From contig JAQXUQ010000009.1 of the NCBI GenBank assembly GCA_029224465.1, forward strand, positions 1-60,144: a stretch of DNA of 60,144 bases. The letters run 5' to 3'. A model generated the notes under the pieces. That model saw only the letters and a list, made by a program, of their open reading frames with translations, ran no database searches and had not been told where the DNA came from. Position 1 is the stretch's first letter; each line of letters starts with the position of its first letter. This DNA comes from Bacillota bacterium. Its GTDB lineage: Bacteria; Bacillota; Clostridia; Lachnospirales; Lachnospiraceae. Position numbers and translations under genes: made by a program. Positions 1-60,144 of this stretch are shown here, piece by piece.

Positions 1-612
1 GCCCATGTTCCAGTTGGGATTGTTGAGCGCCTGTGCAGCATGCATGCCGACAAGCTCCTCACGCTTCTTTCCGCGGAAAGTTCCGCCGGAACAGGTCAGC
101 AGGATTTTACGGATTCTGTGCCTCGGCTCTCCGTTCATGCACTGGAAAATCGCGCTGTGTTCGGAGTCGACAGGAAGCAGCGATACACCAGCCTCCTTCA
201 CCGCGGGCATAATCAGATGTCCTGCCGCTACCAGCGTCTCCTTGTTGGCAAGCGCAATTGTCTTACCGCAGCGGATCGCTTCCAGCGTCGGACGAATACC
301 GATCATGCCGACAACCGCGTTCAGAAAGATGTCGTAATCCGGAAGCGCCGCTTCCTCGAGCAGTCCCTCCATCGAGCAGACGACACGGACCGGAAGATCG
401 CGGACGAGCTCTCTGACTTCGCCCGCCGCCTTTTCATCCCACATACAGACAACCTTCGGATGAAACTCGCGGATCTGCTCTTCCATCCGCTTCGCGTTCC
501 GGCCGGCCGCGAGAGCCGTAACCTCCAGTTCCTCCGGATACGTGCGGACAATATCCAGCGTCTGTGTACCGATGGAACCCGTGGAACCGATAATCACCAG
601 TCGTTTTTTCAC
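1..612 (-). CDS. dxr: 1-deoxy-D-xylulose 5-phosphate reductoisomerase (N-terminal part, runs off the window)
   Basis: Second enzyme of the MEP isoprenoid pathway: NADPH-dependent rearrangement and reduction of DXP to MEP in the cytoplasm. The minus strand reads from a GTG start with the N-terminal NADPH-binding motif GSTGSIGTQTLDIV, and later NKETLVAAGH and PVDSEHSAIFQ, which are family hallmarks. About 204 codons are visible; the C-terminal half lies beyond base 1. The start was chosen because AAAGGG precedes the GTG and the residues after it match family N-termini (KKRLVIIGSTGSIG). It follows cdsA with a gap of about 37 bases, so it is the distal end of the pyrH-frr-uppS-cdsA-dxr operon. 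Confidence 0.95.
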   Translation of the reverse strand, partial: MKKRLVIIGSTGSIGTQTLDIVRTYPEELEVTALAAGRNAKRMEEQIREFHPKVVCMWDEKAAGEVRELVRDLPVRVVCSMEGLLEEAALPDYDIFLNAVVGMIGIRPTLEAIRCGKTIALANKETLVAAGHLIMPAVKEAGVSLLPVDSEHSAIFQCMNGEPRHRIRKILLTCSGGTFRGKKREELVGMHAAQALNNPNWNMG

Positions 613-649
613 AACAAACCCTTTCTTTTCGTGTCCCGCCGCATGCGCG

Positions 650-1507
650 TCAGCGCAGAACCGTCAGAAGCAGAACGCCCAGATAATAAATTGCCGGCGC
701 TGTAAATATAATACTGTCGAAACGGTCCATGATTCCCCCGTGACCGGGGATGATCTTTCCGTAATCTTTGATATTGTGGTTGCGCTTGATCGCGGAAGCA
801 GCAAGATCTCCGGTCATGCTGATGATGCTGCCCGCAATGCCGATAATAATGAATTCGGCCATGAAATCCGTGCCGGGATAGAGCATCCTTACGACCGCTG
901 CCGCGCCTGCACACAGCGCCGTGCCGCCCGCAATGCCACCGATCGCACCTTCCCAGGTCTTTTTCGGAGACAGGACCGGCGCCATCTTATGCCGGCCGCA
1001 GAGTCTTCCGACTGCCCACGCACATGTATCGCAGATCCAGGAGCAGAAAAAGATGAGTGCGTAAACAAATCGTCCGGCAGGCAGAAAAATCGAGCGGTAG
1101 ATGCATGAAATCATGATCGGAATGTACAAAAACGCGAACACGGAACCGATGACCTGCGCCGCTTCATACTTCGGAAACGTAAAAACATAAATTCCCATGT
1201 TCACAAAGAACACGCCGAAAATACACAGAAGCGCCAGTGTATTCGCCTCTGATACAAAGCGGTCCGTGTTGTCCTTCATGCTAAGATACACGAGCAGCAC
1301 CCAGTAGACCGCGGCAAAGACTTCTCCTGTTACTTCCAGAACATTGAAGCGCTTATCTTTCTCATGAACCTGCAGCACCCTTGTCATCTCATAGAAGCCA
1401 ATCATCGAGCAGACAGCAAGCACCGCCGCAAGCGGGATGCCGCCCGCAAGTCCCAGCGTAACCGCGAGAATGAAGATGACAACGCCGCTGATAATCCTTT
1501 GTTTCAC
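650..1507 (-). CDS. cdsA: Phosphatidate cytidylyltransferase
   Basis: Makes CDP-diacylglycerol from phosphatidic acid and CTP, the branch point for phospholipid synthesis. It acts as an integral membrane enzyme. The 285-residue protein has about seven or eight hydrophobic segments and ends with the family signature: SAIKRN, KDYGKIIPGHGG and DRFDS near residues 230-265. Its start overlaps the uppS stop by 4 bases (ATGA), implying translational coupling. The order uppS-cdsA-dxr is classic in Firmicutes and Proteobacteria. Confidence 0.95.
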   Translation of the reverse strand: MKQRIISGVVIFILAVTLGLAGGIPLAAVLAVCSMIGFYEMTRVLQVHEKDKRFNVLEVTGEVFAAVYWVLLVYLSMKDNTDRFVSEANTLALLCIFGVFFVNMGIYVFTFPKYEAAQVIGSVFAFLYIPIMISCIYRSIFLPAGRFVYALIFFCSWICDTCAWAVGRLCGRHKMAPVLSPKKTWEGAIGGIAGGTALCAGAAAVVRMLYPGTDFMAEFIIIGIAGSIISMTGDLAASAIKRNHNIKDYGKIIPGHGGIMDRFDSIIFTAPAIYYLGVLLLTVLR

Positions 1508-2223
1508 TGCGTCAGACCTCCGAATCTTCTCTCCCTGTGGTTATACGCGTCCACTGCCTTTTCAAGCTCTTCCTTTGTAAAGTCCGGCCACGCCGTATCC
1601 GTAAAATACATTTCGGAATACGAAAGCTGCCACATCAGAAAGTTCGAAAGCCGCTCTTCACCGCAGGTGCGGATGAGCAGATCCGGATCCGGAATACCCG
1701 CGGTATCCAGCTCATCCGAAATTGTCTCTTCCGTAATATCCTCAGGCTGCAGTTCTCCTGAAGCCGCCTTCTGTGCGATCTTCCGGACGGCACGCGTCAT
1801 CTCGTCCCTCGATCCGTAATTAATCGCGATCTGGAATCCGATACCGGTATTATTCTTCGTAGCCTCTTCGAGCGTGCGGATCGAATCCTGCAGATCCGGA
1901 TCCAGCCTTGTCTTGTCCCCGATCACACGGATCCGCACATTGTTCTTCGCGCATTTGGCGAGCGATGTCTTCATATAGGTGCGGAGCAGGTTCATCAGCG
2001 CCTTTACCTCCGCGCCGGGCCGCGTCCAGTTTTCCGTAGAAAACGCGTATACGGTCAGATAACGGATTCCCATGTGATCCGCGTCTTCGAGTATCTGTTC
2101 GACGACCTTCGCTCCCTGCGCGTGTCCCATCGTGCGCGGCAGCCCTCTCTTTTTCGCCCAGCGTCCGTTGCCGTCCATGATAATCGCGACATGCGCCGGA
2201 ATCTTTCTCTGTGTATCAGCCAT
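1504..2223 (-). CDS. uppS: Isoprenyl transferase (undecaprenyl diphosphate synthase)
   Basis: Condenses isopentenyl diphosphates onto farnesyl diphosphate to give the C55 lipid carrier used for peptidoglycan and surface polymers. It is a cytoplasmic, membrane-associated enzyme. The 239-residue protein has the catalytic IIMDGNGRWAKKRGLPR block near residue 14, TVYAFSTENW, and the C-terminal PDLLIRTCGEERLSNFL motif, all cis-prenyltransferase signatures. The length is typical. The start has AAGGA six bases upstream. It is followed by cdsA with a 4-base overlap. Confidence 0.96.
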   Translation of the reverse strand: MADTQRKIPAHVAIIMDGNGRWAKKRGLPRTMGHAQGAKVVEQILEDADHMGIRYLTVYAFSTENWTRPGAEVKALMNLLRTYMKTSLAKCAKNNVRIRVIGDKTRLDPDLQDSIRTLEEATKNNTGIGFQIAINYGSRDEMTRAVRKIAQKAASGELQPEDITEETISDELDTAGIPDPDLLIRTCGEERLSNFLMWQLSYSEMYFTDTAWPDFTKEELEKAVDAYNHRERRFGGLTQ

Positions 2224-2262
2224 TCTGCATCCTTCCCGCTTCCGCAGGCAGACCGCCTTTGA

Positions 2263-2820
2263 TCAGACAGTCATCAGCTCCTTCTGCTTGTTGTCGATCA
2301 TCGCGTCGACCTGCTTAATATACTTGTCGGTAACCTTCTGCAGCTCGTCTGTCAGATCGGCAATGACATCTTCGGAGACTTCGCCGGCCTTCTTCTGCTT
2401 CTTGAAATCCTCGTTTCCGTCTCTGCGGATATTGCGGATGGCGTTCTTGGCTTCCTCACCTTTCTTCCGGACATCCTTGACCAGCTCTTTACGTCTGTCC
2501 TCTGTCAGCTCCGGGAAAACAAGCCTGACCGTCGTCGCGTCCGGCGTCGGATTAATGCCGATGTCGGACATGTTGATTGCGCGCACGATATCCTTGACAA
2601 GATTCTTGTCCCAGGGCTGAATCTGGATGATTCTCGCTTCCGGAACCGAAATGTTCGCCACCTGCTGGAGCGGTGTCGGCGTTCCGTAATAATCCACGCG
2701 GATGCGGTCCAGCACATGCGGGTTCGCACGGCCTGCCCTTACGGCAGCCAGCTCCGTTTCGAGGAAATTCACCGCTTTCGTCATCTTCTCTTCGTAAACC
2801 CTGATCTTCTCGTTTGCCAT
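2263..2820 (-). CDS. frr: Ribosome recycling factor
   Basis: Splits post-termination ribosomes together with EF-G. The 185-residue protein has the canonical length and hallmark segments: KAVNFLETELAAVRAGRANP at residues 14-33, then RVDYYGTPTPLQQVANIS, and RRDGNEDFKKQKK in the second helical region. It lies 18 bases downstream of pyrH, the usual Firmicutes pairing. Confidence 0.97.
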   Translation of the reverse strand: MANEKIRVYEEKMTKAVNFLETELAAVRAGRANPHVLDRIRVDYYGTPTPLQQVANISVPEARIIQIQPWDKNLVKDIVRAINMSDIGINPTPDATTVRLVFPELTEDRRKELVKDVRKKGEEAKNAIRNIRRDGNEDFKKQKKAGEVSEDVIADLTDELQKVTDKYIKQVDAMIDNKQKELMTV

Positions 2821-2838
2821 AATGTAACCTCCCTGAAA

Positions 2839-3537
2839 TCAGTCCACTGTAATCGTTGTACCGTTGAAGTCGCCGGATGCCGCCCTGATAATGCCGTCCT
2901 TTTCATTCAGATCAAAGATGCGAAGGGGCATCTTGTTATCCCTTGCAAGAATCGATGCCGTCATGTCGATGACCTGCAGATTCCTGCTGATCACATCGTC
3001 AATGGACAGCCTGTCAAAGCGAACCGCGTTTTTGTTCTTCGCGGGATCGCTGTCATAGACACCGTCGATGTTCTTCGCCATCAGGACAGCGTCCGCGTCC
3101 ACCTCAATGGCGCGCAGCAGGACGCCCGTATCAGTCGAAAAATACGGATGTCCGGTTCCGCACGCAAAAAACACGACAATGTTCCGCTCAAAATACTTAT
3201 TCGCCCGGTCCTTCGAGAAAAGCTTCGTAAAACCGCCGATTTCAAACGGCGTCAGAATGTTCGTCATCATGCCCTCGCCGCGGAAAATTTCCGATACATA
3301 TATGCAGTTCATGACCGTCGCGAGCATCCCGATCTGATCGGACTTCACGCGGTCGATTTCCGTACCTGTGCGTCCTCTCCAGAAATTGCCGCCGCCGATG
3401 ACGACGCCTACCTGTGTCCCCTTGTCTACAAGGGTCTTCACCTGCAGCGCGACGCCGCGGACCGTCTCCTCGTCAAATCCGGTTCCCTTGCTGCCTGCCA
3501 GCGCTTCTCCGCTGAGTTTCAGGATAATTCTGCTCAT
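2839..3537 (-). CDS. pyrH: UMP kinase
   Basis: Phosphorylates UMP to UDP with ATP, feeding pyrimidine nucleotide synthesis; cytoplasmic hexamer of the amino-acid-kinase fold. The 232-residue protein shows LKLSGEAL at the N-terminus, VIGGGNFWRG, and HPYFSTDTGVLLRA, as in PyrH. The usual tsf-rpsB genes do not precede it: the upstream neighbour is the divergent typA. Here pyrH is therefore the first gene of its operon, with its own promoter about 75-105 bases upstream of the start codon. Confidence 0.96.
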   Translation of the reverse strand: MSRIILKLSGEALAGSKGTGFDEETVRGVALQVKTLVDKGTQVGVVIGGGNFWRGRTGTEIDRVKSDQIGMLATVMNCIYVSEIFRGEGMMTNILTPFEIGGFTKLFSKDRANKYFERNIVVFFACGTGHPYFSTDTGVLLRAIEVDADAVLMAKNIDGVYDSDPAKNKNAVRFDRLSIDDVISRNLQVIDMTASILARDNKMPLRIFDLNEKDGIIRAASGDFNGTTITVD

Positions 3538-3611
3538 GATAATATCCGGTCCCTTCTGCCGGTTTAACGGCCTGCATTAAATTCGAATCGGAAGACTTCC
3601 GAATCAAAACA

Positions 3612-3640
3612 ATCTTACCATATCTACCAAGGGGTATCAA
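3612..3640 (-). promoter_or_regulatory. Sigma-A-type promoter for pyrH operon
   Basis: On the minus strand TTGATA and TAAGAT are separated by exactly 17 bases, in the divergent region between pyrH and typA. Transcription would start near 3605, inside a short palindrome (TCGGAAG-A-CTTCCGA, 3589-3602) that could be an operator or leader hairpin. Inferred from consensus only. Confidence 0.55.
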
Positions 3641-3665
3641 AGAATTGTCTCCTTTTTTTCATCCG

Positions 3666-3694
3666 TTGCATAAAGGCCGTTTCAATGTTAAAAT
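3666..3694 (+). promoter_or_regulatory. Promoter for typA
   Basis: TTGCAT and TAAAAT are separated by 17 bases. The -10 lies about 70 bases before the typA start codon. It is divergent from, and does not overlap, the pyrH promoter. Confidence 0.5.
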
Positions 3695-3765
3695 AGATCG
3701 GTTTTATTGTAGAAGAGCAAACAGATGTTCATTCATCGAGGCAATTAGTAAAGAGGTTTCTGACG

Positions 3766-5613
3766 ATGAAAAGAGAAGACGTAAGAAATGTCGCGATTAT
3801 TGCCCATGTCGACCACGGCAAAACAACACTTGTCGACGGGCTTCTGCGCCAGAGCGGTGTTTTCCGCGAGAATCAGGCAGTTGTGGACCGGGTCATGGAT
3901 TCCGGCGCGATCGAGCGTGAGCGCGGCATCACAATTACCAGTAAAAATACTGCCGTGAATTACAACGGCGTGAAAATCAACATTCTGGACACCCCCGGCC
4001 ACGCGGACTTCGGCGGTGAAGTCGAGCGTGTCCTCAAAATGGTGGACGGCGTTGTCCTTGTCGTCGACGCGTTTGAGGGACCGATGCCGCAGACAAGATT
4101 TGTTTTGTCCAAGGCGATGGCCCTCGGCCTTTCGATCATTGTCTGCATCAACAAGATCGACCGCCCCGGCGCGCGGCCGACGCAGGTCATTGACGAAGTT
4201 CTCGAGCTTCTAATGGACCTCGGCGCGAATGACGAGCAGCTGGACTGCCCGTTTGTTTTCGCTTCCGCTAAAAGCGGAATCGCCACGCTCGACCTCGGCA
4301 GCCCGGGAGTTTCCATGAAGCCTCTGTTCGAGACCATCATCAACCACATTCCGGCTCCCGAGGGAGATCCGGACGCGCCGACGCAGGTACTGATCTCCAC
4401 GATCGACTACAACGAGTATGTCGGACGGATCGGCATCGGCAAAGTATCCAATGGCACGATCAAGGTCGGTCAGGATGTCGTCCTTGTCAACCATCATGAC
4501 CATGACAAGCTTGTCAAGTGCAAAATCAACACACTGTATGAGTTTGAAGGCCTGCAGAAGGTTCCGGTACAGGAAGCGAGAATGGGCTCGATCGTTGCCA
4601 TCTCCGGTATTGACGAGCTGCATATCGGCGACACAATCTGCGGTCCCGAAAAGGTAGAAGCCATTCCGTTCCCCAAGATCGAGGATCCCACGATTTCGAT
4701 GACCTTCTGTGTCAACGACTCTCCGCTTGCCGGAAAGGACGGAAAGTATATTACGTCCCGCCATATCCGCGAAAGACTGATGCGCGAGCTGAATACCGAT
4801 GTGTCCCTTCGTGTGGAGGATACCGATTCGACCGATACCTTCAAGGTCTCCGGCCGCGGCGAACTGCATCTTTCGGTTCTGATCGAGACGATGCGCCGCG
4901 AAGGATATGAGTTCGCGGTCTCCAAGGCGGAAGTCATCTATCACTATGATGAAAACGGCAAAAAGCTCGAGCCGATCGAGGAGGCCATCATCGATGTGCC
5001 GGAAGAGTTCGCGGGCAATGTCATTCAGGAGCTCGGCCGCAGAAAGGGTGAGCTGATCAACATGGGCAAAGCCAACGGCGGTTACACAAGGCTGGAGTTC
5101 CATATTCCTTCCAGAGGACTAATCGGTTACCGCGGTATGTTCATGACAGATACCAAGGGAAACGGCATCCTGAATACGATTTTCCTGGATTATGAGCCGT
5201 ACAAGGGGGATATCGCATACAGAAAGACAGGTTCCCTGATCGCGTTTGAATCCGGCACTGCGGTTACCTACGGACTGTATAATGCGCAGGAGCGCGGCGT
5301 CCTGTTCATCGGCGCAGGCGAAGAGGTTTACTCCGGCATGATCATCGGCCAGTCCGCAAAATCCGAAGATGTCGAAGTCAATGTCTGCAAGACCAAGCAT
5401 CTGACCAATACGCGTACCTCTTCTTCCGATGAGGCGCTTCGTCTTGTTCCGCCCAGAATCATGTCGCTGGAACAGGCGATCGAATATGTTGATACGGACG
5501 AGCTTCTGGAAGTCACGCCGAAGCATCTGCGTCTTAGAAAGAAGATTCTGGATCCCCGCCTGAGAAAGCGCGCGAACATCGCGGCGAATATGAAGGCGCA
5601 GGCGCAGGGGTAA
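3766..5613 (+). CDS. typA: Ribosome-associated GTPase TypA/BipA
   Basis: Translational GTPase related to EF-G and LepA. It binds the 70S ribosome and supports 50S assembly and stress or cold growth. The 615-residue protein has the P-loop [19 protein letters not shown] near residue 12, switch [18 protein letters not shown], and the [10 protein letters not shown] motif. EF-G-like domains II, III and V and the BipA-specific C-terminal domain follow ([31 protein letters not shown]). AAAGAGG lies nine bases before the ATG. It is a single-gene unit with its own promoter and a strong terminator. Confidence 0.97.
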
Positions 5614-5650
5614 ACCGAACGCCGCTTCTATTTCAGTAATGACATAGCGC

Positions 5651-5693
5651 GGGCGCATACCGCATGAACAAACCATTCATGCGGTATGCGCCC
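5651..5693. terminator. Bidirectional terminator between typA and mgtE
   Basis: Perfect 18-bp inverted repeat (GGGCGCATACCGCATGAA and its complement) with a 7-base loop and a T-rich flank on the plus side. It sits between the convergent stop codons of typA and mgtE, so it can serve both. Confidence 0.85.
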
Positions 5694-5704
5694 GTGCTTT
5701 CATT

Positions 5705-7069
5705 TTACAGATGAAGTACATGCGTTGCGATCTGGAAATAAGTCAGCAGCGAAACCGCATCGACGATCGTCGTTATCAGAGGCGATGCCATGACCGCGGG
5801 ATCCAGATGAATCCTGTCCGCCAGAAGCGGCAGGCAGCAGCCGATGAACTTCGCGAATATAACAACGACGACCAGCGTCAGGCAGACAATGGCTGCGATT
5901 TCCATCGGAATCCTGTCAACAATCAGAAGCTTGACAAAATTGACCGCGGCAAGAGTTACACCGCACATAACAGCTACGCGAAGCTCTTTCCAGATTGCCT
6001 TCGGCAGCTCCCGGAACTCCACTTCATCCAGGGAGAGCGCGCGGATAATCGAAACCGAAGCCTGCGAGCCGGCATTTCCGCCCGTATCCATCAGCATCGG
6101 AATGTATGCAGTCAAAACAACATAAGACGCAAGCGCCTTTTCATAACTGGTAATGATTGCCCCGGTGAACGTCGCCGAAATCATCAGGAGCAGAAGCCAG
6201 GGCATCCGGTGTTTGTAAGTTTCGAAAATCGAAGTCTTGAAGTACGTCTTGTCGGAAGGCACAATCGCGGCCATCTTCTCGATATCTTCGGTGGCTTCCT
6301 CTTCCATGATATCGACTACGTCGTCGATTGTGATGATACCGACCATCCGCTTTTCGCCGTCAACAACAGGCATTGCCGTAAAGTCGTACTTCTGCAGCAT
6401 CTTCGCTGCTTCTTCCTGATCGTCCGTCGTTTCAATGCAGACGACATTCTCATTCATGAAATCACCGATGATCTCTTCCTGTTTGTGGATCAGAAGATAC
6501 CGGAGCGCTACGGTTCCGACCAGCACTCTTTCCTTGTCAAGCACATACAAAATGTTGACCGTTTCCGAATCGATCCCGATATCCCGGATCCGGTTGATTG
6601 CGTCTGCAACGGTCATGTTTTCCCGCAGATCCACGAACTCGACCGTCATAACAGAGCCGGCCGAATCCTCCGGGTAACGCAGCAGATGGTTAATGTCCGC
6701 CCGCGTGTCCGGCCGCGCGTTCGCAAGAATTTTCTTTACGACGTTGGCTGGCATTTCTTCCAGAAGGTCCGTCGCGTCATCGGCCATCAGATTATCAATA
6801 ATGTTCGCGGATTCCTTATCGGACAGGGACCGGATAATATACTGCTGGTCATCGATCTCGAGTTGCGCGAAAACATCCGCCGCCATGCTCTTGGGCAATA
6901 TCCGGAACATCTTGAGGGAATCCTCATCCTCGAGATCATCCATGACCGCCGCAATATCCGCAGCCTGCATGTCGGCACAGGTCTGTCTGAATTTCGTGTA
7001 CTGCTTGGTCTCCAGAAGGTTGACCAGCAGTTCTTCGTTCTTCTGCTCTTCCTCTTCTCTGGTTTCCAT
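5705..7069 (-). CDS. mgtE: Magnesium transporter MgtE
   Basis: Mg2+ channel of the plasma membrane, gated by cytoplasmic Mg2+ sensing. The 454-residue protein has an acidic N-terminal MgtE_N superhelical domain (about residues 15-130, including MADDATDLLEEMP). A pair of CBS domains follows (about 135-260, with VGTVALRYLL and MVGIITIDDVVDIMEEE). Five membrane helices come after residue 285, with the pore-lining MDTGGNAGSQASVSIIRAL motif. It starts 27 bases after yigZ. I saw no M-box leader, so expression probably follows the upstream operon promoter. Confidence 0.96.
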   Translation of the reverse strand: METREEEEQKNEELLVNLLETKQYTKFRQTCADMQAADIAAVMDDLEDEDSLKMFRILPKSMAADVFAQLEIDDQQYIIRSLSDKESANIIDNLMADDATDLLEEMPANVVKKILANARPDTRADINHLLRYPEDSAGSVMTVEFVDLRENMTVADAINRIRDIGIDSETVNILYVLDKERVLVGTVALRYLLIHKQEEIIGDFMNENVVCIETTDDQEEAAKMLQKYDFTAMPVVDGEKRMVGIITIDDVVDIMEEEATEDIEKMAAIVPSDKTYFKTSIFETYKHRMPWLLLLMISATFTGAIITSYEKALASYVVLTAYIPMLMDTGGNAGSQASVSIIRALSLDEVEFRELPKAIWKELRVAVMCGVTLAAVNFVKLLIVDRIPMEIAAIVCLTLVVVVIFAKFIGCCLPLLADRIHLDPAVMASPLITTIVDAVSLLTYFQIATHVLHL

Positions 7070-7096
7070 CTCATACCCCCTTCTGCCGCGCAGCGT

Positions 7097-7726
7097 TTAT
7101 TCCGGAAAACCGAAATAACCTCTGCCCGATGATGTAATGACAATCCTGCCGTATCCTGCTCCTTCAAGTGCTTTCCGTATTTCACCGGTTTCGGATAACG
7201 GAACCGTAATTTTCATAGATACACGGTCGGTATATTCCGGATCCGTGCCGGCAATTCCTTTCTGTTTCAGAAGATAGCTGACCTGATCCAGCAAAGCATA
7301 GTCCATCGTCAAAGAAAGGATTTCTCCTTCCCGCATTCTGGCGAGTCCCGCGTCTGCAAGCGCCGCTTTTGCGGCTTCCGTATACGCCCTTGTAAGGCCG
7401 CCGGTTCCAAGCAGCGTTCCGCCGAAATATCTGGTTACGGCGATCAGAACATTCGCGGCCGCGGCTCCGTCCAGCACCTTCAGAATCGGCAGTCCTGCCG
7501 TGCCGGAGGGTTCTCCGTCATCCGATGCCTTCCGGTCCATGCGGTCCGCGCCGAGAACATATGCATAGCAGTGATGTCTCGCGTCATAATATTTGCTGCG
7601 GACCCCGGAAAGGATCTCCCTGATTTCTTCGTGCGTCGTAACCGGGAAAGCCTGTCCTATGAATCTTGATTTCTTTTCTTCGTAAATTCCGCTGCCGCAG
7701 CCCCGAATCGTATAATATTCCGTCAC
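7097..7726 (-). CDS. YigZ/IMPACT-family protein
   Basis: Conserved cytoplasmic protein of the YigZ (UPF0029/IMPACT) family, whose eukaryotic members modulate GCN2; the bacterial role is not settled. Hallmarks are KSRFIGQAFPV, YDARHHCYAYVLG, SDDGEPSGTAGLPIL and VTRYFGGTLLGTGGLTRAY in the N-terminal domain, and a C-terminal EF-G-like domain (LDQVSYLLKQKGI). The reading frame extends to 7804. I place the start at a GTG with AGGGAG seven to eight bases upstream, giving 209 residues, normal for the family. It sits between the PBP gene and mgtE. Confidence 0.85.
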   Translation of the reverse strand: MTEYYTIRGCGSGIYEEKKSRFIGQAFPVTTHEEIREILSGVRSKYYDARHHCYAYVLGADRMDRKASDDGEPSGTAGLPILKVLDGAAAANVLIAVTRYFGGTLLGTGGLTRAYTEAAKAALADAGLARMREGEILSLTMDYALLDQVSYLLKQKGIAGTDPEYTDRVSMKITVPLSETGEIRKALEGAGYGRIVITSSGRGYFGFPE

Positions 7727-7833
7727 TAAGGTTCTCCCTGTCACCTGCGCGTATTCCGCTGAGGCGTTGCACGGCACCATTCTACTGCGGTGTCCGCACA
7801 GCACCGCTCTGCCGAGGCGTTCGCGCGGCGGCT

Positions 7834-10743
7834 CTACGGAGCGCCGCCCGCAGGTGTCTGTGCTCCCGCAGCCGGAGTCTGTGTGCCGGCGCCTGAAATA
7901 TGTGCCCCTGCAGCAGGTGTCTGCGACGCCTGACCATCCTGTGCAGTCCCCGCATTCTGGTTGTTCTGCGCCTGTGCCGCCGCCTGCGCGGCAGCAAGAG
8001 CCGCCGCCTGCTGCTGCAGCGCGGTATTGTAATTCTCCGTCGCCGTCTGTACAGCGGCTGCCGCTGTCTGCGCCGCCGCCGTGTCGCCGGACTGCTGCGC
8101 CGCAACGAGCTGATCCTGCGCGGCTTTCAAAGCGGCTGCAGCGGCTTGAAGATTCGCGTTTGCAGCTTCTACGGCAGACGCCGCCTGCTGTCCGGCTGCC
8201 TCGGCTTCCGCCTGTGCCTGCTTGGCAGCAAGCTCCTGCTGTTCCTGCGCCAGAACTTCATTAATGTCGGCGCGGGCCATAAATTCCGCTGTATGATGGC
8301 ATTTCAGTCCCGACTCCTTGAAGGTTGTGACATCACTCACCTTGAACGGGCACTCGTCTGTCGCGGGAAGTCCGTCGATTGCACAGACCATTCCCTGATA
8401 GTGAACATCACAGGTTTCTGTCGGCACATCATCTTCTGCAAAGTATTCGGTCGTAAGCGTCGCGTCGCAAAGTCCTGCTACCGGAAGTTTCCCCGAAAGC
8501 GCGCAGACAGTCTTCTGCACGATCCCCGAAGGTTTTGTAAAATCACGGGAAGGCAAGCCTTCCTGCGCCTTCTCCATGACGGCACGCCAGAGCTTTTTGG
8601 CGATGCCCGCCTCCTGCCCGACCAGATCCGTGTTCTCATCATATCCTGCCCAGGTCGTGCAGGTATAATAATCCGTATATCCGCAGAACCAGACGTCGTT
8701 TTCATCTGACGTTGTACCTGTTTTACCGGCAATCGGCGTGGTGCCGAAATTGACTGCTGTTCCGGTTCCCTTCGTCACAACGTCCTCCATTGCAGAAGTC
8801 AGAAGCCAGGCGGTCGTTGCCTTCAGTACGCGTCTCTTTTCAGCATCCTGCGAAGCATCCAGAATCACATTTCCGTCATGGTCTGTAATCTTTGTATACA
8901 GCTTGGGCTCAATATACTCTCCGCCGTTCGCGATCGCGGCGTATGCGCCGTTCAGCTCGATGTTCTTCACGCCTTTGGTGATGCCGCCAAGCGCGAGCGT
9001 CGGCTGAATGTCGGAATAGACTTTACCGCCGATTTCTTCCCGCTCGACCAGTGTCGTAAAACCGAATTTTTTCAGATAATCAAAGCCAAGCTGCGGCGTA
9101 ATCTGGACCAGTGTCTTGACCGTGACGATATTCATCGAATTCTGGATTCCAAGCCGGAGTGAAGAAAGCCCTCTGTAAGCTTCCCCGTACCAGTTGCGCA
9201 CCGGCGTTCCGTCTGCATAGGCGTACGGCGCGTCATCCTGTGTTGTCGCGAGGGTAAGTCCTGCCGCGTCAAGGGCAGGTGCGTACGTTGAAACCACCTT
9301 GAAGGTCGATCCGGGCTGCCGGACGACATCAACGGCGCGGTTCAGCGTCCTGTTGGCAGTCTTCTCTCCTCTGCCGCCGCTCATCGCAAGCACGGCGCCT
9401 GTATGCTGATCTTCCAGCGTCAGGGAGATCTGGGGCTGGGGCGTGATGTTTTCGCTCTCGGCAATGACCTTGCCGCCGCTTTGCAGAACGTATTCCTTAT
9501 ATTCCTGTTCTGCTGTCCGCGCGTCTTCCTTCGTCCTGAATATCAGGGTAAAATACGGATTCTTCTGCTTGAAATACGTTTCGAGCATCTGCGTTGAATA
9601 GTTCTGCACATTACCGTCCGTATCCTGCACGCTCAGATTGTAATTCAGATACCAGCGGGTACCGTTCGGATAAATGCTCTCGTCGCTGACAGCGTCGTCA
9701 ACGATCTTCTGCAGCTTCGCGTCCTGTGTCGAATAGATATTCAGACCGCCCGAATAAAGAAGCGTGAAGGCCTGTGTCTCAGTGTATCCCTTTTTCACAA
9801 GGTCCGCGGTCACCTGTTCGGTCAGAGCGTCGACAAAATAGGAGTTGATCTGATTATCGTTTGTCTTGTTGTCAACCGTTTTAATTCTCGAATAAACATC
9901 GTCCTCCAGCGCGCTCTGATACTCTTTTCTGGAGATAAAGCCGTTCTCCAGCATCTTGGAAAGGACTTTTTCCCTGCGCTTCGCGTTCTTTTCGGGATAC
10001 GTGATCGGATCATAGCGCGTCGGATTCTGTGTGATTCCCGCGATGACCGCGCATTCCGAAAGTGTCAGTTTGCTGACCGACTTTCCGAAATACCGCATGG
10101 AGGCCGCCTGGACGCCGAGCGTATTATGTCCCAGGTTAATCGTATTCATATAGTTGAGCAGGATATCGTCCTTGCTCATTTTCTTCTCGAGCTCTACTGC
10201 AAGATACTGTTCCTGTATCTTTCTACGGATGCTCTCGGAAAAGGTTTCGTCCGTCCAGCCCGTAAAAACATTGTTCTTGATCAGCTGCTGCGTAATCGTA
10301 GAAGCTCCCTGCGAAAAGCTGCCGCTTTTCAGGCCAAGGTAAGCTGCGCGGAAAATTCCCTGAATGTCAATGCCATGGTGCTCGTAAAACCGCTCATCCT
10401 CAATCGCGACAAATGCGCGCTGCAGGTTCTTCGGAACCATGTCCATTGTAACCGGAATCCGGTTGGAGTCGGTGGATACGAGCTTCGCGGTTTGTTTGCC
10501 CTGATTGTCATAGACGAACGTTGAAAATCCCGTCGGCGTGACATCAATGTTGCTGATATCCGGCGCTGTGTCAATCATTCCGCGGAAAGCGCCGAGCCCT
10601 GCGTTGACAGCGGCAGTGACAACGCCGATAAACGCGACCAGTAGGAGGGTTGCGATAAGCGTCGTGATCTTGTGCGCTCTGCGCCGCCCTTTGGAATTCA
10701 GGTCTCTGCGGATTTTTGTTATGTTGTCGCTGCTGTAATTCAT
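7834..10743 (-). CDS. Class A (bifunctional) penicillin-binding protein
   Basis: Peptidoglycan glycosyltransferase and transpeptidase anchored by one N-terminal membrane helix (about residues 26-46) and acting outside the cell. Glycosyltransferase motifs: EDERFYEHHG near residue 119, GASTITQQLIKN near 151, RRKIQEQYLAVELE, and KDDILLNYMNTINLG. Transpeptidase motifs: STFK (SxxK) near 478, SMN (SxN), and GKTGTTSDENDVW near 672. After the transpeptidase domain comes a Cys-containing stretch (LCDATLTTEYF, DECPFKVSD). The last 130 or so residues are an Ala/Gln-rich, probably coiled and disordered tail with repeats of QTPAAGA. At 969 residues it is longer than a minimal PBP1A. First gene of the PBP-yigZ-mgtE unit. 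Confidence 0.93.
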   Translation of the reverse strand: MNYSSDNITKIRRDLNSKGRRRAHKITTLIATLLLVAFIGVVTAAVNAGLGAFRGMIDTAPDISNIDVTPTGFSTFVYDNQGKQTAKLVSTDSNRIPVTMDMVPKNLQRAFVAIEDERFYEHHGIDIQGIFRAAYLGLKSGSFSQGASTITQQLIKNNVFTGWTDETFSESIRRKIQEQYLAVELEKKMSKDDILLNYMNTINLGHNTLGVQAASMRYFGKSVSKLTLSECAVIAGITQNPTRYDPITYPEKNAKRREKVLSKMLENGFISRKEYQSALEDDVYSRIKTVDNKTNDNQINSYFVDALTEQVTADLVKKGYTETQAFTLLYSGGLNIYSTQDAKLQKIVDDAVSDESIYPNGTRWYLNYNLSVQDTDGNVQNYSTQMLETYFKQKNPYFTLIFRTKEDARTAEQEYKEYVLQSGGKVIAESENITPQPQISLTLEDQHTGAVLAMSGGRGEKTANRTLNRAVDVVRQPGSTFKVVSTYAPALDAAGLTLATTQDDAPYAYADGTPVRNWYGEAYRGLSSLRLGIQNSMNIVTVKTLVQITPQLGFDYLKKFGFTTLVEREEIGGKVYSDIQPTLALGGITKGVKNIELNGAYAAIANGGEYIEPKLYTKITDHDGNVILDASQDAEKRRVLKATTAWLLTSAMEDVVTKGTGTAVNFGTTPIAGKTGTTSDENDVWFCGYTDYYTCTTWAGYDENTDLVGQEAGIAKKLWRAVMEKAQEGLPSRDFTKPSGIVQKTVCALSGKLPVAGLCDATLTTEYFAEDDVPTETCDVHYQGMVCAIDGLPATDECPFKVSDVTTFKESGLKCHHTAEFMARADINEVLAQEQQELAAKQAQAEAEAAGQQAASAVEAANANLQAAAAALKAAQDQLVAAQQSGDTAAAQTAAAAVQTATENYNTALQQQAAALAAAQAAAQAQNNQNAGTAQDGQASQTPAAGAHISGAGTQTPAAGAQTPAGGAP

Positions 10744-10790
10744 AAACGCGTCTTTCCCTGCGGGTTCCTGTAAAAAATATACCGGATAAT

Positions 10791-10819
10791 ATTTTATAAC
10801 AGTTGAGGAGTAAAGGCAA
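10791..10819 (-). promoter_or_regulatory. Promoter for the PBP-yigZ-mgtE unit
   Basis: On the minus strand TTGCCT and TAAAAT are separated by 17 bases, about 50 bases upstream of the PBP start codon. The rest of the 383-base gap up to queT (10820-11004) shows nothing else I can assign. Confidence 0.45.
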
Positions 10820-11004
10820 AATGATTCAGGAAGCAGACATTACAATTTGCATAATAATCTGCCACTGATCGCAGAACGTCTTTATTGGTATATGGGCATA
10901 TCCCCGTTTAAACCATCACAAGCGTCCCAATCGTTGTATTCGGTTTAATGCATTCCCGAACCAGATTTATTTTTAATACGATGCGGTTTGATCCCGCGCA
11001 TCCA

Positions 11005-11033
11005 TGGACAAAACACTCTATCCGCGCTATGAT
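11005..11033 (+). promoter_or_regulatory. Candidate promoter for queT
   Basis: TGGACA and TATGAT are separated by exactly 17 bases, predicting a start near 11040 and a leader of about 87 bases before queT. The -10 region also lies between AACACTCT (11012-11019) and AGAGTGTT (11067-11074), which are complementary. If transcription instead started further upstream, these could pair as an alternative leader fold. Confidence 0.5.
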
Positions 11034-11067
11034 AGCCACTGACGCGGATTTTCCGTCACTGCAATAA

Positions 11068-11115
11068 GAGTGTTAGAGCACCATCTTCCTTCCCACTCAT
11101 TAATAACTAAAGGAG
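11068..11115 (+). promoter_or_regulatory. preQ1-riboswitch-like leader of queT
   Basis: Stem GAGTG (11068-11072) / CACTC (11094-11098) encloses a 21-base loop. The loop begins TTAG, complementary to CTAA at 11107-11110. It also holds TCCTT (11087-11091), complementary to AAGGA within the Shine-Dalgarno AAAGGAG (11109-11115). The A-rich tail ATTAATAACTAAAGGAG resembles that of class I preQ1 aptamers, and such elements commonly control queT-type transporters. The loop is longer than the class I norm, so the class is uncertain. The seen part is the complementarity; the riboswitch identity is inference. Confidence 0.5.
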
Positions 11116-11126
11116 TAAATTTCATA

Positions 11127-11654
11127 ATGAACCACAATAAAATTCTGTATCTGGTCCACGCGGCCGTCATTGCGGCTGTCTATGTTATTCTCACAATGCT
11201 TGCGGCAAGCTTCAATCTCGCAAGCGGCGCGATTCAGGTCCGCTTTTCCGAAGTTCTGACGATTCTTCCTTACTTCACACCTTCTGCTGTTCCGGGCGTT
11301 GTCATCGGCTGCCTGCTTTCAAACATACTGACAGGCTGCGCGCTGCCCGATATCATTTTCGGAACGTTTGCGACACTCCTCGGCGCGCTCGGCACCTACG
11401 CGCTTCGAAAGAACCGCTGGCTCGCGCCGGTTCCTCCGATTGTGGCAAACACGATCATCGTTCCGCTTGTACTGCGCTATGCTTACCATATTCCGGGAGC
11501 GCTCTGGTTTCTGATGGCAACCGTCGGCGCAGGCGAAGTTATTTCCTGCTATCTCTTCGGAGAGGTACTTCTCGGAGCGCTTCTTCCGTTCCGGCAGAAA
11601 ATCTTCGGCAGCGCGGAAACAGTATCCCGGAAACCCGGGACAGTCTCCCGCTGA
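11127..11654 (+). CDS. queT: QueT-family transporter (queuosine precursor uptake S component)
   Basis: Membrane substrate-binding component of an energy-coupling-factor transporter family thought to import queuosine precursors such as preQ1. The 175-residue protein is almost entirely hydrophobic, with about five or six membrane segments. It has the family-like segment GAIQVRFSEVLTILPYFTPSAVPG, quoted in part: AIQVRFSEVLTILPYF near residues 34-49, and a C-terminal GEVISCYLFGEVLLG. The ATG at 11127 was chosen over an upstream in-frame ATG because AAAGGAG precedes it and homologs start here. It is monocistronic, with its own promoter, a structured leader and a terminator. Confidence 0.88.
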   Translation: MNHNKILYLVHAAVIAAVYVILTMLAASFNLASGAIQVRFSEVLTILPYFTPSAVPGVVIGCLLSNILTGCALPDIIFGTFATLLGALGTYALRKNRWLAPVPPIVANTIIVPLVLRYAYHIPGALWFLMATVGAGEVISCYLFGEVLLGALLPFRQKIFGSAETVSRKPGTVSR

Positions 11655-11713
11655 CAGGGCACGCACAGGAAGCGCGTGTCCTTCATCAATAACATATTTA
11701 GGAAAATCCGTAC

Positions 11714-11741
11714 AGCCGGGGCCGTCCGCTCCGGCTTTTCT
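11714..11741 (+). terminator. Rho-independent terminator of queT
   Basis: AGCCGG (11714-11719) pairs with CCGGCT (11731-11736), followed by TTTTCTT. A second, weaker GC hairpin lies just after the stop codon (GGGCACGC / GCGTGTCC, 11657-11681). Confidence 0.65.
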
Positions 11742-11764
11742 TATGCTCTTCACCGGAAACCGGT

Positions 11765-13090
11765 CTATGGATTTCCGCTTTCTTCACCGGACGAAGGCAC
11801 TTGCGTGGATGCATCTGTCTCAGGCTTCTGCTGCCCGCCCGTCTCTTCCTGCTTCTGCAGCACTTCCTCTTCAAGAGGATTCTGCTCCTTTTCACCTGTC
11901 TCTTTATTCAATAGAAGTTCAACCTCAGAGCGCAGTTCTTCTACCTGTTTCATCAATGCATTCTGATTCTCCTCGATGCGCTGCTGTGACTGCGCAAGCT
12001 CATTCTGACGGTCCGAAAGTGCTCCGGAAAGATCCAGTATCTGTGCCGCCGTGGTCTGCAGCTGCTCCTGCGTCCTGCCGAACGCATCCTGCGAATCAAA
12101 GATGGCAGCCTGCAGCTGTGCCATCTCCTGCTGCCTATCCATGATGGTTTCCTGTTTTTCCATACTGTTCAGCTGCTGCTGTGAAATTGTCTGCTGCCCT
12201 TGCGAAAGCTCTGCCTGCCGCGCGACGGCCTTCTGTGCGCTGTCCTCCGCGAGCTTTTCCATCCGCTGCCCCGTTTCCGTGATGTTCTTCTGCGTTTGCG
12301 CGATGGCTTCCTGCGTCTTCTGTATGCCGGCGCCAAGTTCGCCGCGCTGCCCTTTAAGCAGGCTGCCGAGCTCTTCATCCGTTTCGGAGAGCGCCTTTTT
12401 CAGTTCTTCCGTCTCACTGCTCTGACTGTCCCCGGCCTCGGCAAGAAGGAGCTGTATCTGCTTCCGGATACCTTCCGCTGTCTGGTCCAGCTTCTTCTGC
12501 GTTTCCAGTGTTCTCTGATCCAGCGCCTTTCTGCGGTTTTCCTCTTCCTTCGCCGCCTTATCCGCTTCCGCCGCGGATTTCTTCCCTGCTTCCTTCATTT
12601 CTTTCTGCAGCGTATCCAGACCCTGAATGACACTGTCGAGACTCTGCGAAAGCTCCTCATTCGTGTTACTGCTGCCCTGACGGAAGGAATCAAGATTCTG
12701 CCTCATTGAAGTAACGGCAGCCGTCACCTTTTTATATTGTTCCGCGTCCTGTGAATGAGATTCTCCGCTTTGAACACTCCCGCTCCGGAGCGTACGGATA
12801 CTCTTCTCGATCACCGTCAGCTTTTCCTCAAGCTTCCTGTCACTCTCCGCGGCAAGGCTTCGCTGCGCCGCATCGCCTCGCAAGATGACAAAAAGAAGCG
12901 CCGCGGCTGCGGCTATACCGACGATCATCAGGGCAGCCGTGCGGAACAGGTAAGCGCGGGCAGCAGGATCCCGCGGAGCCTTTGCGGCAGCCGGCTGCTG
13001 CCCGGCGTAAAAGGTCTGTTCCTCCTTCTCCTGCTCTTCGTCTTCCTGATTGGCGTCCCGGAAATAGTTTAATAGATTACTAAGTGACAT
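11765..13090 (-). CDS. Membrane-anchored long coiled-coil protein of unknown function
   Basis: I do not recognise a named family. The 441-residue protein has an acidic/Gln-rich N-terminus with NLLNYFRDANQEDEEQ, then one hydrophobic segment at about residues 51-73 (AALMIVGIAAAAALLFVIL). About 300 residues of heptad-like Glu/Gln/Lys/Leu sequence follow, with no cysteine and recurring SQSQQ- and MEKQE-type patterns, and then an acidic, Pro/Ser-rich tail. The reading frame extends upstream, but the ATG with GGAGG seven bases before it is chosen. Orientation is probably N-in with the coiled coil outside, though the topology is uncertain. It could be a structural or division-associated protein. It is divergent from a small ORF and convergent with queT. 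Confidence 0.7.
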   Translation of the reverse strand: MSLSNLLNYFRDANQEDEEQEKEEQTFYAGQQPAAAKAPRDPAARAYLFRTAALMIVGIAAAAALLFVILRGDAAQRSLAAESDRKLEEKLTVIEKSIRTLRSGSVQSGESHSQDAEQYKKVTAAVTSMRQNLDSFRQGSSNTNEELSQSLDSVIQGLDTLQKEMKEAGKKSAAEADKAAKEEENRRKALDQRTLETQKKLDQTAEGIRKQIQLLLAEAGDSQSSETEELKKALSETDEELGSLLKGQRGELGAGIQKTQEAIAQTQKNITETGQRMEKLAEDSAQKAVARQAELSQGQQTISQQQLNSMEKQETIMDRQQEMAQLQAAIFDSQDAFGRTQEQLQTTAAQILDLSGALSDRQNELAQSQQRIEENQNALMKQVEELRSEVELLLNKETGEKEQNPLEEEVLQKQEETGGQQKPETDASTQVPSSGEESGNP

Positions 13091-13156
13091 GTTGTTCCTC
13101 CGATGTGATATAAGATCTGTCTGCAGAAATGCGGTTACGGCGCCGGCAAAGAGCTG

Positions 13157-13187
13157 CCGGCAGATTTCCCGGCAGGAAATCTGCCGG
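13157..13187. repeat. 13-bp inverted repeat in the leader of the coiled-coil gene
   Basis: CCGGCAGATTTCC and its exact complement flank a 5-base loop, about 65-95 bases upstream of the coiled-coil start codon. There is no T-run on either side, so it is not an obvious terminator. It may be a leader hairpin or an operator. The rest of 13091-13340 is an AT-rich divergent control region. Confidence 0.6.
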
Positions 13188-13340
13188 GTGATGCAAATAC
13201 TGTAACTTCTCCCGCCTGTTCCCGCAAGAGGCAATTCATGCACAAATTTCTTCTGTTTTTTTGTCTATTCAGTATATTTGTTTTTGATAAATATTGTATT
13301 ATATTATCATTATCAGATTTCTTTTTGAAAGGAGGGCAAT

Positions 13341-13427
13341 ATGAACATGGGAGTTGTTTTCGCAGTGGCTGCAATCATTGCCTTCTGCGGATGGGTTATT
13401 TATTCGGCGACACACAGAGATGTTTAA
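13341..13427 (+). CDS. 28-residue predicted small membrane protein
   Basis: Short frame starting MNMGVVFAVAAIIAFCGW and ending in a charged tail ATHRDV. Residues 4-21 form a single hydrophobic helix. AGGAGGG lies five or six bases before the ATG. An AT-rich promoter region precedes it (TTGTTT, 18 bases, TATTAT at 13278-13307), and a perfect 17-bp terminator begins 10 bases after the stop codon, so it looks like a complete one-gene unit. Function is unknown; small membrane regulators or single-helix peptides are possible. The frame is short enough that chance cannot be excluded, but the ribosome-binding site and terminator argue for expression. Confidence 0.65.
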   Translation: MNMGVVFAVAAIIAFCGWVIYSATHRDV

Positions 13428-13437
13428 GCCGGTCAGG

Positions 13438-13478
13438 AAAGTGCCGGAGAAACGCGCTGCGTTTCTCCGGCACTTTTT
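13438..13478 (+). terminator. Strong terminator after the small ORF
   Basis: Perfect 17-bp stem (AAAGTGCCGGAGAAACG and its complement) with loop CGCTG, ending in a T5 run. It lies ten bases downstream of the 28-codon ORF. Confidence 0.9.
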
Positions 13479-13480
13479 GC

Positions 13481-13509
13481 TTGCATTGATGTTTCCCCTA
13501 TGGTAGAAT
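13481..13509 (+). promoter_or_regulatory. Promoter for tRNA-Thr
   Basis: TTGCAT and TAGAAT are separated by 17 bases, immediately after the preceding terminator and about 35 bases before the tRNA. Confidence 0.6.
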
Positions 13510-13543
13510 ACAACTTGCGTCTGAAAGAAAGATGCGCATAAAT

Positions 13544-13616
13544 GCTGGCATGGCTCAGTCGGTAGAGCGTCGCATTGGTAGTGCGGAGGTCACGGGTCCG
13601 ATTCCCGTTGCCAGCT
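13544..13616 (+). tRNA. tRNA-Thr (anticodon GGT)
   Basis: Complete cloverleaf. Acceptor GCTGGCA/TGCCAGC is fully paired; D stem GCTC/GAGC; anticodon stem TCGCA/TGCGG around loop TTGGTAG gives anticodon GGT; T stem ACGGG/CCCGT; discriminator T. CCA is not encoded. The T loop reads TCCGATT, with C where nearly all tRNAs have U55. Confidence 0.93.
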
Positions 13617-13620
13617 GAAC

Positions 13621-13662
13621 AAAGACCCCGGATTTCTGCTTCCACAGAAATCCGGGGTCTTT
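13621..13662. terminator. Bidirectional terminator between tRNA-Thr and the SCP2-like gene
   Basis: Perfect 18-bp stem (AAAGACCCCGGATTTCTG and its complement), loop CTTCCA, T-rich on both outward sides. It ends tRNA-Thr on the plus strand and the SCP2-like gene on the minus strand. Confidence 0.88.
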
Positions 13663-13685
13663 TCTTTCCTTCCGTGCCAACTCTG

Positions 13686-14021
13686 TCAGCGCACTCTCTC
13701 CCGCAGCCGGATATCATGCAGCCTTGTAACCTTGCCGATATTCCCGCTGATTCTGGCACGGCCGTACTGCACCTCATCACACAGTCTTGCCTTTCCGCCC
13801 AACATATCCAGAATGGTTTCCGCGGACGCAAGAATGCTCGCGTCATGATCATAGTAAGGATACGGCTCGATATGAATTTCACCGTCCTTTACCTCGAGAT
13901 AGAAAGTTCCGGCCGCGTATCCTGTCACGTCAAACTGCACGGCGACATGCTCCCGGATGCAGGAGGCATCCGCCTTGTCAAATATTCGTCTTGCTTCAAT
14001 GATTAATTCATGGTAAGTCAT
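13686..14021 (-). CDS. SCP2-like (sterol carrier protein fold) small protein
   Basis: The 111-residue protein resembles the SCP2 lipid-binding fold as found in small stand-alone bacterial proteins: AVQFDVTGYAAGTFYLEVKDG, in part VTGYAAGTFYLEVKDGEIHI, then YDHDASILASAETILDMLGG and ARISGNIGKVTRL. The probable role is binding a hydrophobic ligand, but the ligand is unknown. The frame is open to 14087; the ATG at 14021 starts the recognisable domain, though its ribosome-binding site is weak. It lies about 150 bases after the FtsH-like gene and before a strong terminator. Confidence 0.72.
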   Translation of the reverse strand: MTYHELIIEARRIFDKADASCIREHVAVQFDVTGYAAGTFYLEVKDGEIHIEPYPYYDHDASILASAETILDMLGGKARLCDEVQYGRARISGNIGKVTRLHDIRLRERVR

Positions 14022-14167
14022 GTTTTCCGCTGTAAGCCCAGCTGATCTTCGAATTCGGTCCGGACGATCCGCACTTGTCTGACGCATTAAGCACTAATCG
14101 ACTTCTGTCTGACACTATTCTACAGCAAAAATCACATCTTGTGCCATTAATTTTTATTAAAGTCAGC

Positions 14168-16390
14168 TTATGATAGAGTGTCTGTATTGCCGGCCGGCGC
14201 GCTTTTCCCCGCGAAAATAATGCTGTCAATCTGCTCCTCATACAGCGTTTCGGATTTTAAAAGTTCCCCCGCGAGCGCGTCGAGCTGTGCCTTATGCGTC
14301 TCCATCAGACGCACCGTCTGATCCCGGAGCTTTGCCGAAAGCTCTACGATATAGTCCGCAGATTTGTCACCGGTCTTCTGGTTGAGAACATTCATATTTA
14401 CAAGAGCATTGTCCGACATGCCGTAGGCATCCACCATATCCTTTAAGATATATGTAGCCTTTTCGATGTCGTTCGAGCACCCCTGCGTCGTTTTATCCCA
14501 GTCCCTGCCGCTGACAAGATATTCGGAAACTTTGCCCGCGTACAGCTGCATGACTTCATTCTCCATCATTTTCTTGGTATAAAGCTTTCTCTGCGGCGGA
14601 TCGATGAAGGTGACCCCGCCCGCGCCGTTGGTCGATGGTATTATCGTTACTTTGCTGACTCTCGCTCCGGTCAGCCGCGCAATCAATACATGCCCTGACT
14701 CATGGTACGCAATCAGCCGGAGATCATCCGGATCGGTCTCCGCATTGTCCCTTTGATGCCCGTGCATCAGCCGTTTGTAGACAGCTTCTTCTACGCAGGC
14801 ACGGTCAATACTTCCAAGCCTCTTCTGCACGCTGATAATCGCCGCTTCGTTCAGGATATCCTTGATTTCCGCGGGGCTTCGGCCCATCATCTCCCGCGCA
14901 AAATCCTGCCGCCTGAAATCATCCGCGAATTTTTTGCCTTTCATATAAATATCGATGATTTCCATGCGCTCCTTCGTCGTCTCCGGGAGCGGGACCGTAT
15001 AGATGTCCGTAAATCTGCCGGGACGCAGCGCCGCCGTATCGATATCCTCAATTCTGTTGGTCGCGCCGATCACCAGAATGTTTTCATCCTTGCGGAAGCC
15101 GTCCATCTCGGTAAGCAGCGCGGTGAGCGCCTTTCGGTCCTCGGAATTCATGTCGTTTCCGCGCTTGACGCAGAGCGTATCCACTTCATCAATAAAAACA
15201 ATGCAGGGCGCCTTTTTCCTCGCTTTCCGGAACATGTCACGGATTCTGGACGCTCCGACGCCGACGTATTTCTCGACGAAATCGGAAGCATTCGCGTATA
15301 TAAACCCGACATGTGCCTCATTGGCCATCACCTGCGCGATCAATGTTTTGCCGGTCCCGGGCGGGCCTACGAGTAGAATGCCTTTGGGAAGATCCGCGCC
15401 GGCTTCCTCGTACTTGCGGGGCTCGCTTAAGAAATCCACGACCGTCCGCAGATCCTCTTTCAAGGGCTGCAGGCCGCCGATGTCGTCAAACGTCTTTTTC
15501 TCGGCCTGTGGCGTATCATCCTGCCGTCCGCTCTCGCCGTGAAGGCCTGTCCTGCCGGAAATACTTCGCATGATCAGGATCATGAAGACGGCAAGTCCGC
15601 CGAGCATGACAATGTCCAGTACGACGGAAGCGGTATTGACCATGCTCTTTTTCTTCGGTGCGGTATTGATCTTGTTCTGTTCGAAATTGAAAACATCGGC
15701 TTTCGGATACACGAGAACGCCCGCGGTCAGAAGCTTTTCCTTAAAGCCTTCCGAATCCGGGTTCTGTGTCAGATACAGGACTTTCCTCCCCGATACGGTA
15801 TAGTACATTGTGTCCGCATCTTCGCTGCCGGAAAATTCCGCGTAGACACGCCTTACCGTTCCTTCTTGAAACGCGTCCGCGAAATCTTTGTACTGTGTTT
15901 CTTTACATTTTTCATCGACTTCGTCAAAGTTTGCGATCTCGCTTGTTTTGTAGTGATACCTGCGCAGACTGTCCCTGCGCGCCTCATATCTCCCGTACAA
16001 TGCGAAATACGCAATGCTGGCGGCGCACACAGCGAGGAACAGAATCAGCGTGAAGATCAGATAAGCGCGGTTCTTTTTCTTCTTTGCGGACGGCTCCTGC
16101 CTCCCCGCGCCGTCCGGATCCATGCGCCGTTTGTACGGCTTGTAGTCCGGCGCGGCTCTGCGCACGATTGCCGCTGCGATATCTTCATCAGAGGCTTCCA
16201 CGCGGATCGTATAAATCCTGCGGTCCGGAGCGCCGTGCCCCTTGAAGTCGCGCGGGTCATTGAGAAGCCCTCCTGTAACTTCATCGAGCCAGACACTCGT
16301 CTTCACCTTCCGGATGCCGGCTTCCTTCAGGGCTTTCCGGATCATTTTCCATTCTTTCGCTGTTCCGCGGGATTCATAGATTATAACCAT
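14168..16390 (-). CDS. FtsH-like membrane AAA+ zinc protease with extra N-terminal domain
   Basis: ATP-dependent membrane protease family (AAA plus M41 peptidase). In the 740-residue protein, residues 1-105 form a charged soluble region absent from ordinary FtsH. TM1 is about 109-131, an extracytoplasmic loop about 132-250, and TM2 about 254-274. The AAA domain has VGPPGTGKT (341-349), Walker B IVFIDEVDTL and the arginine-finger region RPGRF. The peptidase has the zinc motif HESGH, and SNDIEKAT supplies the third ligand. Start confirmed by GGGAGG six bases before the ATG, so the N-domain is really translated. It is preceded by a MATE gene 16 bases upstream. It is probably a specialised paralog rather than the housekeeping FtsH. 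Confidence 0.88.
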   Translation of the reverse strand: MVIIYESRGTAKEWKMIRKALKEAGIRKVKTSVWLDEVTGGLLNDPRDFKGHGAPDRRIYTIRVEASDEDIAAAIVRRAAPDYKPYKRRMDPDGAGRQEPSAKKKKNRAYLIFTLILFLAVCAASIAYFALYGRYEARRDSLRRYHYKTSEIANFDEVDEKCKETQYKDFADAFQEGTVRRVYAEFSGSEDADTMYYTVSGRKVLYLTQNPDSEGFKEKLLTAGVLVYPKADVFNFEQNKINTAPKKKSMVNTASVVLDIVMLGGLAVFMILIMRSISGRTGLHGESGRQDDTPQAEKKTFDDIGGLQPLKEDLRTVVDFLSEPRKYEEAGADLPKGILLVGPPGTGKTLIAQVMANEAHVGFIYANASDFVEKYVGVGASRIRDMFRKARKKAPCIVFIDEVDTLCVKRGNDMNSEDRKALTALLTEMDGFRKDENILVIGATNRIEDIDTAALRPGRFTDIYTVPLPETTKERMEIIDIYMKGKKFADDFRRQDFAREMMGRSPAEIKDILNEAAIISVQKRLGSIDRACVEEAVYKRLMHGHQRDNAETDPDDLRLIAYHESGHVLIARLTGARVSKVTIIPSTNGAGGVTFIDPPQRKLYTKKMMENEVMQLYAGKVSEYLVSGRDWDKTTQGCSNDIEKATYILKDMVDAYGMSDNALVNMNVLNQKTGDKSADYIVELSAKLRDQTVRLMETHKAQLDALAGELLKSETLYEEQIDSIIFAGKSAPAGNTDTLS

Positions 16391-16406
16391 ACTGCGCCTC
16401 CCGGAT

Positions 16407-17723
16407 TCATCTGCGTGGCAGCTGCCTGCGGCTTCTCCTCATCATCAATATAATAATAGCAGATGACAGAGCTTCCGCGGCAGGAAACGAGAGCCAGATT
16501 CCGGTCATACCCAGAGCTTTGGAAAGCACGGAAGCCATCAGGCTGATCAGGACAAAGCCGCGCAGGATCGACGAGATAAAAGCCTCTCTTCCTCTGTCCG
16601 TAGCCGCGAGATACCCCATGCAGACGATGTTGAAGCCGGCAAAAACATACCCTGCGAAATAGATTCGAAGCCCCGGAACCGCAATCGCCGAAAGTGCGGC
16701 ATCTCCGTCTGTATTGAATACTCTGCTGACTGCCGGCGCGGCAGCAAGCATCAGGGTGCTGATCATAACCGCGAAAAACAAAGCGGTCAGGACAGCCATT
16801 CGAAGAATCCTGCCGGTCTCTTTGTTTTGTCCCCGCGCACAGCTGTCGGAGAGCAAAGGCTGGGAACCCTGGGAAATGCCGTTAAATATCGAATTTGCGA
16901 CAATCGCGGTATTGGCGACAACACCGTAAGCCGCGACGCCGGTGTTGCCCGCGATGCCAAGAATCAGATAATTGAAAATCAAAGTTGTGAAGCCGCCGGA
17001 AATCTCCGCGACAAAGGCGGATATCCCGATGCGGCAGAACGAAAGAAGCCGGCGCACAGATAACGCGCATCTTCGAAGTACGAGCGTATTGCCGGGCTTT
17101 TTCAGATGTACCATGCAGATGGAAATCGAAAGAAGCGGTGATAGCGCTGTCGCGAGCGCTGCGCCGCTCATTCCCAGATGCAGCGGGAACATCAGGACAT
17201 AGTCACCCGAGATGTTGAACAGGCTGCTCGCGATCGTCGCAGCCATGCTGAGCGTCGGGTCCGCATCGTTTCTTGTAAACGAGGTTGCCGCGTAGTTCAG
17301 CATGAATAGCGGCGTAAACAAAAGAAAAATTCTTGAATAATCGGTTCCCGCCGCAATCACATCTCCTGTCGCTCCAAGCAGGATCAGGAGCCTCTCCGGC
17401 AGAAAAGCGCCGATCAGAATAAAAGGAACCGAAGCGATCAGGATCCATTCCACAGCTTCACTAAGATACCCTGCAGCCTCTTTCCTCGTCACGCGGTCAA
17501 TCGCAAAACGTGTTGCCGCGCCTGCGCCGATCATCGCTCCGGCCGCGTAAATCAGGCCGTAAACCGGAAGGACCAGATTGAGTGCCGCGATGCCGTCCGC
17601 GCCTTCCGCAAGTGCGATAAAAAAGGTATCCGCCAGCACATAGGCTGAGATACCGATCATACCGAAAATATTTTTAGATACATAAGCGGCAAACTGATGC
17701 CGGATAGAAGTTTTCTGCTCCAT
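16407..17723 (-). CDS. MATE-family efflux transporter
   Basis: Multidrug and toxin extrusion antiporter, polytopic in the plasma membrane, exporting organic cations or other small molecules by Na+ or H+ exchange. The 438-residue protein has about 12 hydrophobic segments. Two MatE repeats show MIGISAYVLADTFFIALAEG at the N-terminus and GVAAYGVVANTAIVANSIFNGI at the start of the second half, with QGSQPLLS nearby. Length is standard. GGAGG precedes the ATG closely. It lies 16 bases before the FtsH-like gene, so they are probably co-transcribed. Substrate is unknown. Confidence 0.9.
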   Translation of the reverse strand: MEQKTSIRHQFAAYVSKNIFGMIGISAYVLADTFFIALAEGADGIAALNLVLPVYGLIYAAGAMIGAGAATRFAIDRVTRKEAAGYLSEAVEWILIASVPFILIGAFLPERLLILLGATGDVIAAGTDYSRIFLLFTPLFMLNYAATSFTRNDADPTLSMAATIASSLFNISGDYVLMFPLHLGMSGAALATALSPLLSISICMVHLKKPGNTLVLRRCALSVRRLLSFCRIGISAFVAEISGGFTTLIFNYLILGIAGNTGVAAYGVVANTAIVANSIFNGISQGSQPLLSDSCARGQNKETGRILRMAVLTALFFAVMISTLMLAAAPAVSRVFNTDGDAALSAIAVPGLRIYFAGYVFAGFNIVCMGYLAATDRGREAFISSILRGFVLISLMASVLSKALGMTGIWLSFPAAEALSSAIIILMMRRSRRQLPRR

Positions 17724-17799
17724 TGTCCTCCTGCGGCGCCGAAGCCGGCGCGCCGCCGCCCCGTCTTCCCCCGCGGGGGTCCGGTTCCTGCGGCAGCAG

Positions 17800-17832
17800 C
17801 TTCCGGCCGCTCTTCTTAGGGGCGGCCGGAAG
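17800..17832 (-). other. GC-rich hairpin after dnaJ-like gene
   Basis: Perfect 11-bp stem (CTTCCGGCCGC / GCGGCCGGAAG) three bases beyond the dnaJ-type stop codon, with no T-run. It may slow or stabilise the 3' end rather than terminate; read-through to the MATE gene is possible. Confidence 0.6.
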
Positions 17833-17835
17833 TCC

Positions 17836-18942
17836 TTAAGCTGATTCCGATGTGTGGAATTGTCTTGCCCTTTCTCCTTCTCCGCCGGTCAGCCGGTCAA
17901 ATTCCATAAGTTTCTGTCTGGCTTCCGCGGAAATATTCTGCGGAACCCGGATCTGGATCTCCACATAGAGGTCGCCTGCGCTCTTGCCGCCGGCCGCCGG
18001 CATGCCTTTGCCGCGAAGGCGCAGCTTCCTGCCGGGCTGCATGCCTTCCGGCACCGTAACTTCAACAATACCGTCCAGCGTGGGAACACGGGCACTCCCG
18101 CCGAGTACCGCCGTCATGAACGGAACCCGGACGCTCGTATAGAGATCCTGTCCCCTGCGTTCAAATCCTTCTTTCGCAGTCACATGCACGCGGATCAGAA
18201 GATCGCCTGCTTCGCCGCCTGCGCCGGGATTCCCCTTGCCGCGGATGCGTACAGACTGGCCTTCATCGATGCCCGCAGGAATCGAGATTTCCAGCGTATG
18301 TGTGCTGCCGTCCGCTTCGCGAAGAGAAATCTTCCGCTTGCAGCCGCGAACCGCTTCATCAAAACTGATCGTAACATCCGTATGAAGATCAGTGCCTTTT
18401 GCCGCCGCGCCGCCGGAGGAATATGCGCCGCTGAAGCCCTGCCCCGTGCCAAAGCCGCTGCCGTTAAAGCCCTGCGAACCTCCGAAGCTGCTGCCACCAA
18501 AGCCCTGAGCGCCGCTGAAGCCATTTCCGCCGAAACCGCCTGTAAAGCTCTGATGGAAACCGCCATGGCCTTTCTGCCTGCCGAACAGATCCGAGAACAA
18601 ATCGCCGAACATGTCTCCCATGTCCTGCGTACCGGAACTGCTGTAATAATACGTTGTGCCGTCCGGGCTCTTATATGTATGCGCACCCTGAAATTCTGAT
18701 CCGCCGCCTCCCGCGTCAAAGCCGGCAAAGCCGAACTGATCGTACTGTTTTCTCTTCTGCGGATCGGAAAGGACGCTGTACGCCTCCCCGATTTCCTCGA
18801 ATTTCTTCTTCGCCTCTTCATTACCGGGATTGACATCCGGATGATATTTCTTCGCGAGCTTTCTGTATGCCGATTTAATCTGTGCCTGGGTAGCTGTTCT
18901 GTCAATGCCCAGTACTTCGTAATAATCTTTTTTCGTAGCCAT
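17836..18942 (-). CDS. DnaJ-type co-chaperone without zinc finger (class II, CbpA-like)
   Basis: Stimulates DnaK ATPase and delivers unfolded clients. The 368-residue protein has an N-terminal J domain (residues 1-70, with the HPD motif in KKYHPDVNPGN) and a long Gly/Phe region with repeated GFGGS- and GFNGSGFG-type units (about 75-185). Two C-terminal beta domains follow (ISIPAGIDEGQSVRIRGKG; VTVPEGMQPGRKLRLRGKG). The four CxxCxGxG zinc repeats of classical DnaJ are absent. The start at 18942 is set by AGGAGGTGA upstream of MATKKDYYEVLG. There is no CIRCE element in front. Confidence 0.9.
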   Translation of the reverse strand: MATKKDYYEVLGIDRTATQAQIKSAYRKLAKKYHPDVNPGNEEAKKKFEEIGEAYSVLSDPQKRKQYDQFGFAGFDAGGGGSEFQGAHTYKSPDGTTYYYSSSGTQDMGDMFGDLFSDLFGRQKGHGGFHQSFTGGFGGNGFSGAQGFGGSSFGGSQGFNGSGFGTGQGFSGAYSSGGAAAKGTDLHTDVTISFDEAVRGCKRKISLREADGSTHTLEISIPAGIDEGQSVRIRGKGNPGAGGEAGDLLIRVHVTAKEGFERRGQDLYTSVRVPFMTAVLGGSARVPTLDGIVEVTVPEGMQPGRKLRLRGKGMPAAGGKSAGDLYVEIQIRVPQNISAEARQKLMEFDRLTGGEGERARQFHTSESA

Positions 18943-19121
18943 AGAAATCACCTCCTGCCGCCCGGAAAACCGCACCAAAAAGAAGCAGTCATGCGGTTCT
19001 CACTTGACAATACTGCTCCAAAAGGTCATTTATTCATACGTCTGTTATAACACATGTAGAACAAGTATGCAAGATGATTTTCTACCGTAAAGAGCGGAAG
19101 GAAGCGGCCGGTCCACCTGTT

Positions 19122-20060
19122 TTACAAGGGAAGCCGTTTCTCCATCCAGTCCAGAATGCGGGCAAAGACCCTTTCTTTGTCCGGTTCATTCAGAATCTCA
19201 TGCCGGTCTCCGGACTGCAGGATGCAGGTGAGATCGAGGATACCGGCTTTGGAGAACATGTCTGCTGTTTTCCGGACGCCTTCTCCTAAATCACCGACCG
19301 GGTCCTCCGCGCCGGAAATGATCAGCACCGGAAGCTGCCCCGGAATACGGTTTACATTCTCCTGCCGGCAGTCAAACTGCACCGTTTCCATCAGTCCCCG
19401 GTAGCCGTTTAATGTGAACCGGAAGGTGCACTTCGGATCACTGTAATACCTGCGGACAATTTCCGTGTCTTTCGTAAGCCAGCTGCGCTCCGGTTCTTCT
19501 CCGGTCAGATCAAACGCTTTATAGGACTTGCCGTAGGAAAGATTCTGTACAAAACGGCTTCTGTAATGCCAGCCGCGGAAAGCCGCAATCACATGCAGCA
19601 GAAAGAGTCCAAAGCGCGTTGTCTTTTCGTCAACATAACCCGTACCGCAGATGATGGCGCCGCTTAAACCTTCCCCAAAAGATGCAAGATACCGCCGGAG
19701 CAGATAGGAGCCCATGCTGTGACCGAACATAAAGTACGGTTTGGCAGGGAATTTCTCCTGCGCAAGCGTTCTGAGCTTCTGCATATCCTCTACAAGGACG
19801 CCGCCCGGATCCTCCGGGGCGAAATATCCCCATTCTTCCTTCGAGACGACCGATGCGCCATGACCTAAAAGATCCATTCCGGCCACCGCAAATCCGTTTT
19901 CCGTAAGATACTGCACGAACGGTTCATAGCGGTCTATATACTCTACCATACCATGTGTGATCTGCAGAACGCCCCGGATTTCCCCCTGATCCGGTGCAGC
20001 TGTAAACGCGTGAATCTGCGTTCTGCCGTCCGCGGATAAAAATATAAACGTCTCTTTCAT
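19122..20060 (-). CDS. Alpha/beta hydrolase, lysophospholipase/monoacylglycerol lipase-like
   Basis: Serine hydrolase of the Hydrolase_4 (PldB-like) group, probably cleaving lipid or other carboxylic esters in the cytoplasm. The 312-residue protein has VLQITHGMVEYIDRYEPF (oxyanion region), GMDLLGHGAS, the nucleophile elbow GHSMGS, the acid in ISGAEDPVGD and the histidine in GDRHEIL near the C-terminus, giving a complete catalytic triad. The start at 20060 has GGGGGAG upstream. It follows sigH by about 76 bases, with a hairpin in between. Exact substrate is unknown. Confidence 0.87.
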   Translation of the reverse strand: MKETFIFLSADGRTQIHAFTAAPDQGEIRGVLQITHGMVEYIDRYEPFVQYLTENGFAVAGMDLLGHGASVVSKEEWGYFAPEDPGGVLVEDMQKLRTLAQEKFPAKPYFMFGHSMGSYLLRRYLASFGEGLSGAIICGTGYVDEKTTRFGLFLLHVIAAFRGWHYRSRFVQNLSYGKSYKAFDLTGEEPERSWLTKDTEIVRRYYSDPKCTFRFTLNGYRGLMETVQFDCRQENVNRIPGQLPVLIISGAEDPVGDLGEGVRKTADMFSKAGILDLTCILQSGDRHEILNEPDKERVFARILDWMEKRLPL

Positions 20061-20071
20061 GATACTCCCCC

Positions 20072-20091
20072 GCGCCATTCCCCAATGGCGC
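20072..20091. other. Perfect 8-bp hairpin between sigH and the hydrolase gene
   Basis: GCGCCATT and AATGGCGC flank a 4-base loop just upstream of the hydrolase ribosome-binding site. There is no U-run, so it is more likely an RNA processing or stability element than a terminator. Confidence 0.5.
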
Positions 20092-20136
20092 ACAATGTTT
20101 TAACAGCTGTCCTGTTCTCTTCCGGCAGCCTCCTGT

Positions 20137-20817
20137 TCACTCTCCCCTGTTCTGCAGGAACCGCCGGATCTTTCCGCGCACTCTCTGCACCGCGTTGTCC
20201 GCGGATTTCGGCGATATATTCAGTTCTTTTGCGATTTCCTGATACGTGTGGCCGCCGGTCAGCAGCCGGTAAACCTCCTGCTCCTTCGCGCTGAGGAGCT
20301 GCAGGAACTGTTCGTCCAACAGCCGTGCGTTTTCATTTCCAAGCGCCTGTTCTTCCGGCTGATAGTCATAACTGCCGATTTCCAGCAGCGGATTTTCATT
20401 TGGATCCCGGTCTTCCTTCCATCCGGCGTCGATCGGCTGCGCAAAGGAAATCAGGCGTTGATTTCCGGAATTGTCTTCGGAAAGCGCGGAACGCAGATGA
20501 TTTTCAATGCACGCGAGCGCGAACGTCCGGAAAGAAGCTCTCTTATCCGGAGAAAATTTCCGGAACGCCTCAAAGAGGCCGATCATCCCCTCCTGGATCA
20601 GATCCGCCCCTTCGCCTCCGTTGAGATATCTCCCTCTTGCCGCGGCTGCCACGACTTTTTTGTACCGCCGCATCAACGCTTCCTCGGCAAGTTCCGCATT
20701 TTCATCATCATCGCTCCTGCTGATGCGGATCAGCTCCTCGTCGGAGCTGTTTTTCAGTGCATCCTTCGTCAAAACACTCCCGTCTCTACATCGAAAGCCG
20801 CTGCCGCAGGATCTCAT
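20137..20817 (-). CDS. sigH: RNA polymerase sigma factor, SigH-like
   Basis: Sigma-70 family factor of the SigH (sigma-30) type, which in Firmicutes directs early sporulation and transition-phase genes. The 226-residue protein has region 2 with LIQEGMIGLFEAFRKFSPDKRASFRTFALACIENHL, in part DLIQEGMIGLFEAFRKF, and region 4 with LSAKEQEVYRLLTGGHTYQEIAKELN, in part GHTYQEIAKELNISPKSADN. Its place directly after rlmB, in the ispF-cysE-cysS-mrnC-rlmB block, matches Bacillus sigH. The ATG with GGGAG nine bases upstream overlaps the rlmB end by 32 bases; a TTG at 20772 is the alternative. Region 2.4 is divergent (ENHLRSALSEDN), so promoter specificity may differ. Confidence 0.8.
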   Translation of the reverse strand: MRSCGSGFRCRDGSVLTKDALKNSSDEELIRISRSDDDENAELAEEALMRRYKKVVAAAARGRYLNGGEGADLIQEGMIGLFEAFRKFSPDKRASFRTFALACIENHLRSALSEDNSGNQRLISFAQPIDAGWKEDRDPNENPLLEIGSYDYQPEEQALGNENARLLDEQFLQLLSAKEQEVYRLLTGGHTYQEIAKELNISPKSADNAVQRVRGKIRRFLQNRGE

Positions 20818-21733
20818 AAGCGAGCACTCCCGCCGCTACGGATGCGTTCAGCGAATTGATTTCACCGCGAAGCGGAATGGACGCGATTGTATCGCAGTGC
20901 TCCTTTACAAGTCTGGAAACGCCGCTTCCTTCCGCGCCGACAATCATTCCGATCGGCCCGGTCAGATTCAGCCTTGTCATCGGCTCTCCGTCCATATCCG
21001 CGCACACGAACCAGAGACCCTTCTTCTTAAGCGCCTCAATTGTCTGCACCATGTTGGTAACCTTGACGACCGGCGTGTAGTTCAGCGCTCCGGCAGAAGC
21101 CCTCGCGACAGTCGCTGTTAGACCGACCGCACGGTCTTTCGGAATAATCACGCCATGTGCGCCGACAGCATTCGCTGTACGGATAATCGCGCCCAGATTA
21201 TGCGGGTCGACGATATTATCCAGCAGAATAAAGAACGGGTCTTCGTCCTTAGCCTGCGCCCTTGCGAACAGATCGTCCATGGACGCGTAGCTGTACGCTG
21301 CGCAGACCGCGATCACGCCCTGATGTCTGCCGGTTTCCGAAAGCTGGTCCAGCCGTTCCCTGCTGATATAGCGGATCGGTGTTCCCGCCTTCGCGGCTTC
21401 CCTTTTAATCGTAAGTACCGGGCCGTCCTGGCAGCCGTCCAGCACATAGAGTCTGTCAATCGTTCTGCCGCTTTTAAAAGCCTCGGTCACCGCGTTTCTG
21501 CCTTCGATTCTGCTCTCGCCGTCGGCAATGGCCGCCGCCTCGTCCAGCCGGAAGGCTTCCGCCGGAATCCCCTTCCCGGAAGCGCCGTTTCTGCGCCTGC
21601 GGGGCTTTGTATCCGCGCGCTTTTCATCAGCCGCCTGCGGCTTCCTGCCGGCAAGTTTCATCTCCGTCTTCTTTTCCTGTCTGGTTTCCTTCTGTGTTTC
21701 CTGTCTGTTCAATTCTGATTGTTCCTTTTCCAT
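20786..21733 (-). CDS. rlmB: 23S rRNA 2'-O-ribose methyltransferase RlmB/TrmH family
   Basis: SPOUT-class methyltransferase modifying the ribose of a 23S rRNA guanosine. The 315-residue protein has a basic, low-complexity N-terminal tail of about 60 residues, a substrate-binding domain (RIEGRNAVTEAF), and the trefoil-knot catalytic domain. The latter shows NIVDPHNLGAIIRTANAVGA, GMIVGAEGSGVSRLV and IPLRGEINSLNASVAAGVL. The ATG at 21733 has AAGGA six bases before it; an in-frame ATG at 21757 is weaker. Its first 107 bases overlap the end of mrnC in another frame. Confidence 0.92.
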   Translation of the reverse strand: MEKEQSELNRQETQKETRQEKKTEMKLAGRKPQAADEKRADTKPRRRRNGASGKGIPAEAFRLDEAAAIADGESRIEGRNAVTEAFKSGRTIDRLYVLDGCQDGPVLTIKREAAKAGTPIRYISRERLDQLSETGRHQGVIAVCAAYSYASMDDLFARAQAKDEDPFFILLDNIVDPHNLGAIIRTANAVGAHGVIIPKDRAVGLTATVARASAGALNYTPVVKVTNMVQTIEALKKKGLWFVCADMDGEPMTRLNLTGPIGMIVGAEGSGVSRLVKEHCDTIASIPLRGEINSLNASVAAGVLAYEILRQRLSM

Positions 21734-22190
21734 TCTCTTTCCTTCCGCCTGTTTCATCCGGAAACGCAGGGCTGACGCGTATGCCTTCTCCGATCAGATA
21801 CAGAAGCCGCTCTTCTTCGCCCGCAAGGTACAGATATCCGCAGAGCGTTTCCAGCGCTGTCGCTTTCAGATAGACTTCCATGGTCGCGTGCTTCGCGTGA
21901 TGATACGGACTGGAGTTTCTGCCGCGTTTGTAGATTCTTGCTTCCTCCGGAGACAGAAGCCCCGCGATCGCGTCGCCGACGGCCGCCTGTCCTGCCGCGC
22001 AGCAGTATTTCTTCGAAGCTTCATGGAGCTTTGCGGCCTGCCTGTTTCCTTTGGAGATGACAAGCGACCTTGCGATCAGTGAATAGACGGCATCACCCAG
22101 AAACGCGAGCGCAAGCGGGGAATATGTCCGCAGATCCGCCTCCTTCTCACCAAATTCCGCGCGGATCTGTGCCATCAGGCCTTTGTCCAT
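21627..22190 (-). CDS. mrnC: Mini-ribonuclease III
   Basis: Dimeric RNase III-like catalytic domain without a dsRNA-binding domain; it matures 23S rRNA in Firmicutes. The 187-residue protein has PLALAFLGDAVYSLIARSLV at residues 25-44 with the acidic GDAVY catalytic motif, HHAKHATMEVYLKA, and LAGEEERLLYLIGEG as the second acidic motif. The recognisable domain ends near residue 140. The last 45 or so residues are a polar tail encoded by DNA that also encodes the start of rlmB. Its start overlaps the end of cysS by 16 bases. Confidence 0.92.
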   Translation of the reverse strand: MDKGLMAQIRAEFGEKEADLRTYSPLALAFLGDAVYSLIARSLVISKGNRQAAKLHEASKKYCCAAGQAAVGDAIAGLLSPEEARIYKRGRNSSPYHHAKHATMEVYLKATALETLCGYLYLAGEEERLLYLIGEGIRVSPAFPDETGGRKENGKGTIRIEQTGNTEGNQTGKEDGDETCRQEAAGG

Positions 22191-23593
22191 TTAACACCCT
22201 CTTTTGTATCTTCGAGGAGAATTCCCTTCGCTTTGAGTTCATCCCGGATTGCGTCCGCCTTCTTGAAATCGCGGGCTTTTCTTGCTTCCTGCCGCTCTTT
22301 TATCTTCTCTTCGATATACGCCGTCTCATCGTCCGAAGCTTCCTTCTTCCTGTCCACAATCAGGCCCAACACATCCGAAAGCTCTGTGAATTCTTTCCGG
22401 AGCGACGCAAGATAAGTCTTCGAATTCTCCGTTCCCGAATTGGTATTGATGAACCGCATCAGATCAAAGAGCGCCGAGATCGCGTCCGCAGTATTGAAGT
22501 CATCATCCATGACATTTTCGAACTGCAGGCGGAACTGATGCGCCTGTTCCAGAAGCTTCTTTTCCTCTTCGCCGATCTCCTTGTCCGCCGCGCTTTCAAG
22601 GTTATAGTCCAGATTCCTGCAGCAGTTCACAAGTCGCTCATAGGAAGTCTTCGCGGCGTCCATCAGATCCACCGAATAATTGAGCGGACTTCTGTAGTGC
22701 GCGGACAGCATCAGGAACCGCAGCACCTGCGGATCGTAGACAGCGTCCACGGCGCGGACTGTTTTGAAGTTGCCAAGAGACTTCGACATCTTGTGATTGT
22801 CAATGTTCAGGAACGCGTTGTGCATCCAGTAATGGACAAAGGGCTTTCCGTTCGCGCACTCCGACTGGGCGATTTCATTCTCATGGTGCGGAAAGATCAG
22901 ATCCTCTCCGCCCGCGTGAATGTCGATCGTCTCTCCCAGATACTTTCTGGACATGACGGAGCACTCTATATGCCAGCCGGGACGGCCCTGGCACCACGGA
23001 GAATCCCAGTACGGCTCCCCTTCCTTCTTCGGCTTCCAGAGCACAAAATCCAGCGGACTTCTCTTCTGGTCCTCACCGCTGACCGCGATGCTGCGGAATC
23101 CGCTCTGCAGGTCATCCAGATTTTTGTGGGAAAGCTCACCGTAATTCGGATCTTTATCCACGGCAAAATAGACCGTGCCGTCATCCACAACATAGGCATA
23201 GCCTTTGTCAATCAGCGTACTGATCATGTCGATCATGCCCTGAATTTCCTTCGTCGCCTGCGGATGCGTCGTCGCGGGGCGGACGTTCAGATCGGCCATA
23301 TCCTTCTTGCATTCCCTGATATAACGCTCGGAAATGACGGAAGCGTCCACGCCCTCCTCATTCGCCTTTTTAATGATTTTGTCATCCACATCGGTGAAGT
23401 TCGATACGTAGTTCACTTCATACCCTTTGTACTCGAAGTAACGGCGCACCGTGTCAAACACGATCATCGGCCTCGCGTTGCCGATATGAATCAGGTTGTA
23501 GACGGTCGGTCCGCAGACATACATGCTGACCTTGCCCGGCGTAATCGGCTTGAATTCTTCCAGTGTTTTTGTTTCTGTATTATATATCCACAT
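22175..23593 (-). CDS. cysS: Cysteinyl-tRNA synthetase
   Basis: Charges tRNA-Cys. The 472-residue protein has the class I HIGH motif as HIGN in CGPTVYNLIHIGNARP (near residues 28-43), the zinc/cysteine site residues CSVMSRKYLG and HHENEIAQSE, and the KMSKSLGN loop. An alpha-helical C-terminal domain with DALIA-like helices ends KGILLEDTKEGVKW. It is 18 bases downstream of cysE, matching the cysE-cysS pairing in Bacillus. No T-box leader is seen, so control is probably at the operon start. Confidence 0.96.
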   Translation of the reverse strand: MWIYNTETKTLEEFKPITPGKVSMYVCGPTVYNLIHIGNARPMIVFDTVRRYFEYKGYEVNYVSNFTDVDDKIIKKANEEGVDASVISERYIRECKKDMADLNVRPATTHPQATKEIQGMIDMISTLIDKGYAYVVDDGTVYFAVDKDPNYGELSHKNLDDLQSGFRSIAVSGEDQKRSPLDFVLWKPKKEGEPYWDSPWCQGRPGWHIECSVMSRKYLGETIDIHAGGEDLIFPHHENEIAQSECANGKPFVHYWMHNAFLNIDNHKMSKSLGNFKTVRAVDAVYDPQVLRFLMLSAHYRSPLNYSVDLMDAAKTSYERLVNCCRNLDYNLESAADKEIGEEEKKLLEQAHQFRLQFENVMDDDFNTADAISALFDLMRFINTNSGTENSKTYLASLRKEFTELSDVLGLIVDRKKEASDDETAYIEEKIKERQEARKARDFKKADAIRDELKAKGILLEDTKEGVKWTKA

Positions 23594-23611
23594 TTTATAC
23601 TGTCACCTTTC

Positions 23612-24496
23612 CTACAGTGCGCTGTCCGTCAGGGAAATATTCGCGTTTTCCTGCCGCGTCTTCCGCATTGTCTGTTTGGCCTTCTCGTCGCCGAACTCCA
23701 TCCGGACCAGCTTCTCGAGATCGTCCGAACGCTTCCTCTGGATTTCAAGAAGGCGTCTTTCCTCAAGAAGCTCCTTTTCCGTTTCGGAAAGCTTCCTCTC
23801 AAGTTCTTCCTTTTCGTTTAAAACCCTGCGTACAAGTGCCCTGGATTCCCGGATGGAATCCTGAATATCCAGCAGCTGATTGGTCAGTGCCGACTGTCCG
23901 CGGTTCAGACATTCAATATCTATCTGCACGGGATCCGGGAAATGAATCTGATCGAGATCGTTGTCTCCCTGTCCCGGGCGTATCATCTTGACAACGCGCG
24001 CCGGCACACCGACCACCGTGCAGTTGGGCGGTATTTCCTGCAAAACAACAGAACCAGCCGCAATCTTGCAGTTGTCGCCGACTTTAAAGGAGCCGAGAAC
24101 CTTGGCCCCCGAACCGATCATGACATTATTACCGATCGTCGGGTGGCGCTTCCCCTGTTCTTTGCCGGTACCGCCAAGCGTAACTCCCTGATAGAGCGTG
24201 ACGTTGTCTCCGACGATAGCCGTTTCCCCGATGACGACACCCGTTCCATGGTCAATGAAAAAGCCCTTGCCAATCGTCGCACCCGGATGAATTTCGATTC
24301 CGGTCTTTCTCGCGGCCCTCTGTGAAATCCAGCGGGCACGGAAATAGTGGCCCTTCAGATATTGCTTATGCGCTCTCCTGTAAGATAATATCGCATGAAA
24401 ACTGGGATACAGCAGTACTTCCCAGTCGGAATGCAGTGCCGGATCCCTGTCCTTGATGATCTTGATTTCTTCCTGAACTGTTTTGAAAAATCCCAT
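23612..24496 (-). CDS. cysE: Serine O-acetyltransferase with C-terminal coiled coil
   Basis: Acetylates L-serine with acetyl-CoA for cysteine synthesis. Residues 1-200 carry the family domains: a helical N-terminus (VLLYPSFHAILSYRRAH) and a left-handed beta helix of hexapeptide repeats. The latter shows GIEIHPGATIGKGFFIDHGT, VIGETAIVGDNVTLYQGVTL, GGTGKEQGKRHPTIG and GVPARVV. At 294 residues it is 60-70 longer than usual. The extra C-terminal part (about 215-280) is Glu/Lys/Leu/Arg-rich and predicted coiled coil. The normal C-terminal tail that binds cysteine synthase or senses cysteine is thus altered. Confidence 0.93.
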   Translation of the reverse strand: MGFFKTVQEEIKIIKDRDPALHSDWEVLLYPSFHAILSYRRAHKQYLKGHYFRARWISQRAARKTGIEIHPGATIGKGFFIDHGTGVVIGETAIVGDNVTLYQGVTLGGTGKEQGKRHPTIGNNVMIGSGAKVLGSFKVGDNCKIAAGSVVLQEIPPNCTVVGVPARVVKMIRPGQGDNDLDQIHFPDPVQIDIECLNRGQSALTNQLLDIQDSIRESRALVRRVLNEKEELERKLSETEKELLEERRLLEIQRKRSDDLEKLVRMEFGDEKAKQTMRKTRQENANISLTDSAL

Positions 24497-24526
24497 GATG
24501 CTCCTCCTGCCCTGCGTCTTAGATGT

Positions 24527-25111
24527 TTATCTGAGAGGACAGGAAGGACAGCCGCCGGAACCGGCAGCCGCACAGGATGACGCGCAGCCTCCGCGGCCGG
24601 CGTCCTGCGCTTCATCAAAAGTCATGGCGGCAAGGTCTCTCGGACTTGTAAGAAGAGCTGCCGCCTGTGCGGAAATTCCCTCTCCCTTGCCTGTAAAACC
24701 GAGATGTTCCTCGGTCGTTGCCTTGACGCTCACCTGATCCGTGTCGATTCCGAGCGCCTCCGCGATATTCGCGCGCATGGTGTCTATATATGGCCGGAGT
24801 TTCGGCGCCTGCGCGATCACCGTAGCGTCAATGTTTTCAATCAGAAAGTGGTGCTCTGCAAGAATATCGCCGACTCTTTGAAGAAGCTTAACGGAATCCG
24901 CGCCTTCCCATTCAGGATCCGTGTCGGGAAACCACTTCCCGATATCTCCGAGCGCGGCCGCTCCCAGAAGCGCGTCCATGATCGCATGCAGAAGCACATC
25001 CGCGTCCGAATGGCCGTCAAGACCTTTTTCGAACGGGATGTCTACGCCGCCGATGATGCACCGGCGGCCTTCCACGAGCCTGTGTACATCATAGCCCGTA
25101 CCAATTCGCAT
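24527..25111 (-). CDS. ispF: 2-C-methyl-D-erythritol 2,4-cyclodiphosphate synthase with Cys-rich tail
   Basis: MEP pathway enzyme converting CDP-ME2P to MEcPP; trimer with Zn/Mn sites. The first 157 or so residues are a standard Isp[21 protein letters not shown] with the Zn-binding D and [34 protein letters not shown], and [19 protein letters not shown]. It is 194 residues long because of a tail of about 37 that ends in a Gly/Ala/Cys-rich stretch with two Cys pairs (CASSC and CPSC). It lies between the AICAR transformylase gene and cysE. Confidence 0.93.
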
Positions 25112-25132
25112 AAATGATAAATCCTTTCTGTA

Positions 25133-26311
25133 TCAGTGATGGAACAGACGCAGTCCTGTAAAGCACATCACCATGTCATGGCTGTCAGCCGCAGCGATCA
25201 CGTTGTCATCACGCACGGACCCGCCCGGCTCCGCGACATATTTCACGCCGGATCGGAACGCCCGCTCGATATTGTCTCCAAACGGGAAGAAAGCGTCCGA
25301 GCCGAGAACTACATCGGTATTCCGGCTGATCCATGCCTTCTTCTCTTCCTTCGTAAAAACAGGCGGCTTTTCGGTAAACACAGCCTGCCATCTGCCGTCC
25401 GCGAGCACATCCTCGTACTCGTCGCCGATGTAGAGGTCTATCGCGTTGTCCTTATCCACCCGCTTGATGTCACCGCGGAACGGAAGGTTCAGTACCTGCG
25501 GCGACTGACGCAGCCACCAGTTGTCCGCCTTGCTGCCGGCAAGTCTGGTGCAGTGAATTCTCGACTGCTGGCCGGCGCCGATGCCGATCGCCTGCCCGCC
25601 CTTGACATAACAGACCGAGTTCGACTGAGTATACTTGAGCGTGATCATTGCGATCGCCATATCGTTGAGCTTGTCCTTCGGCAGATCCCTGTTCTTCGTT
25701 ACAATGTTCGAGAACATGGACGCGTCGATGACCGCATTGTTTCTTCCCTGTTCGAAAGTGATGCCGAAGACCTGCTTGTGCTCGACAGCCGCAGGCACAT
25801 AAGAAGGGTCCATCTGCAGCACACAGTAATTGCCCTTCTTTTTGGTCTTCAACAGTTCCAGCGCCTCCTCCGTATAACCTGGGGCGATGACGCCGTCCGA
25901 AACCTCTCTGTGAATTAATTTCGCGGTATCGAGGTCACAGGGATCGGAAAGAGAGACAAAATCGCCGAAGGACGACATTCTGTCGGCGCCTCTTGCTCTC
26001 GCGTACGCGCAGGCAAGCGGCGAGAGCTCTCCCATATCCGCTACCCAGTAAATCTTCGCCTCCACATCCGAAAGCGGAAGTCCGATCGCGGCTCCTGCGG
26101 GGCTGACATGTTTGAACGACGTGGCTGCCGGCATACCGGTCGCCCGCTTCAGCTCGCTGACCAGCTGCCAGCCGTTAAGCGCATCCAGAAGATTGATATA
26201 CCCCGGTCTTCCGTTCAAAACAGTAACCGGCAGATCAGAACCGTCCTCCATGAAAACTCTTGCCGGCTTCTGGTTCGGATTACACCCGTATTTAAGTTCC
26301 AGCTCGTTCAT
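25133..26311 (-). CDS. Stand-alone AICAR transformylase (C-terminal domain of PurH)
   Basis: Phosphoribosylaminoimidazolecarboxamide formyltransferase: transfers formyl from 10-formyl-THF to AICAR, the ninth purine step. The 392-residue protein aligns with the transformylase half of Pur[72 protein letters not shown] and [20 protein letters not shown]. The IMP-cyclohydrolase (MGS-like) domain is missing. The gene upstream encodes a separate cyclohydrolase. The ATG at 26311 has GGAGG six bases upstream; the frame is open further to 26362. Confidence 0.92.
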
Positions 26312-26324
26312 CATCTGCCTCCCG

Positions 26325-27044
26325 TCAATGATTCTTATTGACAATTCTGGATTCATACACACCGGTCTGAATGTCGATGAATCTGGTAAACAGGGATACC
26401 TTATTGTCCGCGTTCAGCGCTTCCCAGATTCTTCCGGTGAATATATCGATATTCTCCGTGAAGTCATCGGAAAGGGAGATGCCAAGCGGCTCTCCCTCAA
26501 AAGAGGGCAGCGGACTGCCGTCTCCCTGATAGGTACTGATAAAGTGCCCTGTTCCGCAAAGCGGCGCCTCATATGCGAAAGTGTAACGCAAAACCGAGGA
26601 AGGATCACCGTGATCGCTCTTCAAGATAGAAAGCGCGTAATTGTAAGATCCGTTCTCCACATGCAGCACCCCCGAGATCCGCGGTGTATAATTCGGCGCG
26701 TCCGGCTCAAACGTGCGGCTTCGAAGGCTCTGTTCAAATGTCATCTGCCTGTCCAGACCTTCGTAGATCGTATCTGTCTGATCGCCGTTCGTGACGATGG
26801 TCTTGTTGCCAAGCACACGCACCGGCGCGTAAATGATCAGACTCGGATCCTCAAGCTTCGACGGATCAAATGCCTTCGTGCGGATGCCCTCTCCGTCTTC
26901 CACAAAGACACGGTTACGGCTGTTCGCGCTGCGGCCCATGATAAAATACGCCGCGACGGCTTTTGTTCCATCCGCCGTTCTTCCGATCAGGATGCCTCTG
27001 CCCGGATATGAGGTTTCCCGAAGATGCTTCTCGATATCTGCCAT
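26325..27044 (-). CDS. IMP cyclohydrolase, PurO-like (archaeal-type) family
   Basis: Closes FAICAR to IMP, the last step of purine synthesis, using a fold unrelated to the PurH N-domain. The 239-residue protein shows the family pattern [20 protein letters not shown] near residue 13, [56 protein letters not shown] and [16 protein letters not shown]. It sits 13 bases before the stand-alone transformylase, so the two enzymes together replace bifunctional PurH. First gene of the long operon that runs to sigH and the hydrolase. Confidence 0.85.
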
Positions 27045-27092
27045 ATCGTTTCCTTCCTTATTGCTGTCTGCTGATCTCCAAAGGTCTTATTT

Positions 27093-27121
27093 ATTGTAAG
27101 CGAAAAGCGGACGAATAACAA
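27093..27121 (-). promoter_or_regulatory. Promoter for the purO-to-sigH operon
   Basis: On the minus strand TTGTTA and TACAAT are separated by 17 bases, about 50 bases before the purO-like start codon. No purine-riboswitch fold fits in the short leader. Confidence 0.55.
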
Positions 27122-27128
27122 GATTGGC

Positions 27129-28403
27129 TCAGATATCCACCTTTTTACTGCCGCCGAGGAAGTACGGCAGGTCTTGTCCTTCGAGCTGCCACTTGCGGTA
27201 TTCGGCGATTGCCGTGAACATAACGTCGCCTGCGGAATTCAGGCAGGTCTCAACGGAATCCTGCACGACGCCGATGATGAAGCCGACGCCGACAACCTGC
27301 ATCGCGATATCATTCGAAATGCCGAACATCGAGCATGCCATCGGAATCAGAAGGAGCGAGCCGCCCGCAACGCCGGAAGCGCCGCATGCGGCGAGCGTTG
27401 AAAGGAGCGACAGGATCAGCGCGGAAGGAAAATCCACAGCGACACCCATCGTATGCGCGCAGGCGAGCGTCATGATCGCGATTGTGACTGCCGCGCCGTC
27501 CATGTTGATCGTAGAGCCGAGTGGAATCGAAACCGAATAGAAGTCCTTATCCAGTCCGAGTCTTTCACAGGTTGCCATGTTGACCGGGATATTGGCTGCC
27601 GAGCTTCTTGTAAAGAACGCGGTTAATCCTGAGTTCTTCAGGCAGCGCCAGACGAGCGGATAGGGATTTTTCTTCAGTGTCAGGAAGGCGACGAACGGAT
27701 CGACAATGAGCGCGACCGTAAGCATGGTTCCTACAAGGAGCAGAAGGAGCTGTCCGTAATCTTTAAAGATTGCCAGCCCGTTTGTGGATACGTTTGTAAA
27801 TACAAGTCCCATGATACCGAAAGGCGCCAGATTGATGATCCAGCGTACGCACTGGGAAACGGCATCGGCCGCATCTGCGAGAAATCTCTTGGTATTTTCA
27901 GAGCCGAAGCGCTTCATTGCAAAGCCAAGCAGAACCGCCCAGAACAGGATGCCGATATAGTTTGCGCTTGTAAGCGAAAGTACGGGGTTCGCGACGCAGT
28001 TCATCAGGAGATTATGCATGACCTCTCCGATTCCCTGCGGAATTGTGTCCGCCTGCGCGGACGAGGCAAGCCGGATCGAAATCGGAAATACAAAACTTGC
28101 GATGACCGCGATCAAAGACGCGAGGAACGTTGTCAGCATGTACAGCCAGATAACGAGGCCGAACCGCTTGTCCAGACGGCTCTGGCCCTGCGCAAGCGCG
28201 CTCATGACCAGCACAAAGACCAGTACAGGCGCGATCGCCTTGAGAGCACCGACAAACAGATCGCCGAAAACGCCGATAAAGGCTGCGCCGGGAATGAACA
28301 GCCCGAAAAGCAGACCGATCACCAGTCCGCAGACGATTCTCGCGATCAGGCTGACGCTGTTGTATTTGGCCGCTGCTGTTTTGATAAATTGCGTAATTTT
28401 CAT
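27129..28403 (-). CDS. sstT: Serine/threonine:Na+ symporter SstT
   Basis: DAACS-family (glutamate-transporter fold) Na+-coupled importer of serine and threonine in the plasma membrane. The 424-residue protein has about eight membrane helices plus the two re-entrant loops. Landmarks: GLLFGLFIPGAAFIGVFGDL, FFTRSSAANIPVNMATCERL, SIPLGSTINMDGAAVTIAIM, and ACGASGVAGGSLLLIPMACS in the second hairpin. Length and the RSSAANIP motif favour SstT over glutamate carriers. GAGGG precedes the ATG. It is monocistronic. Confidence 0.92.
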   Translation of the reverse strand: MKITQFIKTAAAKYNSVSLIARIVCGLVIGLLFGLFIPGAAFIGVFGDLFVGALKAIAPVLVFVLVMSALAQGQSRLDKRFGLVIWLYMLTTFLASLIAVIASFVFPISIRLASSAQADTIPQGIGEVMHNLLMNCVANPVLSLTSANYIGILFWAVLLGFAMKRFGSENTKRFLADAADAVSQCVRWIINLAPFGIMGLVFTNVSTNGLAIFKDYGQLLLLLVGTMLTVALIVDPFVAFLTLKKNPYPLVWRCLKNSGLTAFFTRSSAANIPVNMATCERLGLDKDFYSVSIPLGSTINMDGAAVTIAIMTLACAHTMGVAVDFPSALILSLLSTLAACGASGVAGGSLLLIPMACSMFGISNDIAMQVVGVGFIIGVVQDSVETCLNSAGDVMFTAIAEYRKWQLEGQDLPYFLGGSKKVDI

Positions 28404-28501
28404 GTCTTTCCCTCTTCATAAGAATTCTGTCTCATGGAAACGCTGTTACCACGGCGCGGACAATTCGCATTAATCTGTCCGCTTATGGTGTACACGTGTC
28501 C

Positions 28502-28533
28502 GTTAACAATAGACATAATAACACGTTAACGTG
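28502..28533. promoter_or_regulatory. Palindromic sites in the sstT upstream region
   Basis: A perfect 12-bp palindrome CACGTTAACGTG (28522-28533) lies inside the spacer of a candidate minus-strand promoter (TTTTCT, 17 bases, TATTAT). A second GTTAAC occurs at 28502-28507. The placement suggests repressor binding, but the regulator is unknown. The rest of the 255-base gap (28404-28658) holds the opp terminator and nothing else I can assign. Confidence 0.4.
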
Positions 28534-28566
28534 CTAAAGAAAAGGGAAAACAATTTTACCCGAAAG

Positions 28567-28602
28567 AAAAGACCCGCAAGCCCGAAAGCTCACAGGTCTT
28601 TT
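28567..28602 (-). terminator. Terminator of the opp operon
   Basis: AAAAGACC and GGTCTTTT form the base of a hairpin with an internal GAGCTTTCGGGCTT mini-stem, about 55 bases after the oppA stop on the minus strand. The A/T arms provide the U-run. Confidence 0.75.
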
Positions 28603-28658
28603 CCATATTCAGATCGCGGCAGACGCCGCAGATCCGAAAAGATACTGTATGAATGCGA

Positions 28659-30503
28659 TCACTTCTTTGTTGCAGGATCTACACCGAACTGGCAGTCGTT
28701 GTTGCCGGAATCGGATGTCCACATCTCAAGCATGTTGATCGGGTCATCATAGTCGGCAAGCCAGCCTTCACGGGCAACGTCAAAGTTGCCCTGCTTACGG
28801 TCATTCAGGAATGTCTGCCAGTCTTCAACGGAGATATCCATTGTGATGCCTACAGCGGACAGATCCTGCTGAATTGCCTGCGCAATGCCTTCGTGGCCGG
28901 TACCCTGGTTTGTAAGGTAGTTGATGTGCAGAGGTGTGTCAGCAGACAGCTGGTTGTTGTCATCGAACTTGAAGCCTGCGCTCTTGAGCAGTTCGATTGC
29001 CTTCGCTGTGTTGCCTTCCTGATCTGCGGACAGATCCTTATAATATCCGTCGTCTACGGGGAATGTATAATCCTTGTCGTTCTCCTTGAATACGCCGCCG
29101 TGGCCGTCAGCCATGCCTGCAGGGATGAAGGATGTTGCAGCCTGCTGCTCTGTCTGGCCGATCGTGTCGATGATGTACTGGCGGTCAATCAGCAGAGAGA
29201 TAGCTCTTCTCATCGCGTTCGCCTGATCAACAGTCTTGCCGTCGAACATCTTGGAGTTTACGTTGAAGCCGACATAGTATGTGCCCATGTTCGGGATAAC
29301 GTGGAAATCGGGCTTATCCTTCAGATTCTGGATTTCGCCGTTCGGAACGGTATCCGCGTAGTCAAGGTCGCCGGACTGATATGCGGCAAGGATAGCCGTA
29401 TCATCAGCGGAAAGCATGAAGTCGAGCTCGTCAACACTTACATTGTCAGCATCATAGAAGTTCGGGTTCTTGACATAAACCATGGACTCGTTGTGCTTCC
29501 AGGACTTTAAAGTGTAAGCGCCGTTGGATACGAAGCCGGCCTCGGATGCCCATGCACCGGGGTTGCTTCCGTCCGGATCAGCAGCTTCAACAGCAGCCTT
29601 CTGAACAGGCATGAATACCGGGAACGCAAGAAGGCTCATGATGTACGGGCAGGGAGCGGTCAGCGTGAAGGTAACCGTATTGTCATCGGGTGCAGAGCAG
29701 ACCGGTGTGCCGTCATCATTCTTCGCGAATACATCAAACAGATAAGCGTAGTCGGAAGCTGTCTTCGGATCTGCCGCTCTCTGCCAGGAATAGATGATAT
29801 CGTTCGCGTTCAGAGCGGAACCGTCGGACCACTTGAGACCTGTCTTCATCTTAACCGTGTAGGTCAGGTTGTCATCGGAAATTTCCGGATCACCGTCCGC
29901 GAGAGCGGGAACAACCTTGCCGTCAGCATCGTAGGTATACAGACCGACGAAGGAGTTTGCAGCAAGCGCAGCGCCGTCAACCGTGCTGTTCAGCGCGGGA
30001 TCAAGGTGATCCGGCTCGGAAGCGAGGTTGATGTGCATCTTGTCGATTGCCTTGCCGTCCTTCTTGGTGTACATGAAGTACTTTGTACCGAATACGGTAG
30101 CGAAGTCACCGGAGAAGCCTTCCTTCTCAAGATACAGATCGTTGTAATAGTAGATCGGAAGAACAGCGCCGGTTGCCATCAGCATATCCTCAGCCTGATG
30201 CATCTTCGCTTCACGGTCTTCCAGATCCGTGTCTGTGCGGATGTCGCTGATGAGCTTGTCATACTCGGACCAGTCCGGGGCAGCTTCATTATAGGAAGAA
30301 GCCGTGAACTTAATCTTCGACGCCCAGTCGTCATCCGATGCAGCCGCTTCGGTTGTCGCAGCTGCCGCTTCTGTCGATGCAGCCGCGGCTTCAGTCGAAG
30401 CAGCCGGAGCAGAGGCAGGTGCCGAAGCAGCGCTGCCGCAGCCAGCTACAACGCCTGCAACCATAGTGGAAGCAAGGACGATAGCTAATGCTTTCTTTTT
30501 CAT
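28659..30503 (-). CDS. oppA: Oligopeptide-binding lipoprotein, circularly permuted OppA-type
   Basis: Extracytoplasmic substrate-binding component of the adjacent peptide importer. Signal peptide with lipobox VVAGC (Cys22), then an Ser/Thr/Glu/Ala linker (23-56). Residues 66-148 are what normally ends an OppA: SEYDKLISDIRTDTD, MHQAEDMLMATGAVLPIYYY and FGTKYFMYTKK. From about residue 152 the normal N-terminal region begins (ASEPDHLDPALNSTVDGAAL) and continues through LKWSDGSALNANDIIYSW and MGTYYVGFNVNSKMF. It reaches DVAREGWLADYDDPINMLEM, then stops at NNDCQFGVDPATKK where the YDKLI segment would normally follow. The order is therefore permuted with no obvious loss. AGGAGG precedes the ATG. 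Confidence 0.9.
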   Translation of the reverse strand: MKKKALAIVLASTMVAGVVAGCGSAASAPASAPAASTEAAAASTEAAAATTEAAASDDDWASKIKFTASSYNEAAPDWSEYDKLISDIRTDTDLEDREAKMHQAEDMLMATGAVLPIYYYNDLYLEKEGFSGDFATVFGTKYFMYTKKDGKAIDKMHINLASEPDHLDPALNSTVDGAALAANSFVGLYTYDADGKVVPALADGDPEISDDNLTYTVKMKTGLKWSDGSALNANDIIYSWQRAADPKTASDYAYLFDVFAKNDDGTPVCSAPDDNTVTFTLTAPCPYIMSLLAFPVFMPVQKAAVEAADPDGSNPGAWASEAGFVSNGAYTLKSWKHNESMVYVKNPNFYDADNVSVDELDFMLSADDTAILAAYQSGDLDYADTVPNGEIQNLKDKPDFHVIPNMGTYYVGFNVNSKMFDGKTVDQANAMRRAISLLIDRQYIIDTIGQTEQQAATSFIPAGMADGHGGVFKENDKDYTFPVDDGYYKDLSADQEGNTAKAIELLKSAGFKFDDNNQLSADTPLHINYLTNQGTGHEGIAQAIQQDLSAVGITMDISVEDWQTFLNDRKQGNFDVAREGWLADYDDPINMLEMWTSDSGNNDCQFGVDPATKK

Positions 30504-30533
30504 AATTCTCCTCCTTAGAGATTTTTTGTTTCC

Positions 30534-30578
30534 GCGGTGATCTTCACCGCAGTCTATGATATCGGGCCTTCCGGCCCG
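30534..30578 (-). other. Two hairpins in the oppF-oppA intergenic region
   Basis: CGGGCC/GGCCCG around a GGAA tetraloop on the minus strand (30563-30578), and GCGGTGA/TCACCGC (30534-30550). No U-run follows either, so read-through into oppA is expected. They may stabilise or process the mRNA so that oppA is made in excess over the other components. Confidence 0.5.
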
Positions 30579-30651
30579 CCATCACCAAAGATAAGAATAT
30601 TATTGTATCCGATTATACTTTTTTGGGGCTTCGCATGCAACAGGTGGATGA

Positions 30652-31632
30652 TTACTTGTTCCAGCAGGCAACCATGTGGCCGTTTCCTCTGTCGGTCAGC
30701 GCCGGCATCTCCCGCGCGCACTGTTCGGTCGCGTAACGGCATCTTGTGCGGAACGGGCAGCCCGAAGGCATGTGCAGCGGAGAAGGAACATCGCCTTCCA
30801 GCACGATACGCTTGGACTCTCTTGCCGTCTTCGGGTCCGGAATCGGAACCGCGGACAGGAGGGAAAGCGTGTACGGATGAATCGGATTGCTGTTCAGCTC
30901 ATCCGCGTCCGCAATCTCGACCAGCTTCCCGAGATACATAACGGCAATCCTCTGGGAAATATGATGTACAACCAGAAGGTCGTGCGCGATGAACAGATAC
31001 GCAACGCCGAGCTTTTCCTGCAGCTCCTCGAACATGTTGATGACCTGCGCCTGAATCGATACGTCCAGCGCGGAAACCGGCTCGTCGCAGACGATGAACT
31101 TGGGATCAACCGCAAGCGCTCTGGCAATGCCGATTCTCTGTCTCTGTCCGCCGGAGAACTCATGCGCGTATCTGGTTGCGTGCTCGGCGTTGAGGCCGAC
31201 CAGCTGCATCAGATCCATGATCTTGTCATGCCGCTCTTTCTTGTTCGCATACAGATGATGGATGTCGAGAGGCTCTCCGATAATGTCTTCCACCGTCATT
31301 CTGGGGTTCAGCGACGAATACGGGTCTTGGAACACCATCTGCATTTCCTTGCGGAGTCTGTGGATATTCTTGTCTGTAACAAGCTCTCCGTTAAAATAAA
31401 ACTCGCCGCCGGTCGGCTTGTAAAGGCGAAGGAGTGTACGGCCGACCGTTGTTTTGCCGCAGCCGGACTCTCCTACCAGTCCCAGGGTCTCTCCAGGTTT
31501 GATATTGAAAGACACGCCGTCAACCGCTTTGAGAGGTACGGATGTGAACAGGCCTGTTTTGACCGGAAAATACTCTTTTAAGTCATGAACCTCTACGAGG
31601 TATTCGCTATTCTTCTTTGTGTTCTGTGCCAT
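30652..31632 (-). CDS. oppF: Oligopeptide ABC transporter ATP-binding protein OppF-like
   Basis: One of two nucleotide-binding subunits energising peptide import. The 326-residue protein has Walker [21 protein letters not shown] near residue 53, [17 protein letters not shown] (Q-loop), [15 protein letters not shown], Walker [16 protein letters not shown], and the H-loop AHD. A C-terminal Cys-rich oligopeptide-transporter motif follows ([14 protein letters not shown]). Its start overlaps the oppD stop by one base (TAATG). It is last before oppA in the operon. Confidence 0.93.
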
Positions 31633-32705
31633 TACGCGTCTGCCTCCCGGGTTCCCGCAGCTTCCGCCGCCTTTTCTTCTTCATAAGCCTTCCTGACATT
31701 CAGCCAGCATGCCGCGTAATGTCCGTCCGGCATCTGCATCTCTTCGGGCTTTTCATCCAGGCAGATTTTCATGGCGTTCTCGCATCTGGGGCAGAACGCG
31801 CATCCCTTCGGCATCGCCAGCATGTTGATCGGCGTGCCTCCGATCGGGACAAGCTTCTCCTTCATGTTGTTGACATTCGGAATTGATCTTAGAAGACCCT
31901 TGGTGTACTCATGGCAGGGTCTATAGAAGATGTCGTCCGCGGTTCCTCTCTCGCAGACACGTCCGCCGTACATGACGATGATCTCGTCGCACATGGACGC
32001 AATGACGCCGAGGTCGTGTGTGACCAGAATAATTGCCATGCCAAGCTGTTTCTGCAGATCCTTCATGAGCTCGAGAATCTGCGCCTGAATTGTAACATCA
32101 AGCGCGGTTGTCGGTTCGTCCGCGATCAGAATATCCGGCTCGCAGGCAAGCGCCATGGCGATCATGACACGCTGCCGCATGCCGCCCGAGAGCTCGAACG
32201 GATACTGCTTGATCCGGCTTTCCGGCTCATTGACGCCGACCATCTCGAGAAGCTCGATCGCACGCTTATTCGCGGCGGATCTTGATTTGTATTTCGTGTG
32301 AAGCTGCAGTGCCTCGCGCAGCTGCCAGCCTACTGTAAACGTGGGATTGAGCGACGTCATGGGATCCTGGAAGATGATCGAGCATTTATCTCCGCGGAAA
32401 TCCTGCATCTGCTTTTTGGAATAATTCAGGATGTTCTCACCCTTGTATAGGATTTCGCCTTTGACGACCTTGCCGGTCTCCGCGAGAATCTGCATGATCG
32501 AATACGCTGTGACGGATTTGCCGGAGCCTGACTCGCCTACAACACCGAGGATCTTGCCCTTCCTGAGATTGAAGGAAACACCGTTCACAGCCTGCACTTC
32601 ACCGGAATCCGTGAAGAAGGATGTATGTAAATCGCGGACGGAAAGGATCGCGTCCTCCTCGTTCTCTTTTACTTTCTGCGCTGCGTTTTTCTCTGTAACT
32701 GCCAT
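31632..32705 (-). CDS. oppD: Oligopeptide ABC transporter ATP-binding protein OppD-like
   Basis: Partner ATPase of OppF. The 357-residue protein has GVVGESGSGKSVTAYSIMQI (Walker A), SIIFQDPMTSLNPTFTV, FELSGGMRQRVMIAMALACE, ILIADEPTTALDVTIQ and the C-terminal CAFCPRCENAMKIC cysteine cluster. The N-terminus is a charged extension (MAVTEKNAAQKVKENEED). ATG at 32705 with AAGGA six bases upstream is preferred over an in-frame GTG at 32726. It lies 17 bases after oppC. Confidence 0.93.
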   Translation of the reverse strand: MAVTEKNAAQKVKENEEDAILSVRDLHTSFFTDSGEVQAVNGVSFNLRKGKILGVVGESGSGKSVTAYSIMQILAETGKVVKGEILYKGENILNYSKKQMQDFRGDKCSIIFQDPMTSLNPTFTVGWQLREALQLHTKYKSRSAANKRAIELLEMVGVNEPESRIKQYPFELSGGMRQRVMIAMALACEPDILIADEPTTALDVTIQAQILELMKDLQKQLGMAIILVTHDLGVIASMCDEIIVMYGGRVCERGTADDIFYRPCHEYTKGLLRSIPNVNNMKEKLVPIGGTPINMLAMPKGCAFCPRCENAMKICLDEKPEEMQMPDGHYAACWLNVRKAYEEEKAAEAAGTREADA

Positions 32706-32722
32706 TTCGGTTCCTTTCTGAA

Positions 32723-33802
32723 TCACTGTTTGAGCTTCGGGTCGAATGCGTCACGCATCGCGTCGCCGATCAGGTTGAACGCCAGAACGATCAGGATGAT
32801 CGCCACCGCGGGGAAAACAAGCTTCCACGGATAGGACTGCATGCCTGAACGGGCCGCGTTCGCCAGCGAGCCGAGGGACGGCATCGGCAGAGCGACGCCA
32901 AGGCCGATAAAGGACAGATACGACTCTGTGAAAATCGCGGCGGGAATCTCCTGCGCCGTCGTGATGATAATAACGGAAAGGCAGTTCGGCAGAATGTGTT
33001 TCCAGATGATTCTCCCGGAAGAAGCGCCCATGGACTTCGCGGCAAGAACGTACTCGTTCTGTTTGATTCCGAGAATCTGTCCGCGGACAAGTCTTGCCAT
33101 GCCTACCCAGTATAACAGTCCGAAAACAATGAACATTGAAACCATGTTCGTTCCGAGCTTGCCGATGACGGGCAGCTTCGAGAAATCCATCGTCTCCTTG
33201 AAGACAACGGCCAGAAGGATGATGATCAGGATGTCGGGCAGCGAATAAATAATATCGACAATCCGCATCATGATCAGATCCGTCCGCCCTCCCATGTAAC
33301 CTGATATCGCGCCGTACAGCGTTCCGATAATGAGGACCATCATGCTCGCGAACACGCCGACAAGGAAAGAAACCCGCGCGCCGTAAACAACACGGATGAA
33401 ATAGTCACGGCAGAGCTCGTCGGTTCCCATGATATGCGGAAAAACCTTCACATTGTACTTCTGCATGTACTGCTGTTCTCTGGGAGAATACTCAAACGGC
33501 TTTAAGTTGGCCGCCTGTTTGTCTCTTACGCCTTCGACCGTGATGATGCCGTCATAGCTGTAAGGAACAACCATCGGTGCGAAAACCATGATCAGGATCA
33601 CCAAGAGCAGGATGATCATGGACATGACTGCGAGCGGATTCTTCATAAGCCGCCGGCAGCCGTCTTTGAAGAACGTTGTGGACTCGGCCATAACGTCCTG
33701 CTGTTTCTTCTCTTCCGCGGTTGCCTTCTCGAATTTCGACGGATCCACATGGAGGCTGAGCGCGTGCTTCTTCGGTGCGGGAATATCATAATTCGGTTCC
33801 AT
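32723..33802 (-). CDS. oppC: Oligopeptide ABC transporter permease OppC-like
   Basis: Transmembrane subunit forming half of the peptide channel. The 359-residue protein begins with a cytoplasmic, charged region of about 50 residues. TM1 follows (MSMIILLLVILIMVFAPMVV), then an external loop with MGTDELCRDYFIRVVYGARV, and five further helices. The coupling region (EYVLAAKSMGASSGRIIWKH) matches the EAA-type motif of the family, and FTESYLSFIGLGVALPMPSL follows. It lies 15 bases after oppB. Confidence 0.93.
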   Translation of the reverse strand: MEPNYDIPAPKKHALSLHVDPSKFEKATAEEKKQQDVMAESTTFFKDGCRRLMKNPLAVMSMIILLLVILIMVFAPMVVPYSYDGIITVEGVRDKQAANLKPFEYSPREQQYMQKYNVKVFPHIMGTDELCRDYFIRVVYGARVSFLVGVFASMMVLIIGTLYGAISGYMGGRTDLIMMRIVDIIYSLPDILIIILLAVVFKETMDFSKLPVIGKLGTNMVSMFIVFGLLYWVGMARLVRGQILGIKQNEYVLAAKSMGASSGRIIWKHILPNCLSVIIITTAQEIPAAIFTESYLSFIGLGVALPMPSLGSLANAARSGMQSYPWKLVFPAVAIILIVLAFNLIGDAMRDAFDPKLKQ

Positions 33803-33817
33803 TCAAATACCTCCGGA

Positions 33818-34729
33818 TCAGTCTAACTGGATTCTGGGATCGATCAGCTTGTAGACAAGGTCGCTGATCAGGTTCATCGCAACCATGATAACGGCAAGGA
33901 AAATCGTGACACCCATGATCATCGTGTAGTCGCGGTTCGTGATGGAGTTGACGAACTCCGATCCGAGGCCGCCGATGGTGAAGATGTTCTCGACAACAAG
34001 GGAGCCTGTCAGGATCGCTGCCGTCAAAGGTCCAACGTAAGTAATGACCGGGATCAGCGCGTTCCGGAGCGTGTGGACAAAGATGACCTTGACTGGCTTA
34101 ACGCCCTTCGCTCTCGCAGTGCGGACATAGTCCTGTCCGAGCGCGTCCAGCATCGAAGTCTTCGTAAGACGCGTGATTGTCGCCATCGGCGAAAGCGCGA
34201 GTGAAATGACCGGAAGGATGTACGTGTGCGACGTGGTGCTCCATACCGGTACAATCTTGAGCTGAATACAGAAAATCAGCAGCAGGAACGAAGCCATGAC
34301 GAAGGACGGCATTGCCGTGAAAAGAGTGACGAAAAAGATGATGATATGATCCGGCCACTTGTTGCGGTTCAAAGCAGCGACGCAGCCGAGTACAACGCCG
34401 AAGATCAGTGCTACAACGATTGCCATCAGTCCGAGCTTCGCGGATACGGCAAAACGTGTGCGGATGGTGAGCGCGATATCACGGCCGTTCTTGAGCGAAA
34501 CGCCGAAATCACCGTGCATGATGTTTTTCATATAATTAATAAACTGTACGCCAACCGGCTTGTCGAGTCCGTACCTCTCGTTCAGTACCTGCATAACCGC
34601 TTCCGATTTCGCCTTTTCGCCGTTGAACGGTCCGCCGGGGATCGCGTTCATGGCAAAGAACGTAATGAAGCAGATCAGGAACATGGTAATTACTGCCAGT
34701 ATGACTCTCTTTACGATGTACTTAGCCAA
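33818..34729 (-). CDS. oppB: Oligopeptide ABC transporter permease OppB-like
   Basis: Other half of the peptide channel. The 303-residue protein has TM1 at about residues 9-28 (ILAVITMFLICFITFFAMNA), the N-terminal PGGPF motif, and about six helices. The coupling segment is QDYVRTARAKGVKPVKVIFV, followed by HTLRNALIPVITYVGP. It starts with TTG, not ATG: the TTG is preceded by GAGG eight bases upstream and begins LAKYIVKRV, as homologs do. First gene of oppBCDFA. Confidence 0.92.
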   Translation of the reverse strand: MAKYIVKRVILAVITMFLICFITFFAMNAIPGGPFNGEKAKSEAVMQVLNERYGLDKPVGVQFINYMKNIMHGDFGVSLKNGRDIALTIRTRFAVSAKLGLMAIVVALIFGVVLGCVAALNRNKWPDHIIIFFVTLFTAMPSFVMASFLLLIFCIQLKIVPVWSTTSHTYILPVISLALSPMATITRLTKTSMLDALGQDYVRTARAKGVKPVKVIFVHTLRNALIPVITYVGPLTAAILTGSLVVENIFTIGGLGSEFVNSITNRDYTMIMGVTIFLAVIMVAMNLISDLVYKLIDPRIQLD

Positions 34730-34800
34730 CTTTCTGTCCTCTCTTCGTTTCTAGTGAATTCATTGCACCAATGCTTTAGCAGAGCAAATCAAAAGGAAAT

Positions 34801-34832
34801 AAAAAAAGCAATGGCACCCCGCGCACCATTGC
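34801..34832 (-). terminator. Intrinsic terminator-like hairpin in the opp leader (candidate attenuator)
   Basis: On the minus strand GCAATGG pairs with CCATTGC across an 11-base loop and is followed directly by T7. It lies between the strong opp promoter and oppB, and downstream of the pseudouridine synthase gene, so it may both end that transcript and attenuate opp. The 5'-arm sequence TGGTGCAATG is repeated about 60 bases further toward oppB (34761-34770), giving the 3' arm an alternative partner. Confidence 0.7.
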
Positions 34833-34879
34833 ACCAGGAATTTCTATAATCTGTCGCCGTAAGGCAAAGGTTTGAAACT

Positions 34880-34908
34880 ATTTTAATAACGCATCCGCTG
34901 TCTGTCAA
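34880..34908 (-). promoter_or_regulatory. Promoter of the opp operon
   Basis: On the minus strand TTGACA (perfect consensus) and TAAAAT are separated by 17 bases, predicting a start near 34873 and a leader of about 145 bases that contains the terminator-like hairpin. Confidence 0.7.
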
Positions 34909-34945
34909 GGATGAATTACACAAGTGTCCGCTTGCCGCGGACATT

Positions 34946-36019
34946 CTATGTACGATTGTCGCCTGTTTCCGTATAATCCGGCACTGTTATGTCATAATTT
35001 CTGCATTTATATGCAAAGTCTTCGGGAATCGGCGCAGTCACTGATATTTCTGTTCCAGTAAAGGGCTGGAGCAGACGGAGCGCTGCCGCATGCAGCATCG
35101 CTCTTTCCGACGAATCGGCAAAAATGTCGTCCGCTTCATAGATACATTCTGTCTTTTCCGGAAAAACACCGCTGTTATCGGAAACTTTCCCCGCCCGCAG
35201 ATCTGTTTTCGGCTCCGGCGCGTGGCTGCCGTAGATCCTGTCGCCGCAGAGCGGGTGTCCGATGCCGGCCATATGGAGCCGGATCTGGTGCGTCCGCCCG
35301 GTTTCCAGCCGGCACATGACAAGAGCGTGCGCTGCGCTCTGGCAGAGAACGCGGTAACGGGTCACTGCGCGTTCTCCCCCGCCGTTCTCCACAATCCTCC
35401 TTTTAAGCAGAACGCCCGGTATTCTGTCTATGTCCGCGTCAATAACACCTTCCCGCGCATCCGGCGGAAAAGGGTTTTCCACCAGAGCAAGATAGGCTCT
35501 TTGAAATTCGTGTTTCTGCCTTTCGCGGGTGAGTCTTGCCGCGCCGGCTCTGTTTTTCGCGAAAACAAGCGCCCCCGAAGTCTCCTTGTCCAGCCTCCCG
35601 ATAATACGGCAGACACTGCCCTGCCCCTGCTGCTGCAGATGAAAGGCAAGATAGTTCGCCATTGTGTCATGGTAATGTCCCGGAGACGGATGTACCGCTA
35701 TTCCCGCAGGTTTATTCACAATCACCAGATCCTCATCTTCATAAAGAATGTCGAGAGCTTCCCTGGGCTTCACGGGAAGAATCTTTCCTGCCTGCCGTTC
35801 GTCCTCCGGCAGGACAACGCGCAGCGTCTGTCCCGGCAGGATGCGTTCGCTTACATGCACTGTCCTGCCGCCGCAGGTGATGCCGTCCTTTGTGAATTTG
35901 GCGGCGCTGATTTCATGCCCGGTAACCCGGACGCAGTTTTTCAGGATTAAATTGACAAGCCCTCCGGCAGTGATCGCAAGGTCCTCTTCCCGGAGGGTGT
36001 ATTCAAGTACTTTTTCCAT
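34946..36019 (-). CDS. RluA-family pseudouridine synthase
   Basis: Isomerises uridine to pseudouridine in rRNA or tRNA. The 357-residue protein has an N-terminal S4-like/RluD-like region (GLVNLILKNCVRVTGHE; VSERILPGQTLRVVLPEDE). The catalytic domain has DLVIVNKPAGIAVHPSPGHY, IIGRLDKETSGALVFAKNRA with the catalytic Asp, and CRLETGRTHQIRLHMAGIGH. The usual HRLD motif reads GRLD. The ATG at 36019 begins the recognisable protein, but its ribosome-binding site is weak. An 11-ish-base hairpin (TGTCCGC/GCGGACA, 34925-34943) follows the stop codon. Target uridine is unknown. Confidence 0.88.
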   Translation of the reverse strand: MEKVLEYTLREEDLAITAGGLVNLILKNCVRVTGHEISAAKFTKDGITCGGRTVHVSERILPGQTLRVVLPEDERQAGKILPVKPREALDILYEDEDLVIVNKPAGIAVHPSPGHYHDTMANYLAFHLQQQGQGSVCRIIGRLDKETSGALVFAKNRAGAARLTRERQKHEFQRAYLALVENPFPPDAREGVIDADIDRIPGVLLKRRIVENGGGERAVTRYRVLCQSAAHALVMCRLETGRTHQIRLHMAGIGHPLCGDRIYGSHAPEPKTDLRAGKVSDNSGVFPEKTECIYEADDIFADSSERAMLHAAALRLLQPFTGTEISVTAPIPEDFAYKCRNYDITVPDYTETGDNRT

Positions 36020-36092
36020 ATGATCTGCTGCGGGCGCAGCTGTTTTTTCATATCTGCCGTACCCGCGGAGCCGGCCCGGCCCGCGGGATCTC

Positions 36093-36914
36093 CTACGCTC
36101 CTGCCGCCAGCTTAAGTAGAAGCAGAGCAAGGACAAAGATGATGACCGGGCGCACGATTTTCGCGCCTTTATCCATCACCATGCCGGAGCCTGCGTAATT
36201 TCCGGCCATGTTGCATGCCGCCGCGGCAAGACCCAGAAGAATGACAACCTGCCCGTGCAGCAGAAAGATCACGAGAGATGTGATGTTTGTTGTCAGATTG
36301 ATGACCTTTGCCTGCGCGTTCGCGCTCGTCACGGACAATTTCGCAAACACTGTAAACGCGATGATCAGGAACGTTCCTGTTCCCGGCCCGTAGATTCCGT
36401 CGTACATGCCGATGATAAAAGCCGAAGCCGTCGCGGTCACTATTGTCCTCACATCCGGCTCTGCCCTGCCCTCTCCGCGGTCTTTGAACAGTTTTCTGTT
36501 CAAAACAAAAAAGGCCGCAGCCGGCAGCACCGCAAACAGGATTCTGCGCAGGAGAAATGCAGGGATCAGCAGTGAGATCTTCGCGCCAAGGTAAGAGCCC
36601 GCGATGCCCGTAGCGACAGACGGCAGCGCTACCCTGAAATTCACAAGGCGGTTTCTGATGAAACGGATCGTTGTGAGGGAAGTCCCGCAGGTGGAGGAAA
36701 GCTTGTTCGTCGCGACCGCCATGTGCGGAGGCAGTCCGGCGGCAAGATAGGCAGGCAGCGAAATCAGTCCGCCGCCGCCCGCGATCGAGTCCACGAAACC
36801 GGCAAGAAAGAGGAGCGGACAGACAATCAGGAACATGACCGGTGCAAGCTCCTGCCCGCCGGTCAGAAAGGTCAGCACCGGAGAAGCGGTGCCGCCAGCG
36901 CCCGGGAAACTCAT
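36093..36914 (-). CDS. TSUP-family (TauE/SafE-like) membrane transporter
   Basis: Member of the sulfite exporter TauE/SafE family, carriers of sulfite, sulfonates or related anions. The 273-residue protein has about eight membrane helices. Family landmarks are AGFVDSIAGGGGLISLPAYL near residue 38, HMAVATNKLSSTCGTSLTTI, and in the second repeat GMYDGIYGPGTGTFLIIAFT plus AQAKVINLTTN. Start overlaps the upstream symporter stop by 4 bases (ATGA), so the two are translationally coupled. Substrate is unknown. Confidence 0.9.
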   Translation of the reverse strand: MSFPGAGGTASPVLTFLTGGQELAPVMFLIVCPLLFLAGFVDSIAGGGGLISLPAYLAAGLPPHMAVATNKLSSTCGTSLTTIRFIRNRLVNFRVALPSVATGIAGSYLGAKISLLIPAFLLRRILFAVLPAAAFFVLNRKLFKDRGEGRAEPDVRTIVTATASAFIIGMYDGIYGPGTGTFLIIAFTVFAKLSVTSANAQAKVINLTTNITSLVIFLLHGQVVILLGLAAAACNMAGNYAGSGMVMDKGAKIVRPVIIFVLALLLLKLAAGA

Positions 36915-38227
36915 TTCGACGCCTTTTTCTTCGCCGCCGCTTTATCCAGAAGATGCGAAACGATGATCGCGCAGGAAGCATCTCCCGTGATATTCAGTGT
37001 TGTGCGGCCCATGTCAAATATTCTGTCGACACCCGCAACGAGCGCGATACCGTCCACCGGAAGGCCGACCGATGCGAGCACCATCGAAAGCATGATCATG
37101 CCGGAACCCGGAACACCGGCGGTACCGATCGAAGCCAGCGTCGCTGTAAGAACAATGGTCAGCATCTGGGACGGCGTCAGCGAAATACCGTAGCAGGACG
37201 CGATGAAAACCGCGCAGACGCCCTGATAAATTGCGGTTCCGTCCATGTTGATCGTAGCGCCGAGCGGCAGGACAAACGAGCTGACCTCCTTCGACGCGCC
37301 GAGCTTCTGTGTGCAGTCCATGTTGATCGGCAGCGTGCCGACGCTGGACGCGCTGGAAAAGGCGAACAGAATTGCCGGCATCATCCCCTTGAAAAACGCG
37401 GCAGGGCTCATGCCGCCGAGCGTGCGCACTGCCAGAGAATATACAATCAGGGCATGTGCCGCGTAAGCGATGTAAGCAACCAGCAGCACCTTCGCGAGCG
37501 ATCCTATGACCGCGCTGCCGTTCTGCGCGATGACAGGACACAGCAGGCAGAAGACGCCGACCGGCGACAGCCGCAGAATCAGTTCCATGACCTTCATGAA
37601 AATCTCATTCCACAGATTGATGCCGTTTACGGCATTCTTTGCCTTGTCTCCAAGAAGAATAATCGCAAATCCGATGAACAGTGCCATGATGATGACCTGC
37701 AGCATGTTAGCATCTACAATCGGCGAAAGAAAGTTGGACGGAAACATGTTGACGAGAACATCCAGCGGCCCCGACTCTGTCTTCTGGACTTCATAAGTCA
37801 GATCCGACGTCGAAAGCACCGGAAAATATGCCTTGAAAAGGTTCGCAAGAAACAGGCCGATGGTCGTCGCGCCGGCAGTTGTAAAAAAGTAATAGACCAG
37901 TGTAATGCCGCCGATGGAGCCGAGCCTGCGGATGTCACTCAAGGAGATCACACCCGCCATGATGGAGAATAAAACAATCGGTCCTACAATAAACTTGATC
38001 AGGTTCAGAAATATGGTACCGAACGGCTTAATGTAATTTACCGTAAAGTCCGCATGGCTCTGCAGCAGAAGTCCCGCGATGATTGCAAGAATCAGCGCCG
38101 TGAAAATCTGCGCCGCGAGCGACATCTTTCTGTGCCCGGAAGGGTTCTGGCTGCCTTGCGGCTGCGGCTCCTGCTGAGAATTCTGCTGTGTCATTTGCTG
38201 CTGTGTCTGCTGCGTCAATCCGCTCAT
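36911..38227 (-). CDS. Dicarboxylate/amino acid:cation symporter (DAACS, GltP-like)
   Basis: Na+- or H+-coupled importer of glutamate, aspartate or C4-dicarboxylates. The 438-residue protein starts with a cytoplasmic Gln-rich tail of about 35 residues (TQQTQQQMTQQNSQQ), then about eight helices with FSSASSVGTLPINMDCTQKL (HP1), LGATINMDGTAIYQGVCAVF (TM7) and GTAGVPGSGMIMLSMVLASV (HP2). The terminal NITGDASCAIIVS matches the TM8 substrate-binding region. AGAGG precedes the ATG. First gene of the symporter-TSUP pair, with a strong promoter and a structured leader. Confidence 0.92.
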   Translation of the reverse strand: MSGLTQQTQQQMTQQNSQQEPQPQGSQNPSGHRKMSLAAQIFTALILAIIAGLLLQSHADFTVNYIKPFGTIFLNLIKFIVGPIVLFSIMAGVISLSDIRRLGSIGGITLVYYFFTTAGATTIGLFLANLFKAYFPVLSTSDLTYEVQKTESGPLDVLVNMFPSNFLSPIVDANMLQVIIMALFIGFAIILLGDKAKNAVNGINLWNEIFMKVMELILRLSPVGVFCLLCPVIAQNGSAVIGSLAKVLLVAYIAYAAHALIVYSLAVRTLGGMSPAAFFKGMMPAILFAFSSASSVGTLPINMDCTQKLGASKEVSSFVLPLGATINMDGTAIYQGVCAVFIASCYGISLTPSQMLTIVLTATLASIGTAGVPGSGMIMLSMVLASVGLPVDGIALVAGVDRIFDMGRTTLNITGDASCAIIVSHLLDKAAAKKKASK

Positions 38228-38323
38228 ACTCTGACCTCTTATTTGATTTCCTGATTACTTTATTAATTACCTTTTTGTTACAATCCGGCTGGGATTCCGT
38301 ACTATGTTTTCCTGTGATGTAAC

Positions 38324-38379
38324 AAAAAAGACAAAGTACCCCCAAGACGCTAGCGTTCTAGTCCGGGGACCCCTTTGTC
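38324..38379 (-). terminator. Large terminator-like leader hairpin before the symporter gene (candidate attenuator)
   Basis: On the minus strand GACAAAG (38379-38373) pairs with CTTTGTC (38336-38330), with nested CCCC/GGGG, GAC/GTC and CTAG/CTAG pairing inside, followed by T6 (38329-38324). It begins about 24 bases after the predicted transcription start and ends about 96 bases before the start codon, so it lies inside the leader. Confidence 0.7.
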
Positions 38380-38409
38380 CTGTCGTATAAATGTATACAA
38401 TTCGTTCGC

Positions 38410-38438
38410 ATTATATGTGCTGGCGCTTGTGGTGTCAA
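38410..38438 (-). promoter_or_regulatory. Perfect-consensus promoter for the symporter operon
   Basis: On the minus strand TTGACA and TATAAT, both exact consensus hexamers, are separated by exactly 17 bases. Predicted start is near 38403. Such a strong promoter in front of a terminator hairpin supports conditional read-through. Confidence 0.8.
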
Positions 38439-38498
38439 GATGCTTGTTGGGCAGATGCCGCGCGGCGGGCAGCTCGCGGCGTTTCCTTCCGCTGGTCT

Positions 38499-38666
38499 AT
38501 GCAATAGCGGTGCGGCTCGCTTTTCTGCATGGTTTTTTCAAGACATTTCCGCTGCTCACACGCGTATTGCATAAATTTTGCCCTTTTCTATGCAATACGT
38601 GCCCGCTCTCACAATTCGTCTTGAATTTTTCATGCAATGCGCGCGGCGCCGATCATATTGCATGAA
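38499..38666. repeat. Cluster of ATGCAAT/ATTGCAT boxes forming two inverted repeats
   Basis: Five boxes occur in 170 bases: 38499-38506, 38563-38573, 38589-38599, 38629-38638 and 38657-38666. CGTATTGCATA and TATGCAATACG form a perfect 11-bp inverted repeat with a 15-base spacer. TTCATGCAAT and ATTGCATGAA form a perfect 10-bp one with an 18-base spacer. No coding frame is convincing here. They could be regulator-binding sites or hairpins in the 3' region of the operon that ends at 38756. Confidence 0.6.
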
Positions 38667-38746
38667 GCAAGCCGCGCGCCGCCATCTCCCGCCCGCCGAT
38701 GACTTCGCCGCGCGGTCGCAGCATCGCCGCCCGCCCAAAGCTTCAC

Positions 38747-38769
38747 CGCGGCGGGTCACTCCCGCCGCG
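38747..38769 (-). other. GC hairpin spanning the ABC-F stop codon
   Basis: CGCGGCGGG and CCCGCCGCG form a perfect 9-bp stem whose 5-base loop contains the stop codon of the ABC-F gene. No U-run follows. The downstream 38670-38746 is very GC-rich with more self-complementarity, and nothing codes there. Confidence 0.6.
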
Positions 38770-40699
38770 CGCCATCATCCATCTCCAGATGGAGATCATA
38801 CCGCTCGATGCAGGCTGCCGTCCACTCCGCGAGTGCCTCCTGCGCGGCCTTCTGCCGCGCGGCAGTCACCGCCTCGAAATTCTCATATTCTTCCGGCGTT
38901 TCAGGGCAGCGTGCAAGCTCCGAGAGAGCTTTCTCGTAAGCATCCCGCGCCGCCATAAGGCGCTCCATATTCTGACCGAACAGCCAGTCTTTTTCCATCT
39001 CCTTCTCGGACATCCGGAAGGAGATCGGCTGCGCCTTCGGCACGTCGCGAAGCCCCTCGATCAGCCTCTGTTCTTCGCTGCTTCGCAGTGCAGCAAGGTC
39101 AGCCGCACCTGCGCCCTGCAAAGAAGATCTGTAATGCGCATAACCGAACGGGTAATACATGACTGTCCCGTCTTCATTGAAAATCAACAGGGAGTCCGCG
39201 ACTCCGGAAAGGAAATACCGGTCATGCGTCACAAAAAGAATTGTCCCTTTATATGCGCGGAAAATCGATTCCAGCGTCTCCTTCGCCGGGATGTCCATGT
39301 TGTTGGTCGGCTCGTCCAGCAGCAGAAAGTTCGGTCCTGCCTGCAGAAGGGATGCAAGGAGCAGTCTTGTTTTCTCGCCGCCGGACAGATCACAGACACG
39401 TTTGCAGACATCCCTGCCCGTGAAAAGATATCCGGCAAGCACCTCGCGCGCTTCTTTATCCGTCAGGGAAGGATACTTCGCGTGAAACAGGGAAAGAACC
39501 GTTTCCTCTGCTTCCAGAGAGGCGCTCATCTGATCCAGGTACGCGGGATCAACCAGAGCTCCCATCGATCCTTTCCCGGCAAGCGGCGGCAGAATTCCTG
39601 CCACGGTCTTTAAAAATGCGGTTTTTCCGCTGCCGTTCGGACCGAGCACCGCGAGCCTGCTGCCTCTTCGAATACGCAGCGAAATCTCCCGCAGCGGCTT
39701 GTCTTTATCGTAACCGATGCGAAGTTTCTCGCATTCATACACAATTTTCGGGCCTCTGCGCGCAGGCAGAATGTCTTCCGTACGGATAACCGCCTCATCC
39801 TTTCGCGGCTCGGGAACAGCTTCCATCCGCTCCAGAAGCTTTTTTCTGGATTTTACGAAGGAAGCTTTGGAAGGCTTGTTCCGGAATTTTATAATCAGGC
39901 TGTCCAGCCTTTTGATTTCTTCCTGCTGGCGCTCGTATGCGCCGCGTTGTTTTGCGTATCTTTTTACCTTTTCCTCCCGGTACTGCGAGTAATTTCCCGC
40001 GTATCTCGTGACGCGTCCTGCTTCGATTTCACAGGTGACTGACGCTGTCTGATCAAGAAAATACCGGTCATGCGACACCATGACCACAGCTCCGCGGTAG
40101 TCCCGGATATACTGCTCGAGCCATTCGACTGCTTTAAGATCCAGATGATTGGTCGGCTCATCCAGAAGCAGCACTTCCGGCGCTTCCAGCAGCAGCCGTA
40201 TCAGGCGGATTTTCACCTGTTCACCGCCGGAAAATGCCGATATTTTCTTCTGCCTGTCTTCTTTGGAGAGGCCGAAAACCGAGAGCATCTTATCCGCTTC
40301 GAAGTCCGCGGCGCCGCGGCCCGCGCCGCCTGCCGCAAATTCCGCCGGAAGGCTATCTGCACCATCCGCATCAGATTCCGGCGAAAAGCCGCCCGCGCCG
40401 CCCGAATCCGGGCGCCCGGCCAGATACCCGTCCAGCGTCTGCCCAAGCATCTGCGGCTCCGTCTGCTGCCGCAGGAGTCCCACACTGAACTTGCGGGATA
40501 CCTTCATCCCCGCCTCCGGATGCTTCTCATCCGGATCGAGGGTACGGATTCCTGAGAGGACTTCGAGAAGCGTTGTTTTTCCGGCGCCGTTGCGGCCGAC
40601 GACCGCGATCTTTTCGCTGCCGCGGATATAAAAATCAAAATGAGAAAGCACTGTCTGCCCTCCGCGGGTGACAGTGCCTTCTTTAATTTCACACAGCAT
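38756..40699 (-). CDS. ABC-F family ATP-binding protein
   Basis: Soluble protein with two ABC ATPase domains and no membrane domain. Family members act on the ribosome, as antibiotic-resistance protectors or translation factors. In the 647-residue protein, Walker A1 is GRNGAGKT (35-42), signature FSGGE (156-160), and Walker B LLLDEPTNHLDL. A basic linker follows (FRNKPSKASFVKSRKKLLER), then a second site with LGPNGSGKTAFLKTVAGILP, LSGGEKTRLLLASLLQAGPN and LLLDEPTNNMDIPAKE. A C-terminal helical extension follows. Residues about 97-131 are a Gly/Ala-rich insertion. Nine bases downstream of the first MBOAT gene, so last gene of the seven-gene operon. Subtype (resistance or housekeeping) cannot be told from sequence alone. 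Confidence 0.9.
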   Translation of the reverse strand: MLCEIKEGTVTRGGQTVLSHFDFYIRGSEKIAVVGRNGAGKTTLLEVLSGIRTLDPDEKHPEAGMKVSRKFSVGLLRQQTEPQMLGQTLDGYLAGRPDSGGAGGFSPESDADGADSLPAEFAAGGAGRGAADFEADKMLSVFGLSKEDRQKKISAFSGGEQVKIRLIRLLLEAPEVLLLDEPTNHLDLKAVEWLEQYIRDYRGAVVMVSHDRYFLDQTASVTCEIEAGRVTRYAGNYSQYREEKVKRYAKQRGAYERQQEEIKRLDSLIIKFRNKPSKASFVKSRKKLLERMEAVPEPRKDEAVIRTEDILPARRGPKIVYECEKLRIGYDKDKPLREISLRIRRGSRLAVLGPNGSGKTAFLKTVAGILPPLAGKGSMGALVDPAYLDQMSASLEAEETVLSLFHAKYPSLTDKEAREVLAGYLFTGRDVCKRVCDLSGGEKTRLLLASLLQAGPNFLLLDEPTNNMDIPAKETLESIFRAYKGTILFVTHDRYFLSGVADSLLIFNEDGTVMYYPFGYAHYRSSLQGAGAADLAALRSSEEQRLIEGLRDVPKAQPISFRMSEKEMEKDWLFGQNMERLMAARDAYEKALSELARCPETPEEYENFEAVTAARQKAAQEALAEWTAACIERYDLHLEMDDGARRE

Positions 40700-40708
40700 A
40701 TCGTTATC

Positions 40709-42319
40709 CTAAAAATTCATATACACAAATTTCACCGGATTCACACCCGGTCCGTATACACCGAAAATCACAATCGTAATAACGCAGGCGGTGACCAGAA
40801 ACCACTCCTTGACAAACGGTCCCTCGTCAATGCGCTCCCGCAGTGACATCCCCGGATGCCGCTCATGCCAGAGATCCACGGCGAAAAGCAGTGCCGTCAT
40901 AAACAGGACAATCACAAGCGTCAGACTGGTAAAGTCCCCCCACGCACTTTGCATCTCGGCAGGCAGGCCGCGGAAATTCTGTCTGGTCAGTATTGATGAA
41001 ATTATACCGAGGCATGCCTTGAAATCCTTCCCTACATCAAAAACATACCCGACATAAACCAGCAGAAACGTCCGGAGGCACTGGAAAGTCCGGAAGGTCA
41101 CAGACTTCTCATCAATATGGAGCTTTCTGTTCCATCCCTTAAAGACCGGCTCGAAAATCATGGAGATCATGATAATAATACCATTCCAGAGTCCGAATGC
41201 CACATATTTCATGCCGGCGCCGTGCCAGATTCCGACGACGAGGAAAACAACAAGGCACGACAGACCCGCCGGCAGCACCATGACAAGATGTCTGCCGAAC
41301 GCTGTTTTACCAAAGTCCGATTTTCCGAGCTTCTTCTGCAGCCCCGTCAGTCCCTTCGTCAGCGCGAGTGGATAGAAGATATACTTCTTCATCCATGCGC
41401 CGAGCGTAATATGCCAGCGTCTCCAGTAATCATTGATCGAAGCCGAAAAATACGGCTGCCGGAAATTCTGCGGCAGCGAAATGCCAAGAAGCTGTGCGAT
41501 GCCGATCGAGATATTGATGCCGCCCGCAAAGTCCGCGTACAGCTGCAGCGCGTACAGCAGAATCGCAAGACCTGTCAGCGTGCCGGAATACTGCGTATAG
41601 TTGTCGCTTACCTGATAAATGGAATTGACAATTCTGTCCGCGAGCACCATTTTCTCGAGATACCCGAACAGGATCAGCGAAATGCCGTACTTGAAGCCGC
41701 GCCAGTCCGGTTTATGCTCTTCGTAGAGCTGCCGTCCCAGCTGGTCGTAAAAACTGATCGGCCCCTGCACAATCTGCGGGAAGAACGAAACGAACAGCGC
41801 GATTTTGAAGAAATTCTTCTCCGCCCGGATCTGTCCGTTATAGACATCGATCAGGTATCCCGCCGACTGGAATGTATAAAACGAAATTCCCATTGGAAGC
41901 AGGAGAGACATCATAACTCTGCCGCCGGAAATTCCCGAAACCAGCCCGGGGATATATTTGAAGAAGGCAAGGATTCCGAAGATGACAAGAAGTCCGAAGG
42001 TTAGAAGCGCCCTCCTCTTTCTTTTGAAAGCAGCTCTGACCGCTTTCTTCTCCTGCCGCAGCAGCGCCGTACCGTCCGGCTTTTTCTTATGAAGCGCCGC
42101 TGCCTCCGCTTCCCCCAGCCCCTCTAACCGGAACGCGCAGATATAGATCACGATGCTCGTAATGACCATCCAGACAGACATCCGGATGGAACTGCTGCAA
42201 TAGAAGACATAACTTGCCGCGAGCAGCACACACCACTGATATTTCTTCCATGGCCACAGATAATATACAAGCACCGTGACCGCGGTAAATATGACAAACG
42301 CAAAAGTAATATAATTCAT
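40709..42319 (-). CDS. MBOAT-family membrane O-acyltransferase (AlgI/DltB-like), copy 1
   Basis: Polytopic acyltransferase that passes an acyl (usually acetyl) group across the membrane to a partner that modifies surface polysaccharide or teichoic acid. The 536-residue protein has about 11-12 helices. Landmarks: LLLPMGISFYTFQSAGYLID, FVSFFPQIVQGPISFYDQLG, SINDYWRRWHITLGAWMKKY, and the catalytic His region VVGIWHGAGMKYVAFGLWNG. It ends with PVKFVYMNF, as AlgI-type proteins do. It lies 18 bases after its SGNH partner and nine before the ABC-F gene. Confidence 0.92.
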   Translation of the reverse strand: MNYITFAFVIFTAVTVLVYYLWPWKKYQWCVLLAASYVFYCSSSIRMSVWMVITSIVIYICAFRLEGLGEAEAAALHKKKPDGTALLRQEKKAVRAAFKRKRRALLTFGLLVIFGILAFFKYIPGLVSGISGGRVMMSLLLPMGISFYTFQSAGYLIDVYNGQIRAEKNFFKIALFVSFFPQIVQGPISFYDQLGRQLYEEHKPDWRGFKYGISLILFGYLEKMVLADRIVNSIYQVSDNYTQYSGTLTGLAILLYALQLYADFAGGINISIGIAQLLGISLPQNFRQPYFSASINDYWRRWHITLGAWMKKYIFYPLALTKGLTGLQKKLGKSDFGKTAFGRHLVMVLPAGLSCLVVFLVVGIWHGAGMKYVAFGLWNGIIIMISMIFEPVFKGWNRKLHIDEKSVTFRTFQCLRTFLLVYVGYVFDVGKDFKACLGIISSILTRQNFRGLPAEMQSAWGDFTSLTLVIVLFMTALLFAVDLWHERHPGMSLRERIDEGPFVKEWFLVTACVITIVIFGVYGPGVNPVKFVYMNF

Positions 42320-42337
42320 ATGGTCCTGTCGCGCGGA

Positions 42338-43579
42338 TCACTGCGCATTTGTTTTGCCGGCGTACTGCCTGCCCTGCAGAGTCTCCAGAAGTTCCGGACT
42401 TTCATAAAGATCTGTGTCCTGCTGCCCGCTCCTGCAAAGTTCGTCGTAGTGGCGAAGAAAACGCTCCGTATAATCGACGGTCCTGCGCCACTGCTGCTCC
42501 CGCCGGGGCGAAATCTTCCGCGCCTGCGGGTTGACACCGTTCTCCAGAAGATAACGCGAGAAATATGCGGTGAACTTTCGCATTCCGGATACATTCAGGT
42601 GCTGGCTGTCATAGAAATCACCGGGCGTTTCAATGCCCGGCAGATCTTTGTGATTTTCAAAGTTGAGATACGGATACCCGTATTCTTCGATGATGCTGCC
42701 GATCCTGTTGGAGCGGCCGTACATCAGCTTTGCCCGCTCGTCCCCTTCCGTCAGGCAGTGCGGCGCCCGGATAAAGAGAACATTGTTTACGCCCTTTTTC
42801 CTGCAAAAGGACAGAAATTCCCGCAGTGCCCGCTCATATTCGGGGTCCAGCGCCGCCTCATAAGAAGACGGGATTTTCTGCTGCGGTCCGATTTCTTTCT
42901 GCCCGGTCAGGGTCTCGAACCCCCGCAGTGTGCTGACGCCCCCGTTGAAATCATATTTCGTCCGGTTCAGATCTATCCTGTAAAAAACGGACACAATGCC
43001 GCCCGGCCAGTCCGCGTGATTCGCGTACAGCGGCCAGTAAAGACTCAGGGCATTTCCGTAATTGCCGGAAGAGCGCAGATATTCATGCACCATCCGCAGT
43101 TTCCGGAGGCTCTCCGGCATCGTTTCGGTCAGTCTCGAAACCGCGGACGCATACATATGAAATTTCTTTTCTTCCTCTTTGCTGTAAAGCGCGCCGTTGA
43201 CCTCAATAACGATTTTATCCGGCTTCTGGTGCGCGAGGACCTCGCTCAGCTGATATTTCCATACATGCACATCATCGCCGTTGATGACGAACGGATAGCT
43301 GCGGATGCCATAGTCCCTGTAAGCGATCCCGGCGCAAAATGCGCGACCTATATCGCTCGCGCCGATCATGACGACATCCAGACTTTTCTCCGGTTCCTGA
43401 TAAAAGCCGCTGACCCGGTTTGCATCATAATTGTCCGGATAGTACACATATCGCCAGGCAAGCGCAAGGACACAGACGATGGTGACAAAAACGAGGAGTC
43501 CTTTCCATATTCTTTTCAGATACAGGACAAAACAGCCCCTTCCGGCCGCTTCCCGCCGGTTCATCTCCGCATCATTCAA
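42338..43579 (-). CDS. SGNH-type O-acyltransferase/hydrolase partner (AlgX/DltD-like), copy 1
   Basis: Membrane-anchored, externally facing SGNH-fold protein that probably receives the acyl group from the MBOAT enzyme. The 413-residue protein has one N-terminal membrane helix at about 22-45 (KGLLVFVTIVCVLALAWRYV) after a basic stretch. Block I is DVVMIGASDIGRAF with the Ser nucleophile near residue 74, and the C-terminal block is FYDSQHLNVSGMRKF with the Asp-x-x-His pair. Twenty bases after the kinase gene, 18 before MBOAT copy 1. The two SGNH proteins are divergent from each other, so they may have different acceptors. Confidence 0.85.
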   Translation of the reverse strand: MNDAEMNRREAAGRGCFVLYLKRIWKGLLVFVTIVCVLALAWRYVYYPDNYDANRVSGFYQEPEKSLDVVMIGASDIGRAFCAGIAYRDYGIRSYPFVINGDDVHVWKYQLSEVLAHQKPDKIVIEVNGALYSKEEEKKFHMYASAVSRLTETMPESLRKLRMVHEYLRSSGNYGNALSLYWPLYANHADWPGGIVSVFYRIDLNRTKYDFNGGVSTLRGFETLTGQKEIGPQQKIPSSYEAALDPEYERALREFLSFCRKKGVNNVLFIRAPHCLTEGDERAKLMYGRSNRIGSIIEEYGYPYLNFENHKDLPGIETPGDFYDSQHLNVSGMRKFTAYFSRYLLENGVNPQARKISPRREQQWRRTVDYTERFLRHYDELCRSGQQDTDLYESPELLETLQGRQYAGKTNAQ

Positions 43580-43599
43580 ATGTACAGATCATCCTTTCG

Positions 43600-45327
43600 T
43601 TATTCTCCCGCGCTGCTCTCCGCTTGGATTTTATCACAGGTATGGTATGTTTTGGTAGATGGGACCGGCAGCACAATCCGGTAACAGGTACCTGCAGGTC
43701 TTTCCTCCCGGCCGAGCAGGCAGATCGTGCCGCCATGCATACTGACAATTTCCTTCGCGATGGCCATGCCGAGGCCGGTGCCCCTGCCACTGGTCCTTGC
43801 TTCGTCTCCCGTGACGAAAGGATCAAAAACATGCGCCCGCAGCCCGTCCGGAATACCCGGACCGTCATCGCCGATCTCCATGACCACGCTGCTGCCCTGT
43901 TCATTCTTTCTCTCATGAATGGAAAAGGACAGTGTCGTTCCTTTATCCGTATACTTGAGCGTATTCGCCACGATGTTTTCAAAGACCCGTTTCATCTGCA
44001 TATGATCAAACGGCATGACGACCGGACTGCTCTGGATGTCCACTTCCACAAAGTCTCCGGCGATCGTGAGCTCCCCGTACTTCTGCGCGACATATTCGCG
44101 GAAATACTCTACTAGATCGCCCTGCGTCATCTCCGGCTGATAGTCCGGATGCTCAAGACGGCTGTAGTCGCTGAAGGTATTGATCAGCTCGGAGAGCATC
44201 TGCGTCTTGCGGCTGATAATGTCCAGATACTTTCTCTGTTCATCCTGCGAGATCAGGCCGTCTTTCATGGCATCCACATATCCCTGGATCACCGTGATCG
44301 GTGTTTTCAGATCATGCGAGATATCCGCGAGCATCTTCTGCTTCTGCTCCTGCAGATGCAGCTGCTGCTGTTCGCTTTCCTTTAATTTCTCCTCCATATC
44401 GTTGAAGGTATCGATCACCTGTACAAACTCTCTGGGTCCCTGATAGCCTTGCACCGTTTCTCTTTGTCCCGCGGCAAAACCATCCATGGCGGACATCAGC
44501 CTTTTGAGCGGCTGTTTGAGTCTGGACACAACCAGAAAAACAGCTGCGATGACCGATATAAACACCGCCGCTATAAATACGGAAATCAGGACCGCATTTA
44601 TCCGGCGGACAGCCCGCATCTGCATCCGGTTAATGCTTTCCATATGAATCAGAAGGCACCGCTCCTGCCCGCTGTCTGTTGTGTAAGAATGCTTCTGCAG
44701 GACCGCCTGTGGATCGCCGTCCTCCTCGTTGTCCAGAAGGAACTGCAGCTCCTTTTTGGAAAGCTTCTCATTGTTCATCTCCATATCCGTGAAGATGACG
44801 TTCCGCTTCGAATCAAGAAGCGACATACCTGTCAGCACTTCCGATCCCCAGAGCGCTTCTTCCGCATCTTCCGTGTCCGGAAGATGCGTTTCCGGCATAT
44901 CGGTATACTGCAGAAGCAGATATCCTTCCTGCTGTCTGCCGGACCAATAGGGAAGAATCAGATAGGCTGTATCGGCGTCCAGATCGGAAATATACCGCAG
45001 GGAATCTTTTGAATAAACATTCTTCCTGCTCTGATCGCTGCAGTAAAGAACTTTCGCGTTTGCATACAGAACTTCAAAATAGCCCTTTTTGCCGAGCGAA
45101 TTTCCGATATGAATACTGCCGTAATCTTCCTTCTTCAGCAGATCTTCCTGCGAAAGGAGTTTTGCCGACTGCGGCTGCGTATACAGATTCTGCCGCAGCA
45201 GTTCGCTCATGGAGATCAGAAGTAGTCCCAGCAGCACGATCATACAGATCAGTCCCGCAAAAACCTTAATTAAAAACGCATAGAGGCTTCCCTTCCCGCG
45301 CCGTATTTCCTGTACGATGTCTTTCAT
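43600..45327 (-). CDS. Sensor histidine kinase
   Basis: Membrane two-component sensor. The 575-residue protein has TM1 (about 18-40), an extracytoplasmic sensing region of about 200 residues without a recognised domain, and TM2 (about 245-268). HAMP and a coiled linker follow, then HisKA with the phospho-acceptor His338 in ADISHDLKTPITVIQGY. The catalytic domain has N box FENIVANTLKYTDKG, G1 GDDGPGIP, F box FDPF and G2 GRGTGLGMAIAKEIV. The gene starts one base after the response regulator stop. The large extracellular part between surface-modification genes suggests sensing of envelope state or cationic peptides, but that is inference. Confidence 0.93.
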   Translation of the reverse strand: MKDIVQEIRRGKGSLYAFLIKVFAGLICMIVLLGLLLISMSELLRQNLYTQPQSAKLLSQEDLLKKEDYGSIHIGNSLGKKGYFEVLYANAKVLYCSDQSRKNVYSKDSLRYISDLDADTAYLILPYWSGRQQEGYLLLQYTDMPETHLPDTEDAEEALWGSEVLTGMSLLDSKRNVIFTDMEMNNEKLSKKELQFLLDNEEDGDPQAVLQKHSYTTDSGQERCLLIHMESINRMQMRAVRRINAVLISVFIAAVFISVIAAVFLVVSRLKQPLKRLMSAMDGFAAGQRETVQGYQGPREFVQVIDTFNDMEEKLKESEQQQLHLQEQKQKMLADISHDLKTPITVIQGYVDAMKDGLISQDEQRKYLDIISRKTQMLSELINTFSDYSRLEHPDYQPEMTQGDLVEYFREYVAQKYGELTIAGDFVEVDIQSSPVVMPFDHMQMKRVFENIVANTLKYTDKGTTLSFSIHERKNEQGSSVVMEIGDDGPGIPDGLRAHVFDPFVTGDEARTSGRGTGLGMAIAKEIVSMHGGTICLLGREERPAGTCYRIVLPVPSTKTYHTCDKIQAESSAGE

Positions 45328-45328
45328 C

Positions 45329-46033
45329 TCAGTTTCTGATATCCCCGAATTTGTAGCCGAGTCCCCGCACGGTAATCAGATATTTCGGATTCCTGCTGTC
45401 TTCCTCTATCTTTTCCCGAAGATTCGAGATGTGAACCATGATCGTGTTTTCATCGCTCTCAAAATACTGACCGTTGAGCTGCTGCGCGATCTGCACCTTG
45501 GTGTAGACACGGCCCGGGTTTTTCATCAGCATCATCAGAATCTTCAGCTCTGTCGCCGTGACCGGTATCTCCTGATCTCCCTTATGCAGCTGCATCGTCT
45601 GCAGGTTGATGGTCAGATCTCCTCTGCGCAGCTCTCCCGTTGCCGCATCCGATGCGGGATTGAGCTTGTAAAACCTGCGAAGAGCCGCCCGGACCCGCGC
45701 GACGACTTCCAGCGGATTGAACGGTTTTGTCAGATAGTCGTCGGCTCCGATATCCAGCCCGATGATCTTGTCGCTGTCTTCCCGTTTGGCAGACAGGATG
45801 ATGATCGGCATATTGTTGTTCCTGCGGACTTCCCGGATCAGATCATAGCCGTTCATCTTCGGCATCATCAGGTCAAACAGTCCGAGGTCCACCTCTGTAT
45901 TCTGTATTACGTGCAGCGCCGCGGCGCCGTCCGTGGCGCTTTCGACTTCATAGCCCTCATTCTCGAGATAGAGCTTTAAAACTTCAATGATGTCTTTGTC
46001 GTCTTCCGCGATCAGTATTCTATACTTTTTCAT
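45329..46033 (-). CDS. OmpR/PhoB-family response regulator
   Basis: The 234-residue protein has a receiver domain with acidic pocket AEDD at residues 9-12, phospho-acceptor Asp54 in LFDLMMPKMNGYD, Thr/Ser switch IIILSAKREDSDKI, and conserved Lys in DDYLTKPFNPLEVVARVRAA. A winged-helix DNA-binding domain follows (about 130-230, with ATELKILMMLMKNPGRVYTK and NTIMVHISNLREKIEEDSRN). Its start overlaps the end of the second SGNH gene by 14 bases. It is the cognate of the kinase directly downstream and could control this operon. Confidence 0.95.
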   Translation of the reverse strand: MKKYRILIAEDDKDIIEVLKLYLENEGYEVESATDGAAALHVIQNTEVDLGLFDLMMPKMNGYDLIREVRRNNNMPIIILSAKREDSDKIIGLDIGADDYLTKPFNPLEVVARVRAALRRFYKLNPASDAATGELRRGDLTINLQTMQLHKGDQEIPVTATELKILMMLMKNPGRVYTKVQIAQQLNGQYFESDENTIMVHISNLREKIEEDSRNPKYLITVRGLGYKFGDIRN

Positions 46034-47006
46034 TGCTTTCTCTGATTTTCCGGATCATTCCGGCTACCTGACTGTCGTACTTTCCCGCGAGATGATCCCA
46101 GTCCGCATAAGCCTTTTGTCCCCGGTGATCAGGGAGGTCCAGACTCTGCAGGTAGGGGATCAGGTACTGCGTTGTTTTCTCGGCGCCGGAAATATTCAGG
46201 TGGTCGCCCGCATCCATCGTATCCTGCAGCCAGTCGATTCCGATATCTGCCGTCTCCAGATTCAGATCGAGATAGGAGACACCGCTCTCCTTCGAAAGCA
46301 GCTCGATCCCGTTGTGATTCGCGTAGTTGTAGTTCACAGGCGAAGGGGCACTGTACAGCACGACCTCGATATTCTTATCCTTACATTCTTTCAGTATCTT
46401 GTCAAAGATTACCCGGTTGCCGGAAGGAACCAGCCGGATATGACCTGTCGGTTGCATATATTTCTTGGTATCGAGACAAGCGCGGACACCGCTCTTGACC
46501 CGGAATCCCTTCCATGCGCTTACCTTGGCGCTCTCTCCCGCAAGGCGTCCTTTCCAGAGATTGTGGTAGGAAAATATGGGAAAACATGTCTGTGCAAGCT
46601 CGGTCCCCATATTCTGGAGATCGTATGCCGATCCCTTGGAATGGATCAGCGCGTGCGTTTCAATCATGACGACCTTCGGCGTCTGTGTTTTCATGGCTGT
46701 CTCGAACATATGGTACATCTCCGCCATGTTCTGACCGGACTGGCCCGCGACATACGTGGTAATGCCGGTCTCATTATAAACCTGCATCGGCGAGATACTG
46801 GTATAACTTTCACTGTCGCCGAGGACTAAAAGATCGATGCTCCCCCGCGGCTCCTTTTCAAGGTCCATAAAAGCCGCATTTCTGCGAAGCAGCGACGGAT
46901 CCTGTGTTTTCTTCGCGGCCCGGTAAAAAAGGCCGGAGGAAAGAAAGATCAGTGAAAGAAGAACCAGAAAGAATGCTGTTATCCGTTTTCCGTTATTCAT
47001 AATCAA
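46020..47006 (-). CDS. SGNH-type O-acyltransferase/hydrolase partner (DltD/AlgX-like), copy 2
   Basis: The 328-residue protein has an N-terminal membrane anchor (FFLVLLSLIFLSSGLFYRAA, residues 12-31). External SGNH domain: block I LLVLGDSESYTSISP with Ser near residue 66, central TTYVAGQSGQNMAEMYHMFE, and C-terminal DAGDHLNISGAEKTTQYL with the Asp-His pair. A ~60-residue tail extends beyond the family's end. It overlaps the MBOAT copy 2 stop by 4 bases (ATGA), so the pair is coupled. Acceptor is unknown. Confidence 0.85.
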   Translation of the reverse strand: MIMNNGKRITAFFLVLLSLIFLSSGLFYRAAKKTQDPSLLRRNAAFMDLEKEPRGSIDLLVLGDSESYTSISPMQVYNETGITTYVAGQSGQNMAEMYHMFETAMKTQTPKVVMIETHALIHSKGSAYDLQNMGTELAQTCFPIFSYHNLWKGRLAGESAKVSAWKGFRVKSGVRACLDTKKYMQPTGHIRLVPSGNRVIFDKILKECKDKNIEVVLYSAPSPVNYNYANHNGIELLSKESGVSYLDLNLETADIGIDWLQDTMDAGDHLNISGAEKTTQYLIPYLQSLDLPDHRGQKAYADWDHLAGKYDSQVAGMIRKIRESNEKV

Positions 47007-48547
47007 AATCCCGCGTAAATCATGTCAACCTGCTGATATCCGGGCCCGTAGGCTCCGAAAATGATGACCGCGAAAATCAGCGCATAATACGCGCTCCAGC
47101 GAAGAGCCGCGCTCCTGTTCTGCAGCAGTTCCCCGGGACGGATCCCCTTCTCGCGAAGGCAGTCATAAACGATGACAATGACCGTTCCAAGAAAAATTGC
47201 GACGAAATCGCCGCGGTCCAGCCCCATGTGCAGCAGCGTGCCGTCGGAGAGCATGGAGAACTGCGGCGCCCCGAAAATACTTTTCACCATCGAAAGGCCG
47301 GTTTTCAGCCCGTCCGCCCGGAAAAACATCTCTCCGAGAACGATGATACATAAGGTTCGAACCGTCCGGAAGACGCGGAAAAACAACGCGTCTTTCCGGA
47401 GCCCGAGGGCCCTGTAGAATTCTGTTTTGGCGGGTTCCAGCATCGTCTCCAGAAGCAGCAGTACAAAATAATACATGCCATAGACAAGATAGTTCCACTG
47501 CGGGCCGTGCCAGATGCCGTTAAACAGCCAGACCGGAAACAAGGCGATCGCGGCTTCTCCGACCCTGGAAATATATTTGCCGAAGCGCTCTTTGGAAAAC
47601 TTCATCCAGCGCATCGACAGCTTTGAAACCGAAACCGGATAAAATACGTATGTTTTCAGCCAGACACCAAGCGAGATATGCCAGCGGCGCCAGAATTCGG
47701 AAGCGCTCTGTGAAAAGAACGGCTGCCGGAAGTTCTCGGGCAGACGGATGCCGAACAGCTGCGCCGACCCGATGATGATATCGCAGGTACCGGAAAAATC
47801 CATGTAAAGCTGCAGCGTATACGCGATGCCCGCAGTGACTGTCATGACGCCGCTGAAATTTGCGTGGTAATTATAGAAAGTCGCTACCAGAGTGTTCAGC
47901 CGGTCCGCGATCACCATCTTCTTGAACAGTCCCCAAAGGATCCGTACGCTCCCGTCCCGCAGGTTGGTGCTCTGCAGGCTTTTCCCGGTTACCAGTTGAT
48001 CCGCGGTGTCCTGATACCGTGCGATCGGGCCTTCCATGATCTGCGGGAAGAAACCGAGAAAGAGCGCGAGCTTTGCGAAGTTCCTCTCCGGCTTGATCCT
48101 TTTCCACTTGACTTCGAGAAGATATCCGGCAGCTTCCAGCGTATAGTAGGAAATGCCGACCGGAACCGCGATCTTCAGGATACGCAAGGGCGTTCTCACA
48201 TGCGCGAGCCGGATGGAATTGATGGTCCCTGCGGCAAAACGGCTGTATTTGACGGTAAGGAGAATTCCGAACAGAACAAGAATGCCGAACGTGGCAAGCC
48301 GCGCTCTCCGTGCCTTTCGGACCCTCGGAGGTTCGTTCTCCTTCTTTCTTCCGATCAGAAGACCGAGAACATAGACAAAGACACTCGTCAGAATCAGGTA
48401 AATTACAAGGAACCGGCCAAGAAGGAAGAAGTATCCCCAGCTGAAAGCCAGCAGAGTGTATTTGCGGTATTTTTCCGGCGTAAGCTGGTACAGAACAAGA
48501 GCAGCCGGCAAAAACGCGCCCAGATATAAGAAAGAATTATAACCCAT
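47003..48547 (-). CDS. MBOAT-family membrane O-acyltransferase (AlgI/DltB-like), copy 2
   Basis: Same family as the copy at 40709 but clearly divergent, so the pairs are not a recent tandem duplicate. The 514-residue protein has about 11 helices, VPVGISYYTLEAAGYLLEVK, FLGFFPQIMEGPIARYQDTA, SEFWRRWHISLGVWLKTYVF, and the catalytic His in FNGIWHGPQWNYLVYGMYYF. The N-terminus MGYNSFLYLGAFLPAALV matches the usual MBOAT start, so the ATG at 48547 is firm. The ATG is three bases from the foot of a long hairpin that contains the GGGAG ribosome-binding site. First gene of the seven-gene operon. Confidence 0.92.
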   Translation of the reverse strand: MGYNSFLYLGAFLPAALVLYQLTPEKYRKYTLLAFSWGYFFLLGRFLVIYLILTSVFVYVLGLLIGRKKENEPPRVRKARRARLATFGILVLFGILLTVKYSRFAAGTINSIRLAHVRTPLRILKIAVPVGISYYTLEAAGYLLEVKWKRIKPERNFAKLALFLGFFPQIMEGPIARYQDTADQLVTGKSLQSTNLRDGSVRILWGLFKKMVIADRLNTLVATFYNYHANFSGVMTVTAGIAYTLQLYMDFSGTCDIIIGSAQLFGIRLPENFRQPFFSQSASEFWRRWHISLGVWLKTYVFYPVSVSKLSMRWMKFSKERFGKYISRVGEAAIALFPVWLFNGIWHGPQWNYLVYGMYYFVLLLLETMLEPAKTEFYRALGLRKDALFFRVFRTVRTLCIIVLGEMFFRADGLKTGLSMVKSIFGAPQFSMLSDGTLLHMGLDRGDFVAIFLGTVIVIVYDCLREKGIRPGELLQNRSAALRWSAYYALIFAVIIFGAYGPGYQQVDMIYAGF

Positions 48548-48549
48548 AC

Positions 48550-48598
48550 AAAAACTCCCGCATTCATAGTGCTCACGCTTATGAATGTAGGAGTTTTT
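48550..48598 (-). promoter_or_regulatory. Leader hairpin that buries the ribosome-binding site of the O-acylation operon
   Basis: On the minus strand AAAAACTCC (48598-48590) pairs with GGAGTTTTT (48558-48550). The stem continues through a T-G wobble, an A/C mismatch and a C-G pair to ATTCATA/TATGAAT, with an 11-base loop. The GGGAG Shine-Dalgarno of MBOAT copy 2 is in the 3' arm and the T5 run ends two bases before the ATG. It can act as an intrinsic terminator, as a translation block, or both. A weak promoter (TTTAGA, 17 bases, TACATT; 48608-48636) would start transcripts almost at its 5' edge. Confidence 0.7.
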
Positions 48599-48657
48599 CC
48601 ATAATTGAATGTAAATGCCGCCTTAAGATTTCTAAAGAAAGTCTGCGGACCCGTTTT

Positions 48658-49161
48658 TCAGAAACCTTCTTCCCGGCGGAGCTTCCTGTATTTTCTGCGC
48701 AGTTTTGCTCCTTCATACTCCGCGCGGTCATTTTCGGTCTCCAGAAAAAGTCCGTAAGGAACCGGTACAGGCCTGCCGTCTTTGTCAACGCAGACCTCGG
48801 TCAGATATGCCCTGTTGACCGGTTTTCGGATTCCCGTTTCAACATCCTGCACATACGTATCTGTTCGCACCTCAACAGATGTGTGTCCCACATAGGTGAC
48901 TTTAGCGCGCAGTACGACAATCTCCCCGAGGCTGACTCCTGCTTTGAACTGCAGGTTATCGACAGCTGCGGTAGTCACCATCCTGTTGCTGTGCATGACG
49001 GCAGCCAGTCCCGCCGTTTCATCGATCCATTCCATCAGCCGGCCGCCGAAGAGTCTTCCGTAACCGTTGATATCCGACGAGCGGACGGATTTGATTGTCT
49101 CAACGACAGACTCCCGCGGCGCCTTGTATCCTTTTTCAAATTTCTGCTGTTCTTCTTCCAT
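48658..49161 (-). CDS. Acyl-CoA thioesterase (hotdog fold)
   Basis: Hydrolyses acyl-CoA thioesters; cytoplasmic. The 167-residue protein has INGYGRLFGGRLMEWIDETA, the YciA/BACH-type motif with the catalytic Asp in WIDE, then AVDNLQFKAGVSLGEIVVLR and VGHTSVEVRTDTYVQDVETG. The C-terminal tail is basic (AKLRRKYRKLRREEGF). The ATG at 49161 begins the recognisable protein; an in-frame GTG at 49191 is an alternative. It follows sbcC by about 67 bases. Substrate chain length is unknown. Confidence 0.88.
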   Translation of the reverse strand: MEEEQQKFEKGYKAPRESVVETIKSVRSSDINGYGRLFGGRLMEWIDETAGLAAVMHSNRMVTTAAVDNLQFKAGVSLGEIVVLRAKVTYVGHTSVEVRTDTYVQDVETGIRKPVNRAYLTEVCVDKDGRPVPVPYGLFLETENDRAEYEGAKLRRKYRKLRREEGF

Positions 49162-49228
49162 ACTGCACCATTCTTCCCTTCCGCTGCACACGCCCTCGGT
49201 GTCCGGCTTTTCGCATCCCCGTTTCCTG

Positions 49229-52200
49229 TCAGCTGATCTGCCAGCGGGCGTGGCTTCCGGTGTCGTCCTTCGTGATAATCAGCTGATCGTCGATTTCCTG
49301 CTTAAGTTCCGACACATGCGAGATGATGCCGATCATCCTCGATCCTTCCGCCATCCGCTGCAAAACACGCACCGCCTGATCCCTCGCGTGATCGTCCAGT
49401 GTTCCGAAGCCCTCGTCAATAAACATGATATCCAGATTGATCGAAGCAGAGCTTTCCCGGATCTGATCTGCCATGCCAAGCGCCAGCGAAAGCGCCGCCA
49501 TAAACGACTCGCCGCCGGAAAGTGTCCGGATTTCGCGCTCTTTCCCGGTTACATTGGAATAGACGAGAAGATCCAGCCCGTGATTTCTGCCCGTTCCGGC
49601 TTTCGTAAGATCCACCATGCGCAGCTCAAACTGACCGGCTGACATTTCGGAAAACCGCGCGTTCGCGCATCGCAGAATCCGCTGCAGATATCTTCTCTGC
49701 ACAAAGGTTTCAATATCCATGCGCGCGCCGGTCTGCCTGCCGCCCAGCCGTTCATACAGATCGCAGATTCTGCCGTACTCCTCCATGACCTTTGTCCGCT
49801 GCTGCAGCTGCGGCTTTAACGAATCAAGAGCGGCTTTATTCGTAGTGTAAAGCTGCCGGAGCTTGCGCTCCTCTTCCTGCGTCCTGTCCAGCTGCTGCTG
49901 CGCCTTTTCCTGCGCGGACATCAACGCTTCCAGATCCGGCTTCTCCTGGCCTGAGACTCCTTTCTGCGCTGCCTCCATTGCCCCCGTGACCGCCGCCTTG
50001 TCCTGACGGAAACGGCTGACCCTGTCCCGCATCGCGCTGCTGTCCTCTTTCGTCCACTTCCGCGTCATCTCCATCCACGACGCGTCATCTGCAAAGTGTT
50101 TCTTTTCAAGGATATCCTGATATACCGCTTCTTTCCGGCTTCTATCCTCTTCAAGAAGAGGCAGATCCGCCTCATATTGCTGGATCAGCGCGAAGCAGCG
50201 GCTCAGCTGCTCCCTGCTCTCCTGTGTGTCTTTTCTTGCGCTCTCTGCCGCAGCGGCTGCTCCGAAAAGCGCGGCGTCCGCATTTTCCTGCGCCTTTTGT
50301 GCTTCTTCCTTCGTCCGGAAATCATGAAGGCGGCTGCCGATCTCAAACAGGGCCGCTGCTGCGCCGGAGAGTTCCTCCTTCGCTTTTGTATCCGCCTCCT
50401 GCGCTTCCCGTAGCTTCGTCTGAAGTCTTATTCTTTCCCCTGCAACCTCTTTCAGATTGTCCGAAGCCTCCTTCAGCTTTGCGGCATCTTCGCGCAGTTT
50501 CTCCTCCTGTGACTTCAAAATATCCGCCCATGCGCGCAGAATCTTTATTTCATCATCAAGTGTAATCTCTTCCGGGATTTCGAGTCCGGTGTCCGCGTTG
50601 ACAAGGTTCGTTCGAATGGTTTGCACTGCTTCTGTATAGTTCTTCTGCTTCTCCAGAAGAACCTTTGCCGCCGCACCCGAGCGCGCGGATTTTTCCATCC
50701 TCTCTTTTTCAAGGGCAGACACTTCCTGTGAAAGAGCGTCGATCTTTTCCCTTGTCAGCCCCTTGTCGCCTGCCGGCGCGCTGCAGGGCGCAGGATGATG
50801 CGTCGAACCGCAGACCGGACACGGCTTTCCTTCCATCAGCGTTGTGGCAAGGTATCCTGCCTGCGCATCCAGAAAGGCGCTGTTCGCGCTTTCATACGCC
50901 GCTCTTTTCTCTTCACAGGCGCGGGTGACAAGGCTGTAATCCTCCGCGGCCTGCCGTGCGCTCTGTCTCTGCTGTTCAAGGTCTTTGTACTGCTCCTTTG
51001 TTTTTCGGATCAGCTGCGCAATTTCACGGCCGCTCCGGAAGCGCATCTCCCATTCTGCAAGCCTTCCGTCCGCCCCGGAAAGCCTTGCCTGCGTTTCCTG
51101 CCACTCTGTTGCCTTTTTGTCGTACGCCCGCAGGTTTTCATCTGCCTGCAGAAGCAGATTTTCTGCTTCCTTCGCTGTTTTTTCACAGCGCTCTTTCTTC
51201 TCTTTCGCTGCCTGTGCCTTATCCAGTGTATCCAGCGCCTGCCGCACGCGCTCCCGCACCTTCGTGTCCGCGGAGCGTTCTTCGTCCTCCCTCTCTTTTG
51301 CCTGCAGAAGCGCGGCTTCGCGCAGGTTCTGTGCCTTCTGCAGGAGCGGCAGCTTCTCTCTTTGCCTTAAAAGCTCCGCGGACTTTGCGGTCAGGGATTT
51401 TTCCGCCTCTTGCAGCGCCGTATAACACTGCAGAATTTCATAGGCATCTTCGATCTTTTCGCCGGTCTTCTCTACGCCGCGGAGCTCCTCTTCCATAGAG
51501 TCAAGTTCCAAGAGCCGCGCACGCGCCTGCTCCAGCTGTTCGAAAGTCGCCGCAAGTGTCTTCGCCTGCGTATACTGCCCCCGCTTTTCATCGCGAAGGG
51601 TGGATGCCTGCCGCGTTTTCTCCGAAAGATCCGAAAGCTCCTGCTCCAGCTGCCCGCACTGCCATTCCAAAAGCTCTGTAAATCTTGCAAGTGCAGCAGC
51701 ATTCATCTTCTTCTCGGAAAGAAGCTGCTGCCGGAGCTTCATAAGCTCCGCACATTTTTCTTGCGCAGAAGAGTCATGCGCCCCGCCATCCGTGTCCGAT
51801 CCATCCGCCTGCACCGGCAGGCTGCAGTGCCGGACTTCGGCAAGCATCGCGCTCTGCGCCTCGAGTATCTGTGTCTTTTTGCCTGCCACCTTCATCGCCA
51901 GCAGCCTGACCGTCCGGTCGAAGATCTCCGTTCCGAAGAGCTTCCGGAATATTTCCCGTTTCCGGTCGGAAGAAGCGCGCAGCAGTTCCATGAACTCTCC
52001 CTGCGCGATCATGGCTACCTGGGAAAACTGCTCCTTGGTCAGCCCCGTGATCTCAATAAGCTTTGCGGCAGCTTCCTTCTGCGGATACTCCGACCCGTCC
52101 GGCATGTAAAGATCAATGGCTTCCGGAACTGCCTGATCTGCCGCACCGCTGCGCTTCGCCTTCCGGAAATGCCGGGGCGAGCGTCTCACCGTGTACAAAA

Positions 52201-52477
52201 GCTCTCTGCCGCCGCTGTTTTCGGTGAACGTCAGTTCCACATAGGGTTCAACGTCAAGAGCTGCGTACTGGCTCTGCAGCTCTGCGCCGTCCTTGCGGTT
52301 GGTACTGGAGCTTGCCTCGCCGTACAGTGCGAAAACAATCGCGTCAAACACCGTCGTCTTCCCTGCGCCCGTGTCTCCGGTTATCAGGAAGATATTCTGG
52401 TTAGGTTTTTCAAAATCAATGACCGTGCGTCCCGCGTACGAACCGAACGCCTGCATCACCAGCCTGACCGGCTTCAT
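49229..52477 (-). CDS. sbcC: SbcC subunit of SbcCD exonuclease
   Basis: SMC-like ATPase of the SbcCD nuclease that opens hairpins and blocked DNA ends. The 1082-residue protein has an N-terminal Walker A LITGDTGAGKTTVFDAIVFA (about 32-51) and two long coiled-coil arms. They are joined by a zinc hook CPVCGSTHHPAPC near residue 554. The C-terminal ATPase half has TLSGGESFMAALSLALGMAD and LDIMFIDEGFGTLDDHARDQ. It overlaps the end of sbcD by 4 bases. Confidence 0.96.
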   Translation of the reverse strand: MKPVRLVMQAFGSYAGRTVIDFEKPNQNIFLITGDTGAGKTTVFDAIVFALYGEASSSTNRKDGAELQSQYAALDVEPYVELTFTENSGGRELLYTVRRSPRHFRKAKRSGAADQAVPEAIDLYMPDGSEYPQKEAAAKLIEITGLTKEQFSQVAMIAQGEFMELLRASSDRKREIFRKLFGTEIFDRTVRLLAMKVAGKKTQILEAQSAMLAEVRHCSLPVQADGSDTDGGAHDSSAQEKCAELMKLRQQLLSEKKMNAAALARFTELLEWQCGQLEQELSDLSEKTRQASTLRDEKRGQYTQAKTLAATFEQLEQARARLLELDSMEEELRGVEKTGEKIEDAYEILQCYTALQEAEKSLTAKSAELLRQREKLPLLQKAQNLREAALLQAKEREDEERSADTKVRERVRQALDTLDKAQAAKEKKERCEKTAKEAENLLLQADENLRAYDKKATEWQETQARLSGADGRLAEWEMRFRSGREIAQLIRKTKEQYKDLEQQRQSARQAAEDYSLVTRACEEKRAAYESANSAFLDAQAGYLATTLMEGKPCPVCGSTHHPAPCSAPAGDKGLTREKIDALSQEVSALEKERMEKSARSGAAAKVLLEKQKNYTEAVQTIRTNLVNADTGLEIPEEITLDDEIKILRAWADILKSQEEKLREDAAKLKEASDNLKEVAGERIRLQTKLREAQEADTKAKEELSGAAAALFEIGSRLHDFRTKEEAQKAQENADAALFGAAAAAESARKDTQESREQLSRCFALIQQYEADLPLLEEDRSRKEAVYQDILEKKHFADDASWMEMTRKWTKEDSSAMRDRVSRFRQDKAAVTGAMEAAQKGVSGQEKPDLEALMSAQEKAQQQLDRTQEEERKLRQLYTTNKAALDSLKPQLQQRTKVMEEYGRICDLYERLGGRQTGARMDIETFVQRRYLQRILRCANARFSEMSAGQFELRMVDLTKAGTGRNHGLDLLVYSNVTGKEREIRTLSGGESFMAALSLALGMADQIRESSASINLDIMFIDEGFGTLDDHARDQAVRVLQRMAEGSRMIGIISHVSELKQEIDDQLIITKDDTGSHARWQIS

Positions 52478-53625
52478 GCATTATCCTCCGCTGCTTCATT
52501 GATGACACCGCGCAGAAGCTCCTGTTCCTCTTCGTCCAGATCCCCCAGATAACTGCTGCACAGCTCGAAAGGATCCATGGAAATCTCTTCCGCGGCTTCC
52601 GTGCCGGTATTGACTTCCCGCACGGCTTCCCTCCGGATTTCCAGAACATTCGGAAAAGCCTGCCGGATATGATCCTGCATGTCGATGACGTCAAGGTCCT
52701 CTTTGTCCGTCAAAACAACACGGACATAATCCTCACACCCCTGCCGCAGGACATCCCGTAAAGATCCCCGGAGCACGCGGACCGCATGCAGCGGCCGCAG
52801 CGGCAGTACGTTTGTCCGGACATTGCCTTTCTCCAGGAGCTCGACTTCGATGATTCCCTTCTGCTGCCCCGCCTCGCTGAAGGAGCAGGCCATCGGCGTC
52901 CCCGGATAGCGGAAAAATTCGCTGCCGACGCGCATCGGCTTATGGATGTGTCCCAGCGCCGCGTAGTCGAACCTCTCCAGAACATCTGCACGGACTTCAT
53001 CAATATTTCCGGCCATGCGGATTTCGGAATCCATGCGTTCCACATCGTCCGGATCTTTCCCCGCCGGCAGATAAAACTGATGGCTGACCAGTACATTCCG
53101 CTGCTCCGCATCGATCTCTTCCCGTTCAATCAGCCGGTGCACGGAAGCATCATAGGAAAGATTATTTCCGTTTTCATCTGTTCCCACAATGTCCCGGATC
53201 ATGGACGGCTTTACGAACGGCAGCAGGTAAAAATTCACGGGGCCGTATTCGTCCCGCAGCGTAATTTTCTCGATGGAATCCTCCTGCTTTTGCGGAGGCA
53301 TCCCGATCATATATACGTTCCGGCTGCGGAGAATCTGCCGGTAGATGTTCAGTCTCGGCGCACTGTCATGGTTGCCGCTGATCATCATGATCACGGCAGA
53401 CGGAAGGGCCTGCGTCAGCGCCGAGATAAACCGGTCAAACAGCGTAGCCGCCTCCGCGGACGGAACAGCCTTGTCATAAATATCGCCGGCGATGACAATC
53501 GCATCCGGGCGTCTTTCTGCGGCGATCTTCACGATTTCCCGGAAAACATACGCCTGATCCTCTCCCATGTCCCGGTTCATCAGTTTCAGACCGATATGAA
53601 GATCCGATAAATGTAAAAACTTCAT
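52474..53625 (-). CDS. sbcD: SbcD nuclease subunit
   Basis: Mn2+-dependent metallophosphoesterase subunit of SbcCD. The 383-residue protein has the five phosphodiesterase blocks: FLHLSDLHIG, VIAGDIYDKAVPS, MISGNHDS, then VSHQFYL and ALGHIHKPMRVG. The C-terminal capping/Mre11-like domain ends SSYLGDLDEEEQELLRGVIN. Start ATG is 23 bases after the lipoprotein stop, and the stop overlaps sbcC. Confidence 0.96.
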   Translation of the reverse strand: MKFLHLSDLHIGLKLMNRDMGEDQAYVFREIVKIAAERRPDAIVIAGDIYDKAVPSAEAATLFDRFISALTQALPSAVIMMISGNHDSAPRLNIYRQILRSRNVYMIGMPPQKQEDSIEKITLRDEYGPVNFYLLPFVKPSMIRDIVGTDENGNNLSYDASVHRLIEREEIDAEQRNVLVSHQFYLPAGKDPDDVERMDSEIRMAGNIDEVRADVLERFDYAALGHIHKPMRVGSEFFRYPGTPMACSFSEAGQQKGIIEVELLEKGNVRTNVLPLRPLHAVRVLRGSLRDVLRQGCEDYVRVVLTDKEDLDVIDMQDHIRQAFPNVLEIRREAVREVNTGTEAAEEISMDPFELCSSYLGDLDEEEQELLRGVINEAAEDNA

Positions 53626-53648
53626 TCTGTTTCCTTGTCCGCCATGCG

Positions 53649-55037
53649 TCAGTTCTCCAGCTGTTCCAGCATCTGCGTGCGGGACAGGCAGGACTGCACG
53701 CCGTCTTTGCCGGAAAGCAGATCTTTTCCGATCCGCAGCGGTGAATCCCCCTGTACCTGCAGCTCCATCCTGCGCTTCGCGCTCCTGTACGCCTCTTCAT
53801 CACTCCAGAAACCATTTTCCGCGGTATAAAATCCGGTTAACGGCAGACCGTCGGTTCCGTTGATCGGATTTCCGTCCGAGTCTGTCAGGGCTTCGGTCCA
53901 GCAGGACATGACCGTCTCCAAAGACCCGTTCCGCATCCGGTACCAGTTCTCGGACGAGCCGTCCGGGCGCTTTGTGCTGTTTTGCACATATCCCGTCTTC
54001 GGATACAGAAGAATGGTTTCGTTCCCGTCCTGACTGAAATACCAGGCCGGACCCTGAAACAGCATACCGTCATCGTACCTGACAATCGAAAAAGCATTGT
54101 CATTGACTGCAATCAGTACCGGATTGCCGCTGCCGGCCTGCTGCAGCGCAAAGCCTGTGTAATCATTCGCACCATAAGCGTCCTTGATGATTCCGGTCCG
54201 GACGATGTCCGCGTAAACATCCTTGTAGCTCTTTCCTGCGGTGCTGCCCTGTAAATAGTTCTTCATATCGTCCATCGTCATGCCGGATTCCCAGGAAACA
54301 GCTCCGCGCGTGTTGAAGGCTTTTTCCAGATTTTCCCGGTACTGCTCCTGTGAAACGCTCTTCCCGTCCCATTCGTAATCCATCTGCGTATTGCCCGCGA
54401 TGTCTTTCGTACCCGAAGGATCCTGAAATCCATACGTTCCGGATGGCAGCGGTTCGAAATCATCCTCTCCCATCCGCAACAGCTCATCATAGTACGCGCC
54501 CATATGCCCGTCCGCGTTGTCGATGATATTCCGCTTCTCAACGTAGCGGAGGCCGAGGCGGGCGGTCTGGTATGTTCTGACCTCCCCATGAAAGATACCG
54601 GCAATCAGATTGCCTCCAGCTTCGCTCATCGTACTGATGACCATCTCCGGGACAGAATCGTTGTTGACATAGATGAAGCCAAGCGAGCAGGTCGACGGGT
54701 CGTAAGGATTGCCGTCCGGATCCCGCATGTTATTCAGAAAATCAAGATACAGTTTCTTCCAGTCTGTATCTGCAGGCACATCCGGTCCGTCCGTATCCGC
54801 TGTCGCGGATGCCGCTGCATCCGCCGCTTCCTTAGCTCCGGTCTTCTCTGTGGAAGCCTGCTGCACTGCCCCGGCGGCGGACGCAGTACCCCCTGTCTTC
54901 CCTGTTGCAGCTGCCTCCGTATTCCCGGCGGCTGGCGTCTCCGTCTGTGCTGCGGCGGGCGCGGACGGCGTCTGCACGCCACAGGCTGCAAGAATCAGTG
55001 AAATTCCGGCTGCCGCCAGTATATGAAATCTCCTCAT
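53649..55037 (-). CDS. Lipoprotein of unknown function
   Basis: I do not recognise the family. The 462-residue protein has a lipoprotein signal with lipobox LAAC (Cys19), an Ala/Thr/Glu-rich low-complexity linker to about residue 85, and a globular part from WKKLYLDFLNNMRD onward. The first block SLGFIYVNNDSVPEMVIST resembles the short beta/Asp-rich repeats of secreted clostridial proteins that describe a value to be measured, but that is only a resemblance. Aromatic-rich blocks (GPAWYFSQDGNETILLYPKT) and few cysteines follow. Between an SDR gene and sbcD; no functional link is evident. Confidence 0.75.
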   Translation of the reverse strand: MRRFHILAAAGISLILAACGVQTPSAPAAAQTETPAAGNTEAAATGKTGGTASAAGAVQQASTEKTGAKEAADAAASATADTDGPDVPADTDWKKLYLDFLNNMRDPDGNPYDPSTCSLGFIYVNNDSVPEMVISTMSEAGGNLIAGIFHGEVRTYQTARLGLRYVEKRNIIDNADGHMGAYYDELLRMGEDDFEPLPSGTYGFQDPSGTKDIAGNTQMDYEWDGKSVSQEQYRENLEKAFNTRGAVSWESGMTMDDMKNYLQGSTAGKSYKDVYADIVRTGIIKDAYGANDYTGFALQQAGSGNPVLIAVNDNAFSIVRYDDGMLFQGPAWYFSQDGNETILLYPKTGYVQNSTKRPDGSSENWYRMRNGSLETVMSCWTEALTDSDGNPINGTDGLPLTGFYTAENGFWSDEEAYRSAKRRMELQVQGDSPLRIGKDLLSGKDGVQSCLSRTQMLEQLEN

Positions 55038-55053
55038 AAAACATTCCTTCCTG

Positions 55054-56076
55054 TCATATCAGTGCATTTTTCGCACTCTCGAGCGACTGTACGACGCGGC
55101 CGCACCATGCGTCAAAGTCCGGATCTTCGATCCGGCACTCCGGATGGCTCCGGATGTACGATACGGCAAGGTGCGCTCCCTGATAAAACGGCACCGTGGT
55201 TCCCATATCCGGCACCAGACGTTTGAGTTTGCGATTGTCGAAAATGACACTCGAAGCTTTGTCTCCCAGCAGCTGCCCGCGCAGGTCATACCGCGCGCCG
55301 GCTTCCGCCAGAAAATCGGAGGATACATGGTATGGAATCAGTGGAACGCCGAGTTCGTCCGCGATGATCTGATGAATTTGATTCCATGTGAGAACTTCAT
55401 CGCCGGTAATCTGAAAAACTTCGCCGACCGCCTGCGGATTGCCCATAAGTCCGGTGAATCCCCGCGCGAAGTCTGTATTAAACGTAACCGTCCATAAAGA
55501 TGTTCCGTCGCCCGGGATAATGACCGGCTGATGCCGCAGCATCCGCAAAAGGACCTGCCACGATCCCCGGTCGCCATGGACCGCGACCGGAAGTCTCCGT
55601 TCATCATATGTATGGCTCGGCCGCACAATCGTTACCGGGAAATGATCTTCCCGCAGCCTCGCCATCAGGTACTCCTCGCAGGCGATTTTATCCCTCGAAT
55701 ACTGCCAGTAAGGATTGGCCAGCGTCGTTCCCTCGGTAATGAACGGACATACGGACGGCTTGTGATAAGCCGATGCCGAACTGATGAAAATGAACTGTCC
55801 GGTCTTCCCCTGAAACAGCCGGAAGTCCCGCTCCGCGTCTTCCCTCCGAAATCCGATAAAGTCGCAGACCACATCGAAACATGCGTCTCCGAGCTTCTCC
55901 TCCACCGCCTTTTCATCGTGTATATCCGCGGTGATGGTCCGGACACCGCCCGGAAGGCTGATACCGCGGTTGCCGCGGTTCAGCAATGTGATATCCCATG
56001 TTCCGTCCTCTGCGAGCGCGCGGACAACTGCTGCGCTGATTGTGCCTGTGCCGCCTATGATGAGTGCCTTCCGCAT
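55054..56076 (-). CDS. NAD-dependent epimerase/dehydratase-family (extended SDR) protein
   Basis: Rossmann-fold oxidoreductase or nucleotide-sugar-type enzyme. The 340-residue protein has ALIIGGTGTISAAVVRALAE at residues 4-23 (dinucleotide binding), DVVCDFIGF, and FIFISSASAYHKP. The active site is YSRDKIACE (YxxxK). SSLWTVTFNTDFARGF-type substrate regions follow (in part LWTVTFNTDFARGFTGLMGN). Close to the NAD-epimerase group that includes uncharacterised mRNA-binding-like homologs; substrate cannot be named. GGGAGGG precedes the ATG and a TATAAT (minus, 56121-56126) lies about 50 bases upstream. Confidence 0.85.
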   Translation of the reverse strand: MRKALIIGGTGTISAAVVRALAEDGTWDITLLNRGNRGISLPGGVRTITADIHDEKAVEEKLGDACFDVVCDFIGFRREDAERDFRLFQGKTGQFIFISSASAYHKPSVCPFITEGTTLANPYWQYSRDKIACEEYLMARLREDHFPVTIVRPSHTYDERRLPVAVHGDRGSWQVLLRMLRHQPVIIPGDGTSLWTVTFNTDFARGFTGLMGNPQAVGEVFQITGDEVLTWNQIHQIIADELGVPLIPYHVSSDFLAEAGARYDLRGQLLGDKASSVIFDNRKLKRLVPDMGTTVPFYQGAHLAVSYIRSHPECRIEDPDFDAWCGRVVQSLESAKNALI

Positions 56077-56160
56077 CTGTTAACCCTCCCTGGTATACAC
56101 CGCTTTGTAACCTTGGGAAAATTATACCATGAGTTTTGAAAAAATAATGCAAATCTGTTA

Positions 56161-56189
56161 TTGACATTGATCGCAGAGTTTTGTATACT
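56161..56189 (+). promoter_or_regulatory. Promoter for tRNA-Met
   Basis: TTGACA and TATACT are separated by 17 bases, about 30 bases before the tRNA. It is divergent from the SDR gene. Confidence 0.7.
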
Positions 56190-56219
56190 ACAAAAGCTGT
56201 CAGCAATGACGGAACTGAT

Positions 56220-56293
56220 GGCGAGGTAGCTCAGCTGGCTAGAGCACGCGGTTCATACCCGCGGTGTCGAGGGTTCAAGTCCCCCCCTCGCTA
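56220..56293 (+). tRNA. tRNA-Met, elongator (anticodon CAT)
   Basis: Acceptor GGCGAGG/CCTCGCT with a terminal G-T wobble typical of elongator Met tRNA; D arm GCTC/GAGC; anticodon stem CGCGG/CCGCG around TTCATAC gives CAT at 56254-56256; variable GTGTC; T arm GAGGG/CCCCC around TTCAAGT. The T stem has an A-C mismatch at its second pair. Discriminator A; CCA is not encoded. A wobble at C34 to lysidine (tRNA-Ile) is less likely given the acceptor end. Confidence 0.9.
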
Positions 56294-56300
56294 CGAGAAT

Positions 56301-56346
56301 AAAGACCTCCGGGAAGTTTAATGGCTCCCCGGAGGTCTTTTTATTT
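56301..56346. terminator. Terminator between tRNA-Met and the PIN gene
   Basis: AAAGACCTCCGGG pairs with its exact complement (56328-56340) over a 14-base loop, with a T-rich tail on the plus side and A-run on the other. It can serve the tRNA and the PIN gene, whose stop codon lies at its edge. Confidence 0.85.
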
Positions 56347-56741
56347 TTTCAGAAACTCATTGACACTGACGATTCTGGGATCTTTTACCGATGATTCCAG
56401 AAAATCTTTATCACCGGTCAGGAACAGGTCGGCTCCCGCATCCAGCGCAGCACGCAGAATCGGCCTGTCCTTTACATCCCGTTCTTCAACTCTGCCTCCG
56501 TCTCTTCTTCCGGTGTAGGTACAATTTCAATGGACTGTAATGCCGTAAACAGGAACGCCTCCAGTTCAACTATCTTGTCCGGGAACTTCTCCCGGAACTT
56601 ACGATGCAGCTCGTCTACCACATAATCGCAGACCACAGGTTCATACGGAGGAAGCAGTACCTTCATCAACGCAGCCGCCACCCGTCCGTTTGGAAAAAGC
56701 GCCGCCGAGATGAATATGTTCGTATCAATCATTACCTTCAA
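56341..56741 (-). pseudogene. PIN-domain toxin gene, interrupted by a one-base frameshift
   Basis: PIN-family ribonuclease toxin of a type II toxin-antitoxin locus. The first frame (56472-56741) reads MKVMIDTNIFISAALF with the first catalytic Asp, then YVVDELHRKFREKFPDK, and ends after 89 residues. The -1 frame takes over at about 56487-56495. It reads ERDVKDRPILRAALDAGADL and then FLTGDKDFLESSVKDPRI to a stop at 56341-56343, which supplies the remaining Asp residues. Corrected, it would be about 135 residues, the normal length. It overlaps the antitoxin gene by 4 bases. It could be a genuine inactivation, a sequencing error, or less likely programmed shifting. Confidence 0.8.
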
Positions 56742-57022
56742 TGCGCATTATCCTCTCTTCTGGACTTCGTGATCCATTCCGCGATATCATCCTCGGTCGT
56801 GAAGCCGGCTTTTGCTGCCTCTCCCTTCATCTGTTTCTGAAGTCGTTTCAGAGCGTATACAGCAGAATTCATAATCCGGATATCATTTCCATCTACGATG
56901 AATGTTACCCTGTCACCGACATCAATGCCGAGAGCTTCCCGCACATTCTTCGGAATCGTAACCTGTCCCTTGGACATTACCTTCGCGTCATTAACAAATT
57001 CTGTAGACATTGTTGCTGCCAT
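56738..57022 (-). CDS. AbrB/SpoVT-like antitoxin
   Basis: Swapped-hairpin DNA-binding antitoxin partnering the PIN gene. In the 94-residue protein, residues about 13-55 form the AbrB-type fold (VMSKGQVTIPKNVREALGID, then VGDRVTFIVDGNDIRI). A C-terminal helical toxin-binding part follows (LKRLQKQMKGEAAKAGFTTE). Intact, whereas the toxin is frameshifted. AGGAGA precedes the ATG. The upstream palindrome is probably its operator. Confidence 0.9.
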   Translation of the reverse strand: MAATMSTEFVNDAKVMSKGQVTIPKNVREALGIDVGDRVTFIVDGNDIRIMNSAVYALKRLQKQMKGEAAKAGFTTEDDIAEWITKSRREDNAH

Positions 57023-57049
57023 AATATCATCTCCTCTCCAAAGTAGGGA

Positions 57050-57099
57050 TGTAGGGTTTCCCTACATTTGATTATACTGAGAAGTTTCGGTCAGGACAA
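57050..57099 (-). promoter_or_regulatory. Promoter and palindromic operator of the toxin-antitoxin locus
   Basis: On the minus strand TTGTCC and the consensus TATAAT are separated by 17 bases (57071-57099). A perfect palindrome TGTAGGG-TTT-CCCTACA (57050-57066) covers the predicted transcription start, and a further GTAGGG half-site lies at 57043-57048. This arrangement is typical for antitoxin autorepression. Confidence 0.7.
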
Positions 57100-57138
57100 G
57101 AGAAATATGTTCCCCCCCGCATTTTAAACGCATCTATT

Positions 57139-57171
57139 AAAAAAACACCCCCCGGTTTCCCGAGGGGCAGT
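57139..57171 (-). terminator. Terminator of clpB
   Basis: On the minus strand a C-rich arm (GCCCC, CGG) pairs with CCG and GGGG around a GAAA loop, followed by T7. It lies about 20-50 bases after the clpB stop. Confidence 0.75.
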
Positions 57172-57187
57172 GCATGCAAAAGCATCT

Positions 57188-59845
57188 TTATCCGACAACC
57201 TCGGCACGCTTGTTCACATACGCGCCCAGCTGTCCGTCCTTGACATCGATCTCGATCGTATCGCCCTGCGCGACCTGATCCGAAAGAATCAGTTTTGCTG
57301 CGAGCGTCTCCACATGTTTCTGAATATATCTCTTCAGCGGTCTTGCACCGTACTCCGGATCATATGCCGCGTTGGCAATGAAGGTCTGTGCCTCCTTCGT
57401 CATCTCGATGCGGATCTCCCTGTCGGCCAGCCGCTTATTGATATCTTCCACAGTCAGAAGGATGATCCCCTTGATGTTCTCCTTCGTAAGAGGACGGAAC
57501 ATGATGATCTCATCCAGCCGGTTCAGGAACTCGGGGCGGAAGTGCTGATGCAGCAGATTCTCGACCGCCTTCTGTGTCGCGGGTGAAATGCCCGCTGCGT
57601 CGATATTGCCTGTACCGTTCTGCGCGGTCCCCGCCGCCTTCTCCTGACGCTCGATATCCGCAAGAATTTCCTGCGCGCCGATATTCGAGGTCATAATGAT
57701 AATCGTGTTCTTGAAGTCCACGGTTCTCCCCTGCGAATCGGTGATACGGCCGTCATCAAGCACCTGCAGCAGGATATTGAAGACGTCCGGATGCGCCTTT
57801 TCAACTTCATCGAACAAAACAACCGAATACGGTTTTCTTCTGACCGCCTCCGTTAACTGACCACCCTCCTCATAACCGACATATCCCGGCGCCGCGCCGA
57901 TCAGTCTCGATACACTGTATTTCTCCATATATTCGGACATATCGATTCTGACCATGTTCTTTTCATCGTCGAACAGTGCCTGAGCGAGGGCTTTGGCGAG
58001 TTCGGTTTTGCCGACACCGGTAGGGCCGAGGAACAGGAACGAGCCGATTGGCTTCGTCGGATCCTTGATTCCGGCCTTGCTTCTCATGATCGCTTCAGAG
58101 ACCTTCTCGACTGCCTCATCCTGTCCGAGCACACGCTTATGCAGCTCTTCCGGCAGATGCAGGGTCTTGTTGCGCTCCGACTCCGTCAGCTTCGCGACAG
58201 GAATCCCGGTCCACTTGGACACAATGCGCGCGATCTCCTCTTCGGTAACCTTCTCATGAACGAGCGAAAGATCGTCGTCGCGAAGATCTGTCTCCTCTTT
58301 GCGCAGCTGCGCTTCAATCTGCGGGAGTCTGCCGTACTGCAGTTCACTGACCTTTTCGTAGTTCCCCTGCTGCATCGCCTGCTCGATCTGCGATTTGACG
58401 GCATCCTTCTCCTCACGAAGTTTACTCAGGTTATCAACCTTATTCTTTTCATTCTGCCACTGTGCCTGCTGGGCATTGAATTTATCTTTCAGCTCCGCGA
58501 GCTCTTTCTGCAGATCGGAAAGCCTTTGCGCGGAAAGTGTATCGTCTTCCTTCTTCAGCGAAATTTCCTCGATTTCCATCTGCTGAATCTTACGGCGCAG
58601 CTCATCAAGCTCTGTCGGCATCGAGTTCATCTCGGTCTTTATGAGAGCGCAGGCTTCATCAACAAGGTCGATTGCCTTGTCCGGCAGGAACCGGTCGCTG
58701 ATATACCGGTTCGACAAAACAGCGGCAGACACCAGCGCCGCATCCATGATCTTGACGCCGTGATAAGCCTCGTATCTGTCCTTGAGTCCGCGGAGAATCG
58801 AAATCGTATCCTCTACCGTAGGTTCATTGACCATAACCGGCTGGAAACGGCGTTCCAGCGCCGCATCCTTTTCAATATATTCGCGGTATTCGTTCAGCGT
58901 GGTCGCGCCAATGCAGTGCAGTTCGCCGCGTGCCAGCATAGGCTTCAACATGTTGCCGGCATCCATCGAACCCTCGGTCTTGCCGGCACCGACGATCGTA
59001 TGCAGCTCATCGATAAAGAGCAGGATCTCGCCGTCCGACTTCTTGATTTCATCGAGGACGGCTTTCAGCCGTTCCTCAAACTCGCCGCGGTACTTGGCAC
59101 CCGCAATCAGAGAGCCCATATTCAGAGAGAAAATCTTCTTGTCCTTCAGAGATGTGGGTACATCCCCCTTGGCGATTCTCTGCGCGAGACCTTCGACTAC
59201 CGCCGTCTTGCCGACGCCGGGCTGACCGATCAGCACCGGGTTGTTCTTTGTCTTTCTCGAGAGAATCCGGATGACATTTCTGATTTCATCATCACGGCCG
59301 ATCACCGGATCAATCTTCTGCGCCTTCGCCTTCGCGACAAGCTCCTCGCCGAATTTCTCCAGAGAATCATAAGTATCTTCCGGATTGTCCGTTGTGACCT
59401 TCTGGCTGCCGCGGACAGTCTGCAACGCCTGCAGAAAAGCGTCCTTTGTAACGTTAAAATCCTTGAAAATCTGTGAAATGACGCTGTTCGCATCCTTTAA
59501 AAGCGCGAGGAAAATATGCTCAACAGAAACATAATCATCGCCGAGTCTCTTCGCCTGCGTCTCCGAATCGAGAAGTACCTGATTCAGATCCTGGCTGACA
59601 TAAATCTGGGAAGACGAACCGGACACCTTCGGCAAAGCCTTCACCGCGTTCTCCGCGCGCTTCGTAAACTGCTGCGCGTCGATTCCCATCTTTTCCACGA
59701 GCTTGGCGATCAGACTGTCGTCAATGGTCAGCAGCGAATACAGAAGGTGTTCCTGTGTCATCTGCTGGTTGCCGTATTCATTAGCGAGCGACTGGCATCT
59801 GTTGATCGCTTCAACTGATTTCTGTGTAAATTTCTGAATGTTCAT
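57188..59845 (-). CDS. clpB: ATP-dependent disaggregase ClpB
   Basis: AAA+ disaggregase that works with DnaK/DnaJ to rescue aggregated proteins. The 885-residue protein has an N-terminal Clp_N repeat domain (residues 1-150, [20 protein letters not shown]). NBD1 follows with Walker [16 protein letters not shown] and [20 protein letters not shown]. The long M-domain coiled coil is about 400-530 ([20 protein letters not shown]). NBD2 has [20 protein letters not shown] and the C-terminal D2-small domain. The ATG at 59845 has AGGAGG upstream; the frame runs further but without support. It is monocistronic. Confidence 0.96.
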
Positions 59846-59943
59846 TGTATGTACCTCCTGCTTCCGCTTCGATTCTTTCCAAGCTGTCTGCATGTAGATG
59901 CGGATGCAAAGCACCGCATGTTGTTTTCGTTTGTTCTATAACT

Positions 59944-59971
59944 ACTATAACGCATGATTTGCAGGTGTCAA
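59944..59971 (-). promoter_or_regulatory. Promoter for clpB
   Basis: On the minus strand TTGACA and TATAGT are separated by 16 bases, about 100 bases before the start. I found no CIRCE repeat and no convincing CtsR heptads, so heat control is not visible here. Confidence 0.6.
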
Positions 59972-60008
59972 CATTTTTCTATCAAAACTTTGCAGTCTTT
60001 TTACATCA

Positions 60009-60047
60009 AAAACGCGGCCCGACCCGCTCCGGTCGCTGCCGCGTTTT
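60009..60047 (-). terminator. Terminator of the unknown gene at the right edge
   Basis: AAAACGCGGC (60009-60018) pairs with GCCGCGTTTT (60038-60047), with nested CGACC/GGGTCG. It is followed on the minus strand by a T-rich stretch, about 20 bases after the stop of the edge gene. Confidence 0.75.
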
Positions 60048-60066
60048 CAAGTTCCGTATCATGTTA

Positions 60067-60144
60067 TTACTGGGGTGTCGGCTTATCCTCTTCCGATTCC
60101 GCAGCAGTCTCCTGCTCCGCCGCATTTTTATCTTCCTTCGGCGC
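60067..60144 (-). CDS. C-terminal end of an unknown protein (runs off the window)
   Basis: The last 25 residues before the stop are acidic and low in complexity (KEDKNAAEQETAAESEED then KPTPQ). No family can be assigned from this. The intergenic region up to clpB holds its terminator and the clpB promoter. Confidence 0.6.
   Translation of the reverse strand, partial: APKEDKNAAEQETAAESEEDKPTPQ

Follow-up and report, generated by a model that had tools for sequence, protein, structure and literature searches.

Circularly permuted OppA-type lipoproteins in Lachnospiraceae and their neighbours, with a block order that appears to have switched repeatedly in one operon slot

Natural circular permutations are usually seen as rare, old, one-way events. 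The peptide-binding proteins OppA and DppE of Bacillus subtilis and OppA of Salmonella and E. coli, which we take to be cluster C binding proteins of the SBP_bac_5 family, provide the ordinary reference for the gene described here. The nearest permuted counterpart is TpMglB-2 (Tp0684) of Treponema pallidum, presented in the accessible text of its description as a naturally circularly permuted glucose-binding lipoprotein; its authors proposed the class 'Type Ic/Cluster Bc' and brought up tethering as a possible explanation of the permutation (PMC4990184). A permuted OppA was not found in print in the literature searched, which was scant in subscription papers, and this is no proof of novelty. 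The permuted OppA of the present locus is real and wider in occurrence than first noted, and it is unusual in that its order keeps changing.

The window, by which we mean the whole 60,144-nucleotide stretch of a Lachnospiraceae contig that was analysed, holds on its minus strand an ATG-started gene for a protein of 614 residues (28659..30503), recognised by its open reading frame and swapped profile matches as a permuted oppA of type I. It is the final gene of an operon in the order oppB-oppC-oppD-oppF-oppA, behind the permease genes oppB (33818..34729, BPD_transp_1) and oppC (32723..33802, OppC_N) and the ABC ATPase genes oppD (31632..32726) and oppF (30652..31632), both with oligo_HPY and all on the minus strand. 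A GGAGG ribosome-binding site ahead of the permuted oppA and, 3' of this last operon gene, a putative terminator-like hairpin (gaaaagacc...ggtcttttc; 28566..28603, minus strand) were picked out by eye. Residues 1–61 (30321..30503) comprise a lipoprotein signal peptide, with the lipobox VAGC and Cys22 read by eye, and a low-complexity linker rich in Ala, Glu and Thr. Residues 62–148 (30060..30320) are the moved segment, which profile and PDB-chain alignments assign to the native C-terminal part of OppA. Then come the joint from native C-end to native N-start (residues 149–154, 30042..30059), the native N-terminal and middle part (residues 155–607, 28683..30041; profile 2–444, 664 bits), within which Asp584 (28752..28754) lies opposite Asp419 of Salmonella OppA in the alignment to 1b05, and a new C-terminal tail, VDPATKK (28662..28682), all on the same strand. 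The first-pass annotation had let the chain stop right after GNNDCQFG, missing these last seven residues. Elsewhere in the window, overlapping genes at 25133-27044 encode an IMP_cyclohyd protein and an AICARFT_IMPCHas-type protein, and perhaps replace a single bifunctional purH.

In phmmer comparisons the window protein aligned to PDB chains as two swapped stretches: residues 147–604 and 79–143 matched 13–450 and 455–519 of B. subtilis OppA (8are), and residues 155–600 and 69–132 matched 23–442 and 441–504 of DppE (8ay0). Independent E-values for the moved stretch in four such alignments were 0.011, 1.1e-6, 4.8 (1b05) and 2.7 (3o9p). The match of this segment is weak for some chains in a single-sequence search, and it is the profiles that settle the order. 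An outgroup profile built from 33 ordinary-order OppA, mostly of other families, matched the native chain twice, with 56.4 bits (residues 67–147 on profile 420–500) and 427.0 bits (residues 157–606 on profile 3–429). With residues 66–148 placed behind residue 607, there was one match of 482.8 bits over profile 3–500, against at most 432.0 bits with 50 shuffled segments and 431.8 bits with 50 random 83-residue pieces. A profile of nearer ordinary relatives gave 95 bits (residues 70–148 on profile 442–520) and 664 bits for the native chain and 769 bits after the move, with controls not exceeding 669. The circularly permuted OppA-type lipoprotein of the first-pass annotation is borne out by these rejoined matches, and the relocation that it had proposed as a check restored a continuous alignment whose score none of the 100 controls reached; its segment, 66–148, has profile support over about 67–148.

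The usual order of the family, which the first-pass annotation had named among the points that could refute it, is the ordinary one. This order of SBP_bac_5 blocks is absent from the window protein, where the blocks are swapped, which makes it a variant of the family. Each block occurs once, the order is rotated, and the native ends are joined by 1–5 residues, counted between profile end and profile start over 92 permuted gene entries (duplicates included); these are the marks of a circular permutation. Pfam SBP_bac_5 (PF00496) matched with an E-value of 1.7e-86 and 291 bits (cut-off 32.4), positions 1–367 of 368 falling on residues 196–602. Since this 'Middle' model gives a single unbroken match in the permuted and the ordinary order of type I alike, routine annotation would overlook the swap, a warning that domain searches can mask rearrangements. 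The NCBIfam OppA equivalog (PRK15104) scored 229 bits against a cut-off of 947, and the protein is therefore OppA-like and outside that equivalog. Among 36 permuted proteins D584 is invariant and R569 and R578 are nearly so. The corresponding Salmonella residues, Asp419, Arg404 and Arg413, are presumably peptide contacts, Asp419 holding the amino end of the peptide.

The window gene very probably encodes, in circularly permuted form, the binding lipoprotein of an OppBCDF peptide importer. The ~80 residues with which OppA natively ends come first here, after signal peptide and linker; a few residues connect this piece to the native N-terminus, and the chain stops in the loop where the piece once continued. 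Once folded, the product would have the two lobes of any ordinary OppA, close on peptides and hand them to OppBC. Its tether would be altered, the lipid anchor entering domain III and not domain I.

At the position of the break, a short turn (for example QWSN or NNDAQWSNAEYD) is found in most of the ordinary OppA listed, and in ordinary relatives the loop is expanded (for example QLGKDSTSSAPDW). Ordinary relatives nested among permuted ones have loops that start mostly with Q[LF]GK and in some cases with G[VLF]NP. A long loop, beginning Q[LF]GKG, is also present in the next ordinary group beyond the clade, so loop expansion seems to be older than the permutation and to offer a permissive place for new ends. 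In 68 of the 73 distinct permuted genes the protein ends one K/R past QxG. The window tail VDPATKK was matched among the 73 only by a 98% identical relative (VDPSAKK), and a kinship of GVDPATKK with the loop GVNPT of the ordinary L148 is unproven. As to the route, the first-pass annotation had named tandem duplication and loss. Two loci do carry two permuted oppA in tandem after oppF (L086:3929-7602 and L122:5914-8175, the second gene of L122 being cut by the contig end), and no duplicated intermediate was seen: the segment is single-copy, as had been claimed, and none of the 211 loci scanned encodes a C-N-C protein. When the DNA downstream of the permuted genes (90 entries, counting duplicates) was searched for leftover C-segments, these tandem genes were the only convincing copies, the rest having E ≥0.77. 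Tandem duplication with partial loss is a plausible route, and tandem permuted genes would supply material for either direction, via fusion and partial loss.

Ordinary-order relatives, ~53–72% identical (N block or best match), occupy the same slot after oppF. All four oppBCDF genes were present at ≥40% identity in 33 of 38 loci with permuted order and 23 of 25 with ordinary order (all >6 kb), and six of the seven exceptions begin at a contig end. Block order was called in ORFs with an N-block score of at least 150 bits and both blocks, which gave 108 ORFs (69 permuted and 39 ordinary, duplicates included), from which 10 duplicates were then removed. In a tree of OppA (71 of 99 clustered rows, 536 columns; 18 distant ordinary and 10 permuted rows omitted) the order label changed five times, at least four of these changes being forced by well-supported branches, and one-change trees occurred in 0 of 200 bootstraps. 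In AU tests, each a comparison of two trees with groups defined by the trait itself, gathering all permuted OppA into one clade was 228 log units worse (p 7.9e-35) and gathering the 18 nested ordinary genes into one clade was 215 log units worse (p 8.1e-5). The tree of OppBCDF (58 of 69 loci once near-copies were removed, 1330 columns) carried four changes of label, at least three of them forced, and one-change trees were again found in 0 of 200; a single permuted clade (p 1.7e-83) and a single clade of the six ordinary genes that fall on the window's side (p 9.1e-5) were both rejected on it by the same kind of test. Both trees indicate at least three switches of block order within this operon, at one loop, in place of the one datable event that the first-pass annotation had implied.

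We think it probable, with some reserve, that OppA permutation is ongoing and reversible: order would have switched several times at one loop of one orthologous operon, the window gene possibly having been re-permuted, and at least two other breakpoints have arisen elsewhere in Firmicutes, all three placing the N-terminus (and the tether, where present) in domain III, which may tune docking on the transporter. The likely history on these trees is one old permutation followed by reversals, and perhaps renewed permutation that includes the window gene, all within one slot of the operon. In the best OppA tree, permuted order is common to all lineages that split off first within the 62-row clade, though their branching order is weakly supported. 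A two-state Mk fit with the root fixed as ordinary gave lnL –21.6 for two-way change vs –27.5 for gain only, and placed the permuted state at the clade base with probability 1.00 and the ordinary state at the 36- and 22-row nodes toward the window's subclade with 0.79 and 0.81.

A history in which a single permutation at the clade base was followed by independent reversals only, with no re-permutation, is nearly as good and fits the shared end residue better, and we regard it as possible, if somewhat doubtful. The permuted first lineages and the reconstructed base agree with it, as does the common end of the 68 genes, and four reversals need as many changes on the oppBCDF tree as the mixed history does. 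It has to account, however, for the permuted L159, which in the oppA tree sits inside an ordinary 10-row group (100/100; exact place 84/32) and is outside the oppBCDF tree, for L052 and L117, which adjoin the ordinary L108/L148 in the oppA tree, and for the ordinary state favoured at the two inner nodes. That many independent permutations arose from ordinary ancestors, the loop being long and exposed, is improbable. Ordinary relatives do have the expanded loop, and the two further breakpoints described below mean that OppA tolerates permutation, but the gain-only fit is 6 log units worse and many gains would be needed at nearly one residue. Horizontal transfer of whole operons, ordinary and permuted, which would make the label uninformative on switching, is very improbable: MAG labels of several families do fall within the clade (L090, L125), yet on the tree of the operon itself, which is independent of host phylogeny, the two orders are interleaved.

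Rearranged OppA is widespread and conserved in gut bacteria. A 98% identical gene in a different assembly (L062) has the rotated order too. In the window's genus, 27 of 62 genomes gave joint-spanning matches at E≤1e-30 (that of G016 is broken), 18 gave non-spanning matches only and 17 none; in the window's family, 23 of 299 sampled genomes gave joint-spanning matches at E≤1e-60 (that of G331 has an internal TAG) and 56 more gave non-spanning matches only. The related genomes in which the first-pass annotation suggested looking for the same order include many independent assemblies that have it, and 73 distinct genes share it. Permuted loci are labelled Lachnospiraceae or, among MAGs, Christensenellaceae, Clostridia, Clostridiales and once Erysipelotrichaceae; the block of L068 (Firmicutes bacterium CAG:791) is identical to that of G041, of the same genus. 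The single-contig genome G251 has an intact permuted ORF of 600 aa, and the cultured Acetitomaculum ruminis DSM 5522 (L118) carries the order. G118, with an odd start (109–607), was considered as permuted, and the profile test (L201) raised no flag. Set A1 comprised 35 of the 41 permuted loci and the window, and set A2 22 of the 25 ordinary loci; L071 and L119 were dropped with stops in the ranges given, and the others were cut or near-identical. Against L062 and L013, dN/dS was 0.05 and 0.16 for the moved segment and 0.04 and 0.13 for the rest. By the sequence criteria applied, the gene is functional, neither artefact nor pseudogene, and the permutation is old within Lachnospiraceae and their neighbours and is kept by purifying selection. 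That the order reflects misassembly, a frameshift or gene decay can practically be discounted: the relatives are mostly MAGs and two are broken, but independent assemblies, the intact ORF of G251, the cultured strain and the low dN/dS all argue against it. The two broken relatives are L021 (G016), with a frame change near residue 555, and L162/L205 (G331, a single-contig genome), whose permuted oppA is interrupted by an in-frame TAG. Second permuted OppA paralogues occur in L135 (G051:C1) and L137 (G057:C57), with no oppBCDF match in the 19–20 kb examined.

Four joint-spanning matches that were candidates for the same permutation proved in the profile test to have another breakpoint. Type I breaks at profile 441/443, type II at ~260/265 and type III at ~343/352. 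Types II and III resemble type I in their swapped OppA blocks and adjoining opp transporter genes and differ from it in breakpoint, and for each of them one PDB chain was matched as two swapped stretches. Type II was found in two of the 146 genomes searched by joint-spanning matches: G037 has two copies (L130:4463-6193 and 11198-12940), each followed by its own oppBCDF, which start at profile ~256–271 and end at ~258–260, and the permutation recurs in G782 (L224), which belongs to another family code. Type III (L197-L200; L230-L239; start at profile ~352, end at ~343) gave joint-spanning matches at E≤1e-80 in 10 of the 398 genomes sampled from the phylum, under four family codes and including two single-contig genomes; its block order was profile-tested in four loci. 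Examples stand before opp transporter genes. In the single-contig G722 a TGA lies inside the type III match. The type III protein of L200 has a signal peptide without a lipobox by eye; a nearby LptF/LptG gene hints at a diderm host, and the gene after it is LptD-like by eye, with no Pfam family match. Numbered along OppA, the new ends fall near 279 in type II and near 352 in type III. We take domain III to span 271–486 of 517. By these boundaries all three breakpoints fall within domain III, and the chance probability of ~0.07 makes this only suggestive.

The structure prediction that the first-pass annotation had called for gave a confident AlphaFold2 model (pLDDT 84.6, pTM 0.82), with pLDDT of 91–96 over the moved segment and below 50 over residues 1–57. 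Structure aligners returned in-order matches only (residues 151–609); judged by pLDDT and pTM alone, the moved segment would be packed in the fold. Names among the 50 structure matches listed were those of OppA/DppA/NikA/AccA-type binding proteins, and no other fold class stood among the 50 matches listed in each of two comparisons. These proteins we assume to have a cluster assignment separate from the cluster B (Type I) fold of TpMglB-2, which speaks to some degree against that fold for the window protein. The moved ~80 residues presumably form the end of domain III and the final strands of domain I of OppA. A lipobox-like motif before the segment is missing in 13 of the 73 permuted OppA (L079, L080, L081, L085, L087, L089, L090, L091, L094, L123, L143, L147 and L149; L080 is cut at its front). 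These 13 possibly lack a lipid anchor, so the moved-anchor reading may fail for some permuted OppA. In L083 a very long Glu/Ala/Thr repeat linker leads from the signal peptide to the permuted OppA, upstream of ORF residue 303.

The permuted genes would uncouple where the protein is tethered from how it folds, in a family of major importance for nutrient uptake. One operon slot is filled in either order by orthologues ~53–72% identical, and these natural pairs allow tests of what permutation costs, what it brings and how it arises. The window protein is like OppA and DppE of B. subtilis and OppA of Salmonella and E. coli in family by profile, in predicted fold over the in-order part, in peptide-contact residues and in operon partners. 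It is unlike them in having the last ~80 residues in front and a longer loop at the break, and in an N-terminus and anchor that, by the domain boundaries assumed here, would enter domain III. TpMglB-2, as far as the accessible text describes it, is likewise an ABC binding protein that is naturally permuted, carries a lipid anchor and has relatives among Gram-positive gut bacteria, but it is a cluster B sugar binder in which the strands matching the first three of EcMglB lie near the C-terminus (PMC4990184). The same text describes it as one permuted group (PMC4990184), whereas the OppA studied here appears to have switched order repeatedly.
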